A stretch of 41,952 nt of DNA from a virus. Where the stretch lies: IMG/VR virus record IMGVR_UViG_3300023292_000020, positions 1 to 41,952 of that record. The stretch is one strand, 5' to 3'. This document shows, in pieces, positions 1 through 41,952 of the stretch. Positions within the stretch are counted from its first letter, which is position 1. Each line of letters starts with the position of its first letter. The position numbers and the translations under genes are program-made. Under the pieces are notes generated by a model that saw only the letters and a list, made by a program, of their open reading frames with translations, was not told where the DNA came from and ran no database searches.

Positions 1-59
1 ATGGCTTTCGTTGGGCCGGGCAGAATATGTTCGGCGTCAATTTCAATCCAGCTTGGCAC
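1..59 (-). CDS. Start of a hypothetical gene, cut by window edge
   Basis: An open frame begins with GTG at position 59 and runs off the left edge with no stop (19 codons visible, beginning V-P-S-W-I-E-I-D-A-E). It overlaps the 3' end of the 58-aa gene at 43-219, the packing style used throughout this tail module. By position after the spike it should be the next baseplate-region gene. Too little is visible to name a family, and the GTG start is a guess based on the overlap. Confidence 0.4.
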   Translation of the reverse strand, partial: MPSWIEIDAEHILPGPTKA

Positions 60-219
60 GTTCGGCCTCCGTCAACTTGCGACCGGCCACGGCTTCGGCC
101 ATTGCCACGGTGCGGCGCTTCCCGTCTTGCTGTTGCGCGTCGGCGGCTTTCTTGAGCGCATCGGAGATAGGGGCGACGGTTTCGCGGAGCGCGGCCATGT
201 TGGGCGTTTTCCAACTCAT
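43..219 (-). CDS. Small hypothetical protein after the baseplate spike (58 aa)
   Basis: The frame begins with an ATG at 219 that overlaps the TGA of the spike gene (ATGA). It ends at a TGA at 43-45. The 58-aa product starts MSWKTPNMAALRETVAP and is hydrophilic, with a run of Lys, Ala and Gln and a C-terminal A-E-R-A-K-L-D. No signal, membrane segment or known domain is visible. Translational coupling to the spike gene suggests co-expression with the baseplate genes; the function is unknown. Confidence 0.6.
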   Translation of the reverse strand: MSWKTPNMAALRETVAPISDALKKAADAQQQDGKRRTVAMAEAVAGRKLTEAERAKLD

Positions 220-1382
220 ATCGGACCCCCGAGGTAGTGCCGCAAAGAAAGGCTGGCGGTCGTGGCGGCGGCGTAGGCGGCGGCGGCGGCGGTCATGGCG
301 GCTGAAAACGTGCCGAGCTTCGTTGCCAATTCAGAGCCGATCACAGGGCTGGACCCGGAGAATGAGGCGGTCAGCGCAGCCAGCGCAGCCGACACGGCGG
401 TCAGATACGTAGCCAGCGCCAACTGGTATCGCGTGCCGTTTATCATCGGGGCCCCGACAATCGCGCCGGTCAGCGGTTCCTGGAAGTACCCGCCGAAACA
501 GTTAATGGCGGTCGGCCCGGGCGCGCCGATTTGGCAGGCCGCCAGGTGCCGCGGATCGTCGACCACGCCGCCAACCAAGATGTCCAGCACGCCGCCGACC
601 ACTTGGCTGACATTCTTGCCCACGGTTTGAACCACGTCGCCCAGCACCATGTCGTCACGGTCGCCGCCCACCTGGACAGACTGCCCGCCCTTGACGTTTT
701 TCCGCTCCGCCCCGTCGACGGTCACGCCGCGCTGGAAATACCGGCCGCCCTCTTCCAGGTCGCTGGTCTCGGAAAACCCCGCATTGGACCGCGTCGCGTT
801 GCCGGTTACGGCTTCGGTGAGGTTCCCTTCCACGGTGCGCTTGGCGTGGCCTCGGACGGTCTCGTTTAGGTTGCCCAGCACGTCGGTCAGCTTCATGCCG
901 ATGGTGCGCTCGCTGCGGGTTCCGGCCGCCTCATCGTCCACATTGATCGCGCGAAAAACGATGTCGCCGGTATCGGGCCGCAGCACCAACCGCTGGCCTG
1001 CGTTGTCGGCGATCACGAACGAGCCCACGCGCCCGCCTGTCGGGGTACGGTTGGACAGGAATTCAGCGCCGGAAATACGCGGCTGAGTCAGGTCGAAATC
1101 TTTGAACGAAACCGTCACTTCGGCCCCAACTTCGGGCAACGCCCAAACACCGAAGCCGTCTCCGGCGGTCAAAGACGAAACGGGGGCGGCGTCGATTTTC
1201 CACGGATCGGCAGGCTCTTGTCCTTCGGCGGGGATGTCGGCGATCTCCACATTGCAGCGGAGCCCGTCTTCGTCGACCGCCGTCACCGTGCCAGTCACCG
1301 GAGGGATCAGCGATTTGCGCAGGTCGGGAGCCATTTTTTCGATGACTTCCTTCAGCGCCTCTCTCAGCCGGTGCTCACTCAT
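216..1382 (-). CDS. Baseplate spike protein, gpV/gp5-like OB fold
   Basis: This 388-aa protein is the central tail spike candidate, which punctures the cell envelope in contractile tails. Residues about 20-95 look like the OB-fold of the Mu gp45/P2 gpV/T4 gp5 group: a GTVTAVDEDGLRCNVEI strand, then a G-D-G-F-G-V-W-ALPEVGAEVTVSF segment. Residues about 130-270 are repetitive, rich in Val, Gly, Thr and Asp (V-R-G-H-A-K-R-T-V-E-G-N type), as expected for a beta-helical needle stem. The C-terminus is Ala-rich. The start at MSEHRLRE (1382) is preferred over an upstream ATG at 1484, because the extra 34 residues are compositionally odd and lie inside the hub gene. It overlaps the hub gene by 8 bases. 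Confidence 0.8.
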   Translation of the reverse strand: MSEHRLREALKEVIEKMAPDLRKSLIPPVTGTVTAVDEDGLRCNVEIADIPAEGQEPADPWKIDAAPVSSLTAGDGFGVWALPEVGAEVTVSFKDFDLTQPRISGAEFLSNRTPTGGRVGSFVIADNAGQRLVLRPDTGDIVFRAINVDDEAAGTRSERTIGMKLTDVLGNLNETVRGHAKRTVEGNLTEAVTGNATRSNAGFSETSDLEEGGRYFQRGVTVDGAERKNVKGGQSVQVGGDRDDMVLGDVVQTVGKNVSQVVGGVLDILVGGVVDDPRHLAACQIGAPGPTAINCFGGYFQEPLTGAIVGAPMINGTRYQLALATYLTAVSAALAALTASFSGSSPVIGSELATKLGTFSAAMTAAAAAYAAATTASLSLRHYLGGPI

Positions 1383-2136
1383 CGGAGATGACCTCGAATT
1401 CCACGTCCATGGACGAATAACCCGCGTCGTTATGGTGTCGGAAGCCGATGAAAAGCAGGCTGTGGTACTCGCCCTCCGCGTCATACAGGCCGATCACGTC
1501 GCCAAGGGAAATGTCGGTCGGCTGAGCGCGGAACGTGCGTTGTCGCCAGTCGATCTTGTCGGCGTCATAGCCGATCTCGAAGTCATGGGTGGTGTCAGCG
1601 GTGGTGTCGCGCTCCTTCCAAGTGAATACCCCGGCACCGTCGAAAAAGAAGACACGGGACAGCTTGAGGCGGCGATGAATGAAACGCATCGCATCGACGA
1701 CGGTCTGGCGGTAGAGGGGCAGCTGGTCAAGCACAAGGTCCGACGATTCGACCCCGGAGGCGTCCAGCGAGAGCCGCTTGCTTACGAGTTCGGTTATCAT
1801 TTCGGCCGGCGTGGCGTCCAGCAGGGTCAGGGTCAGCGGCGTGGTTTGCAGCGTGCGGAACGAATCGAATGAACGCAGGTCCACTTCGTCCGGGGTTGGG
1901 TCCGATGCCTTGGCGATGGTGCCGGTGAAAAGTGCCAAGTCTTGCGCGTTGAGCCTCAAGGCAAACGACAGCGTCGCGCCTTCGATGGCCGCTTCTGCTA
2001 GTTCGCCGGTGGGGTCTTCAAGCAGCAGGCGGCAACTCCGCGCCGCGTCGATCCGGCCCGCCACTTCGTAGTGCTTCACCACGTCCTGGTAGGCAACGCC
2101 GCCGATGGTCACAAGGTTGGTGACTGCGATGGTCAA
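1375..2136 (-). CDS. Baseplate hub protein, gpD/gp27-like
   Basis: At 253 aa, it sits directly upstream of the spike, where the hub (P2 gpD, Mu gp44, T4 gp27) is normally encoded. The features fit the family: an N-terminal beta-rich domain (V-T-I-G-G-V-A-Y ... ARSCRLLLEDPTGELAEA), a central helical stretch (PAEMITELVSKRLSLD), then the V-D-A-M-R-F-I-H-R-R segment and an F-F-F-D-G-A-G-V-F-T-W strand typical of late-control protein D. The expected role is to form the trimeric ring that joins the tube end to the spike. It is shorter than P2 gpD. Family assignment is by motif and position. Confidence 0.7.
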   Translation of the reverse strand: MTIAVTNLVTIGGVAYQDVVKHYEVAGRIDAARSCRLLLEDPTGELAEAAIEGATLSFALRLNAQDLALFTGTIAKASDPTPDEVDLRSFDSFRTLQTTPLTLTLLDATPAEMITELVSKRLSLDASGVESSDLVLDQLPLYRQTVVDAMRFIHRRLKLSRVFFFDGAGVFTWKERDTTADTTHDFEIGYDADKIDWRQRTFRAQPTDISLGDVIGLYDAEGEYHSLLFIGFRHHNDAGYSSMDVEFEVISDE

Positions 2137-2888
2137 AACAGCATCGGCCTTGCCGTGGCCAGGCTTAGCGTCTCTGTGTCTTCGCGACCAACTTCTTCAT
2201 CCACTTCATTGGCGAGATTGAAGCACTGGCCAAGCACCGCGTCGCAGACTACGCCGTCTTCGGGAATGATCGACTGGCCATTGTCAAGGTCGATGCCGAA
2301 TTCGTCGATATATTCCTGCATCGCGTCGTCGATGTCGCCACCGTTTGCCCCTCCGCTCCCAGTCGCCGAATCCCCAGCCCCGCCACCCGTGGCCCGCTTC
2401 GGCGCGGAGTAGAACCACTGCCGGAAGGTTAGCGTTCCCGTGATTTCGTCTGTCCCGTTGTTGTCGTGCCATTCGAGCTTCGCCCAGTAGACCATTTCGA
2501 TATCGGCCCCGAGCAACGGGTAGCGCGGGCCGTACAGCGGGCGGGCGCCGTAGTCATCGCGGAGTTGGAAAAGCGCATCGATCGCCAACATCATCGTTTC
2601 GGCTGGCAGGCCGCTTTCATCATCCGGTGTCACGTCGATTTGAAAGACGATATCCACCGGCTTGTCATAGGGCTTGAATTCCGTCGACGTTGCCCCGGAG
2701 CTTTTGTTTTCCGTCTCCTTGACGTTGATTTCGCGGATCACGTTCACCGGGCCGTTGGGCGGGAAGGTAAACAGCACGTCGGCATAGTTCGGCGCGGGGG
2801 CGGCTTGATCGCGGCCGTTGGAGTTGCGAGATCGCGTCACGTTGCACAGCGAAAATTGAAGCTCTTCGCCGCCGAGATAGTTGCTCAT
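2133..2888 (-). CDS. Tail/baseplate protein between tape measure and hub
   Basis: This 251-aa protein overlaps both neighbours by 4 bases. The first 170 residues are beta-rich and mixed (V-L-F-T-F-P-P-N-G-P-V-N-V-I-R-E-I-N-V-K). They are followed by a Gly/Ser/Asp linker and a 70-residue acidic tail. In many contractile-tail modules this slot carries a gp53-like or LysM-type tube-initiator protein that meets the tape measure and hub. I cannot see a clear LysM motif, so the role is inferred from gene order. The acidic Gly-rich C-terminal part is unusual for that slot. Confidence 0.55.
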   Translation of the reverse strand: MSNYLGGEELQFSLCNVTRSRNSNGRDQAAPAPNYADVLFTFPPNGPVNVIREINVKETENKSSGATSTEFKPYDKPVDIVFQIDVTPDDESGLPAETMMLAIDALFQLRDDYGARPLYGPRYPLLGADIEMVYWAKLEWHDNNGTDEITGTLTFRQWFYSAPKRATGGGAGDSATGSGGANGGDIDDAMQEYIDEFGIDLDNGQSIIPEDGVVCDAVLGQCFNLANEVDEEVGREDTETLSLATARPMLF

Positions 2889-5188
2889 GCCGTGCCGCCT
2901 TCCGCCAACCGGGCGTTGCTCAGGGCTTTGGTCAGAATGTCCGTGATCCGCGCCTCAAACCCTTCGCCGTCGCCGTACACGTCGCCGCTCAACACGATAT
3001 TGATGGTGCGATTGTCCGAGGTGCGGGAAGTGGCAACCGGGGCGGACGTGGCGCCTGTGCCGCCGGTGTTGACGGACCCAGCGGGGCCAGCCGGGAACAG
3101 ATCGTCCAGCGCCGTGTCAACCGACCGACGCCCCACCGGCAACCCGGCCCTCACCCCTTCGCCGAACGTGGGCAGGAACGCCTTACCGGAAGCGGTCAAC
3201 TCTTTCAGTGGCCCGATCTTGGCGTCCGACCCGGGCAGGAAGTCGCGAACCCAGCCAAACATCTCGGTCAGCGTGGTTTTCAGCTCGCCCCACTTGGAGA
3301 TGATGCCCTGCTTGAAAGCGTCGATCATGCCCGCACCCGCTTCGTAGAGCGCACTAGGCAACCCAGTGAACCACCCGACGATCCCGGTGAACAGGGTTTG
3401 GATGTAGGTAATCCCCGCGAAAAACGAGGTTTTGATGGATTCCCAGTACTTGACCACCAACCCCGCAGCGATCCCGAACGGGCCGAACATCGCGCCGACG
3501 ATCACCGCGCCCCACTCGCTCCAAAACGCTTTCGTCCAAGCCCACGCGGAGTCGAACACGCCCTTGATCCGACCCCAGGCGTTACCGGCCACGGCCACAA
3601 TGTCGTCCCAATATTTGTAAATCAGGCCAACCGCCATGCCGAACGGTCCAAGCAGCCCGCCCAAAATCAGCGGCCACCAGTCTTTCCAGAAGCCGAGCAT
3701 CCAGTTACCGGCCCACTTGAACGCCGCGACTACGCCGCCCCAGGCCGCCGATGCCCCAGCCGCGATGCTGTCCCAGTTCTTGACCAGCACCACGCCGATA
3801 GCTACCAGCGCCGCGATCCCAAGGATCACCCAACCGATCGGCCCCAGCGCGGACCAGAATGAGCGCCCCAACACTTTCAGCGCCGTGGCGAAGATCCCCG
3901 TCGTCGCGGTAGCCCCAGCTTCGGCAACGCCAAACGTGGCAATCGCCGCCGCCGCCATGAACATTTGCCCGGTCAAAAACAGCGCGGCACCGCCGACGAT
4001 CAGCAGGAAGGACGACAACGCGAAAAGCGCCACGCCGACTTTCGTGATGATTGGATGGGCTTGGGCGAATTCCCGGAACCGAGTCGCCACGTTCCCGAGC
4101 ACGGTCACAATGGAAACGATCGTCGGGAGCAAGACCGTCCCCAACTCCGCCCCGGTCAGTTTCAGTTTGTTCAAAAACACCGTGAACTGCGCACCGGCCC
4201 CGGCCATGACGTTGGCAAGCTCTTGGTTGAGGGAAACGTTGTCGTCATAGGCGATGTTCGACGTGAGCATGTTTTTCTTCAGCAGGCCGATGTTGGAGAC
4301 CATCTTCTGGACGGCGATAAACGCCTCTTCCCCGAACATCTTCTTGATTGATACGGCCTGAGCAGTCTTGTCCATTTTGCCGAGTTGAGTCAGCAGGCCG
4401 AGTAGCGCGCCCATCCCGTCCTTTTGCACGGACTTGGACCAATCGGCGGTGCTGATTTTCATCGTCTTGGCCATCGCCCCGGCGTTCGTCTGCATGCGCG
4501 TGAAGACGTTTCGGAACGCCGTACCACCACGCTCAGCGCCAAGGCCAACGTCAGAAATCGCCGCAGACAGCCCGGCCAACTGGTCAAAGGTGAGGGTTTC
4601 AATCGGCCGGCCAATCCGCTGCATGGCGTTGACGATGAACCCGGCGGACGCGGTGGTGTTGTTACTCAGTTCGTTGACGGCGGAACCCATGTTGCCGACT
4701 TTGTCGATACCGAGCGCGAAGACGTTGGAGAACTGAGCGAACGCCGTGCTGGCAGCATCGGCGGCTAAGTCGGAAACGGCCTCGATTTTGGCCACTTCCT
4801 CCGTGAATTTGAAGATGTTTTCTTTGCCCTTGATACCGAGTTGCCCGGCGGTCTCTGCAATCGCCGTAAGCCCGGCAACGCCGGTGGGGATCCCCTTCTC
4901 GACAATATCGTTGAGGCCGCTTTTGATTTCGGACAGCGCCAAGCCGCTGGTTTTGCGGACGCCAATCATTCCAGCTTCAAGGTCAACTGCGGACTTCACC
5001 GGGAGCGCCATAACCGCGGCCATCGCCAGCCCGGTAATCATCATCCCCTTGCCGATGGACTTCATGGTCTCACCGGTCTTTTTCAGCCGGTTCAGGTCGC
5101 CAATCGCAGCCTTCACGGGCTTATTCAGCCCGTTTTCGCCGGTAATGTTGATCTTGATGGATTGAAAAAAGTCGCCCATTCCGAACAT
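2885..5188 (-). CDS. Tail tape measure protein (TP901-type)
   Basis: At 767 aa this is the longest tail gene. It sets tail length and occupies the tube lumen. The N-terminal third matches the TP901 tape-measure core: S-A-V-D-L-E-A-G-M-I-G-V-R-K-T-S-G at about 65-85, then long helices with repeated E-L-S-N-N-T-T-A-S and F-R-N-V-F-T-R-M segments. Hydrophobic stretches follow at about 365-415 and 450-480, and then repeated W-x-x-I/V modules (AWGRIKGVFDSAWAWTKAFW). The chosen start is MFGMGDFFQ at 5188, preceded by AAAGGG. Its ATG overlaps the TGA of the frameshifted chaperone product (TGATG). A further upstream ATG would add 23 basic residues and is not favoured. Confidence 0.9.
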   Translation of the reverse strand: MFGMGDFFQSIKINITGENGLNKPVKAAIGDLNRLKKTGETMKSIGKGMMITGLAMAAVMALPVKSAVDLEAGMIGVRKTSGLALSEIKSGLNDIVEKGIPTGVAGLTAIAETAGQLGIKGKENIFKFTEEVAKIEAVSDLAADAASTAFAQFSNVFALGIDKVGNMGSAVNELSNNTTASAGFIVNAMQRIGRPIETLTFDQLAGLSAAISDVGLGAERGGTAFRNVFTRMQTNAGAMAKTMKISTADWSKSVQKDGMGALLGLLTQLGKMDKTAQAVSIKKMFGEEAFIAVQKMVSNIGLLKKNMLTSNIAYDDNVSLNQELANVMAGAGAQFTVFLNKLKLTGAELGTVLLPTIVSIVTVLGNVATRFREFAQAHPIITKVGVALFALSSFLLIVGGAALFLTGQMFMAAAAIATFGVAEAGATATTGIFATALKVLGRSFWSALGPIGWVILGIAALVAIGVVLVKNWDSIAAGASAAWGGVVAAFKWAGNWMLGFWKDWWPLILGGLLGPFGMAVGLIYKYWDDIVAVAGNAWGRIKGVFDSAWAWTKAFWSEWGAVIVGAMFGPFGIAAGLVVKYWESIKTSFFAGITYIQTLFTGIVGWFTGLPSALYEAGAGMIDAFKQGIISKWGELKTTLTEMFGWVRDFLPGSDAKIGPLKELTASGKAFLPTFGEGVRAGLPVGRRSVDTALDDLFPAGPAGSVNTGGTGATSAPVATSRTSDNRTINIVLSGDVYGDGEGFEARITDILTKALSNARLAEGGTA

Positions 5189-5864
5189 CAGCGACCCTTT
5201 CTGGCTTTTCGGCCGCGACCGCCGCCGCCTTTCCCCTGCTGCTGTTCCGCCAACCACTCAGCGGCGATGCGGTGGTCGACCAGTTCGTCCAGTGTCATCG
5301 CGTCTACGTCGGCGAACCGGTACGCGGGGAACCAATGGCAGATCGTCGCCCGCGTTTTCTCTTGATTTCCGAAGCGGGCGCGGTGGCCCGCTAGAGTTTT
5401 TTTCTCGTGGCCTTCGCGTTCATCCCGTTTTCGGCGGCGATCTCTTTCACGAGCGCCAGGTAATGCCCGCCACCCGTTTTGATTTCCGTGCTGCCGAGCT
5501 TCGGCCATATCACCGCGTCTTGGAGGAAGCTGACCACGCCGTCTGTCATCTTGTTCGCGTCGTCATCTTCCAAAAGCTTCGCGACCTTCAGCAGCCGATT
5601 CAGCGGGCGCTTGCCACAGACGTAGATCGACGCCGCGTTTTCGACCGACACCGTGAACAACTCACGACTCGGGTTGCGCTTCTTTTCGGCCGCAACCGCC
5701 GGGATGATCTCATTGACCATCTGAGCCGCACCTTCCTCGCTCAGCGACGTGTCGTGGCTCATGACCGCTTCCAGCAACGCGGAACGCAGCATCGTTTCGT
5801 TGGCCGCTTCCTCGCCGCTGATTTCCGGCTCTTTCTTGATCTCGACTTTCACTTCGTCCGGCAT
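5188..5864 (-). CDS. Tail assembly chaperone, -1 frameshift product (gpGT-like)
   Basis: A -1 shift at 5397-5403 joins the first 156 residues of the short form to a 69-residue extension, giving 225 aa. The extension reads TLAGHRARFGNQEKT, then I-C-H-W-F-P-A-Y, then DVDAMTLDELVDHRIAAEWL, and ends in a basic Gly/Arg/Lys tail. The W-F...M-T-L-D-E-L...W pattern is typical of the T part of phage chaperone fusions. The extension has no start codon with a ribosome site of its own near the junction, which supports fusion rather than a separate gene. Its TGA overlaps the tape-measure ATG. The fusion is expected to bridge tape measure and tube protein. Confidence 0.78.
5391..5864 (-). CDS. Tail assembly chaperone, short form (gpG-like)
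   Basis: The product is 157 aa and lies directly upstream of the tape measure, after the tube gene. That position and the downstream out-of-phase frame mark it as the short tail-assembly chaperone (lambda gpG analogue), which coats the tape measure until tube protein polymerises. It is acidic at the N-terminus and ends K-A-T-R-K-K-L. The last codons contain an A AAA AAA slippery run, so a fraction of ribosomes should shift into the frame described in the next entry. The sequence itself shows no named domain. Confidence 0.8.
   Translation of the reverse strand: MPDEVKVEIKKEPEISGEEAANETMLRSALLEAVMSHDTSLSEEGAAQMVNEIIPAVAAEKKRNPSRELFTVSVENAASIYVCGKRPLNRLLKVAKLLEDDDANKMTDGVVSFLQDAVIWPKLGSTEIKTGGGHYLALVKEIAAENGMNAKATRKKL
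5397..5403 (-). promoter_or_regulatory. Programmed -1 frameshift slippery heptamer
   Basis: On the minus strand the zero frame reads ACG AGA AAA AAA CTC TAG. The heptamer A AAA AAA is in the correct X XXY YYZ register, and the zero-frame stop follows two codons later. Slipping back one base gives ...AAA AAA ACT CTA GCG and continues to 5188. I did not identify a definite downstream pseudoknot by eye, though the following sequence is GC-rich. Confidence 0.8.
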
Positions 5865-5886
5865 GGGAAACCCCTCAGTTCATGGT

Positions 5887-6375
5887 TTAGATAAATCCTT
5901 CAATCGCGGTGGCGATGCCGCCGACCGACCGACTGGCCGCTTCACCGATTCCGTAGGAACCGGAGTTTTCGTTGAATTCGCAGCCCTTGACGCGGCGCAC
6001 GATGGTGGAGCCGTCTTGGCGCGGGTTGCGGGCGACAATCGTGAATTCGGGAAGGTCCATCAGCGACAAGTACGTCACGCCGTTGATGACGAACCCGCTC
6101 GTTTCACCGGCGTTTGCCTGGAAGTCGTCCGGGTTTTGCAACAGCGCCGCGTTGGGCTCGTCCAGCGTCATCGTCCAGCTGAATTGCGAGTCCTTGCGGA
6201 GCTTCCGCTTGCGGCGCTTTTTCCGGCCCGGCCCCGACCGCACTTCCACTTCGCGATCTTCTTTGAGTTCGACGTTCTGCGCCGTGTAAAGCATGATTTC
6301 CTGGCCATCCACGTTGATGGTCAACTCGACTTCATCCAGGATAACAGCGTCATCAAATGCCCTTGAATCGATCAT
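5887..6375 (-). CDS. Tail tube protein (XkdM-like)
   Basis: This 162-aa protein comes immediately after the sheath gene, the usual place for the inner tube subunit of contractile tails. It is beta-rich (VILDEVELTINVDGQEIML), and the length is right for XkdM/gp19-type tube proteins. An odd feature is a dense basic insert at about 50-62 (G-P-G-R-K-K-R-R-K-R-K-L-R-K), probably in a loop, possibly facing the lumen or DNA. It ends with a Gly/Ala-rich C-terminus. The family call rests on order, length and beta character. Confidence 0.75.
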   Translation of the reverse strand: MIDSRAFDDAVILDEVELTINVDGQEIMLYTAQNVELKEDREVEVRSGPGRKKRRKRKLRKDSQFSWTMTLDEPNAALLQNPDDFQANAGETSGFVINGVTYLSLMDLPEFTIVARNPRQDGSTIVRRVKGCEFNENSGSYGIGEAASRSVGGIATAIEGFI

Positions 6376-6387
6376 GTTCGCTCTCCT

Positions 6388-7854
6388 TTACGCCGAGCGC
6401 CGGTAAACGCGATGGGTGATGCTCTTCAGCGTCGTGAACGGCACAACGCCAACGTCACAGTAGGTGTCGCCGTCATCGTCGACGGACACGACCGTAGTGT
6501 AGCTCGTAAAGTTCTTGCCGACGCGAAGGTCCATCGCCTTGTCGCCGCCGGTTTTCAGCACGGTAGTCCCGCTGCCCTGCCCGTCGTCCGGGATGCCCCA
6601 GAACGGCTTGGCCGAAGCGCGCCATTCCGCGCCAGCGATGTAGATCATGCGGAGGAATTCGCAGTCCTCGAAATCGCTGCCGTCTTCCGCCAGGGTCTTG
6701 CAGTTCCCGATGATGACGCCGCGGTCTTTGTCATAGCGCGCATAGTTCACGCGGGCGTCGGCGAGGCGGTCGCGGTAGGACTTCGGGATGTCCGGTTGCA
6801 ACAGGGTCAGGTCCATCCCGGTGGCGAGGTTGATCATGCTCCGGTGAATCGGGGCGCCCAGCCAAACGCCAGCCAGGTACGCGGTGGCCGGGGCGTTGTA
6901 GGCTGTGGCCGAGGCGTCGCTAAACGTGTAACCGCCAGCGAAGGCGATCAAGTTGCGGTCGGCCTCGGAGGTCAGCGCGGATTCGATTCCCGCAACCCAT
7001 GCCTCGATTTCAATCAGCCACGCGGCCGATTTGGCGGGGTTGGCGCTTGAGAATTCCTCGCATTCGATGAAGGCGTAGCGCTCCTGGTCGTGGCTCGAAA
7101 GGCTGTCGGCGCAGTGAGTGCCCAGCATGGCGCGGAAGGCGGTCGCGTCGGCGTCTCCGGTCCCGGCCACGCCCACAAACAGCAGATTGTGGTAGGCGGT
7201 GCCTTCCAGCGTCGTGAGCACCCGCAGGATTTCCGCGTTGGTCATTTCGCCGTTGTCGCCCTTGTCGAAGAACGTGTAGCCGACTTCCGCCAGCGTGCCT
7301 TCACCGCCCAGCGTCGCAGTCAGCGCCAAGGTGGAATCATTGATCGCTTCGACGATGGTCGCCAGTGCTGTCGGCGACGCCTTGGCGGCCGAGAACTGAG
7401 TTGCGGTACCGGACGCGGTGCGCCGGACAGTGACCACATAGTCAGTGCCGTCGTCTTCGACCTTGGCCTGCCATTCGTCGCCGTCCTCGCCGTAGTAATC
7501 ATACGTGATCGTGATCGCGGTAACGGCGGTCGTGTCGTCCGTCAGTTCGATATACGATTTCTCAGCGTCGGCTCCGGCTCGGATGCCGTTGACAGAAATC
7601 GGCTTCATGTTCGGGTTGCGGGTCTGAGCGTCCAGCGCCCCGGTGATCGCTTCCCGAACTCCCCGCGGCAACCGTTGCGTGGTGCCAAACAGCGTGTCCA
7701 CGTTGGCCACGCCAGCCAGCCCCGTCGCGGAAAACGCGGTGTCCATCGGGCCGTCGCTGGCCAAGCCGATGATGGTGAGTTGGTGTTCATCGCCCGCCGT
7801 CACAGGCGAGTTGAACAGATCTTCGTAACTGGTCGTGAAAGTCGGCTCACCCAT
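6388..7854 (-). CDS. Contractile tail sheath protein
   Basis: The 488-aa protein has the order typical of tail sheath subunits. First comes an N-terminal domain with a G-L-A-S-D-G-P-M-D-T segment. A variable beta domain follows (TAITITYDYYGEDGDEWQ, about 135-155). The C-terminal core contains A-G-G-Y-T-F...P-A-T-A-Y-L-A-G-V-W and ends with C-D-V-G-V-V-P-F-T-T-L-K. The sheath surrounds the tube and contracts on infection. It is followed 12 bases later by the tube gene. An SD-like GGAGG lies just upstream of the ATG. Confidence 0.85.
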   Translation of the reverse strand: MGEPTFTTSYEDLFNSPVTAGDEHQLTIIGLASDGPMDTAFSATGLAGVANVDTLFGTTQRLPRGVREAITGALDAQTRNPNMKPISVNGIRAGADAEKSYIELTDDTTAVTAITITYDYYGEDGDEWQAKVEDDGTDYVVTVRRTASGTATQFSAAKASPTALATIVEAINDSTLALTATLGGEGTLAEVGYTFFDKGDNGEMTNAEILRVLTTLEGTAYHNLLFVGVAGTGDADATAFRAMLGTHCADSLSSHDQERYAFIECEEFSSANPAKSAAWLIEIEAWVAGIESALTSEADRNLIAFAGGYTFSDASATAYNAPATAYLAGVWLGAPIHRSMINLATGMDLTLLQPDIPKSYRDRLADARVNYARYDKDRGVIIGNCKTLAEDGSDFEDCEFLRMIYIAGAEWRASAKPFWGIPDDGQGSGTTVLKTGGDKAMDLRVGKNFTSYTTVVSVDDDGDTYCDVGVVPFTTLKSITHRVYRRSA

Positions 7855-7870
7855 GGTGCTCCTCCGTCCT

Positions 7871-8212
7871 TTAGTTCATCGCCCGGTTCAGCCAAGATTG
7901 GCGACCGGCGCAAAATTTGGTTTCCAGTACCAACCCGTCGGGACCGACCCCCAACACGTGGCGCAAGCCAGCCGCCTCAACCCGGGAAACGCGGTGCTTT
8001 TTGCACAGATCGCCGAAAGGGCGCTCGACTTCGCAAATAATCCGTTCCGGTTCCGGTTCAACCACAGGCTCAGGGATTGCCACCGGTTCCGGTTCAAAGA
8101 TTGGGGTCGGCGGTGGTGCCGGGGTCGGCGGTGCTTCAACCGCAATGGCGATCGGCTCCGGGGCTTCCACCACCGGGGCTCTCTTCGCTCGCCTCTTTCG
8201 TTTCTCAGCCAC
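7871..8212 (-). CDS. Hypothetical Pro-rich protein before the sheath
   Basis: The product is 113 aa. The N-terminus is strongly basic (MAEKRKRRAKRAP). Residues 15-60 are a Pro/Glu/Val/Ala low-complexity linker (repeats of E-P-V-A-I-P-E-P). The last 50 residues form a compact segment with C-E-V-E-R-P-F-G-D-L-C-K-K-H-R-V. The gene lies one base downstream of the tail-terminator gene and 16 bases upstream of the sheath. A similar basic plus Pro-rich composition occurs in the 10228-10707 protein. No known domain is recognised. Confidence 0.7.
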   Translation of the reverse strand: MAEKRKRRAKRAPVVEAPEPIAIAVEAPPTPAPPPTPIFEPEPVAIPEPVVEPEPERIICEVERPFGDLCKKHRVSRVEAAGLRHVLGVGPDGLVLETKFCAGRQSWLNRAMN

Positions 8213-8755
8213 CTAAGCCTCCGGGTATCGGTTGGTTGTTTTATCCAGGGTCCGCGGAACCGGAACCGCCACTTCGCGGCGATGCAAAAAGCGGAGGGGA
8301 AGCGTCGCCTCGTGGACCAGTTGGTCATGCCGCACATCCGCGCGCGCTCCGCCCATTTCGCCAATCGTGACGCTAGAAACGCCGCAATCGGTGGCCGTCA
8401 CGGGATCCACAAACGTGACGGACTCGTTCCCGTAAATGATGGTTTCAAAAAGCGTTCGGACCTGTTCCGCCAGCGCCGCGCACTTCTTCCGGCTGCTGCC
8501 GTCGTTTTCACCCTTCGCGACAATGGCCAGTTGGATTTGCGTGTCGCCGCGGAGCTTCTTGACGAAATGGGTCGGGTTGCCGTCGTCGTCATAGCGCACG
8601 ATCTTCCCCGGCCCCTGAGCCTGCTCACCGCCCGCCGTTTTCTCGACTTCGATGTACGGGTAGGTCTGCCCGCGGTGTGCCGTTTCATTGGCGAATGTGG
8701 CGACGCCCAGCTTCGTGGTCAGCATCGAACCGATAGCGCGCAAGAGGTCAGCCAT
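8213..8755 (-). CDS. Tail terminator / tail completion protein
   Basis: This 180-aa product comes after the HK97 gp10-like gene and before the sheath, which is the slot of gpU-like tail terminators. The N-terminus (MADLLRAIGSMLTTKL) is a helix typical of this fold. It is followed by TYPYIEVEKT, a D-T-Q-I-Q-L-A-I-V strand and a long helix (KKCAALAEQVRTLFE). Such proteins cap the tail tube and sheath and join them to the head. It overlaps the upstream gene by 8 bases. The assignment is from order and secondary-structure pattern. Confidence 0.6.
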   Translation of the reverse strand: MADLLRAIGSMLTTKLGVATFANETAHRGQTYPYIEVEKTAGGEQAQGPGKIVRYDDDGNPTHFVKKLRGDTQIQLAIVAKGENDGSSRKKCAALAEQVRTLFETIIYGNESVTFVDPVTATDCGVSSVTIGEMGGARADVRHDQLVHEATLPLRFLHRREVAVPVPRTLDKTTNRYPEA

Positions 8756-9338
8756 TACCGCCCCCTGCCTTGCTGATGGCCGCTTCCACAGCCCGCCGGG
8801 ATCGGATAGTCGAATACGGCCTCACCCGTTTTGCGGTCCGTTCCACGAATTTCCAGCCGCGTGAGCCGGGGTGGTTGACGCGCTTCGCGAAGGCGAACCA
8901 CACATTCATGTGGCGCTTATTTGGCGCGGCGGAAGCGTCGGTGTACTGCACGCCCCGGAACTGCTTGAACCCGCCGCTTTTCTTCTTCTTGGTCATGCTC
9001 GTGTACTTGCCGGACTTCTTATCCTTGAACGGTAGCGTCAGCGCCTTCGTTTCCCTGGGCAGAATCACGTGCGGCTTGGAGCCTTGATCGATGGCCCCGA
9101 ACTTCGCCGGATCGTCGGTTGTGCCGATCGCGCCGCTGGTTCCCGTGAACATGCGGCCGATGATTCGCTTCCGGGTTTCACCCGAGTCGACCGGCGCGAA
9201 CCCTTTCATCCAGCCTTCGCCCTTGACCACGATGTCGCGGGTCGCTTTGTGCATCTCGGAGGGCAGGTAGCGCGCGCAGGCTTTCAGTTGCCGCTTCGTG
9301 AGGCTCATGCCCGAAACTTTGACGGAAACGCCGATCAT
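8748..9338 (-). CDS. HK97 gp10-like neck / minor tail protein
   Basis: The product is 196 aa. It carries signals of the HK97-gp10 family: F-A-P-V-D-S-G-E-T-R-K near residue 50 (the P-V-D-S/T-G-x-L/T motif) and a C-terminal V-N-H-P-G-S-R-G-W-K-F-V segment. It is very basic, with a K-K-K-K-S stretch. These proteins act in the head-tail neck. The start at MIGVSVKVSG (9338) is chosen because its ATG overlaps the TGA of the upstream gene. A longer frame from 9590 would add 84 Arg-rich residues that are the shadow of that gene. Confidence 0.75.
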   Translation of the reverse strand: MIGVSVKVSGMSLTKRQLKACARYLPSEMHKATRDIVVKGEGWMKGFAPVDSGETRKRIIGRMFTGTSGAIGTTDDPAKFGAIDQGSKPHVILPRETKALTLPFKDKKSGKYTSMTKKKKSGGFKQFRGVQYTDASAAPNKRHMNVWFAFAKRVNHPGSRGWKFVERTAKRVRPYSTIRSRRAVEAAISKAGGGNG

Positions 9339-9790
9339 GCCGGGTACTCCCGCCGCAGTTGCAGCTTGACGTGCGTCGCCGCGCCAGCCACCGCTTTGTG
9401 TTCGGCGTGGAAAACGCGGTACTTGTTGCCCACGAGGTCGGCGAACTTGGCCGGGGTCGCGATGATCTCGATTTCGTCGCCCGGCTGTTCCTTGCGGATT
9501 CCGCCTTCGGTATCGAATCCAGCCGCTTCGATGCTCACGCCGACGGCGCCGGGCAGGTCGCATTGCGCGTTCACGCCGGGCATCAGCCATTCGCTGTTTG
9601 GGTCTTCGGTGAAGTCGGCGGCAAACGTGCCAATCTCGGTCAGCGTGGTTTCATACGGGCCGTCAAAGGTGCCATCCGCGGCCATCGTCGGCCGACGCAA
9701 CGTGATCCGGTAGCCGCTGGCGGAAAGGATCGCGGCGCCCTCTCCTTCGAGTTGGGTAATTTCGGCGGCGGTGAGGTCGAATTCGCCCAT
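9335..9790 (-). CDS. Head-tail joining (head closure) protein
   Basis: At 151 aa, it sits between the connector-like gene and the gp10-like gene. It starts MGEFDLTAAEITQLEGEG and has a beta-rich body (Y-R-I-T-L-R-R-P-T ... EIEIIATPAKFADLVGNKY), ending in a H-V-K-L-Q-L-R-R-E-Y strand. This resembles head-closure proteins that extend the portal-adaptor channel. Overlaps on both sides (1 base upstream, 4 bases downstream) show tight coupling. The function is inferred from synteny. Confidence 0.6.
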   Translation of the reverse strand: MGEFDLTAAEITQLEGEGAAILSASGYRITLRRPTMAADGTFDGPYETTLTEIGTFAADFTEDPNSEWLMPGVNAQCDLPGAVGVSIEAAGFDTEGGIRKEQPGDEIEIIATPAKFADLVGNKYRVFHAEHKAVAGAATHVKLQLRREYPA

Positions 9791-10218
9791 TACATACCGT
9801 CGCTTCCGGTCGGCTCGTACACCTGGCAGCCAACCACGGCCGTTTTATCCAAGTCGAAGAGTTGCAGGTATTGAGCCCACAGCGCGTCGCACAGTTCGCG
9901 TTTGGTCAGCGATTGACGGCTGCGGTCCACGGACTTGTCGCCGGATTTCCAGGAGACCTTATCCGAGGACACAATTTGCCCGCGCTGCGCCAAGTAGTGC
10001 TCGGCAAGCAGCAGCAGGCCTTCGGTCTGTTTTGTCGTGGAATCGGGGGAAAGCGTGCCCTGGTCTTCGACCTCGGCACCGGAAATGGCGAAGGACGTGC
10101 TCAGGTCTTTGTTGAATTGCACCACGGCGCGCTCAAATGCACGGACGCAAATGAACCACCCAAGGGTGTCATCGGCAACGTCCAATTTGAGCTTTTCAAC
10201 CAAGACACTGAACTGCAC
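9790..10218 (-). CDS. Head-tail connector (adaptor) protein
   Basis: The protein is 142 aa and mainly helical: a central helix C-V-R-A-F-E-R-A-V-V-Q-F-N-K, a L-L-L-L-A-E-H-Y-L-A-Q-R helix, and a long C-terminal helix (KRELCDALWAQYLQLFD). The size and helical layout resemble adaptor proteins that bind under the portal (gp6/gp15-like). It lies downstream of the capsid gene and an acidic linker protein. The family call is tentative. Confidence 0.55.
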   Translation of the reverse strand: MQFSVLVEKLKLDVADDTLGWFICVRAFERAVVQFNKDLSTSFAISGAEVEDQGTLSPDSTTKQTEGLLLLAEHYLAQRGQIVSSDKVSWKSGDKSVDRSRQSLTKRELCDALWAQYLQLFDLDKTAVVGCQVYEPTGSDGM

Positions 10219-10227
10219 ATCCGCTCC

Positions 10228-10707
10228 CTACTCTTGTTTCGGCTTCGGTTTCGGCGTCGGCTTCGCCCTGCGCTTGCGGCGGGCCTTCGGCTTTTTCGCG
10301 GGCTTCGGGGCGGCAACCGGCGGCGGCGCAACCTCGACAGGGGCAACGATCGGGTCTTCGATTTCTTCGGGTTTCTCTTCGGGCTCGTCTTTGGGCGATT
10401 CGGGTTCGTCGTCGTCGGGTTCATCATCGGCGGCCGGCGGATCGGTCTCGGGTTCTACCGGCGTGTCCTCGCCGGCCGCCTCTTCGTCGGGTTCAAAATC
10501 ATCGGGTGGATCGTCGAACTGCGGCGTGAGAGCCGTCGCTTGGTCTTCGTGAACGATTTCGAGCAACCCGAGCGCAATCGCCCGGTCGACACACTTGCAG
10601 TGCATCGTCTCAGCTTCGGTGCCAAGCTCGAATTTTAGCTTCGCCTGCCCGATGTCCTTTCGGTCAACACGCAGGCTAGATTCGCAAAGGCTTCTCACGC
10701 GCAACAC
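10228..10707 (-). CDS. Hypothetical acidic Pro-rich protein (159 aa)
   Basis: I place the start at a GTG at 10707, preceded by AGCGGAGGG with good spacing, right after the capsid stop. An ATG at 10764 would overlap the capsid gene and is less likely. The first 60 residues form a small domain with T-M-H-C-K-C-V-D-R-A-I-A-L-G. Residues about 65-125 are almost all Asp, Glu, Pro and Ala (D-D-E-P-D-D-D-E-P-E-S). The last 30 are Lys/Arg/Pro-rich (KKPKARRKRRAKP). The N-terminal domain may be a capsid or connector accessory; nothing firmer is visible. Confidence 0.65.
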   Translation of the reverse strand: MLRVRSLCESSLRVDRKDIGQAKLKFELGTEAETMHCKCVDRAIALGLLEIVHEDQATALTPQFDDPPDDFEPDEEAAGEDTPVEPETDPPAADDEPDDDEPESPKDEPEEKPEEIEDPIVAPVEVAPPPVAAPKPAKKPKARRKRRAKPTPKPKPKQE

Positions 10708-10718
10708 AGCGCCCTCCG

Positions 10719-11594
10719 CTAGGTGATGGTGATAAGGGCGAAACGGTTCGCGTTCGTCGCCCACATGCGGGTCGTCTTGTAGAGCTTCATGCCCACGTCC
10801 AGCCTGTCGTTGGACTCGATTTCTTTCTGTTCGAGTTCGAATTCGTCCTGGACGTTGCCCGGCAGACGGTCAGCCAGCAGCAGCACGGAAGTCGTCGGCA
10901 TTTCCGGCACGTACAGCAGGCTTGCGCCGCCATACACCGAGTTCTGCATGCCCTTCATTTGCCACTCGTCCTTGACGCCATTGCCAATCGTGGTATCGGC
11001 TTTGACGGCGGAGAACACCGAGGCGCGTCCGGCAAACAGGCGCGGAACCAGGCCGAGGTCTTCGAGCTTCGCCAGCGCGTCGTCCATCGTCTCCGCATCG
11101 AGCGACCCGGCCACGGTCACAGTGTTGGCCGCCACGGCGGAAGCAATCAGCAGATCACAGGCGTACTTGTTGAGTTTGCCGGTGATCTTGTCGATCACGT
11201 CGCCGACCTGTTCGTCCATCGGGGCAACATGGCCGCGCCGCAGATCCAACAGGTTGACGATGAGCCGCGCGGTCAGCAGGACGGCCGGGACGGTCGTGAC
11301 TTCGGAGTGGTCCTTCGAGGACTTGAACGTGCCTTCCTGGTTGAGCCAGTACACGGTGTGGTTCGGCTTCGAGACCATCTTCACATCGCCGACCTGCGTC
11401 GGCTTGCGGTTCAACAGGAAGTCGGTAATGCTCCGCGTTTCCGCGTCGGCCTGAACAAACGACGCGATTTCGGCCGCGATGGCTTTGACCGCATCTTTCT
11501 GAACGTCGTTCTCGTCCCAAATTTCCTTCGACCGCGAGGCGAGAGCAAAAAGCGCCTCTTGGCGGGCCGGGTTGTGAGTGCTGATGGCTTGCAT
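10719..11594 (-). CDS. Major capsid protein (HK97-fold type)
   Basis: At 291 aa, it follows scaffold and decoration genes, the classical capsid slot. The sequence has the pattern of HK97-fold shell proteins: an N-terminal helical arm, the D-F-L-L-N-R-K-P-T turn, a long spine helix (AETMDDALAKLEDLGLVPRL) and a beta-rich P-domain end (L-Y-V-P-E-M-P-T-T-S-V-L-L-L-A-D). The C-terminus contains the R-M-W-A-T-N-A-N-R-F-A strand. The expected role is shell assembly on the scaffold, possibly after proteolytic maturation by the ClpP-like protease upstream. Confidence 0.75.
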   Translation of the reverse strand: MQAISTHNPARQEALFALASRSKEIWDENDVQKDAVKAIAAEIASFVQADAETRSITDFLLNRKPTQVGDVKMVSKPNHTVYWLNQEGTFKSSKDHSEVTTVPAVLLTARLIVNLLDLRRGHVAPMDEQVGDVIDKITGKLNKYACDLLIASAVAANTVTVAGSLDAETMDDALAKLEDLGLVPRLFAGRASVFSAVKADTTIGNGVKDEWQMKGMQNSVYGGASLLYVPEMPTTSVLLLADRLPGNVQDEFELEQKEIESNDRLDVGMKLYKTTRMWATNANRFALITIT

Positions 11595-11605
11595 TTCGAC
11601 CCTCC

Positions 11606-11989
11606 TTATTTCTTGAGTTCGACGACGTAGTAGTCGGCGGTGAGTTCAAACACTTCGCCACGCTCGGTGCCAGCGACGTACTTGGTCGGGAACCCGGTCG
11701 ACGCGACTTCGATGCTTTCGGTTTGCGCCGGAGCTGGAGCAACCATGACGGCGGCGGCGAGCTTCAGGATCGGACCCTGCGACAGCGGAATCACCGCGGC
11801 GTAGGCGCCCTTGTCACAGTTCTTGTAAACGATGCCGCTGACGACACCCGAGGACGACGTTTGCGCGGCGTACTCGTTGTCGGTGTTGATGTAGACGAAC
11901 TGCCCGGCGGTCAGGTCGGCCGACGCCTTTTTGTCGCCCTCAACAACCGTCTGCTCGGGGTACAGGATTTCGACGTTGTTCGCGGCCAT
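11606..11989 (-). CDS. Capsid decoration / head stabilisation protein candidate
   Basis: This 127-aa product lies between scaffold and major capsid genes, where lambda gpD-like decoration proteins are encoded. It is small and beta-rich with an L-T-A-G-Q-F-V-Y-I-N turn, a V-S-G-I-V-Y-K-N strand and a C-terminal F-E-L-T-A-D-Y-Y-V-V-E-L. This resembles short cement proteins of the DUF2190/gpD group, though no diagnostic motif is clear. The SD and spacing are normal for this operon. Confidence 0.6.
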   Translation of the reverse strand: MAANNVEILYPEQTVVEGDKKASADLTAGQFVYINTDNEYAAQTSSSGVVSGIVYKNCDKGAYAAVIPLSQGPILKLAAAVMVAPAPAQTESIEVASTGFPTKYVAGTERGEVFELTADYYVVELKK

Positions 11990-11992
11990 TGG

Positions 11993-12529
11993 TTACTCCT
12001 CGCTTTCGCCGCGGGCAGCGGCTTTGTATTTGTCGAGAGTCTGCTGGGCTTTGGTCTTCTCGCCGCCGTCGGTCGCCACGTTCTGCGGGCTCACTTGGCT
12101 CGCGCGGGCGGCCAGTTTCTCCGGGGAAGCCGTGGCCAGATTGGCGGCGGCGGCCTTCGGGGCTTCGCCCTCGCCTTCGTCCGCAGCCGCAGCGGCCGGG
12201 ATCGGCAGCTTGGAAACGATGCCCTCTTCGGCGGCCAGCACGGCCTCGTCGAGACCGGAAAGGCGCTCTTTTTCCTTCGCGTCGTCTTCGATGTTCATGC
12301 CCCGCTCTTTCATGTCGGCGAGCAACGCGTCGATCCGCGCGTCCTTGGCAGTCGCCTCGAATCCGCCCACCTTCTCGCTCAGTTCGGTGTTCGTGTCGGT
12401 CAACGTCTTGTTCTCCGCTTCCAGTTCCGCAATGCGGTCCTGGAGTGCTTTCACGTCGGTCGCTGTCGCGGCCTGGGCATCCACCGTCGCCTTGTCGTCG
12501 ACGGGAGCCGGGGTCTTGTCTTTACCCAT
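11993..12529 (-). CDS. Nested scaffold protein from internal start
   Basis: An in-frame ATG at 12529 is preceded on the minus strand by GAGGAGG with 5-base spacing, stronger than the ribosome sites of most genes here. It would give a 178-aa product (MGKDKTPAPVDDKATV...) comprising only the coiled-coil scaffold part. This arrangement is known from lambda C/Nu3, where scaffold is made from an in-frame internal start of the protease gene. Both products would be made from the same mRNA, with the short form in excess. Confidence 0.65.
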   Translation of the reverse strand: MGKDKTPAPVDDKATVDAQAATATDVKALQDRIAELEAENKTLTDTNTELSEKVGGFEATAKDARIDALLADMKERGMNIEDDAKEKERLSGLDEAVLAAEEGIVSKLPIPAAAAADEGEGEAPKAAAANLATASPEKLAARASQVSPQNVATDGGEKTKAQQTLDKYKAAARGESEE

Positions 12530-13231
12530 GGGTTCCTCCTCGGTTGTGTTGTCCGCCAGCCGCGCGGCGGCGACCTCTAGGATTTCCGTCTCCGGCGTAG
12601 CGCCGGTATCAGCCTTTTCGATGAGCACCCACCCGCTCGGCTTGGGGTTGTGCATGGCGAGTTGGGTTCCGCGCGTTTTGGCCACGAGGAACTTGCCGCC
12701 GGACCCGGTGACGACGCGGACGTGGGGGCAAAGGTCGGCATAATTGGAGATGACCTTGCCGCAGGTGGAGCACTGCATGGACGCCGCTTCGACTTCCCAC
12801 GATCCGAATTTGTACTGTTTGGCTTTGACGAGCTGTGCCGCGTGGCGGGCGTGTTCGGTCGTGTCATAGCACTGGCCAACGAAGACCACCGCGTCGGTGC
12901 CGTTCCTGTCCTTGCCGATCGCGAACTTGGAAATCAGCCCGACGATGTGTTCCGAGTCGCCGTGGGCATGAACGTCCATTTTCGTTTTGACCGCGCCCTT
13001 GCGAAGCCGCAGCGGGGGGAACTCGCCAGCCGCGATAGCCGCGTTGCCGTTCTCCACAAGCTGCTTCGCCTGAGCCATGTCCAGCGATTGCCCGTTGAGG
13101 TTGCGGTTGATGCCGATCGGCCCGAAGACGGCGCGGAACTGGCCCTTTTCCAGGGACTCCAAGACCGTGTTGTCTGCCGAATGGGAGGCCAGAGCCCGCA
13201 ACGCTTCAACCATCTGCCTGCCGTCAGCCAT
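11993..13231 (-). CDS. Capsid assembly protein with zinc-binding N-terminus and scaffold C-terminus
   Basis: The product is 412 aa. Residues 1-185 form a globular domain with a Cys cluster C-S-T-C-G-K-V-I ... L-C-P-H at about 153-169, likely to bind zinc. This pattern occurs in prohead core or protease-associated proteins of some myoviruses. Residues 235-412 are highly charged and coiled-coil-like (A-L-Q-D-R-I-A-E-L-E-A-E-N-K-T-L near 265) with an Ala/Glu-rich tail, as in internal scaffolds. It overlaps the protease gene by 8 bases. A strong internal start can produce the scaffold half alone (see the nested entry). It probably links protease and scaffold in the prohead core. Confidence 0.65.
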   Translation of the reverse strand: MADGRQMVEALRALASHSADNTVLESLEKGQFRAVFGPIGINRNLNGQSLDMAQAKQLVENGNAAIAAGEFPPLRLRKGAVKTKMDVHAHGDSEHIVGLISKFAIGKDRNGTDAVVFVGQCYDTTEHARHAAQLVKAKQYKFGSWEVEAASMQCSTCGKVISNYADLCPHVRVVTGSGGKFLVAKTRGTQLAMHNPKPSGWVLIEKADTGATPETEILEVAAARLADNTTEEEPMGKDKTPAPVDDKATVDAQAATATDVKALQDRIAELEAENKTLTDTNTELSEKVGGFEATAKDARIDALLADMKERGMNIEDDAKEKERLSGLDEAVLAAEEGIVSKLPIPAAAAADEGEGEAPKAAAANLATASPEKLAARASQVSPQNVATDGGEKTKAQQTLDKYKAAARGESEE

Positions 13232-13901
13232 GATTCGCCTCCTCGGCGGGTTGGGCCGGAGGCGCGGACGGGGTGGCGGGCGGCGTGGCGGCCGCTACCT
13301 CCAGGCCGGTGGGCAGAATTGCGGTAATGTCATCGACGATTTGGTCGACCATGCCGAGATTCAGCGCATCTTCCGGGAAGAACCAGAATTCGCGCTGGTT
13401 GTCCTCGTTTTGCCGCAGCCAACCGTACACGGATTCATAAGTACTGCCGATGTCGTCGGCGAAGTTGGTCAGCACGCCAGCGTTGTATCGCTCCACGTAA
13501 GCGGAGTCGTGTTTAATGTCCGCAGCGGCGCCGAAGACGAAAGTCGACAGCTCGTGAATCATAATTTTCGAGTTCGGCATCGCAAAGCGCTTGCCCTTGG
13601 TTCCCGCCGCAAGCAGATAGGCTCCCGCCGAGAATGCGGCTGAGAAAACGCAGGTCCGCACGTCGCACGGCGCATGCTGAATGATGTCCCGCATGACGTT
13701 CATCGCGTAGGCGCTGCCACCCGGGCTGTCGATCAAAATCAGGATGTCGGCGTTCGGGTCCGCGGCGACTAGTCGCATGAACGCGGCGAAAAACGCCTGC
13801 GCCGATTCGTTGGTGAAATCCTTCACCCAGATCGTGCGCGGCAATTCGTACAGCGGCGGCTCGTCCGGTAATGTGATCGTGATGTCGTCAATGCTGGGCA
13901 T
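13224..13901 (-). CDS. ClpP-like (S14/S49-type) prohead protease
   Basis: This 225-aa protein shows the ClpP/crotonase-like serine protease order: I-L-I-D-S-P-G-G-S-A near residue 60, the nucleophile region A-A-F-S-A-G-A-Y near 90, and the catalytic His in K-I-M-I-H-E-L near 114. In phages this fold cleaves scaffold and capsid during maturation. It sits between MuF and scaffold as expected. The start at MPSIDDITI (13901) has a GGAGGGGG site; an ATG 13 codons upstream lacks one. The C-terminal 25 residues are Pro/Ala-rich. Confidence 0.85.
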   Translation of the reverse strand: MPSIDDITITLPDEPPLYELPRTIWVKDFTNESAQAFFAAFMRLVAADPNADILILIDSPGGSAYAMNVMRDIIQHAPCDVRTCVFSAAFSAGAYLLAAGTKGKRFAMPNSKIMIHELSTFVFGAAADIKHDSAYVERYNAGVLTNFADDIGSTYESVYGWLRQNEDNQREFWFFPEDALNLGMVDQIVDDITAILPTGLEVAAATPPATPSAPPAQPAEEANHG

Positions 13902-14076
13902 TTGGCCCCCTCCATCGTTCGCCGAGAGGGTATGCCTCACTTTTTTTCAGGCGGAAGTGGTAGAATATTTCAGAAAATGGTTGAAGTTATCGGTGAAAAG
14001 CCGCGTTTTCTAAGTGGTTTTCGTTTTATTCGTGGGGGCTATTTGTTTTTTTCTGGCGTTATTTCCCACCGCAACC

Positions 14077-15120
14077 CTAGATATTGACTCCAAAGTCCTC
14101 CGGCGTCTTGCTCACGCCACCCGAAGCTTCGACATCCCCCACAATGTCGCACCGGCAGCCAGGATCGTAAATCTCGCTGGGCTTGTCCTTCATTGCGAAC
14201 GTCTTGCCGTTCAACGCCCGGTGGCTCTTGCGCACGCGGTCGTCGCCAGCAGTCATCCAACGGCCATGCGTGATTCCCACGTCCTCGAAAAACGCCGATT
14301 GCCCTTCGATGTGCATCCGGTGGTTCTCGGTACGGACGATCAAATCCAGACGATTCGCGGCGGACGGGAAAACTCTGCCCCCGGCGTGCCTGAATTTCTC
14401 GGGATCGGTAACGACCTTCCCGAGTTGCTGGACGACAGACGACAGCGGCTTCCCGGTGGCTACGGCCTGCCCGAGCGCGGAGTGAATCTTGCGCTTGATA
14501 TCGTCGCCGACCGATCCGACCAATTCCAGCCGGTAGGACGCCCAGAAAGAGAGGGCTTCCGTGTTGAGGATGCTGGTCGCGGCCTCGGCCACACTGGTTA
14601 TCTGCGTTTGGCTCAACTGCCCCCACCCGCCCGGAGCATCCTGTGCCGCGAGGTTGCCAACGCCGGACCGCACCCCGCCCGCAGCCGCCTCTTCCGTCAT
14701 GCCGCGAAGCGCCAACGCCTGCCGGTTCACCGCGGCATCCACCGCGCCGTCGATCTGGAATTTCAGGCTTTGCAGGTTCGCAAACTTCGCAGCCTGGTTC
14801 GCATTGACCGGGTTGGCCTCGAATGCTGCGATCTGTTCCCCGATGGTTTTCCGCGCCTCTTTCAGATCTCCGACCAGCGCTTTGATATGGGCGTCGTCCA
14901 TCCGGTCGGCGGCTTTTCGCGACTTTTCCATCGCCTTGCGGATGCGGGATCCGGTGGGGGTGGTGTCCAGCGCAGCGGCAACAGCGCGCACCTGGCCATG
15001 CCGGTCCCGAGTAGCAATCCATTCATCGGGGTCGACAGCCCAGATCGCGGCTTTTGCCGCAAGCGTGCGCCGGGAGCTAATTCGTCTCGGGGCGATGCGG
15101 CGCGGCGCAATGCCGGCCAT
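14077..15120 (-). CDS. Phage head morphogenesis protein (MuF/SPP1 gp7-like)
   Basis: The product is 347 aa. The C-terminal 110 residues carry MuF hallmarks: A-A-N-R-L-D-L-I-V-R-T-E-N-H-R, then DDRVRKSHRALNGK, then D-P-G-C-R-C-D-I. The N-terminal two thirds are helical. The protein is expected inside the prohead next to the portal. It follows the portal gene by 2 bases, the standard order. The N-terminus is basic (R-R-I-A-P-R-R-I-S-S-R-R). Unlike toxin-tailed MuF proteins, it ends shortly after the MuF domain. Confidence 0.85.
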   Translation of the reverse strand: MAGIAPRRIAPRRISSRRTLAAKAAIWAVDPDEWIATRDRHGQVRAVAAALDTTPTGSRIRKAMEKSRKAADRMDDAHIKALVGDLKEARKTIGEQIAAFEANPVNANQAAKFANLQSLKFQIDGAVDAAVNRQALALRGMTEEAAAGGVRSGVGNLAAQDAPGGWGQLSQTQITSVAEAATSILNTEALSFWASYRLELVGSVGDDIKRKIHSALGQAVATGKPLSSVVQQLGKVVTDPEKFRHAGGRVFPSAANRLDLIVRTENHRMHIEGQSAFFEDVGITHGRWMTAGDDRVRKSHRALNGKTFAMKDKPSEIYDPGCRCDIVGDVEASGGVSKTPEDFGVNI

Positions 15121-15122
15121 GA

Positions 15123-16631
15123 TTAACCCTTGGTCTTTTTGGTCAGCATCGGCGGCGGGGCGTCACCGTGCTGTTGCAGGATGGTTGCGGCGGAAGCGCC
15201 GGCTGAAACGCGGGAAGCGAGGTGGCGGTACATAGCATCAACCGACGCGAATGACGCTGCGGCGGCGACCTCTTCTTGCTGTGCGATGGGCAGGTTGATG
15301 AGCATGGCGGCGGTTTTCGGATCGATCGCTTGCGCGCCAACCAGGGCCGACAGCTCACCAAACGACATCGTCGGCGGAAGGTTCACGTCCTCGGTCGCAA
15401 TGCGTTCGTTCTCGAAATCCGGGTCTAGGCCACGGCGGGTCATCCAAGTGTAACGCGACATCGCCCCGGACAGGTACATTTCCCGGTCCTCGCGCGCAAC
15501 CCATTCCTCGTCGTCCACACTGAGCCCGGTGAACTGGTAGCTGACTTTCGCGTCGGCGTCGATTCCCGCTTGAGCTAAAATCTCGGGGTCGAAGAACCAA
15601 TCGAGCAATTCGCGGATCATCAGCGTGTCGTGAATGATTTGGTAGCGGCTGGCCTTGAGCAATACGCGAGCCCCGGCCAAAGCCGAAGCGCCGTCAACGA
15701 AAAACGTCTGGAAGCCGAGCGCCCAGCAAATCCGCGCCACCTGGAACTTCATGCGCGGCGGAACGTCGATGATCGCGCCTTCCGCGCCGTAGGTTTTCAC
15801 GTCCCAGTGCCACGGGGCGACAAGGGCTTCCTCGTTGGTCAGCGCGTCCAGTTTCGTCTTGGCATCGGTTATGTCCGCCGCTTTGGGATTCACGAACGTA
15901 TTGCCGAAAATCCCGCCAATCTTGAGAATGCGAATCACGGTGGCGAAGCGCCGGGCGAGAGTGTTTTCCGCCTTGCCGTAGTTTTGATACGTCACGATTG
16001 CCGGGAAGGCTTGGAGCGTGGCGGGTTCGCCGCGGGTGTCCCAGTCGTCGGCGTCGTTGCGCAGAACGAAGAAGTTTTCCAGGTCGATACCGGACCATTC
16101 GGCGATCTTCTTCGCGCCAACCCCGGCCACGCCGTCATACTGAGTCAGCGACGTGATTTCGTCGTCTTCCATCGTGTAACTGACAGAGAGGTTGTTTATC
16201 AGCCGCAGCTTCTTGAAGTCGCTGCCGTCGAAACTTTTGAAGGCGATTCCTTCGCCGGATTCCAGGCAATTATGGAACGCCTTGCTCATGCGGCTATTCA
16301 CCTTGAACTTCTGGGCGAACTCCCGAAGCCGTTCCGTCGCTGCCGGGTCTCCATCAACCCGCAGTCGAAGTCCGTCGCCGATCACAAACGTGCGCCGCAA
16401 GTTGATGAGCATTTTCAGCACATCGACGTTTTTCGCGTATTCCCGAGACTTCTTGACCCGGTCGATCCAGTTTTTTGGAACCGAGACTTCGCTGGTGCCT
16501 GTCGCGTTGCCGTAGGGATTGATCGCCGCGGCGACGGCAGAGACGTTGGCTCGAATTTCGCGGAAGACCGTCGGCGCACCCGTGGCGTTGATAGCGGATT
16601 TCAGAAGGCCGGGTTTTTTCTCTCGGGGCAA
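15123..16631 (-). CDS. Portal protein
   Basis: This protein of about 502 aa is followed by MuF and the prohead protease. It shows portal-like segments: VPKNWIDRVKKSREYAKN near the N-terminus, the W-D-T-R-G-E-P-A-T-L-Q-A-F region, an N-T-F-V-N-P-K segment, and a clamp/stem region with a long helical C-terminus. It forms the dodecameric DNA channel. The first possible codon is a TTG at 16661 with no ribosome site. I prefer a TTG at 16631, which has AGGGGGAG five bases upstream. The alternative would add ten residues. Confidence 0.8.
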   Translation of the reverse strand: MPREKKPGLLKSAINATGAPTVFREIRANVSAVAAAINPYGNATGTSEVSVPKNWIDRVKKSREYAKNVDVLKMLINLRRTFVIGDGLRLRVDGDPAATERLREFAQKFKVNSRMSKAFHNCLESGEGIAFKSFDGSDFKKLRLINNLSVSYTMEDDEITSLTQYDGVAGVGAKKIAEWSGIDLENFFVLRNDADDWDTRGEPATLQAFPAIVTYQNYGKAENTLARRFATVIRILKIGGIFGNTFVNPKAADITDAKTKLDALTNEEALVAPWHWDVKTYGAEGAIIDVPPRMKFQVARICWALGFQTFFVDGASALAGARVLLKASRYQIIHDTLMIRELLDWFFDPEILAQAGIDADAKVSYQFTGLSVDDEEWVAREDREMYLSGAMSRYTWMTRRGLDPDFENERIATEDVNLPPTMSFGELSALVGAQAIDPKTAAMLINLPIAQQEEVAAAASFASVDAMYRHLASRVSAGASAATILQQHGDAPPPMLTKKTKG

Positions 16632-16702
16632 AGTGGCTCCCCCTGGCTCAAGTTGCGCCAAGGGTTAGCGGGTATCGGGGCGTTTGCTATTGGTAGGAGA
16701 TT

Positions 16703-17563
16703 TCAGAGCGCGGCGACGGCAGCCTGGAGCGCTGCGTCTTCAACGTGGGTGTAAATCTGCGTCGTGCTGATGTTTTTGTGCCCGAGCGCTTTCTGGACCA
16801 CCCGAATATCGGCACCCATAATCAACAGGGCCGTGGCGTAACTATGCCGCAGGCCGTGGGGGGAAACGATTGGAACGCCAGCGACCTTGCAACGCCTGGC
16901 CACCATCCGGCGGACGCTTTCCGATGTCAGCCGGCCGTGGCCAGATCGCCCCGGGAATAGCGCAGCCGAGTCGGCGTCCATCTTCAGCCGCCGCCTTTGC
17001 CAGCCCTCCATCGCCTCCTGCACTTCCGGCCCGATGTGGCGCACCTGACGGTCGCCGCCCTTGGCGTGAACTGTGACTCGAACGCGGTTCTGCCGCGACC
17101 AGTCGGAACAATCCATCTGGAGCACTTCCGAGATCCGCAGCCCGCCCTTGGCCATCAAAAGGATGATCGCTCGGTCGCGCGTCGGTTCGTCCGCACGCCG
17201 TCCGGTGATCGACCGCATCAACTTCTCCACCTGAGCGATGGACAAAAACTCCCGGTCCTGGTTCACCACCGTCTTAGTCTTCAGCCGGATCGCCGGGTCC
17301 GCTGACGCCAGGCCATTGTCGGCGGCCCACGCAAAGAACCCGCGGACGCTCGAAATGATTCGGTTGGCGGTGGCCGGGGCTAGAAGCCTTCGGCAGCTCG
17401 AAGCGAACTTGTCCAGGTCCGCCCGCTGCACGTCAGCCACCTGCGAGCCGTCCAGCACCCGCGACAGGCGCAGAAGGTCCGACCGGTACGCGGTGATCGT
17501 GTTCGCGCTCCGCCCTTGCGCTTCAAGGTGCAAGAGGTAGGACTCAACCGCTTTTTTCATCAT
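16703..17563 (-). CDS. Tyrosine recombinase / phage integrase
   Basis: The product is 286 aa. Residues 1-90 form a core-binding SAM-like domain (E-A-Q-G-R-S-A-N-T-I-T-A-Y). The catalytic domain has all signature residues: R in K-G-G-L-R-I-S-E-V, H-x-x-R in S-P-H-G-L-R-H-S-Y-A-T, H in A-L-G-H-K-N-I-S-T-T, and the nucleophile Y in Q-I-Y-T-H. This is a XerC/D-like integrase, implying a temperate phage. The start ATG-ATG at 17563 follows GAAGGAAA and overlaps the end of the excisionase-like gene by 20 bases. A start at 17677 would add 38 residues from the shadow of that gene. Confidence 0.92.
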   Translation of the reverse strand: MMKKAVESYLLHLEAQGRSANTITAYRSDLLRLSRVLDGSQVADVQRADLDKFASSCRRLLAPATANRIISSVRGFFAWAADNGLASADPAIRLKTKTVVNQDREFLSIAQVEKLMRSITGRRADEPTRDRAIILLMAKGGLRISEVLQMDCSDWSRQNRVRVTVHAKGGDRQVRHIGPEVQEAMEGWQRRRLKMDADSAALFPGRSGHGRLTSESVRRMVARRCKVAGVPIVSPHGLRHSYATALLIMGADIRVVQKALGHKNISTTQIYTHVEDAALQAAVAAL

Positions 17564-18005
17564 GTTTTTTTTCCTTCGCCGGGCGCCCTGAGCCAGCAAT
17601 GGTGTCCCGGTAGTGGATAACGTCGGCGATCTTGAACTCGTTCGCCGAGACTTTTCCGGCCATCGCCGTCCTGGCAACCTGGAGTGTTCCCTTCATCACG
17701 GCAACGCGGATCGCGCTCGGCTGCACGCCGATGATCTCCGCAGCCCGCCGCGACGAGATGAACGTCGTTTCGTCGGAATGCTCGTTCACCGCGCGGATTG
17801 CCTCGCCCCGCACCGCCGCGGAGGAAACCTTGCCGACTGGAATGACGGCCTCGCCGCGGGCGGTTTTCTCGGCCTCGCTGTGATCCTTGTTCTCCGGTAC
17901 GATCTCGAACGCCGCACCGCTGGTGATGTCGACCACGTATTCGACGCCCTCCTTCGTTTCGCCGACCACCCACACCGCCTCCGCGGCTTTCTTTTCTCGT
18001 GTCAT
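17544..18005 (-). CDS. Excisionase-like / HTH DNA-binding protein
   Basis: At 153 aa, it is immediately upstream of and overlapping the integrase. The C-terminal half has an excisionase/MerR-type winged helix-turn-helix: I-S-S-R-R-A-A-E-I-I-G-V-Q-P-S-A-I-R, then M-K-G-T-L-Q-V-A-R and F-K-I-A-D-V. The N-terminal 60 residues resemble a small beta domain (VWVVGETKEGVEYVVDITSG) of unknown family. Its position suggests a recombination directionality factor or regulator of integrase. The SD is GGAG, 6 bases from ATG. The function is inferred from fold and neighbourhood. Confidence 0.65.
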   Translation of the reverse strand: MTREKKAAEAVWVVGETKEGVEYVVDITSGAAFEIVPENKDHSEAEKTARGEAVIPVGKVSSAAVRGEAIRAVNEHSDETTFISSRRAAEIIGVQPSAIRVAVMKGTLQVARTAMAGKVSANEFKIADVIHYRDTIAGSGRPAKEKKHDEKSG

Positions 18006-18065
18006 TTGGATCTCCTTCGTCCAGTTACTTATGACCAGCGCAATCCTCGATGCGATTGTCAGACA

Positions 18066-18449
18066 TCAAACAACCTCGAAGCGGGGCGCGTCGTCGAAGG
18101 ACTCGCGGGCTTCCTGTTCCGTCGTGAACGGGCCATACAGGTTGTCATCACGGGAGCCGTCGTGCCAGTGATTGCCGTCGTCGTCAGTGGTGACGCCAGA
18201 ATCGTCAAGCAGCGTCGAACCGATTGACACCCACCAACCGCGCGAGAGTTCGCTCAGGTAATGGCTACTGGCTTCCTCAATGTGGTAATCGGTTTCGTCG
18301 TCATCCGGGTCCACAAACCCCGGCTCGTTGCCGAAGCACTCGCGGCACATTTCGACAATTCCCGCCCCGGTGTCTTTGTAGGGGCTCGCGGAAAGTCGCT
18401 CGTCGCAAACCGTGTAGGTGGCCGCGTGGTCAAGTTCGTTAAGTTTCAT
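18066..18449 (-). CDS. Hypothetical acidic protein (127 aa)
   Basis: The frame begins at ATG 18449 with GGAAGGGG eight bases upstream. A TTG two codons earlier is possible but too close to that site. The product has a weak C-D-E-R...C-R-E-C-F pattern in the first 40 residues, which could bind a metal, and a strongly acidic body (D-P-D-D-D-E-T-D-Y). A Y-G-P-F-T-T-E-Q-E-A-R-E-S-F segment near the end resembles the small domain found in phage proteins that modify 'GPF.t...A' repeats. The function is unknown. It is second in the integrase operon. Confidence 0.7.
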   Translation of the reverse strand: MKLNELDHAATYTVCDERLSASPYKDTGAGIVEMCRECFGNEPGFVDPDDDETDYHIEEASSHYLSELSRGWWVSIGSTLLDDSGVTTDDDGNHWHDGSRDDNLYGPFTTEQEARESFDDAPRFEVV

Positions 18450-18464
18450 CTTCAATTCCCCTTC

Positions 18465-18674
18465 CTAATTGATTACGAGGTAGTGCTTTTGGGCGAAGAT
18501 CCGAAGCTCGGATTCGCTCTGTTCCTGCGATCCGACTTGCGCCTTCACGACAATATTGCCGCCGATCGTCTTGAGTGCCATTTGCGGGTTGTCGTGAGTG
18601 ATACCAAGGCTCGGCCAACTACGAACCAAGCAGGCGATCCGTACCGTTTCCCCGAAGTAGGCTTGATAAGTCAT
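18465..18674 (-). CDS. Small hypothetical protein, first gene of integrase operon (69 aa)
   Basis: The start at ATG 18674 (MTYQAYFGETV) has AAGGAG eight bases upstream. A start at 18707 lies next to the promoter and has no site of its own. The product is a compact mixed alpha/beta protein (FGETVRIACLVRSWPSLG ... ELRIFAQKHYLVIN) with no recognised motif. It is the first gene after a near-consensus promoter, so it is probably expressed early or in lysogeny. Being promoter-proximal to an integrase operon, it could be regulatory, but no HTH is visible. Confidence 0.65.
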   Translation of the reverse strand: MTYQAYFGETVRIACLVRSWPSLGITHDNPQMALKTIGGNIVVKAQVGSQEQSESELRIFAQKHYLVIN

Positions 18675-18713
18675 CTTGGTTTCTCCTTGGTTCGTTTCGT
18701 TTCTCATGGTATA

Positions 18714-18741
18714 AATATAACACCCCTGCTATATTTGTCAA
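18714..18741 (-). promoter_or_regulatory. Sigma-70 promoter of integrase operon, with shared operator-like box
   Basis: On the minus strand, TTGACA (18736-18741) and TATATT (18714-18719) are separated by 16 bases. The -10 region lies in the box GTGTTATATTTATA, and almost the same box (one base different) occurs in the promoter at 25267-25295. It lies between the integrase operon and the oppositely oriented terminase gene, so a factor binding here could affect both. Confidence 0.8.
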
Positions 18742-18820
18742 GGGAAAAATGACGCCCGCGTTCTTTTTTTATGAACTTGGGTGCCAAAGGCGCTGCGCGC
18801 CATTGATTTATCTTCGCCGC

Positions 18821-20392
18821 ATGACACAATCGGCCTTATCACTCTCCGCCGAAGACCGCGCAGCCCTTCGCGATGCACTCGCCTCGCCGTGGCAAACCGG
18901 CGAACTCTTACTCAAGAACCGCGACGGATCGCCGCGGCGTTTTTGGCCGCACCAAATCGAAGACCTGTCCTGCGAGCACTCGCGCATCGTCCACCAGGAC
19001 GCCGCGGACGTCGGGAAAACCGTCGCCCTTGTGGGCGATCTGGTCCACTTTCTAATCACCACGAGCGACCAGCACGGCCTAGTCACGGCCCCTATTTCGG
19101 CACAGTTCGCCGAGATCATCAAAGAACTCGAGTGGCAGTGTGATCACAGCGAAATTATCATGGCCTTCGTCAAGGAAACGAGCCGACGACATGGGTACTA
19201 CAGCATCACGTCGCGCACCGGGTCCGTCATCGACTTCCGGCCCGCGGGTAGGGACGGCGCCAGTTACAAATCGCTCCACGTCCACCGCGTGTGGGCTGAC
19301 GAGGCGGCCGGAATTGAGTCTCACGCCTGGCACGTCCTCGTCCACCGGCTTATCAAAGGTAAAGGCCGGATGCGGGCGTACTCGTACCCGGACGGACGGC
19401 GTGACACCGAGTATTTCAAGGCCACGCAGTCTTCGAGCTGGATGGTTTTCCATTTTCCGATGTCGTGTCGGCCGGACTGGAGCCCCAAGCTCAAACAGCA
19501 AATGATCGAAGAACATGGCGGAAGTGACTCGCCGGAATACCAGCACATGGTCGACGGGGTTCACGGGATTCCGTCCCACGCCGCGTTCAACATCAACAAT
19601 TTTCACGCCTGCCAGCAAAGGATCGACGGCTACCAGATCGTCACGATGCGCTCCGACGAGTTCGGCGGACTCGAGGGCGACGCGGAAATCGTCGACCGGG
19701 TGTCGCTGTTACTCGGCGGGCTTTTCCGCCAGAAGCCCGGGCCAATGTGGATGGGCGTCGACCCCGCCTACACGTCCGACCCCTGCGCGCTGACAATCTG
19801 GCACGAAGACGGCGCTGGCGTACTCATGAGAACCGCCCGCGTTCACCTGGAGGGGCTGACCCACCCGGTAAAAACTCGCGTCGTCGCCGAGCTGGACCGC
19901 CGATTCTCGTTCGCCGGGATCGGCCTCGACAATGGCGGTGACGGCCTGAGCATCATCGACGACCTCGTCCAGCGCGACGAGTTCAACGACCTGCCGAACC
20001 GGAAGCACCGAATCCGCGGCTTCTATTTCCAAGGGAACATCGCTATCGGCACCGACGAATCCGGCACGCCGATTACGAGAAACATCAAAGAGCATTCGAC
20101 CAGGCTGATGAACGAGGCCATGCAGTGGCGCACCGCGATCTGGCCGAAGGGTGAAATCGCCGACGAAACCGGCAGCATGGAATTCGATATCGAAACGGAG
20201 CGCCAGTTTATCACCCAGACCTACACGACTTCGGGACAGCGGATCATTTATAGCAAGGGATTCGACCACATCATCGACGCCGACCGGGTCGCGTTCCTGG
20301 TCCGGGCTTCTATTACTGAACTCGACGCGCTGTCGGGCGTGCATGAGATCAGTTGCACTCCGGCAGCGGTGACTGGGAGGGTATTCACATGA
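18821..20392 (+). CDS. Terminase large subunit
   Basis: The protein of about 523 aa packages DNA using an ATPase and a nuclease domain. The adenine/Walker A region is R-F-W-P-H-Q-I-E-D-L followed by D-A-A-D-V-G-K-T-V-A, in which the first Gly of Walker A is replaced. Walker B is H-R-V-W-A-D-E-A-A. The RNase H-like nuclease acids are in M-W-M-G-V-D-P-A-Y, F-A-G-I-G-L-D-N-G-G-D-G, and H-I-I-D-A-D-R. The start at MTQSALSL is chosen because family members begin near here. An ATG at 18749 has AAGGG upstream and would add 24 unusual residues. It is on the plus strand, opposite to every head and tail gene. Confidence 0.85.
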   Translation: MTQSALSLSAEDRAALRDALASPWQTGELLLKNRDGSPRRFWPHQIEDLSCEHSRIVHQDAADVGKTVALVGDLVHFLITTSDQHGLVTAPISAQFAEIIKELEWQCDHSEIIMAFVKETSRRHGYYSITSRTGSVIDFRPAGRDGASYKSLHVHRVWADEAAGIESHAWHVLVHRLIKGKGRMRAYSYPDGRRDTEYFKATQSSSWMVFHFPMSCRPDWSPKLKQQMIEEHGGSDSPEYQHMVDGVHGIPSHAAFNINNFHACQQRIDGYQIVTMRSDEFGGLEGDAEIVDRVSLLLGGLFRQKPGPMWMGVDPAYTSDPCALTIWHEDGAGVLMRTARVHLEGLTHPVKTRVVAELDRRFSFAGIGLDNGGDGLSIIDDLVQRDEFNDLPNRKHRIRGFYFQGNIAIGTDESGTPITRNIKEHSTRLMNEAMQWRTAIWPKGEIADETGSMEFDIETERQFITQTYTTSGQRIIYSKGFDHIIDADRVAFLVRASITELDALSGVHEISCTPAAVTGRVFT

Positions 20393-20751
20393 CGGCCACG
20401 TTTGCCGAAGTAATCGCGGAATTTAGGAAACTCGAAAACTCGCGGATCCTGAACATCATCAACCGCAACGTTGACCTACAGCAAATCGTCTCGGCTTGGG
20501 GCGACGATGTTCTCCAGCCGCGTGAGGCTCCCGGGGCGCTTGCCGACGGCGCAACGATCGAAGACAAATGGGAATGGATCTGGAAACACGTCGCGGTGGA
20601 TTTTGAGACGCTTCAGGCGTCGTCCGGGACGTTGAACGTTGTCCCGAAGTTCAAGCAGGCCTTACGCCTTCGCATGATCTATCCTGACGGGACCGTTCAC
20701 AACTGGGCCGAGACTCAACTCCTTGAGATCGCGAAGCGCGGACAGAGCTAG
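20389..20751 (+). CDS. Hypothetical protein coupled to large terminase (120 aa)
   Basis: The ATG overlaps the terminase TGA (ATGA), with GGGAGGG upstream. The product starts MTATFAEVIAEFRKLENSR, is helical in the first 40 residues, and has a W-E-W-I-W-K-H-V aromatic segment near the middle. No domain is recognised. Coupling to terminase suggests a packaging or head-related role. It ends 4 bases into the convergent zinc-ribbon gene, so the two operons meet tail to tail. Confidence 0.7.
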   Translation: MTATFAEVIAEFRKLENSRILNIINRNVDLQQIVSAWGDDVLQPREAPGALADGATIEDKWEWIWKHVAVDFETLQASSGTLNVVPKFKQALRLRMIYPDGTVHNWAETQLLEIAKRGQS

Positions 20752-21065
20752 ACCGCCCTACCCCCGCCACCAACCATCAAAAGCTGTTCGCTGTCGTCTT
20801 CTGTTTCCTGCGGCGCCGTAAGGTGCTGGCTGTCTCTGTCGTAGCTGACGAACGGCCGCGCGACGCGCTCGAATAGTCCTTCGTCGCCCGAGCCCTTCCG
20901 CCTCTTCTTTTTCGCCGTTTCATCGCGCCGGCCGTCGAACGTAAGCTGGGATCCCCGGTCCTCGCAGACGCCGAAGCACTTGAGGCACCGCCACTCCCGG
21001 CCCCTTTTGCCCGCGGGCACGGTGGTCCCGCAGGTTGGGCAGTATTTCTTGGCAGGTTCCGGCAT
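20748..21065 (-). CDS. Zinc-ribbon hypothetical protein (105 aa)
   Basis: The frame begins MPEPAKKYCPTCGTTVPAG and carries a two-knuckle zinc ribbon: C-P-T-C-G then, 17 residues on, C-L-K-C. After that come a Lys/Arg-rich stretch (K-K-K-R-R-K-G-S-G) and an acidic tail. The start at 21065 has AAGGGGG upstream. It was the second gene of the operon whose first gene is now split by the IS1595-type element, so its transcription may be interrupted by the insertion. The function is unknown. Confidence 0.65.
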   Translation of the reverse strand: MPEPAKKYCPTCGTTVPAGKRGREWRCLKCFGVCEDRGSQLTFDGRRDETAKKKRRKGSGDEGLFERVARPFVSYDRDSQHLTAPQETEDDSEQLLMVGGGGRAV

Positions 21066-21097
21066 CTCACACCCCCTTAGATTTTGCGAAAGAACTC

Positions 21098-21113
21098 GGC
21101 CGCCGAAGCGGCC
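21098..21113 (-). other. GC hairpin with TTCG loop in leader of zinc-ribbon gene
   Basis: On the minus strand, GGCCGC-TTCG-GCGGCC forms a perfect six-pair stem with a UUCG tetraloop. It lies between the stop of the interrupted gene (21127) and the zinc-ribbon start (21065). No T-run follows, so it is not a clear terminator. It could stabilise the mRNA or separate translation of the two genes. Confidence 0.45.
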
Positions 21114-21126
21114 CCGCGCGCAGCGG

Positions 21127-21258
21127 CTAACTGAGGATCTGGCGATGGTCGCCCGGGAGAACAACTTCGCCCGGCCACTGGACCGTGAGCACGCCCTCGG
21201 GCACGCCGTGCTCGATCAAAAATTGCTTGGCCACCTGCTCGGCCAGGTCTTTCATCTT
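21127..21258 (-). pseudogene. 3' fragment of phage gene split by the IS element
   Basis: This is the C-terminal part of the gene whose 5' part is at 25006-25211. Joining the two parts and keeping one copy of the 8-bp duplication gives an uninterrupted 109-aa frame ending in TAG at 21127-21129. The junction reads A-A-Y-K-K-M-K-D-L-A-E-Q-V-A-K-Q-F. The C-terminal half is helix then strands (G-V-L-T-V-Q-W-P-G-E-V-V-L-P-G-D). The function of the intact protein is not recognised. This fragment has no ribosome site and should be silent. Confidence 0.85.
21251..21258. repeat. Target site duplication, left copy
   Basis: TTCATCTT directly abuts the left inverted repeat and recurs as TTCATCTT at 25006-25013 directly after the right inverted repeat. 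Eight bases is the duplication length usual for IS1595-family elements. Confidence 0.92.
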
Positions 21259-21283
21259 CGGAATGTCCCAGTTTACGGTAGCG
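21259..21283 (+). repeat. Left terminal inverted repeat of IS1595-type element
   Basis: It starts CGGAATGTCCCAGTTTACGG and matches the reverse complement of 24981-25005 at 24 of 25 positions. The single mismatch is the second-last base (C against T). The -35 box of the transposase promoter begins nine bases inside it. Confidence 0.92.
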
Positions 21284-21291
21284 TTTTTCTC

Positions 21292-21320
21292 TTGACAAGC
21301 GGTTTTCCCCTTGCTACACT
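21292..21320 (+). promoter_or_regulatory. Promoter of transposase / cargo operon
   Basis: TTGACA (21292-21297) and TACACT (21315-21320) are separated by 17 bases, just inside the left inverted repeat. It should drive transposase, P63C protein and methyltransferase as one message, because the genes are adjacent or overlapping. Confidence 0.8.
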
Positions 21321-21354
21321 GTCCTTGTAAGTGGTAGTGAAAACGGAGAAACCA

Positions 21355-22224
21355 ATGAACATCACAACGATTTTTGAAACCTTCCCGACGCAAGAATCCT
21401 GCATAGAACACCTTGAAAAAGTTCGATGGAGCGGCAAGCCCTCCTGTCCCTATTGCCGCTCGCAGAACACAACGCCGATGGTAAACGAGAAGCGGCACCA
21501 TTGCAACAACTGCAATACGAGTTTTTCAGTTACAGTTAGAACAATTTTTCACCATACCCACCTTCCCCTTCAAAAGTGGTTTCTGGCCGTTTCGCTCATT
21601 TTAAACGCCAAGAAGGGAATTTCATCGCGGCAACTAGCACGCGACTTGGGCGTTCACCGTAACACGGCTTGGCGAATTTCTATGCAAATCAGAAATGCCA
21701 TGACCCAAGTACATCAGCGAGAATTGCTCGTTGGCTTGGTTGAAGCAGACGAAACTTACGTTGGTGGCAAGCCAAGAAAGAGAAGTGGGGGAGAAAAACC
21801 GAAACGTGGACGCGGAACCAAAAAGACTCCGGTATTTGGCGTTGTCGAGCGTGGTGGGAATGTCAAAGCCGAAGTAATTAGGGATCGCAACCTTTCTTCT
21901 AAAAGGATTTCCGCCCTAGTGCGCCGCCACGTTGACGTGAAAAACTCCGTTTTGGTGACAGACGAGTTCAAGGGCTATATCGGGATCAAGAAGTTCATGC
22001 CACACAAAACCGTAAATCATCAAGTTTGGTACGTTGACGGTGACATTCACACCAATTCCATCGAATCGTTTTGGGCGATTTTGAAACGGGGGATCGTCGG
22101 ACAATTCCACAAGGTCAGCGTTCGCCACCTTCCGAAGTACCTGGATGAGTTCTGCTTCCGATATAATCACCGTGGAATCGAAGACGTGTTCGATCTGACA
22201 ATCGCCTTAGCAGTAGGAGTGTAG
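21355..22224 (+). CDS. IS1595-family (ISXO2-like) transposase
   Basis: The product is 289 aa. The N-terminus has the family zinc ribbon: C-P-Y-C-R-S near 33 and H-H-C-N-N-C-N near 50. A helix-turn-helix follows (S-S-R-Q-L-A-R-D-L-G-V-H-R-N-T-A-W). The ISXO2-like DDE catalytic domain shows G-L-V-E-A-D-E-T-Y-V-G-G, V-L-V-T-D-E-F-K-G-Y and H-T-N-S-I-E-S-F-W. It ends with the family motif F-C-F-R-Y-N-H-R. The length is full for the family and no break is visible, so it is probably active. The start at MNITTIFET (21355) has CGGAG upstream. It is followed 3 bases later by the P63C gene. Confidence 0.93.
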   Translation: MNITTIFETFPTQESCIEHLEKVRWSGKPSCPYCRSQNTTPMVNEKRHHCNNCNTSFSVTVRTIFHHTHLPLQKWFLAVSLILNAKKGISSRQLARDLGVHRNTAWRISMQIRNAMTQVHQRELLVGLVEADETYVGGKPRKRSGGEKPKRGRGTKKTPVFGVVERGGNVKAEVIRDRNLSSKRISALVRRHVDVKNSVLVTDEFKGYIGIKKFMPHKTVNHQVWYVDGDIHTNSIESFWAILKRGIVGQFHKVSVRHLPKYLDEFCFRYNHRGIEDVFDLTIALAVGV

Positions 22225-22227
22225 CCA

Positions 22228-23157
22228 ATGAGCGAAGTAGAAAAAATCCACGAAGCGGTATGCGGGTCGGCTGATCGACCCTTACAAGTCGGAGACATAG
22301 AGATTCCATGCTACGTATTGGATGACGACACCAGAGTCGTGGTGCAGCGCGGAATGGTTCAGGGCCTCGACATGAAATACGGGGGGTCTGCAAATGGTGC
22401 TGACCGACTTAGCCGTTTTGTCAGAGGAAAAGCTGTTTCCGCCTATATTTCCGAGGAGTTATCGGCGCTGATCGACAGCCCGATTAAATTTAAGACCAGC
22501 GGTGGAGTTGCCTATGGGTATCCGGCTACAGCATTAGTAGACATCTGTGAAGCGGTCTTAGCCGCAAGGGCAGATGGTGTTCTCCAAGAACAGCAAATGC
22601 ACATCGCGCAAAGGTGCGAGATTCTTGTTCGCGGTTGGGCTAGGGTCGGAATAATCGCCCTAATCGACGAAGCAACCGGCTTCCAAGATGTTCGCGCCAC
22701 AGGCGCATTGGCAGAAATATACGAAAAATTTCTAGCCAAAGAATTGCAACCCTGGACAAAGACATTCCAAGACAGTTTTTACAAGAATATTTTTGACCTA
22801 AACAGATGGCCATATACAGCCGAATCTATCAAAAGGCGTCCAGGCGTTATAGGCCGATGGACGAACGACATTGTTTATGACCGTTTGGCACCTGGCGTAA
22901 AAGTCAAATTACATGAATTTGTCGGACGCGACCCTACGGGCCGATTGAGGGCGCGGCTTTTTCAAGGATTGACTAAGGACGTAGGCTACCAAAAACTTCT
23001 TGAGCACCTCGCCGCAGTTCAGGCACTAATGAAGGCCGCTACATCCTGGAAGGGGTTTATGCGATTACTGGATCGCGCGCTTCCCCCGTTCCCGAAGGTT
23101 GGCGACACATACCGATTGCCGTTGCCGAAACCAAATGATGATAAAGATAATGAGTGA
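22228..23157 (+). CDS. P63C-domain protein (transposon passenger)
   Basis: The product is 309 aa. The C-terminal part from about residue 190 matches the P63C domain, named from a phage protein: N-R-W-P-Y-T-A-E-S-I-K-R-R-P-G-V-I-G-R-W, then V-Y-D-R-L-A-P-G-V, then H-L-A-A-V-Q-A-L-M-K-A-A and F-M-R-L-L-D-R-A-L-P. The N-terminal half begins with an I-P-C-Y-V-L-D-D-D-T-R-V-V segment. The biochemical function of the family is not established to my knowledge. It lies between transposase and methyltransferase and overlaps the latter, so it is expressed with both. Whether it serves transposition, regulation or defence cannot be told from sequence. Confidence 0.85.
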   Translation: MSEVEKIHEAVCGSADRPLQVGDIEIPCYVLDDDTRVVVQRGMVQGLDMKYGGSANGADRLSRFVRGKAVSAYISEELSALIDSPIKFKTSGGVAYGYPATALVDICEAVLAARADGVLQEQQMHIAQRCEILVRGWARVGIIALIDEATGFQDVRATGALAEIYEKFLAKELQPWTKTFQDSFYKNIFDLNRWPYTAESIKRRPGVIGRWTNDIVYDRLAPGVKVKLHEFVGRDPTGRLRARLFQGLTKDVGYQKLLEHLAAVQALMKAATSWKGFMRLLDRALPPFPKVGDTYRLPLPKPNDDKDNE

Positions 23158-24130
23158 ACAAAGCGGGAATAACATGAAAAACACAACGAATAAAATCGGT
23201 TCCTTTGCAATCAACCAAGTGGCAGAAGGCGATTGCTTTGCTCTTGCTGAAAGCTTACCAGAAAATAGCATTGACATTGTTGTAACAAGCCCTCCATATT
23301 GGGGCCAACGCACATCGATGGGAAATGGCGTCGAAACGGACCCACGCGATTACGTCTTGTCGCTGGCACAGGTCTTCTCTGTTCTCTTGAAAAAATTGAA
23401 GCCTCAAGGCGTTGTTTGGATCAACATTGGAGATGCTTACAATACGCCGGTAAATTGGCGAGCCGATGACCATGAATACAGTACGTTGGGTCCAGAGCGG
23501 AACGGACTAGACCCGAATAACTCGGCATACACAAAACCACGCGCACGTCGAAAGGCATTTATCGACAAAACGCAGCCTTGGCTTACCTACGGAAACTTGC
23601 TCGCGCTTCCGTACCGGATCGTAATTGAATTGTGCAACGCGGGATACTTGTTCCGTGGTGAAGTCATCTGGCGTAAAAGGAATCCGATGCCGGAAGGACG
23701 CTGCCGCCGACCGCATCGGGCGCATGAGTCGATTTATCTTCTAGCCAAGCAAGAGGATCATTTTTTCAAGACGACACCTCCGGTAAAGACGGTTTGGGAA
23801 TTTTCGAACGAAAAAATCGCCGGTCCAGCTCATTTTTCAAGATTTCCAGAGGAGCTTCCAACCAGATGTGTTGACGCCTACGGCATTAGGGGAGCAGATG
23901 TTGTGGTACTTGATCCGTTTTCTGGTTCTGGGACCACAGGTATTGCCGCGCGAAAACTCGGTTGCTCTTTCATCGGGTTTGAAATCGACCATGAGCATGT
24001 CTTGTCATCAAATCTTCGGCTTGGTCTAGTTTCGGAAGACCAGCAATCTTCAAAAGAAGAGACGAAAGATCAGCGGGATTTTTTTGGCCGTTTGTCTTCC
24101 AGCCTTCCTGCCAAGAATCGCACGAGTTGA
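23150..24130 (+). CDS. Type II DNA methyltransferase, SPPY motif (N4-cytosine type)
   Basis: The product is 326 aa. Motif IV V-V-T-S-P-P-Y-W-G-Q is near residue 46 and motif I D-P-F-S-G-S-G-T-T-G near 265. This order IV...I is of the beta class, and SPPY is typical of N4-cytosine enzymes. The start at ATG 23150 overlaps the P63C stop. An alternative ATG at 23174 has a GCGGGA site and would remove eight residues. The last 61 bases overlap the convergent restriction gene. It is the protective half of the transposon-borne restriction-modification pair; the recognition sequence cannot be read from the protein. Confidence 0.88.
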   Translation: MSEQSGNNMKNTTNKIGSFAINQVAEGDCFALAESLPENSIDIVVTSPPYWGQRTSMGNGVETDPRDYVLSLAQVFSVLLKKLKPQGVVWINIGDAYNTPVNWRADDHEYSTLGPERNGLDPNNSAYTKPRARRKAFIDKTQPWLTYGNLLALPYRIVIELCNAGYLFRGEVIWRKRNPMPEGRCRRPHRAHESIYLLAKQEDHFFKTTPPVKTVWEFSNEKIAGPAHFSRFPEELPTRCVDAYGIRGADVVVLDPFSGSGTTGIAARKLGCSFIGFEIDHEHVLSSNLRLGLVSEDQQSSKEETKDQRDFFGRLSSSLPAKNRTS

Positions 24131-24921
24131 TCTGGTTCTTCATCGAACAATGACAGGGTGAAAATACGCTTGCCCGATTGCGTCTTGGCGGGACTTGGCG
24201 GCGTTCTAAGATTGAAGGAAAACAAGCCGTCAAATTGTCCATCTACTTCGATATAGTTGCGTTTTAGCCTTGCTTTTTCGACCCCAAAACTCCGCCCGCC
24301 CAGTTCGCCATAATTTACGCAGTTTCCGTGCGGTGGTGGATAGCTCTTGGCGTCCATCGTGATAGCGATTGAAACAAAACCACGATCCATGAAAGCTCGA
24401 CTTGCTGGTACGTCATCTTGAATACGCTCGGCGATGCTCGACTTGACGTGCGCCGCCCCCAAAACCAACCAACCCTGTTCGCTTTGGTTTTTCAGAAATA
24501 AATCTACCTTGGTCGCCTTTACGTCCGTAATTCCTAGGCCCATCAGCGCTTTGTTTGCTTCGGCGGCGGGCAAAATCTGAATCTGAATCCCAAAAGGCAA
24601 AAGCCTTGGTGCATAAATTTCGACAATGGCGCGCTCCAAGGCAAATCCAGAAACCCGCTTCCATCGCTGGTCACTCCAACCGAGTTCAAGCAAACGGCGG
24701 TAAATTACGTGTTGCCAGAGGTCGCTTGGGTTCGCTTTCGGGCTTTCTCTGGCGACCACCACAAAAGCCTTCGCAACGGCATCTGATACTTGTTTTTCTG
24801 TAGTCAGAAGGGCACTGAGTCGATCATGCGCTTCGCGCACCTGTAGGTCGGTAATGTTATCGACCTCAACCCACTGAGACGCAACGCCTCTTTGAGACGA
24901 ACGGCATTCAAGTTTTGCCAT
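24070..24921 (-). CDS. Type II restriction endonuclease, BsaWI-like
   Basis: The product is 283 aa. The core segment K-V-D-L-F-L-K (about 145-150) followed by L-G-A-A-H-V-K-S-S-I-A-E-R-I and D-D-V-P-A-S-R-A-F-M resembles BsaWI-type restriction enzymes. The D...H-V-K portion would supply the metal-binding D and K of a PD-(D/E)xK site. T-M-D-A-K-S-Y-P-P-P and Y-G-E-L-G-G-R follow, also as in that family. It pairs with the convergent methyltransferase. There is no Shine-Dalgarno site: a promoter at 24930-24958 would start mRNA about at the ATG (24921), suggesting leaderless, weak translation. Specificity is unknown; BsaWI-type enzymes cut CCGG-core sites. Confidence 0.78.
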   Translation of the reverse strand: MAKLECRSSQRGVASQWVEVDNITDLQVREAHDRLSALLTTEKQVSDAVAKAFVVVARESPKANPSDLWQHVIYRRLLELGWSDQRWKRVSGFALERAIVEIYAPRLLPFGIQIQILPAAEANKALMGLGITDVKATKVDLFLKNQSEQGWLVLGAAHVKSSIAERIQDDVPASRAFMDRGFVSIAITMDAKSYPPPHGNCVNYGELGGRSFGVEKARLKRNYIEVDGQFDGLFSFNLRTPPSPAKTQSGKRIFTLSLFDEEPDQLVRFLAGRLEDKRPKKSR

Positions 24922-24929
24922 GTGAGGCG

Positions 24930-24958
24930 ATAATGATTGGTCCGAGAAGCAAAGTCAA
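24930..24958 (-). promoter_or_regulatory. Putative promoter of restriction endonuclease
   Basis: On the minus strand, TTGACT (24953-24958) and CATTAT (24930-24935) are 17 bases apart. A transcript would begin about at the endonuclease ATG, leaving little or no leader. It is inside the element, between the endonuclease and the right inverted repeat. Confidence 0.5.
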
Positions 24959-24980
24959 CCATTGCAATGATGGAGTTATT

Positions 24981-25005
24981 CACTACCGTAAACTGGGACA
25001 TTCCG
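24981..25005 (-). repeat. Right terminal inverted repeat of IS1595-type element
   Basis: It reads CACTACCGTAAACTGGGACA and ends ATTCCG at 25005 on the plus strand. It is the inverted partner of 21259-21283 with one mismatch, and is followed directly by the second target copy. Confidence 0.92.
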
Positions 25006-25013
25006 TTCATCTT
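25006..25013. repeat. Target site duplication, right copy
   Basis: TTCATCTT directly follows the right inverted repeat and is identical to 21251-21258. Confidence 0.92.
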
Positions 25014-25211
25014 TTTGTACGCGGCCTGGATGACGGCTCCGCGTTCGTCGGTCATCGGTGCCGGCAGGGTCTCTTCGTCGAGGCCGCCGCACGAGATCGT
25101 GTCAATCTCGCCCCTCACGCGGTACTGGTGTGTTTGATTACCAGTCGCCGCGGTGTGAAGGTATCCGATAATCCGCTGGATCGTTTTGTCTTCGCAAACA
25201 TAAGCGCTCAT
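25006..25211 (-). pseudogene. 5' fragment of phage gene split by the IS element
   Basis: It begins MSAYVCEDKTIQRIIGYLH at ATG 25211, with AAGGGAG upstream and a promoter at 25267-25295. The intact protein would be 109 aa with its 3' part at 21127-21258. Today the frame reads across the inverted repeat into the element and stops at 24804, overlapping the endonuclease start out of frame. The 41 intact N-terminal residues before M-T-D-E-R-G include T-A-A-T-G-N-Q-T-H-Q-Y-R-V. The function is not recognised. Confidence 0.85.
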
Positions 25212-25266
25212 TTGATGCTCCCTTTTGTGGTTTGGCTTTTGGTGGGTGTTTGTTTCATCTGATATA

Positions 25267-25295
25267 AATGTAACACCTGCGTTAGCATAAGTCAA
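25267..25295 (-). promoter_or_regulatory. Sigma-70 promoter upstream of the interrupted gene
   Basis: TTGACT (25290-25295) and TACATT (25267-25272) on the minus strand, 17 bases apart. The box GTGTTACATTTATA overlapping the -10 is almost the same as in the integrase-operon promoter at 18714-18741, so a common regulator is likely. After the insertion this promoter points through the truncated gene toward the endonuclease gene. Confidence 0.75.
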
Positions 25296-25614
25296 GAGAA
25301 AAAGAGCGGTAGTGTTATTTTTTTTTAGGATTAGTGAGAAGTACTCCCGGAAACCAAAAAAGGTCCACCGAATAAGAGGAGGGGTGTATAAGGTCTTTCG
25401 CGCCGCCGGGCATTTCGTTTTTTCCGAATCGAGGGGGGGGGGCTGGCTTCTCGGGTGCGGGGTCTAGCGGCCAGCTCAGCCCGTCGCCCGGTGCATTGCT
25501 GCCCTACCTACCGTCTGTGCTGAGTTTGAATAATAGATATTATGCCACATCGACCGGGCCGCAGGGCATCTAAGTCATTGATATTAGGAACGCTCGCTGG
25601 CCACGCGCCTGATA
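25296..25614. other. Non-coding region between small terminase and next promoter
   Basis: No credible gene is visible in these 319 bases. It holds a run of ten G at 25433-25442, an inverted repeat ATAATAGATATTAT at 25530-25543, and GATATTA motifs starting at 25536, 25580 and 25611. It also has an imperfect long-range pairing of GCTGGC (about 25442) with GCCAGC (about 25470). Its place next to the small-terminase candidate makes a packaging site, operator region or terminator of the early operon possible, but none is proved. Confidence 0.5.
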
Positions 25615-26250
25615 TTATTCAACGTCACCGGCTGTTTTGCTGGGGATCTTCTCCGTTTCCACCACCTGAACGTCGATGGTCCCGGCAGGTAAGGCCCGGC
25701 TCACACCCTGGCGTTCGCGTAGGCTCTGGGCTTCGGCGCTAAGGCCGGTGATCAGGGCAACCAGTGAGGCGCCAGTGTGGTTCTGTTCGTTCACCTTCTT
25801 GTCCATCCGCAGGCCAAGCTCAGCCAACAGTGTCGAGACTCGGGCCGCATGCGTCTTGAATCCGCCCTCTATCCCACTCCTTTGGGCCGCGGCACGCTTT
25901 GCCAGGTGGTAGCAGAGTTCTTCAAGCTGCGCCTCTGCGGCGGGCTGGCCGATCAACTCCGGGTGTGTCTCGGTGAATTTCACCCACCACTCGTCATAGT
26001 CCTGCCTCTCGCGGTCGGTAAACAATTTGTCTCTCCACGTTTTGATCTGGGCCCGGCGCTCTGCGGCCTGCTTTTTTATCTTGGCAGAGTGCCGCTTGTT
26101 GTGCTCGGCGATGTTCGGGTTCCCGCCTTTGTTCTTCGGGTTCGCGCCGTGGAACCTACAGACCGCGTATCCCGGAGTGACCGGGTTTTCGCACCGCCGG
26201 CCCGTTGACTTCGCCTTGGCCTTGCACTGTTGGCTGCGCCCCCTAGCCAC
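25615..26250 (-). CDS. Small terminase subunit candidate with Cys/His N-terminus
   Basis: The product is 211 aa from a GTG at 26250 with AAGGAG seven bases upstream. A longer frame from 26358 lacks a site. Residues 9-30 have Q-Q-C-K-A-K-A-K-S-T-G-R-R-C then Y-A-V-C-R-F-H-G, followed by a basic N-K-G-G-N-P-N segment. This C...C...C-x-x-H-G motif is common in phage small-terminase-like proteins. The rest is helical (QLEELCYHLAKRAAAQR), fitting an oligomeric DNA-binding protein. It is far from the large terminase and on the opposite strand, so the assignment needs care. An alternative is a general HG-motif DNA-binding protein. Confidence 0.6.
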   Translation of the reverse strand: MARGRSQQCKAKAKSTGRRCENPVTPGYAVCRFHGANPKNKGGNPNIAEHNKRHSAKIKKQAAERRAQIKTWRDKLFTDRERQDYDEWWVKFTETHPELIGQPAAEAQLEELCYHLAKRAAAQRSGIEGGFKTHAARVSTLLAELGLRMDKKVNEQNHTGASLVALITGLSAEAQSLRERQGVSRALPAGTIDVQVVETEKIPSKTAGDVE

Positions 26251-26358
26251 CAAAAATCTCCTTATGGGTTGACGTGGTCCGATCTGGACCACCGCCCCCT
26301 GAGCCTGCCGCAAGCACCTCCCTCCCCAGATTTTCGGGTCTGCTAGCTTCGTCGGCAT

Positions 26359-26625
26359 TCATCGCGTGGCCTTCGGTTGGCCCTTGGCGCTGTCTTCGCT
26401 ACCAGCATCCTCCGGGTCGAACTCGGGGCACTCAAAGACCGGCGCTGTCAGGTCGTACTTGACACACAGCGCGTAGTTAGCTTCCGCAGCCGGACAGTTG
26501 CCGGGTTCGCCGGGTTTGAACTTTCGGCACCCCTGGAAACACAAGCAGTGGCTGCGGTGCCTCCCTTTCAAGTGTGACTGGGTCCAAACCTTCGTCCCGT
26601 GGTGTTCGTATTGCTCAAAGCTCAT
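26359..26625 (-). CDS. Cys-rich hypothetical phage protein (88 aa)
   Basis: It begins MSFEQYEHHGTKVWTQSHLK with GGGAGG upstream. It has a run of six cysteines: C-L-C-F-Q-G-C-R-K-F, N-C-P, L-C-V-K and a final F-E-C-P-E-F-D-P. This is a small metal-binding protein type often seen in phages, with no known role. The C-terminal C-P-E-F-D-P phrase recurs in the ParB-like protein (28808-30175). It precedes the small-terminase candidate, and its TGA touches an ATG of that longer frame. Confidence 0.75.
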   Translation of the reverse strand: MSFEQYEHHGTKVWTQSHLKGRHRSHCLCFQGCRKFKPGEPGNCPAAEANYALCVKYDLTAPVFECPEFDPEDAGSEDSAKGQPKATR

Positions 26626-26676
26626 TTTGTGGATCCTCCCTGCGCTGCGGGCTCGTCGTTGGTTGGTTGTTGCTTT

Positions 26677-26775
26677 TCATGGGCTTACCGTGCCACAGGT
26701 TGGTGGATTGGTGCATCCTTCATGTTTGTCTGAAAGTTCATGCCAATTGACGGGCGGGTTTTGGTGGTGCTTCAT
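26677..26775 (-). CDS. Possible tiny protein (32 aa) in the 26626-26836 gap
   Basis: ATG at 26775 opens a 32-codon frame, M-K-H-H-Q-N-P-P-V-N-W-H-E-L, ending ...C-T-N-P-P-T-C-G-T-V-S-P. A CAGGA site lies about ten bases upstream. Its TGA overlaps another ATG (26680) of a 21-codon frame that runs into the next gene. The Cys pair and the ATGA overlap hint at a real gene, but size makes it uncertain. Otherwise the 211-base gap 26626-26836 has nothing I can name. Confidence 0.3.
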   Translation of the reverse strand: MKHHQNPPVNWHELSDKHEGCTNPPTCGTVSP

Positions 26776-26874
26776 TGGTTTCAAGTCCTGTAAGCGTTGT
26801 GATAAACCACTAGAACAGAGAAGAGTTACAAGCTAGTTAACCTTTCGGAGTGGTTTCGGCCGGCGGTTTTTCGC

Positions 26875-27057
26875 TCATTTCGGTTCCTCTTCTTTCCGTT
26901 GTTCTTCGATGGCTCGTTTGTAAAAGTGCTCGCAGGTCGGCGTCGGTCCGAGCGGGGCGATCTTCTCGTCCCAGGTGCGTTGTAGGAGGTCTGCGAGGCG
27001 GTGAACGCCGCCCTTGTCGGCATGGGGCCCCTGTTTTTCGTCCCCCTGAGTTGTCAT
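26875..27057 (-). CDS. Small hypothetical protein (60 aa)
   Basis: The ATG at 27057 overlaps the stop of the upstream gene (ATGA). The product, MTTQGDEKQGPHADKGGVHR then L-A-D-L-L-Q-R-T-W-D-E-K-I-A, ends in a charged helix (A-I-E-E-Q-R-K-E-E-E-P-K). Its stop overlaps an ATG opening a 13-codon frame that ends at 26837, probably not a gene. No domain is recognised. A longer frame at 26837-27064 in another phase is Arg-rich and judged a shadow. Confidence 0.6.
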   Translation of the reverse strand: MTTQGDEKQGPHADKGGVHRLADLLQRTWDEKIAPLGPTPTCEHFYKRAIEEQRKEEEPK

Positions 27058-27449
27058 GGTTCACCGCCCTCGCCTTCTTTCACGGGCTCACCTTCATTCT
27101 CGCCGGTCGTCTTCGCGTATTCATCCGGGCCTTGTAGCGATCCGGCGTCCGGCGGGCCACCGCGCTTGAGGGCGTCCAGTATTTTGCGGGTGCGGTTGTA
27201 GGATCGCGCCTCTCGCATGCTGTCTTCCGCCATGATGTCCCGTTCGATGATGGTGGCCCAGGATTTGTCGATGAACCAACTCGCCGTGGCCCAAAAATCC
27301 TTTGGCAGCCATTGGCCGGTGTGCCAGATGATGAACGTCGGTTTGCCGTTGACGGTATCGCCTCGCTGGACGGTGTAGTCATACCGGTCTTCGACGTTGT
27401 GTGCGATGAGTTCTTCAATCTTCCCGATGATGGTTTCAGTTTCGGTCAT
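27054..27449 (-). CDS. Hypothetical protein (131 aa)
   Basis: ATG 27449 with AGGGGG upstream. The product begins MTETETIIGKIEELIAHNVE and continues with a Y-D-Y-T-V-Q-R-G-D-T-V segment and an aromatic core (I-I-W-H-T-G-Q-W-L-P-K-D-F-W-A-T-A-S-W-F). Its C-terminal 35 residues are Glu/Gly/Pro-rich and probably disordered. No known family is recognised. It is part of the overlapping run of small genes between the thermonuclease and the small terminase. Confidence 0.7.
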   Translation of the reverse strand: MTETETIIGKIEELIAHNVEDRYDYTVQRGDTVNGKPTFIIWHTGQWLPKDFWATASWFIDKSWATIIERDIMAEDSMREARSYNRTRKILDALKRGGPPDAGSLQGPDEYAKTTGENEGEPVKEGEGGEP

Positions 27450-27450
27450 C

Positions 27451-27732
27451 TCATCCCCCTCTGATCCCGTCCACAGCGCTCAGTTCCGGCGCGTGCGGGG
27501 CGATCGGTTGGTGGTTGGTGTGTTGGGGCTCCTCCCGGTACAGCCCGGCAAGCGAGCGTATGACGCGAATTCCCATTGTTCCGGGTGGCAAGTTGTCACG
27601 CTTGAGTAGCAGCGGGCGTTGCACGTACATTTTGCCAGCGATCTCATCGACATGAGCTTTGATCCCGTCGAAATACTCCGCAGCGATCAAGTGCGCATAC
27701 TCGCCCGGCTCTTTGATTTCTGTCAGCACCAT
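27451..27732 (-). CDS. Hypothetical protein (93 aa)
   Basis: It starts MVLTEIKEPGEYAHLIAAEY, with helix-rich first 60 residues including Y-F-D-G-I-K-A-H-V-D-E-I and L-P-P-G-T-M-G-I-R-V-I-R-S. The C-terminus is loose (H-T-N-H-Q-P-I-A-P-H-A-P). The ribosome site is weak. It ends 1 base before the start of the next gene. I do not recognise the family. Confidence 0.6.
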   Translation of the reverse strand: MVLTEIKEPGEYAHLIAAEYFDGIKAHVDEIAGKMYVQRPLLLKRDNLPPGTMGIRVIRSLAGLYREEPQHTNHQPIAPHAPELSAVDGIRGG

Positions 27733-27749
27733 TTCGGCGCAGAGCTTCT

Positions 27750-27986
27750 CTATCTGTCCGACTTGGCGGGGCGGTCGGGAAACCAGTCGACCGGCCCCGG
27801 ATCGTGGGATCTACCAAGGGGCATGGAGGGCTTGTGGCCCCCGTGGGTGGTGACGGGTTCGCCGCGCCGTAGGTCATTCCCGGCTTTTTCTCCCGAATTA
27901 CATGGCGTTTGCCCCGTCCATCGCCGGTAAAAGTCGCCACCGCACGAATTCCAGAACCACATTAGGCGGTCTTTCAAGTCATTCAT
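27750..27986 (-). CDS. Hypothetical protein (78 aa)
   Basis: The start at ATG 27986 (MNDLKDRLMWFWNSCGGDFY) follows the thermonuclease stop region, overlapping by 8 bases. The N-terminal 25 residues are amphipathic and aromatic. The rest is Gly/Pro/Arg-rich, ending P-V-D-W-F-P-D-R-P-A-K-S-D-R. A start at 28079 would add 31 residues inside the nuclease gene. No domain is recognised. Confidence 0.55.
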   Translation of the reverse strand: MNDLKDRLMWFWNSCGGDFYRRWTGQTPCNSGEKAGNDLRRGEPVTTHGGHKPSMPLGRSHDPGPVDWFPDRPAKSDR

Positions 27987-28617
27987 CGCCCTTGCTCCCA
28001 TACCTACTCCACCGGGCGAAGGCGAAGCGGTCATAGCGTTTGGCGAGCTTCGCGTGAACCATTTCCAGGCCGATGTCATCGCCGTCCAGGTCGACGTAAG
28101 CCAGCACGCGGCCGTATTTGTCCTCGCGGTTGGAAAGCGGATCGTGGGTCAATGTGACGCGCTTCCCGGTGATTCTGTCGCGGAGCCAATCGGTAGCCTC
28201 CACCGCGCCGGGCTGGGCCGGTTTGCCGCGTCTGGCGAGTTCCGGGGTGTCGATGCCCACGATGCGCACGGTGACGGTCTGCCCCGTGCTTTCGAGCGTG
28301 GCCTTGATCGTGTCGCCGTCGATGACGCGGGTGACGGTGGCGAACCCCGGCCAGTTGAGCGATTCATCGACCGCATATGCCAAATCTTCGATGACAGAGT
28401 CTGCGCTTTCGAGAACGCCGATCATTTCAGCGTGGCGCGCTTTCGCTGCGGCCCAGGCCTTCGTTTCGGCGCGATGGCTCATACCAGCCATGACGAACGA
28501 CACGGACAGCAGCGCGGCGACCACCCACAATGTAACGGTGTGCACAACCCGACCCCATCGAATCGACCGGATGAACAGCGCCAAACGAGCGCGGATCGTG
28601 CTGATGGTGATTGTCAT
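27979..28617 (-). CDS. Membrane-anchored thermonuclease-like protein (SNase domain)
   Basis: The product is 212 aa. A single hydrophobic segment (T-V-T-L-W-V-V-A-A-L-L-S-V-S-F-V-M-A-G, about 28-46) after a basic N-terminus anchors it in the membrane. Residues 92-200 are a staphylococcal-nuclease fold: A-T-V-T-R-V-I-D-G-D-T-I-K-A, then V-R-I-V-G-I-D-T-P-E with catalytic R and D, then N-R-E-D-K-Y-G-R-V-L with catalytic E/D and R. Key residues are present. It could act on incoming or host DNA at the envelope. It is translationally coupled to the gene at 28614. Confidence 0.85.
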   Translation of the reverse strand: MTITISTIRARLALFIRSIRWGRVVHTVTLWVVAALLSVSFVMAGMSHRAETKAWAAAKARHAEMIGVLESADSVIEDLAYAVDESLNWPGFATVTRVIDGDTIKATLESTGQTVTVRIVGIDTPELARRGKPAQPGAVEATDWLRDRITGKRVTLTHDPLSNREDKYGRVLAYVDLDGDDIGLEMVHAKLAKRYDRFAFARWSRYGSKGDE

Positions 28618-28811
28618 TGGCCACCGCCTTCCGTGGCTCTTTTCTTCGCGCGGGTAAGAATTTCGCCAAATTCGACGATATCGAGCGGCTCCTCGTTTGG
28701 GTGTGCTTCATTCCACCGCCGCGCGATTTCGTTGTCTTCATCGACGCGAAGCCTGAGGTTGGCGATGCGCCGTTCAATGTTTTCTCTGGTTAGAAACGCC
28801 CTGTCAGTCAT
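28614..28811 (-). CDS. Small hypothetical protein (65 aa)
   Basis: The ATG at 28811 overlaps the ParB-like TGA. The product starts MTDRAFLTRENIERRIANLR and is almost all charged helix, perhaps a coiled coil (L-R-V-D-E-D-N-E-I-A-R-R-W). It ends overlapping the thermonuclease start by 4 bases. A longer frame extending to 29405 is Arg-rich and a shadow of the ParB-like gene. The function is unknown. Confidence 0.65.
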   Translation of the reverse strand: MTDRAFLTRENIERRIANLRLRVDEDNEIARRWNEAHPNEEPLDIVEFGEILTRAKKRATEGGGQ

Positions 28812-30175
28812 CCCTCTTCCCCTTCCTCGATTGGTTTGCCGATCATGCTCGCTGCCAAGCGCGAAGCCCGGGCCGTGTCGGCCATGACGGCGGGCGCGAT
28901 ATCCTGCATGCGGCGAATCGCATCCCGCACCCGCAGCCGCGACGTGTCGGCCGCCTTGGCCGTTTTGTTGATCGTGACTTTGTCGACCAGCATTTCCAGG
29001 ATCGTCGCGTCGAACTCCAAGCGGTCGATCTTGTCGCCCACGCTCGGGAAGTTCACCATGCCGCCGTCCCAGTCCGGGTCGTTCAAGACTTCGCGAATGA
29101 GGTGCCGCATCGCCGCCAGCGTTTCCAGGTCGAAGGCGTCGCCCAAGTTGAGGTACTGCCCCTTGTGGCGGCTGGAGCGGGTGTCGTCGTCGGGATCGTC
29201 GATCTTGCGGGCATCGGACAGCGCACCCTCGTAAGCCGGGTCGAAGTCCGGGCAGAGTTTGGTAACGGGATCCCAATCGACCGGCAATGACGCGGGCTCG
29301 GTTTCCTCGAAATACCCGGCGGAGCAGCGCACCAAGTGCTTGTGACCGGCCTTGATCTCTTCTGCGGTGAGCGGAGAGCGTTTGCAGTTCTGACACTTCG
29401 CACACAGGCGGCTGTCCCGGCGCGGTCGACGCTTGGGCTGCTTGGCGCTGGCCCGGTTGCGGCGGTCATGCGTGGCGACCAACTCGCGGGCGATCTCCTC
29501 ACGCCGCTCCGGCTTGGCGCGGGCGATGGTGCGCAGGTCGGTTTTGCTGTCGGTCACTGGCGTCCCGGCGATGATCTTGCGAACCTCGGGGCCGACCAAC
29601 TTGGAGATTTGCACCTCTTCGCGAACCGCGCGTGGGGTCACGCCGGTCTTGGCCGCAACGTCGTCGGCAAACGATTTCTTGCGCCTTGGCTTTGAGCGCG
29701 AAGCGGTGGGTAAAGTGGAACGTGGTTCCGTTTTACTTTCGGTGGCGTGGCCTTTGCTTTCCGGCCCGGTGCCTGTTGCTTTGCCGTGCTTCGTCTCCGG
29801 GTGCAGCGCCTCGTAAATTTCCTTGCGCCTGGCCAGCGCGTCACCCCGGTCCAAGATGCTCATCGCCTGCCGTTGCAGGTTTTCGTCAATCTCGGCCATC
29901 TCGCGGTGGAGCTTCGAGAGTGTCACGACGTTGACGGTCACTTCCTCCCAACCCAGTTCCTTGACGGCCAGGTAGCGGCGCGCCCCGGCCACAAGTTTGT
30001 ACTGCCCGCCCTTCCCTTCGGTGACGGTGATTGGGTTGAGCAGGCCGATCTCCGCGATGCTGGCGGCAAGGTCGACGATGGTGTCACCTTCCACGGCGGC
30101 AAGCCGGTGGGCGTCGACTCGGATGTCCTTCACTTTGACGTTGATGATGGTGTTTTCGGCGGCGGCTTGAGTCAC
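28808..30175 (-). CDS. ParB-like nuclease-domain protein with Cys cluster
   Basis: The product is 455 aa. Residues 10-100 are a ParB/Srx N-terminal domain: I-R-V-D-A-H-R, then D-L-A-A-S-I-A-E-I-G-L-L-N-P-I, then L-V-A-G-A-R-R-Y-L-A. A basic disordered region (about 130-170) and an HTH-like stretch (A-K-T-G-V-T-P-R-A-V) follow. Residues about 258-320 hold a Cys cluster: C-A-K-C-Q-N-C-K-R, R-C-S-A-G-Y-F and L-C-P-D-F-D-P. The C-terminal 100 residues are helical. Phage ParB-like proteins may partition DNA, regulate or nick it. The Cys insert is not usual for ParB. Confidence 0.75.
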   Translation of the reverse strand: MTQAAAENTIINVKVKDIRVDAHRLAAVEGDTIVDLAASIAEIGLLNPITVTEGKGGQYKLVAGARRYLAVKELGWEEVTVNVVTLSKLHREMAEIDENLQRQAMSILDRGDALARRKEIYEALHPETKHGKATGTGPESKGHATESKTEPRSTLPTASRSKPRRKKSFADDVAAKTGVTPRAVREEVQISKLVGPEVRKIIAGTPVTDSKTDLRTIARAKPERREEIARELVATHDRRNRASAKQPKRRPRRDSRLCAKCQNCKRSPLTAEEIKAGHKHLVRCSAGYFEETEPASLPVDWDPVTKLCPDFDPAYEGALSDARKIDDPDDDTRSSRHKGQYLNLGDAFDLETLAAMRHLIREVLNDPDWDGGMVNFPSVGDKIDRLEFDATILEMLVDKVTINKTAKAADTSRLRVRDAIRRMQDIAPAVMADTARASRLAASMIGKPIEEGEEG

Positions 30176-30567
30176 TTAGGCCCCTTCGGCTCGTTGCCCC
30201 TTCGGGCGGGTGGTGTGGTTGGTTCGCTGTCATCTTCGTTCTCGTTATCCGCGCGTCCGGCGGCTTCCCACAGGCACGCGGCTTCTTCGCGGAACTCTTC
30301 CATCTCCTGCGGCGTCGGCAGGCTGTCGGTAATGTCGAATCGGAAAATCTTGCCGTCCTGCGGATCAATCGCCAGCAGCAGCCAACCCGAGACGGTGAAC
30401 CCGTGGACGTTGTCGAAGTGGAGCGGGCGTTGGTCGAAAAGCGGTGGCGGTGGCGTTGGCGGTAGATATTCCGGTTCCGGTTCCGGCCCCGGATCGTCAT
30501 AGACGCCGAGGCACGCCGGGCATTCGATTCCCGCGCCAAGGTCAAGGCCGCATGTTCCGCACTTCAT
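30172..30567 (-). CDS. Zinc-ribbon hypothetical protein (131 aa)
   Basis: It begins MKCGTCGLDLGAGIECPACL, a C-x-x-C...C-x-x-C zinc ribbon in the first 20 residues. A Pro/Glu linker (P-E-P-E-P-E-Y-L-P-P) follows, then a domain containing F-T-V-S-G-W-L-L-L-A-I-D and F-R-F-D-I-T-D. The stop overlaps the ParB-like start. The function is unknown. Confidence 0.7.
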   Translation of the reverse strand: MKCGTCGLDLGAGIECPACLGVYDDPGPEPEPEYLPPTPPPPLFDQRPLHFDNVHGFTVSGWLLLAIDPQDGKIFRFDITDSLPTPQEMEEFREEAACLWEAAGRADNENEDDSEPTTPPARRGNEPKGPK

Positions 30568-30749
30568 CGCGCATCCCCTTGTCGCCGGGCCGAAAAGTCC
30601 GCCGCGATCTCACTCATGCATTCTTCGATCTTCACCGCGTCGTTTTCCGAGATTTCGTCAAAATTCCATTCGAGTCCATCGTCAAGCTTTGCTTCAATCG
30701 CTTCGACGATAAATCCGTATGCGACTCGTTTCGCCTCACGTTTGGTCAT
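30564..30749 (-). CDS. Small hypothetical protein (61 aa)
   Basis: The start at ATG 30749 (MTKREAKRVAYGFIVEAIEA) has AGGAAA upstream. A longer frame from 30836 has no site. The product is helical and acidic at the end. It overlaps its upstream neighbour by 14 bases and its downstream neighbour by 4. No family is recognised. Confidence 0.65.
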   Translation of the reverse strand: MTKREAKRVAYGFIVEAIEAKLDDGLEWNFDEISENDAVKIEECMSEIAADFSARRQGDAR

Positions 30750-31101
30750 TGGTATTTCCTGACAATTGGATCGCCTCCCTGGCTTGGTCATAAATTGATT
30801 CACTTTCGGCTTTGTCCGCCGGTTCGCCGGTCTCAAGCCACCGCTCGATGTTCTCCGTGAACCGCAAGCACGCGGAGGTCAGCGCGGCGTTTCCCGCCCG
30901 CATCCGATCCACCTCGGCTTCTGTGTCCGCCAACTTGACGGTCAACTCAGCCACTTTAGCCTCCCCAAAACACCCCTCACAAAACGGCCCGTCGCCATTT
31001 TCGGCGTAGAGCGAGTCCTCATAGATTCCCGACGCGCCGGTCGGTTCGCCGCACTTGGTGCAATGTTCCGCACGCTGAGCGTCAACGTCGATTATTGGCA
31101 T
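30736..31101 (-). CDS. Zinc-binding coiled-coil hypothetical protein (121 aa)
   Basis: The start at ATG 31101 has AGGAGG seven bases upstream. The N-terminus has a split zinc site, H-C-T-K-C-G-E-P and F-C-E-G-C-F, near 13 and 40. It is followed by a heptad-like helix (K-V-A-E-L-T-V-K-L-A-D-T-E-A-E-V-D). The same two-part C-x-x-C then coiled-coil layout appears in phage accessory proteins of unknown role. The ATG overlaps the preceding stop (TGATG). Confidence 0.7.
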   Translation of the reverse strand: MPIIDVDAQRAEHCTKCGEPTGASGIYEDSLYAENGDGPFCEGCFGEAKVAELTVKLADTEAEVDRMRAGNAALTSACLRFTENIERWLETGEPADKAESESIYDQAREAIQLSGNTNDQT

Positions 31102-31355
31102 CACCACACCTCCTGTTTGTATTCAGCGCCGATCAGCGCGTTTAGGTTCCGTTCGCTATCCAGTTCCGCACCCGCCTCCACCGTCACGTTCCACAGCCGC
31201 AGCCCGCCAAGGGCTTGCACGCGGATTGATCCGTTCGGCCACAGGTAGTGTGCGCGGGCAATCCCGTCCACGCCAATGCACCGATACCACGGGGTTTTAT
31301 CCACCTTCGGCGCGTAGCTGAATGGGCGTTGGCCGAAGATCGGCTGGTTATTCAT
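31101..31355 (-). CDS. Hypothetical protein sharing a C-terminal module (84 aa), copy 1
   Basis: The start at ATG 31355 (MNNQPIFGQRPFSYAPKVDK) has AAGGGG upstream. The segment S-Y-A-P-K-V-D-K-T-P-W-Y-R and the end A-G-A-E-L-D-S-E ... Y-K-Q-E-V-W are shared with the C-terminal 70 residues of the membrane protein at 32541-33338, and partly with the 45-aa product at 31562-31699. This indicates local duplication. The module is beta-like with regular aromatic residues; its role is unknown. Confidence 0.7.
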   Translation of the reverse strand: MNNQPIFGQRPFSYAPKVDKTPWYRCIGVDGIARAHYLWPNGSIRVQALGGLRLWNVTVEAGAELDSERNLNALIGAEYKQEVW

Positions 31356-31561
31356 CAACACATCCCCTTGGGCTTGCTCACCGGGGGCGCCGCCCGAAAC
31401 GAGGTACACGTGATTTTCATGCCCTCTTTGTCAAAATGAAGGTTTGGGACAAGCTCGCCGGGGTTGAAAACGTTGTGAATGCAGTAGTCGTTTTTGCACT
31501 CATTCCCCTTTTCATCCGCGCACGATAGGTGGCCAACGAAAGCCGCCGTAACCCTAGTCAT
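31355..31561 (-). CDS. Small hypothetical protein (68 aa)
   Basis: MTRVTAAFVGHLSCADEKGN begins the product. It contains C-A-D-E-K-G-N-E-C-K-N-D-Y-C-I-H, a His/Cys-rich patch, then a F-N-P-G-E-L-V-P-N-L-H strand. The ATG touches the previous stop and the stop overlaps the next start (TGATG). No family is recognised. It lies between copies of the shared module. Confidence 0.65.
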   Translation of the reverse strand: MTRVTAAFVGHLSCADEKGNECKNDYCIHNVFNPGELVPNLHFDKEGMKITCTSFRAAPPVSKPKGMC

Positions 31562-31699
31562 TCAAAACACCTCCTGCCGGTAGGTAACTCCAGCCACTAG
31601 ATTTGCGTCTTCGGTTGAATCAATTTCCGCCCCGCCGTGGATGCCAACCTGCCACATGCGGAACCGGCCGGATTTGAGGGGTGCCAGATCACGCCGCAC
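31562..31699 (-). CDS. Short protein with truncated shared module (45 aa), copy 2
   Basis: A GTG at 31699, after G-G-A-A-G-G, opens a 45-codon frame that ends at 31562-31564. The product R-R-D-L-A-P-L-K-S-G-R-F-R-M-W-Q then ends G-G-A-E-I-D-S-T-E-D-A-N-L-V-A-G. Its last 33 residues match the end of the membrane protein at 32541-33338 (A-G-A-E-L-D-S-E-Q-D-A-N-L-V-A-G). It looks like a truncated duplicate, either a mini-gene or a remnant. Confidence 0.55.
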   Translation of the reverse strand: MRRDLAPLKSGRFRMWQVGIHGGAEIDSTEDANLVAGVTYRQEVF

Positions 31700-32264
31700 C
31701 GCCTTCCTGGGCCGCTTCGCTCAGCACTTTAATAGTGCGTGCTAATTGCCACTCACGCTCGGCGACGGCGTAGGCGGCGGCGGCGGCGTAGGCGGCGTAG
31801 GCGGCGGCGGCGGCGGCGGCGTAGGCGGCGGCGGCGGCGGCGTAGGCGGCGGCGGCGGCGGCGGCGGAGAGGGCGGCGGCGTCGGCGGCGGCGGCGGCGG
31901 TGCTCCGCTCCTTATCCGTTGCCTCGCCTCGTAACCACTTCCGCGTTACGTCAATCGCCAGCCGTGAGCGGCCCTCATTCCCCGCCCACGACTCCGCGAT
32001 TGCCAATACTCGCTCTGCGTAGTCGCATCCAAGACCAACCCTCACCGATTCCGGTAGCACGCCCCTTTTCAAAACCACCCACAGCCGGTCAGAGATGGAG
32101 ATTTCGTCCATTGCCAGGATGTCGCCCAGGGTTAGCGTTTCACGCCCGGAGAAAATCCGTGCGATCCGCTCCGGGGTGTAGTTTCTCCCATCGTCATTGC
32201 CGTCCAGCCCGCACGGTTCGAGGGCTATTACATCAGCTTGGGCCAATTGTTTGTTGATTAGCAT
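31689..32264 (-). CDS. Ala/Tyr-repeat helical protein, Imm5-like pattern (191 aa)
   Basis: The first 110 residues are ordinary: RIARIFSGRETLTLGDI, then L-G-C-D-Y-A-E-R-V-L-A-I-A-E-S and a R-K-W-L-R-G-E-A-T segment. Residues 120-168 are nearly pure Ala with Tyr at intervals (A-A-A-A-A-A-Y-A-A). The end is E-R-E-W-Q-L-A-R-T-I-K-V-L. The C-D-Y-A-E...L-R-G-E-A-T plus Ala/Tyr helix layout resembles proteins annotated as putative Imm5-type immunity proteins. A paralogue with the same ending enters the window at 41850-41952. The role in phages is unknown. The repeat DNA (31767-31900) is liable to length change. Confidence 0.7.
   Translation of the reverse strand: MLINKQLAQADVIALEPCGLDGNDDGRNYTPERIARIFSGRETLTLGDILAMDEISISDRLWVVLKRGVLPESVRVGLGCDYAERVLAIAESWAGNEGRSRLAIDVTRKWLRGEATDKERSTAAAAADAAALSAAAAAAAYAAAAAAYAAAAAAAYAAYAAAAAYAVAEREWQLARTIKVLSEAAQEGGAA
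31767..31900. repeat. GGC-triplet low-complexity tract (poly-Ala coding)
   Basis: Long runs of GGC/GTA triplets on the plus strand encode poly-Ala with Tyr on the minus strand. Plus-strand frames here give meaningless poly-Arg or poly-Gly. A similar tract ends the window (41920-41952). Confidence 0.85.
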
Positions 32265-32338
32265 TTTTCACCCTCTTCTTTTTGCGGCGTCGCCGCATCC
32301 GCCCGCGCCTGAATCTCGTTCAACTCTTGGTCGGTCAT
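32258..32338 (-). CDS. Very short protein, possible remnant (26 aa)
   Basis: ATG 32338 overlaps the previous stop and the frame ends 32258-32260, overlapping the next start. The product is MTDQELNEIQARADAATPQK followed by E-E-G-E-K-C. The beginning matches the common phage pattern in which '...ARADAATPGPW' continues into a domain of about 100 residues. Here it breaks right after A-T-P, so this may be the surviving start of a deleted gene. Confidence 0.45.
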   Translation of the reverse strand: MTDQELNEIQARADAATPQKEEGEKC

Positions 32339-32541
32339 CGGCTGTTGTCCTTTTTATCCGGTCCGATAATCCAACCGTCCACCGTATTCACCTTGTGCCC
32401 GGCTCGGCATTGGCCGTTGATTTCTCCGCACGGGGCTAGGTCTTCAACACAGCACCCGCACTCATCGTCGTACCAGAGCCCGTCGAACCCGTTGGCCCCA
32501 AGGTACTCCGTCACAATTTCAAGCACCGTTTTACCGCTCAT
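32335..32541 (-). CDS. Hypothetical Cys-containing protein (68 aa)
   Basis: ATG 32541 overlaps the upstream stop (TGATG). The product has T-V-L-E-I-V-T-E-Y-L-G-A-N-G-F-D-G-L, then C-G-C-C...L-A-P-C-G...Q-C-R-A-G-H-K, and ends W-I-I-G-P-D-K-K-D. This composition is familiar from small phage proteins with no known function. The four-Cys pattern suggests metal binding. Confidence 0.7.
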   Translation of the reverse strand: MSGKTVLEIVTEYLGANGFDGLWYDDECGCCVEDLAPCGEINGQCRAGHKVNTVDGWIIGPDKKDNSR

Positions 32542-33338
32542 CAAAAAACCTCCCGCCGGTACGAGAGCCCGGCCACTAAGTTTGCGTCCTGTTCACTATC
32601 GAGTTCCGCCCCGGCGTGGAGGCCGACGCGCCACAAGCGCACCTCGGCGAGCGCGCGGGCGCGGAGCGTTTCATCGGGCCAGGCGTAGTCAATCGTCGCC
32701 ACGCCGTCCAAGCCGACCCGGCGATACCACGGGGTTGTGTCGACCTTCGGCGCGTAGCTCAGTTCGTAGTCGCGAACGGCGACGTTGATCGGCACCGCCA
32801 CCCCGTCGCGGTCGGCAAACATGAGGTCGACCGTCTCGGATTCCAACACCCCGCGCCGCTGCCGTATCCCGGTGATCGTGAGCGAGGCTTGAAGGTCAAG
32901 GGCGAGCGTCGTCTGTGCCCCGGCGTCGAACACGTCCGGCGTGCTGAACTCGTACCAACTCGTTCTCGCGGTGTAGGCCCCGGCCGGTGTCGCCGTCGAT
33001 GCTGCCGGTGATTCGACGGTGCCGGTGAGGTCGGCAAGTAGTCGCGACTGTCTGTGGATCTCGATGTCGCGTGAGCCGAGCGCGTGGCGTAGCCGTTCAA
33101 GCGTAACGGTGTTCGCGTCGTTCAGCGCCCGGAGCGTCGTCACGGTTGACCGGGATTTCCGGATAACTGAATTCGCCGTCACCAGCGCCCGCTCTGATTC
33201 GCTGAGTTCGCCGCGAAGCTGCCGGGCGATGGTGTCCAGTTCGAGCCGGCCGGCGTGCTTGGCATATGCCGCATAGGCGAGGAGCGCCGCAAGGGCGATG
33301 ATCGCGGCGGTGGCAATGGCGACGGCGAGGCGGTTCAC
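32541..33338 (-). CDS. Membrane-anchored coiled-coil protein with shared C-terminal module (copy 3, full length)
   Basis: I place the start at a GTG (33338), directly after the stop of the 29-aa membrane gene, giving 265 aa. An ATG at 33392 is possible. A signal-anchor (AVAIATAAIIALAALLAYAA) opens the protein, followed by a coiled-coil about 30-110 (Q-L-R-G-E-L-S-E-S-E-R-A-L). A beta-rich domain about 130-200 precedes the last 70 residues, which carry Y-A-P-K-V-D-T-T-P-W-Y-R. It probably sits in the inner membrane with its bulk outside the cytoplasm. Neighbouring genes repeat parts of its C-terminus. A spanin-like or superinfection role is possible but unproved. Confidence 0.65.
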   Translation of the reverse strand: MNRLAVAIATAAIIALAALLAYAAYAKHAGRLELDTIARQLRGELSESERALVTANSVIRKSRSTVTTLRALNDANTVTLERLRHALGSRDIEIHRQSRLLADLTGTVESPAASTATPAGAYTARTSWYEFSTPDVFDAGAQTTLALDLQASLTITGIRQRRGVLESETVDLMFADRDGVAVPINVAVRDYELSYAPKVDTTPWYRRVGLDGVATIDYAWPDETLRARALAEVRLWRVGLHAGAELDSEQDANLVAGLSYRREVF

Positions 33339-33339
33339 C

Positions 33340-33429
33340 CTACCGCCCCACGACCCACGCCAGGACCACCAGCGCGCCCAAAATTGAGACAAACGAGAGG
33401 TAAACGAGGGCTTTGCCGGGGTCGTTCAT
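33340..33429 (-). CDS. Single-pass membrane mini-protein (29 aa)
   Basis: ATG 33429 overlaps the upstream TGA (ATGA) and has an AAGGTGG site. The product starts MNDPGKALVYLSFVSILG and is nearly all one hydrophobic helix ending V-V-G-R. It sits immediately before the membrane-anchored coiled-coil protein, with one base between. The pair could act together at the membrane; a holin-like role would be speculation. Confidence 0.6.
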   Translation of the reverse strand: MNDPGKALVYLSFVSILGALVVLAWVVGR

Positions 33430-33818
33430 GCCACCACCTTTACGTCGACGTACTCGCGAACGCCGGGGAACATCGCCGGTAGTTCGTCCGGGTCTTTGAC
33501 CAACCGCCATTGGAAGATGTCCCACAGGTTGTCCGGGTCGATTTCAGCAATCAGCAGCCGGATTTCCACAATGCTTTCCAAGCAGTACGTGTCGGCGATG
33601 ACCAGCGAGGGCGGTTGCGTACCGTGGCCGCAACATGAGGACAGCGTGACAATTCCGTTCTGCCACAGGTGTTCAACGACCGGCACAATCTCCGCGTCGA
33701 TGCAGATGGTTTTTTTGTTTTGCCTAAACGGTTTGATGATCTCCGGACACGGCAGAATGACGGTGTTTTGCTTGTCCGTGTCCAGATTGCAGTTCATTTC
33801 GGATTTCTTGATTTTCAT
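33426..33818 (-). CDS. Hypothetical protein with SCCGHG motif (130 aa)
   Basis: The product begins M-K-I-K-K-S-E-M-N-C-N-L-D. The central region I-D-A-E-I-V-P-V-V-E-H-L-W, then G-I-V-T-L-S-S-C-C-G-H-G-T, then L-V-I-A-D is a recurrent phage domain with a conserved C-C-G-H-G, probably a metal or catalytic site. The function is not established. It is followed by the 29-aa membrane gene with a 4-base overlap. Confidence 0.7.
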   Translation of the reverse strand: MKIKKSEMNCNLDTDKQNTVILPCPEIIKPFRQNKKTICIDAEIVPVVEHLWQNGIVTLSSCCGHGTQPPSLVIADTYCLESIVEIRLLIAEIDPDNLWDIFQWRLVKDPDELPAMFPGVREYVDVKVVA

Positions 33819-33822
33819 TTAT

Positions 33823-34173
33823 TCACCCCGTTTTACCGTATCGGTCGGCTCGTTTACCGTTGACGAAAACCATTTTCTTCCAGCCTTCGGGGATGTGCGC
33901 CACGATGGATTCCTCGAATCGGAACTGCCACCAGAGTTTAGCGAGCGCCTGATAAAACAGCCGCGTCACCGCCGACGTAGAGATTCCCATCGCCTGTCCG
34001 ATTTCAGCGAACGACATTTCTGGAACAATGCCGAGCCCTGTTTCGTACAACGTGCCATCTGGATCGTTCATCTTCGATACTCGCTTCGATGTACGCCGCC
34101 ACGGTTTGATCTCGGTGCTGTCGGCATCAAAGATCATCTTGCCGTCGATGGGGCGTGGTGTTCCGGTTTTCAT
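33823..34173 (-). CDS. Sigma-70 region 4-like HTH regulator (116 aa)
   Basis: Residues about 52-85 read E-M-S-F-A-E-I-G-Q-A-M-G-I-S-T-S-A-V, then F-Y-Q-A-L-A-K-L. That is a helix-turn-helix of the sigma region 4 type, which also occurs in phage late-gene activators. The first 45 residues are basic and polar, and the rest is short with aromatic residues. It may control expression of the following phage genes. It lies 700 bases downstream of the XRE/sigma-4 gene. Confidence 0.65.
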   Translation of the reverse strand: MKTGTPRPIDGKMIFDADSTEIKPWRRTSKRVSKMNDPDGTLYETGLGIVPEMSFAEIGQAMGISTSAVTRLFYQALAKLWWQFRFEESIVAHIPEGWKKMVFVNGKRADRYGKTG

Positions 34174-34377
34174 TTACATTCTCCGTTCAAGAGGTTCGCC
34201 CGCCTTGACGAGCCGCCGCACGCTGCACAGCGCGCACTCAGGGTCACACCCGATGTCGAGGTACGGGCAATCGCTGCACCGGCTGTCGATTAGGCCGATC
34301 AGCGTTGCCATCTTGGCGCGCAACACGTCGGTCTCTTCCTGCAACTGTCGCTCGCGATCGGTTTCAGTCGGCGTCAT
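34174..34377 (-). CDS. Cys-rich hypothetical protein (67 aa)
   Basis: ATG 34377 (MTPTETDRERQLQEETDVLR) opens a frame with a charged coiled-coil half. A six-Cys cluster follows: S-R-C-S-D-C-P-Y-L-D-I-G-C-D-P-E-C-A-L-C, probably metal binding. It overlaps the upstream gene by 14 bases. A longer frame from 34533 is Ser/Thr-rich shadow. The function is unknown. Confidence 0.6.
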   Translation of the reverse strand: MTPTETDRERQLQEETDVLRAKMATLIGLIDSRCSDCPYLDIGCDPECALCSVRRLVKAGEPLERRM

Positions 34378-34561
34378 TGGCTTTGCCCTTCTCGTAGACG
34401 TATAGACCGTCGGTGATGAGCCGGAGAATCGCCGCGCCAGACATGTTGAGGACGACGACGGCGGGTCTGGCTTTGCCGCCCCAAGAAACTTGGTGAACGA
34501 GCACCGCGCGCTTGTGCTTGGCGAGGTTGGCAAGTTGGGCCAGCGAGTAGACGCGCATCAT
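34364..34561 (-). CDS. Hypothetical protein (65 aa)
   Basis: It begins M-M-R-V-Y-S-L-A-Q-L-A-N-L-A-K-H, overlapping the upstream stop (ATGATG). The core is K-R-A-V-L-V-H-Q-V-S-W-G then A-R-P-A-V-V-V-L-N-M-S-G-A, a compact alpha/beta pattern. The segment V-V-L-N-M-S-G-A-A-I-L-R-L recalls small phage proteins with no assigned role. Confidence 0.6.
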   Translation of the reverse strand: MMRVYSLAQLANLAKHKRAVLVHQVSWGGKARPAVVVLNMSGAAILRLITDGLYVYEKGKANDAD

Positions 34562-35154
34562 TTGCTGTTCTCCTTGTGTTTATTTTCGCTTTCGATATCC
34601 GGGAAATTGGAGTCGCCGCGAATGATTTTTGCTCGTTTGGGGGTGCGAAGTTTGCGAAGCGCCCTTGCTTCAAGTTGCTGGGCTCGACTAACCGACACGC
34701 CCATTTTCACGCCGCAATCACGCAGCGTTGCCTCGTTCCAAAACCGCTCTCGAATCACAAGCGCTTCCCGAGGAGATAACGTATCAAGCGCGTCCTCAAT
34801 CCGCTCTTTCGTTTCGGCCAATAGCATCCGCTCTTCCGCGCCACTAGCCAAAGCCCGCGCCTCTTCCAACCCAATCGCAAAATATGCCGTGGCTTTTCTC
34901 AGCTTTTCTGTTGCCAATTCGCCGGGCCAAAAATAGTCAATGTCCTTATCGAACGCCTCAAGATAGGCGCTGGCAGAGTCGCAAATACAGCCATCTTGTC
35001 CTAAGGGTGACTTTTGCAAAGTTTCGAATAGCCCGACGTGGGCCATTGAAACGCCCAAATACTCGGCAAATTGCGCTTGCGTCATCTCCATTTTTTCGCG
35101 GACAGCAACTAGTCGATTGTTTTTTAACGAAACTTTGACGCGAATCTCATTCAT
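34558..35154 (-). CDS. XRE HTH plus sigma-70 region 4 regulator (198 aa)
   Basis: The start is ATG 35154 (a GTG at 35166 is possible). Residues 14-60 are an XRE-type HTH: V-R-E-K-M-E-M-T-Q-A-Q-F-A-E-Y-L-G-V-S. Residues about 120-170 are sigma region 4: D-T-L-S-P-R-E-A-L-V-I-R-E-R-F, then C-G-V-K-M-G-V-S-V-S-R-A-Q-Q-L-E-A-R-A-L-R. The combination suggests a phage transcription regulator that contacts RNA polymerase. Its place in the early region fits an early-to-late switch. Confidence 0.75.
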   Translation of the reverse strand: MNEIRVKVSLKNNRLVAVREKMEMTQAQFAEYLGVSMAHVGLFETLQKSPLGQDGCICDSASAYLEAFDKDIDYFWPGELATEKLRKATAYFAIGLEEARALASGAEERMLLAETKERIEDALDTLSPREALVIRERFWNEATLRDCGVKMGVSVSRAQQLEARALRKLRTPKRAKIIRGDSNFPDIESENKHKENSK

Positions 35155-35602
35155 TTTCTTTTCCACACCTCTCGGGATATTTCCCCCACACGCGGCGCGT
35201 CACTTCTTCGGCGGGCGGAATCCCATTGTGTGAAACAACCGGGATGCCAAGCTCCCTCGCCAGCTCGTATTCTTTTTGTGTGCCCGTGCCTGAGATTCCC
35301 GCGATGTCGGTAGTGAGGACGACGATGTCCGCCCGGCGCACCAACTCCAGGTAGCCGTCCAGGAAGTTCTTTTCGTCAACCGGGCCGGACATGAACGCAG
35401 AGTTGAGGTGCGGGCAGATGACGGCGTACCCGAGGAACCACAAATTCCCGGCCACATGGCGAGCCCGTTGGATGTTCGCGTACACCCCGGCGTGCGTCTC
35501 AGCGCGGTACGGACCGGCCACGTAGGCGACGATGGCGCCAGCGGCCCGTATCTCGGGAACGAAATCTTCGTGGGTCGTCGGGGTGTATTTCTTATCGGTC
35601 AT
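35147..35602 (-). CDS. DUF4406 / nucleoside deoxyribosyltransferase-like protein
   Basis: The product is 151 aa. Motifs A-Y-V-A-G-P-Y-R (about 26-33), N-I-Q-R-A-R, G-Y-A-V-I-C-P-H-L-N-S-A and D-I-V-V-L-T-T-D are those of the DUF4406/nucleoside 2-deoxyribosyltransferase fold. Members bind nucleotides; phage copies may be involved in nucleotide salvage or modification. The SD AAGGA lies upstream of ATG 35602. It overlaps the XRE/sigma-4 gene by 8 bases. Confidence 0.75.
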   Translation of the reverse strand: MTDKKYTPTTHEDFVPEIRAAGAIVAYVAGPYRAETHAGVYANIQRARHVAGNLWFLGYAVICPHLNSAFMSGPVDEKNFLDGYLELVRRADIVVLTTDIAGISGTGTQKEYELARELGIPVVSHNGIPPAEEVTRRVWGKYPERCGKENE

Positions 35603-35620
35603 GGGAACATCCTTTCTCGG

Positions 35621-35707
35621 TCAATTCTTTCCGCTGAGTTGTTGAAGCAACGCGGCAAAGTAGCGCTGCCAGAATGCGAAATTCGGGTTGAATGGTTGGT
35701 TGTTCAT
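35621..35707 (-). CDS. Mini-protein (28 aa)
   Basis: ATG 35707 overlaps the upstream TGA. The product, MNNQPFNPNFAFWQRYFAAL then L-Q-Q-L-S-G-K-N, is an amphipathic aromatic peptide. Overlap and lack of any other use of this 100-base stretch support it as a real coding mini-gene. The N-terminus M-N-N-Q-P-F resembles that of the 84-aa gene at 31101 (M-N-N-Q-P-I-F). The function is unknown. Confidence 0.45.
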   Translation of the reverse strand: MNNQPFNPNFAFWQRYFAALLQQLSGKN

Positions 35708-35973
35708 TGTTTCCCTTCCACGCCGGACATCGCGCCACGGCGCAGGCTGATAGTTGAAAACACGTCGCGGCGAAATTCGCTGTCATTCCACCGCGCCACC
35801 AAACGCGCCTTGTCGACGCCCATGATTGTGAACCCGCACATCGCGCATGAAGCGACAGCCGACCACGGCATGACCTGCGAGGCGCGCGTTTCAGACGATC
35901 CGCACCGCGGGCATGGGGCTGTCAGCCCGGCGGCGTTGTCCTCGCGATAGCGGCGGCTGTCTTGGATCATCAT
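35704..35973 (-). CDS. Lar-like zinc-ribbon protein (restriction alleviation type)
   Basis: The product is 89 aa. Residues 20-65 have the layout of Lar-family small proteins: A-P-C-P-R-C-G-S-S-E, then a second C-A-M-C-G-F, then A-R-L-V-A-R-W-N-D. Lar relieves type I restriction in coliphage-like elements. The similarity here is short and the function is inferred. It could help the phage or co-exist with its two methyltransferases. It overlaps the RuvC-like gene by 4 bases. Confidence 0.6.
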   Translation of the reverse strand: MMIQDSRRYREDNAAGLTAPCPRCGSSETRASQVMPWSAVASCAMCGFTIMGVDKARLVARWNDSEFRRDVFSTISLRRGAMSGVEGKQ

Positions 35974-36647
35974 CCCTCCGCGTGTTGCAGCACGAACGGC
36001 CGCGAAAGCAGGTTTATCGGGTTGGCTTTGGTTTCGTTGGTCAGAACGTGCTGGGCCGATTCGTCAACATCGTTGATGCTCAGCGAACCGTCGCGCACTG
36101 AAAGCTCGGCATGTAGGAGTTGCGCAATCGCGGTGGCGTCGGCCACATCGTCGCGAGCCGTCTTGCCAAATGCTTCGGCATCAAAACCCCACCGCCGCAA
36201 CGCCGCAGCGCGCATTTCCTCTTTCCTGGCATCGCCGCGCTCCGCCGCAAACAGCTTGACAGACTTCGGCGAATAGAGCCGAAACGGGATGCGGTTTTGG
36301 AAAAGCCACAACTTCACCATCCCGGTGAATTCGATGGTGTAGAAGCTCGGGCCGGTCATGGCCGTCGCGTAGTCTTCGATGGCCACATGCGACGGGCGGT
36401 GCTTCTGAAAAACGAAAACCATCCGCGACGCCAAGTACCGCAGGCGCTGCATCCGGTATTCCTCTGTTTTCGCCGGTAGTTTTTTGGGTTCGGGAACGAA
36501 CCGCCAACGCCCAAACATCCCAACGTCTGCGACCTTGCTTGCCGCGCAGTGAACCTCTTCAACCGCCGCCTCGCCACCTTCCCGCCGCAGCGCCACAACA
36601 GCCGGTGAGGTCAATGACAGATCGCACCCGAGGATAATTTCACTCAC
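35970..36647 (-). CDS. RuvC-like Holliday junction resolvase
   Basis: The product is 225 aa from GTG 36647, with AGGAAG five bases upstream and GTGA overlap with the helicase stop. RNase H-fold markers are I-L-G-C-D-L-S-L-T-S-P-A (first Asp), V-A-I-E-D-Y-A (Glu), and the C-terminal K-T-A-R-D-D-V-A-D-A-T-A (Asp pair). Phage RuvC-like enzymes resolve branched DNA before packaging. It is next to DnaB, fitting a replication/recombination cluster. An upstream ATG at 36824 would add shadow residues. Confidence 0.8.
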   Translation of the reverse strand: MSEIILGCDLSLTSPAVVALRREGGEAAVEEVHCAASKVADVGMFGRWRFVPEPKKLPAKTEEYRMQRLRYLASRMVFVFQKHRPSHVAIEDYATAMTGPSFYTIEFTGMVKLWLFQNRIPFRLYSPKSVKLFAAERGDARKEEMRAAALRRWGFDAEAFGKTARDDVADATAIAQLLHAELSVRDGSLSINDVDESAQHVLTNETKANPINLLSRPFVLQHAEG

Positions 36648-38020
36648 GAAAACTTCCTTTCCCCTTGCTCGAATCTGGTAAATGCAGGAAGCCAAACGAG
36701 GCTGGCCGTGCCGGTTTCGCCGTTGCGGTTTTTGGCCACGTTTGCCTCCGACTGAAAGCGGTCGTCCCAGCCTTCGTCTTCGGGCTTCATTTTTTGGTAG
36801 TACGCATCGCGGTGTAGGAACCACACTTGATCGGCGTCTTGTTCCAAGGATCCCGACTCGCGAAGGTCGGCCAGCATCGGCCGTTTGTCCGAACGGCTTT
36901 CAAGCCCGCGTGACAGTTGGGCCAGCGCGAGAACCGTGCATTTCAGTTCCTTGCCCAACGTCTTCAGGCCCAAACTGATTTCGGCAATTTGCTGCTCGCG
37001 GGGATCGCGGCGACGGGTGGGTTGCATGATTTGCAAATAGTCGACGACCAACAAATCAATGCCGCCGTGCTCCTTGGCGAAGCGCCTAGCCGAAGCCCGC
37101 ACCGCTTGCACCGTGAGCCCGGACCGATCGTCGATCACAAACGGGAGTTCGCCCAACATGCGGCTCGCGTCGGTCATGCGGTCATAATCGCCGTCGGTCA
37201 ACCGGCCGTATTTCATCGCGACGATGGGCACCCGCGACACGCTCGACAACAGCCGGGCGCCAAGCCGCTTTTTGTCCATTTCGAGGCTGTGGAACAGCAC
37301 GCGGCCCTTGCCGGTCATCGCCACGTTTTCAGCGACATTGAGCCCGAGCGCGCTTTTCCCCATCGACGGACGCGCGGCCAGGATGATGAACGTTTCCGGC
37401 TCCAGCCCGTCGCAGAGCTTATCCAGGTCCGGGTAGCCGGTGGTGATTCCCGGCAGCGAGTCTTTCGCGGCGTGCCGTTCATCGACCCACTCCAGCGTTT
37501 CTGATAGCGTCGGGTTCAGGTTGGTGTCGTGTTCGGCCTGGCGACGCACCTGGACTTCGCCCATGAACACCTGCGATCGGTCGATGATCTCAGCCGCGCC
37601 AAGCGGCCCCTCTTCTTCCGTCTCGCTGCCCGACATCGCCAAGCCGTAAATGCGTTGCGCCGCCTCCGCCGTGGCTCGAAGCGCGGCCTTGTCCAGGACA
37701 ATCGCGGCGTGGTGCTCGATATTCGCGGAGGTGTAAACCTCATCCTGAATCCGGTCCAGATATTCCGCGCCGCCGCATTCATCCAGCCAAGACCGGGCCG
37801 TCAGTTCGTTGCGTAGCGTCACCGAGTCGATACCCACGTTGCGGTCCCGAAGGGCGCACAGGGCGGTGTACAGCTTCGCGTGGGCCGGGACATAGAAGGC
37901 GTCGGCTGACAACTCATCCCGCACCGCGTCCAGGGCTTCGGCGTTGAGGAGGATTCCGCCAATCACCGCCATTTCGGCGGCTTGATCGTGCGGTGGTACG
38001 CGGCGGGTGGAGTCGGTCAT
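36644..38020 (-). CDS. Replicative DNA helicase, DnaB-like
   Basis: The product is 458 aa. The N-terminal DnaB domain is A-E-M-A-V-I-G-G-I-L-L. The RecA-like core has Walker A A-R-P-S-M-G-K-S-A (about 216-224), H-S-L-E-M, Walker B L-L-V-V-D-Y-L-Q-I-M near 330, and the final V-A-K-N-R-N-G-E-T-G-T. All motifs are intact and length is usual for the family. It unwinds DNA at the phage fork. It is overlapped by the methyltransferase upstream and the resolvase downstream. Confidence 0.93.
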   Translation of the reverse strand: MTDSTRRVPPHDQAAEMAVIGGILLNAEALDAVRDELSADAFYVPAHAKLYTALCALRDRNVGIDSVTLRNELTARSWLDECGGAEYLDRIQDEVYTSANIEHHAAIVLDKAALRATAEAAQRIYGLAMSGSETEEEGPLGAAEIIDRSQVFMGEVQVRRQAEHDTNLNPTLSETLEWVDERHAAKDSLPGITTGYPDLDKLCDGLEPETFIILAARPSMGKSALGLNVAENVAMTGKGRVLFHSLEMDKKRLGARLLSSVSRVPIVAMKYGRLTDGDYDRMTDASRMLGELPFVIDDRSGLTVQAVRASARRFAKEHGGIDLLVVDYLQIMQPTRRRDPREQQIAEISLGLKTLGKELKCTVLALAQLSRGLESRSDKRPMLADLRESGSLEQDADQVWFLHRDAYYQKMKPEDEGWDDRFQSEANVAKNRNGETGTASLVWLPAFTRFEQGERKFS

Positions 38021-38742
38021 ATGAACGCCTCGATTTGTTCGGCTTTCACGGCCGGTGCCACGTCGTCAAATAGCCGACCCTGAGCGAGCGCCGCCTTGAT
38101 CCGGCCCACGGCGATGTCGAAGTATTTGCGGTCGATCTCTACGCCGATAAAGTCTCGGCCGAGTTGCGCGGCGGCCACGCCGGTTGTGCCGGAGCCCATG
38201 AAAGGGTCGAGGAACACGCGGTGCTTTTGCGGCAGCAGACCGATGCACCACTTCATCAGTGGGATCGGCTTTTGTGTTGGATGCTTCCGTGGCTCGGCAA
38301 GGATGAATCCGCCGTTCGCGCAGTGGCTAAACAGGCGAGCCCGGCCGCTCATCGAAGTCCACGCATATTCCCATTCGCTCACGTTTTTTTGGTTTGGGCG
38401 CACCTTGTCCCAACAGAGCGGGCATTCACATGGAGGAAGATCAAAGAAATTCCCGCCCCATATGATTTGATCTTCCGAAAGGCGGAAAACCTCAGTGAAT
38501 ACCTCTTTGGGAGGCAATACGTCCCATTCATCAGCGCCGCTAGCTATCATCCGATGCCATCCACCGCCGCGCCCACCGCTCACAAGTCGCTTTCCGATCC
38601 CATACGGCGGGTCCGTCACCACCGCGTCGACCACCCCGTCCGGCAGTTGCGGCAAGATGTCCAGACAGTCGGCACGGTACAGCGCCACTCGCCCGCACTT
38701 GCTAGCCCACGTCGGCGTCGGGATGCGCGACAGGTCGATCAT
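38017..38742 (-). CDS. Orphan DNA methyltransferase, DPPY type (N6-adenine)
   Basis: The product is 241 aa. Motif IV V-V-T-D-P-P-Y-G-I-G is near residue 43 and motif I D-P-F-M-G-S-G-T-T-G near 178, a beta-class order. DPPY favours N6-adenine. A C-E-C-P-L-C segment sits in the middle. No restriction gene is adjacent, so it is likely a phage orphan methylase for protection or regulation. The stop overlaps the helicase start. It is distinct from the transposon SPPY enzyme. Confidence 0.85.
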   Translation of the reverse strand: MIDLSRIPTPTWASKCGRVALYRADCLDILPQLPDGVVDAVVTDPPYGIGKRLVSGGRGGGWHRMIASGADEWDVLPPKEVFTEVFRLSEDQIIWGGNFFDLPPCECPLCWDKVRPNQKNVSEWEYAWTSMSGRARLFSHCANGGFILAEPRKHPTQKPIPLMKWCIGLLPQKHRVFLDPFMGSGTTGVAAAQLGRDFIGVEIDRKYFDIAVGRIKAALAQGRLFDDVAPAVKAEQIEAFI

Positions 38743-39947
38743 TTCACGTTCTCCAATCTCGCTGCGATGGTTCTTTCCAGCATTTCCGGCCGGACTTTGC
38801 CAAGCTCATCGAAGTGCGAGGCCAACCGCCCCACGGTTTTCGCGTCGGTCCCGAAAAGCTCCTGCATCCTGTCGGCGTGTTTGGCCAGCCCGCCCCGCAT
38901 TCGCAGCACCACCAACTCCGGGAAGTGCGTCGCGATCCGGCCCGCCAGCCCAGAACCGTTGCCGCCGACGTTCGGTTGCTTGGGAATCCCGTCGACGTAC
39001 TCACGCCACGTTTCATCCGACCCGTAGAAGTTCGCCGCCGTCTTGCGCTTGTCGGCCGGCCGATGTTGCGCGTCCATGTGGTCGGAGTAATTCGCAAAGG
39101 CGGAAACCAGATCGGTGAACGGGACTTTCTTGCGCAGGTGCCGCTTGATGTTTTTCATCGCCCGCACTTTGTCGTGCGAGTTGTTCCGCGATTGCCACGC
39201 CTCGTACAGCGACTTGGCTTTGAGTGCGTCCGGGTGAGGCCCGTCGGGTTCGGCGAGGATGTCTTGCCAGGGTGTGGCGATCTTGCCCGAGACTTTTAGA
39301 TCGATTTGTTTTTCACCATCGACATGGGCGGCGGTCGGAGTATCGGCGCTGTGGCCGGGCTTGTCCTCGTGCGCGTGACGTGCGCGCGTTTTGCCACTCC
39401 CTTCCTCTTCCTTCTTTCCAGGAGGGGGTGTGTTAAGTTCTTCTTTACTCTTCTCTACTCTACTATGGGGTGTTACATAACCGTTACCTAACGCGTTATG
39501 TAACCCGTTAGGTGTGGCGTTATCATCGGCGTTACTGTCACGCTGTTTGTCGCGAAACCGGCGCTGGCGATCACGGTTGCTTTTACGTTCTTGCTCGGAC
39601 TTCGTTAGGTGCGCCCCGGTGCCGCATTCTTCCCAATCGTGAATGAAAAGACCGGATTCCCCGCAGTCGTCGAGGAGCCCGTGCTGAATCATCGCCTTGA
39701 AAAACGACTTGGTTTTCTGCGTACTTAGCTCGACGACGGCCTGAGCGATACCGAACTCAACCCCATTAGTAGCCAATGAGCGCACGTTGCCGTCGCGGGC
39801 GTTGTCGAAAGCCCAAAACCAAATCTTCTCCACCCGCGGCCAGACTTCAATCGGCGTCATTTTCATCGACGCCGCCACCGCCAGCACCTTCGGGTGTGTC
39901 ACGATTTGCGGAGAAACTTGGATGTATTTGGCTAAGTTCTTCGTCAC
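38739..39947 (-). CDS. Phage replication initiator / replisome organiser-like protein
   Basis: The product is 402 aa from GTG 39947. Residues 1-110 are winged-helix-like (H-P-K-V-L-A-V-A-A-S-M-K-M-T-P-I-E-V-W), as in phage replisome-organiser N-termini. The middle (about 115-230) is charged and low complexity with R-D-R-Q-R-R-F-R-D-K-Q. The C-terminal 150 residues are helical (RAMKNIKRHLRKKVPFTDLV). It is upstream of methyltransferase and helicase, fitting an origin-binding or helicase-loading role. No direct origin iterons were recognised in the coding sequence. Confidence 0.65.
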   Translation of the reverse strand: MTKNLAKYIQVSPQIVTHPKVLAVAASMKMTPIEVWPRVEKIWFWAFDNARDGNVRSLATNGVEFGIAQAVVELSTQKTKSFFKAMIQHGLLDDCGESGLFIHDWEECGTGAHLTKSEQERKSNRDRQRRFRDKQRDSNADDNATPNGLHNALGNGYVTPHSRVEKSKEELNTPPPGKKEEEGSGKTRARHAHEDKPGHSADTPTAAHVDGEKQIDLKVSGKIATPWQDILAEPDGPHPDALKAKSLYEAWQSRNNSHDKVRAMKNIKRHLRKKVPFTDLVSAFANYSDHMDAQHRPADKRKTAANFYGSDETWREYVDGIPKQPNVGGNGSGLAGRIATHFPELVVLRMRGGLAKHADRMQELFGTDAKTVGRLASHFDELGKVRPEMLERTIAARLENVK

Positions 39948-39978
39948 TTTTTCCCTACCACTTTCCCTTCAGTTTGGG

Positions 39979-40851
39979 TTAATTCTGGTCGGAAACTTTC
40001 AAAAACAGCGTCGAAATGTGATCGGCATCGACCACAAAGGGCTGTCCGTCGCCACTCAAAACAGCGTCCGGGGCGTCGCCGACGATCTCCGTACATGTCA
40101 CTTTCCCGGTGTCCAGTGCCGCCTCGATGACGTTGAATTCCGCGCCGACGGGGTAAGCGCCCATGTCTTCAATCAGGCGGATCGTGTCGCCCTTGTGGAG
40201 GTCTTCGATGGACAGTTCGGCGGAATCTTCGCCAGTCGGGTCGGCCAACCGGAAGCGCTCTTTCAAGTCGTCAAACGTGACAGTTTTGGAAGGGTGTTCG
40301 TCGCGCAGCGCATTCAAGTCGAAGAGCGTCACTCCGTCTTCGCCGATGGTGATTTCATCGATTTCAAACACGTTGCCGGATACGTCCACCACCATGTCTC
40401 CGGTGTCGGGCTCTTCGGTGATCGGCACGAGTTGGTGGATCTCACCGTCGATGGTGATCTCGGCCGGGGCGTTTTCGGTGTCGCCGTCGCCTTCAAACAG
40501 GTCGGCCTGGTCTTCACTGGCGGTGGCTTCGCCCTCTTGGTTGGTATCCTTGCCGAAGAGATAATCCTGAATCGTCACCTGCGGAGCCTGGGCCGCGATG
40601 TCGGCACCCTTTAGGGCCCACCACCGGTCGGCTTCGGTCGTGCTCGCTTCGATCTGGATTTTCACGTTGCCGTCTTCGTCGCCAGTTACTTTTTTCACCT
40701 TGCCGCGAGCGACCGGGAATATCTTGGAGGTTTGCCGCGTCAAGGCTTCACACTCTTGCTCGTACAGGTTGAGCGCGATGTCTGCCCCCTGCCCGCGGGC
40801 CACTTCAAAGAGCTTTTCCATCGTGGCGTTGTTCAAGAAAATCATTCGCAT
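39979..40851 (-). CDS. Hypothetical acidic protein in replication region (290 aa)
   Basis: It starts M-R-M-I-F-L-N-N-A-T-M-E-K-L-F after AAGGAG, directly after the stop of its neighbour. The first 95 residues include an A-D-I-A-L-N-L-Y-E-Q-E-C-E helix and K-V-K-K-V-T-G-D-E-D-G-N-V-K-I strands. The rest is strongly acidic and beta-like with T-I-D-G-E-I-H-Q-L-V-P-I-T. It could be a DNA-mimic or single-strand-binding accessory, but no motif supports a name. Confidence 0.6.
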   Translation of the reverse strand: MRMIFLNNATMEKLFEVARGQGADIALNLYEQECEALTRQTSKIFPVARGKVKKVTGDEDGNVKIQIEASTTEADRWWALKGADIAAQAPQVTIQDYLFGKDTNQEGEATASEDQADLFEGDGDTENAPAEITIDGEIHQLVPITEEPDTGDMVVDVSGNVFEIDEITIGEDGVTLFDLNALRDEHPSKTVTFDDLKERFRLADPTGEDSAELSIEDLHKGDTIRLIEDMGAYPVGAEFNVIEAALDTGKVTCTEIVGDAPDAVLSGDGQPFVVDADHISTLFLKVSDQN

Positions 40852-41301
40852 TTACTCCTTAGTTTCCGGCTCGGCGGCCGGTCGGTTGGTTTTGTTTGCC
40901 GGGATGTCGAGCAGGTCGTCGGCGTCGGCGACATAGGCGTCTTCGGTCATTTCGGTGGCGTCACCGCTTTGATCGTCGTCGGCGGGGGCGTCATCGGCTG
41001 GACCGCCCCACCCGCCCTTGTCGAACATTTTCGGGATGTGGCGGAGTAAGTTTTTATCGGCGTTCAAAAACCCACGCACGTCGTCTTCCGAGCACGGCAG
41101 CACGCCGAAGACTGAATCGCGGTGGTGGTAGCGAACGAAGGCGCGGTTTTTCTCCGTTTCCGGCGTTTCCACCTTGAGCATCGTGCCGCCCATAGTCTGG
41201 ACTTCACTGACGCAACCGGCGTTTTTGTTGTGACCGAACAATTCGACCACAGCCCACTGCCCGTGAAATTCACTTTGGCGTTCTCGCTTTTCGTCACACA
41301 T
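40852..41301 (-). CDS. Hypothetical protein (149 aa)
   Basis: The product M-C-D-E-K-R-E-R-Q-S-E-F-H-G-Q-W-A-V-V continues E-L-F-G-H-N-K-N-A-G-C and then V-R-Y-H-H-R-D-S-V-F-G. The G-Q-W-A-V-V-E-L-F-G-H segment is a pattern I have seen in phage hypothetical proteins. The last 50 residues are Asp/Ala-rich and probably disordered. The stop TAA is directly followed by the next ATG. The function is unknown. Confidence 0.65.
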   Translation of the reverse strand: MCDEKRERQSEFHGQWAVVELFGHNKNAGCVSEVQTMGGTMLKVETPETEKNRAFVRYHHRDSVFGVLPCSEDDVRGFLNADKNLLRHIPKMFDKGGWGGPADDAPADDDQSGDATEMTEDAYVADADDLLDIPANKTNRPAAEPETKE

Positions 41302-41566
41302 GGATTTGCACTCCTTCGGGAATTAGGTTGGTCGGGATCTCGACTTGGAAGATGCCTTGCTTCCCGCGAACTGGCAGCGGCTCTTTGAGTGGCGCGGCTT
41401 CAGCGAAAAGCCAGGTGTAGCGATCTCTCATCGCCCACCGGCTGAACTTGGGCGGGAGACTGTCTGTGGCGTTCGGCGACGCACACCCAACCGCGTGAAC
41501 CAGCCCAATAAGCTGCGCCCACGGCTGCCAAATCGAGAGACACGGCAGGGTGATCGCGTCGCTCAT
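41294..41566 (-). CDS. Shortened ASCH-like protein (90 aa)
   Basis: ATG 41566 overlaps the upstream TGA (ATGA). The N-terminus L-P-C-L-S-I-W-Q-P-W-A-Q-L-I is the first motif of ASCH-domain proteins. The C-terminus Y-T-W-L-F-A-E-A-A-P-L-K-E-P-L-P-V-R-G-K is their usual ending. The central part normally present (a conserved E-x-R stretch of about 50-60 residues) is missing: only G-L-V-H-A-V-G-C-A-S-P-N joins the two. This could be an internal deletion or a minimal version. Function would need the missing RNA-binding face. Confidence 0.6.
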   Translation of the reverse strand: MSDAITLPCLSIWQPWAQLIGLVHAVGCASPNATDSLPPKFSRWAMRDRYTWLFAEAAPLKEPLPVRGKQGIFQVEIPTNLIPEGVQIHV

Positions 41567-41853
41567 GCCCACGCCTCCAGGTGCCGCTCGGTCTTCGGAA
41601 ACTCCATGACCGCCTGGCCCGTTTTATCGCGGAGAAAGACCACCTTGCGGCCGGTGCGCAGGAAGCCGCGTCGTGTGGCGGAGACGATCTGCGGGCAACG
41701 GGTCACATGCTTGACGAACGTGGCAGACACGCGATCCTGTGAAGCCTCGTGCCGCTTTTCGTCGCATCCTGGGCACGTGCCGGTTTTGGTCCAATCGTGA
41801 TCCGGGAATTTCAGGCAGAAGGCACCGTCGGCCGGTCGTTTCTTCGGGCTCAT
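41563..41853 (-). CDS. Hypothetical protein with Cys pair (96 aa)
   Basis: ATG 41853 overlaps the upstream stop. The product has M-S-P-K-K-R-P-A-D-G-A-F-C-L-K-F, then G-T-C-P-G-C-D-E-K-R, and a compact C-terminus (R-K-V-V-F-L-R-D-K-T-G). The C-P-G-C pair suggests metal binding with a partner elsewhere. No family is recognised. It comes just before the ASCH-like gene. Confidence 0.65.
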   Translation of the reverse strand: MSPKKRPADGAFCLKFPDHDWTKTGTCPGCDEKRHEASQDRVSATFVKHVTRCPQIVSATRRGFLRTGRKVVFLRDKTGQAVMEFPKTERHLEAWA

Positions 41854-41952
41854 TTCTCAGTTCCTCCCGTTGCACTCAACACCTTGATAGTGTGTTTCAG
41901 TTGCCACTCCCGCTCGGCATCGGCATCGGCATCGGCGGCGGCGGCGGCGTCG
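41850..41952 (-). CDS. 3' end of a second Ala-repeat protein, cut by window edge
   Basis: The frame enters from the right edge and stops at 41850-41852. It reads D-A-A-A-A-A-D-A-D-A-D-A-E-R-E-W-Q-L-K then H-T-I-K-V-L-S-A-T-G-G-T-E-K. The E-R-E-W-Q-L-x-x-T-I-K-V-L ending equals that of the 191-aa protein at 31689-32264, so it is a paralogue about 9.6 kb away. Only 33 codons are visible. Confidence 0.65.
   Translation of the reverse strand, partial: DAAAAADADADAEREWQLKHTIKVLSATGGTEK

Follow-up and report, generated by a model that had tools for sequence, protein, structure and literature searches.

Three minus-strand open reading frames within a 2.2-kilobase stretch of a metagenomic contractile-tail phage, here called genes A, B and C, end in a common C-terminal module, and these ends are homologous. 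The window, meaning the whole stretch of DNA that was analysed, is 41,952 nt long. We put at roughly even chances the explanation that the locus contains one envelope protein (A) and two truncated, relaxed paralogues (B and C) derived from an A-type 3' end that was copied or reimported at least twice.

The homology of the three ends is evident in both protein and DNA. Local alignment scores were 225 for A-B (shuffle mean 28.8, maximum 54), 131 for A-C (shuffle maximum 47) and 87 for B-C (shuffle maximum 44), and the observed score was matched or beaten in 0 of 2000 shuffles for each pair. A and B are identical at 39 of the 72 residues of the module, and A and C at 22 of its last 34. DNA repeats connect A with B (84% over 56 nt, 31264-31319 and 32704-32759) and A with C (81% over 42 nt, 31619-31660 and 32598-32639). 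A profile built from the three copies and searched against the six-frame open reading frames of at least 20 residues in the window recovered the copies at E values of 9e-47, 1e-46 and 3e-19 and nothing else below E 0.6; as these copies made the profile, the E values indicate only the absence of a fourth copy. Chance similarity was ruled out by the shuffles and the profile search. The single module proposed in the preliminary description of this DNA was therefore borne out, as was the S-Y-A-P-K-V-D-[TK]-T-P-W-Y-R segment assigned to the first and last frames, which is present in A and B and not in C; a module pattern matched all three copies in the window. The genes had also been described as neighbours, and they do lie close together, but other genes intervene and the three are not contiguous.

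Gene A (32541..33338, minus strand) has a GTG start and encodes 265 aa, comprising a membrane helix, a helical stretch, a middle region and the C-terminal module (32541..32759, minus strand; 72 codons and the stop, from S-Y-A-P-K through the C-terminal F). An alternative TTG start at 33392 would give a 283-aa form. The coding score of A is 0.40 in frame and below 0 in the other five frames. Its strongest hydrophobic window spans residues 4-22 (19-residue mean hydropathy 2.48), and a low-confidence model (mean pLDDT 47) has an N-terminal helix at 3-41 and a helix at 47-86. The membrane anchor ascribed earlier to this longest copy agrees with the hydropathy and the modelled N-terminal helix, while the coiled coil is hinted at by the second helix and by heptad power in four segments (p 0.03, 0.06, 0.07 and 0.10). 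There are no cysteines in A, which consequently has no lipidation signal.

Gene B (31101..31355, minus strand; 84 aa, ATG start, MNNQ...) consists of the whole module (31101..31319, minus strand) behind a 12-residue N-terminal extension without a membrane segment; a possible upstream GTG start lies at 31409. Gene C (31562..31699, minus strand; 45 aa, GTG start) overlaps the end of an Ala-rich gene by 11 nt and carries a partial module (31562..31666, minus strand; 34 codons and the stop) that covers the last two predicted strands. The term free module, as first applied to both, fits B, but C is half a module. The coding score is 0.42 for B and 0.21 overall for C, against 0.114 for the 95th percentile of wrong frames, and the first 11 codons of C, which lie outside the module, score -0.02. 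Neither gene encodes an export-type hydrophobic segment (best 19-residue means 0.52 in B and 0.17 in C), which would leave both proteins in another compartment than the C-terminus of A, if that end is periplasmic.

A 68-aa gene and the Ala-rich gene separate A from C, together with a 26-residue reading frame. This short frame had no phage match, and the idea that it is a relic of a widespread phage gene was rejected. The 68-aa gene directly downstream of A (32335..32541, minus strand) is by eye unlike the genes that follow B and C; another 68-aa gene directly downstream of C (31355..31561, minus strand) separates C from B, and its stop codon runs into the start of B. Neither has a Pfam or PHROG match at E 1. 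Rfam gave no matches. An observation absent from the preliminary description is that all three module ends double as predicted ribosome-binding sites of the next genes, because each contains GGAGG 7-8 bases before the next ATG. The motif lies at 32549..32553 in A (7 nt before the ATG at 32541, with a TGATG stop/start overlap), at 31570..31574 in C (8 nt before the ATG at 31561) and at 31109..31113 in B (7 nt before the ATG at 31101, again with a TGATG overlap), in each case on the minus strand. GGAGG is found before other genes of this phage too and is thus not special to the module.

The likeness in DNA has a sharp onset inside the genes and ends at the stop codon. For A and B, 30-nt windows show identity climbing from 0.37 to 0.77-0.87 where the module begins and dropping to 0.20 just past the stop; for A and C the climb comes only some 120 nt ahead of the stop. 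In the first 30 bases past the stop, identity is 0.13-0.27 in all three pairs, which rules out a duplicated cassette of the module plus the next gene. Synonymous divergence (dS about 1 for A-B and 0.8 for A-C) is too high for a recent tandem duplication. Pairwise dN/dS was 0.36 for A-B (72 codons), 0.36 for A-C (34 codons) and 0.60 for B-C (34 codons). Over the 34 codons common to the three copies, branch values were 0.06 for A, 0.57 for B and 0.66 for C, ratios that are rough because the dS intervals are very wide for so few codons. In 2000 codon bootstraps, dN of B exceeded that of A in 100% and dN of C exceeded that of A in 97.7%. The protein encoded by the A copy has hardly altered and those of B and C change faster, yet both of the latter score as coding. 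The suggestion of repeated duplication or recombination at this spot was upheld by the DNA repeats, the sharp borders and these rate differences.

These patterns are consistent with A being the working copy, with its N-terminal membrane helix, helical stretch and predicted C-terminal amphipathic beta domain; A is probably an envelope protein that acts at lysis, judging from an i-spanin-like layout. On at least two occasions, an A-type gene would have had its 3' end duplicated here or reimported from a relative through recombination, and the copies were shortened to the whole beta module in B and to its predicted last hairpin in C. B and C are most likely leftovers of old duplications that appear to be under relaxed constraint. 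They may persist in part through their last codons (GAG-GT), which would supply the ribosome-binding site of a tightly coupled next gene, such that loss of the end would silence that gene. Counting against relaxed remnants, B and C score as coding and keep more residues than a neutral simulation, which reached the observed identity in 1 of 5000 runs for A-B, 4 of 5000 for A-C and 9 of 5000 for B-C. Constraint on A alone would yield part of this excess.

Alternatively, mosaicism may account for the array: recombination at gene ends would have brought in each copy independently from related phages, with no duplication here. We consider this possible but clearly the less probable course: the synonymous divergence is older than expected for a fresh tandem duplication and the DNA adjoining the modules differs, but no donor is known, because no convincing relative of the module or of A was found in the viral contig, genome contig and phage collections. 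One search of the phage collection for relatives yielded only three records, at E 2 to 5, and the plasmid collection gave one weak match (E 0.1; 33% identity to residues 157-280 of A), to a repeats-in-toxin-type protein. The module pattern matched no viral contigs. Such collection scans, from which records near the window may be excluded, need exact short peptide patterns and so may miss distant relatives. An identical terminase gene is present on one 4390-base contig (L004), with further matches in three distant phages; the module has no match on that contig, and the module profile found nothing below E 1.8 over stretches of records L004-L008 (for L005 and L006, only 1500 bases per record). 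The RuvC-like protein of the phage had no viral contig match. A 512-aa protein (15123-16661), taken for the portal by position only, had no Pfam or PHROG match and no match in phages or genome contigs.

Somewhat less probable still is selection on B and C as small proteins in their own right, in which case these free beta modules would assemble with each other or with the module of A and tune its oligomer. Their frames are open and coding-like, more residues are kept than under the neutral simulation, and C retains the last two predicted strands as a self-contained hairpin. However, proteins lacking an export segment would meet the module of A only before export or if the C-terminus of A is cytoplasmic, their protein change is faster than in A, and overlapping starts with embedded ribosome-binding sites can account for the open frames. 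The preliminary proposal of competition or regulation by soluble versions thus found no support, given the missing export segments and the faster protein change.

The predicted fold of the module raises an unlikely reading in which A is a one-protein envelope bridge: an inner-membrane helix would lead through a stalk in the periplasm to four C-terminal strands, and this unit would trimerise into an outer-membrane barrel resembling a trimeric-autotransporter (TAA) anchor. The module was predicted with low confidence as a four-strand meander (pLDDT 58 for the best of five models), in which C matches strands 57-66 and 71-79 (B numbering), the last two predicted, and would be the last hairpin. In favour of the bridge reading, hydrophobicity alternates along the meander in A and B, every copy has F or W as its final residue, the Hia and AtaA anchors take rows 1, 2, 3 and 5 among the PDB matches listed by Foldseek (best E 0.12), YadA-like names occur in 3 of the 50 BFVD rows listed, and VIA-align paired the module with AtaA (Z 6.7, 55 residues, rmsd 1.6), Hia (Z 6.4, 54 residues, rmsd 1.7) and YadA (Z 5.4, 54 residues, rmsd 2.2). 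Against this, Foldseek gave no match at E 0.001 or better in PDB or BFVD, the top VIA-align row is a methyltransferase (Z 6.9), and alternation reached p < 0.05 in 5 of 10 hand-marked strands, with strands 1 and 4 reaching it in no copy. The best BFVD match (E 0.034) is an uncharacterised protein. At E 10 the YadA_anchor profile (PF03895) matched nothing in the window, and it was absent from the Pfam matches at E 1; in a control, the profile matched 7 of 14 genomes, with one match above the cut-off. The last strand has its hydrophobic register shifted by one residue from the outer-membrane C-terminal signal, a further point against a barrel. DUF6808 (PF20647), presumably a phage family with a TM-coil-beta layout, likewise matched nothing in the window at E 10 and was absent from the Pfam matches at E 1, with a weak control (matches in 3 of 14 genomes, none above the cut-off, and none in two Bacteroides phages chosen as would-be positive controls). 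PDB searched by sequence gave no matches at E 10, and NCBIfam none for B or C and one at E 0.13 for A. We would give very little weight to the further notion that A typifies a class of phage lysis proteins not yet recognised, in which a single polypeptide joins an inner-membrane helix to a TAA-type outer-membrane barrel unit and bridges both membranes with a polarity opposite to known unimolecular spanins, and that B and C, as free barrel units, would poison the assembly of A or set its timing, their genes being translationally coupled to the next.

Among known systems, A resembles a two-component i-spanin (lambda Rz, PHROG 89) in its single N-terminal membrane helix and helical stretch, but differs in its long beta-rich C-terminus carrying the repeated module and in having no recognised lipoprotein partner. 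Residues 28-107 of the 283-aa form gave a weak match to phrog_89 (Rz-like spanin; E 0.0073), and the helical region matched phrog_5975 (E 0.00041) and phrog_3899 (E 0.02), both of unknown function. A six-frame lipobox scan, with a crude filter and on a record that may be a fragment, gave 10 candidates, of which the minus strand at 30.5-34.5 kb had none. Among the window proteins that were scanned (part of the window open reading frames), nothing was recognised as an endolysin, holin or o-spanin, so that a lysis role of A is without support from its neighbours. PMC6139136 reports more than 120 i-spanins without a predicted coiled coil; for phages that lack recognisable spanins, it raises the possibility that an outer-membrane protein serves as o-spanin. 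With the unimolecular spanin T1 gp11, as described in that paper (PMC6139136), A shares a beta-rich region outside the membrane helix, but it lacks a lipidation cysteine and its membrane helix is N-terminal, not C-terminal. The YadA, Hia and AtaA anchors have four C-terminal strands, as is predicted for A, a structural resemblance that is non-significant and scores no better than that to unrelated sheets, whereas A has a membrane helix where an anchor has its passenger and no sequence-profile match. Nothing with the architecture of A was found among the literature matches listed. A barrel-type bridge, if A proved to be one, would be a spanin of the outer-membrane-protein type. Should the reading of B and C as relaxed paralogues of A hold, the locus would illustrate clearly, on a small scale, how protein ends are copied along with ribosome-binding sites in packed phage operons, and would suggest that a protein remnant can be retained for the start signal within it. 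Partial gene duplications and mosaic gene remnants occur in tailed phages, and this locus is like them in its truncated 3' copies beside a full gene and its sharp DNA borders; it differs in that each copy here ends in the predicted ribosome-binding site of the next gene.

Three minus-strand genes, read in the order A (32541-33338, 265 aa from a GTG start), C (31562-31699, 45 aa) and B (31101-31355, 84 aa), have alike C-terminal ends, hereafter the module. Local alignment scores were 225 for A-B, 131 for A-C and 87 for B-C as compared to maxima of 54, 47 and 44, respectively, in 2000 shuffles, and hence the shared ends proposed in the preliminary description are a real and statistically clear repeat; the genes, there described as neighbouring, are close together but not contiguous. 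A profile built from the three copies themselves and run over six frames of the window matched A, B and C and nothing else, which indicates only that there is no fourth copy. DNA repeats in the window were 56 nt at 84% and 42 nt at 81%. In sliding windows, DNA likeness starts inside the genes, some 220-240 nt (A-B) or some 120 nt (A-C and B-C) ahead of the stop codon, and ends at that codon, the following 30 bases being only 13 to 27% identical. This indicated that the repeated unit is the gene end, of which C carries a shorter copy.

The embedding of ribosome-binding sites in the module ends is a finding added to the original observation. GGAGG lies within the last codons of all three copies, written into E-V codons common to them, 7, 8 and 7 nt ahead of the ATG of the next gene (A, C and B, respectively). 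Stop and start overlap as TGATG in A and B and touch in C, and the genes that follow are, by eye, mutually unlike. GGAGG is also found ahead of further genes in the phage, the sheath and major head genes among them, and is thus an ordinary strong ribosome-binding site of this genome; at least 18 minus-strand starts have GGAGG at this spacing, some surely non-genes.

Pairwise dN/dS was 0.36 for A-B (72 codons), 0.36 for A-C (34 codons) and 0.60 for B-C (34 codons). Splitting the three pairwise distances among A, B and C gave, over the 34 common codons, branch dN of 0.02, 0.45 and 0.25 and branch dN/dS of 0.06, 0.57 and 0.66, respectively, of which only the direction is firm because the dS intervals are broad and, for A and C, reach below zero. 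The dN of C exceeded that of A in 97.7% of 2000 bootstraps, and that of B did so in 100%. More residues were retained than under neutral simulation, where 1, 4 and 9 of 5000 runs reached the observed values (A-B, A-C and B-C). Codon use was coding-like in B (0.42) and C (0.21) relative to a wrong-frame 95th percentile of 0.114, derived from 12 training genes with none left out during scoring; the first 11 codons of C, outside the module, were not coding-like (-0.02). The simplest account is of one constrained membrane protein, A, with two truncated relatives, B and C, under weaker constraint, these copies being old if judged by synonymous divergence. The ends of B and C may have been kept because the following genes start there. 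The copies may have arisen at this locus or come in from relatives. No relative was found in viral contigs for A or the module, nor any carrying the module when other window genes were used as queries, nor in genome contigs searched with the module and the presumed portal, nor in the phage collection; the plasmid collection gave one weak match. Within the reach of these searches, the module is new in sequence. In kind it is ordinary, probably reflecting a partial duplication and its decay within a mosaic phage operon.

The window spans the entire virus record (41,952 bases) of a contractile-tail phage, with profile matches to tail sheath, tape measure, head morphogenesis, major head and terminase proteins, and further encodes a DnaB helicase, a RuvC-like protein, a Clp-type protease, a ParB-like protein and a tyrosine integrase; tRNA and Rfam searches of the window found nothing. 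Another viral contig, L004 (4390 bases), encodes at 768-2408 a terminase that matches the window's own at 100% identity over 547 residues. Near the terminase gene, a lower-GC island (20748-25295, 49-56%) holds an IS1595-family transposase (21331-22224; best plasmid matches listed 38-44% identical), a DNA methylase (23099-24130) and a BsaWI-type restriction endonuclease (24070-24921), and is probably restriction-modification cargo.

On the minus strand, small genes form a packed series flanked by replication genes and the ParB-like gene. A 29-residue frame (33340-33429), ending immediately ahead of A's GTG start, contains a single strongly hydrophobic helix (hydropathy 2.48), and its codon use resembles that of coding sequence (0.46). 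An Ala-rich protein (31689-32264) with a long Ala/Tyr tract from a 141-base triplet repeat matches phrog_38757, of unknown function (E 4e-8), and Imm5_like below Pfam's cut-off (E 2e-4); the opposite strand has an open frame rich in Arg. This gene is separated from A's neighbour by a minus-strand 26-residue frame (32263-32343), which gave no phage match and is possibly another gene remnant; one frame across these positions scores as coding (0.51). A Staphylococcal-nuclease-type protein (27979-28617, minus strand, E 4e-14), with an N-terminal hydrophobic stretch judged by eye, is possibly a membrane-tethered phage nuclease.

A has one strong hydrophobic stretch close to its N-terminus; B and C showed none by hydropathy. 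AlphaFold, given an alignment of A, B and C only, modelled A with two helices, spanning 3-41 and 47-86, and with C-terminal strands (mean pLDDT 47), and B with four strands (27-38, 43-54, 57-66 and 71-79; mean pLDDT 58 in the best of five models and 34 in the worst); C corresponds to the module's final two strands. Hydrophobicity alternated along the module more than in shuffles for A (p 0.005) and for B (p 0.01), and not significantly so for C (p 0.12); 5 of 10 single strands, marked by hand, alternated at p 0.05. The C-terminal residue is F or W in every copy. The helical region of A weakly matched Rz-like spanins (E 0.007) and a phage family of unknown function (E 4e-4). By layout only, a lysis role for A is plausible; no endolysin was recognised among the window proteins scanned, and no lipoprotein partner in the window, a possibly incomplete record. 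We infer a Gram-negative host envelope.

Trimeric-autotransporter anchors (YadA/Hia/AtaA type) occupied rows 1, 2, 3 and 5 of the PDB structure list (E 0.12 to 0.45) and reached Z 6.7 in a second list, which a methyltransferase sheet tops at Z 6.9, so the likeness is no more than a lead. No match to the YadA_anchor profile (PF03895) was obtained in the window, and the structural likeness of the module to these anchors is non-significant. From such matches comes a bold reading of low probability, in which A would by itself bridge the envelope and end in a trimeric outer-membrane unit of the autotransporter type.
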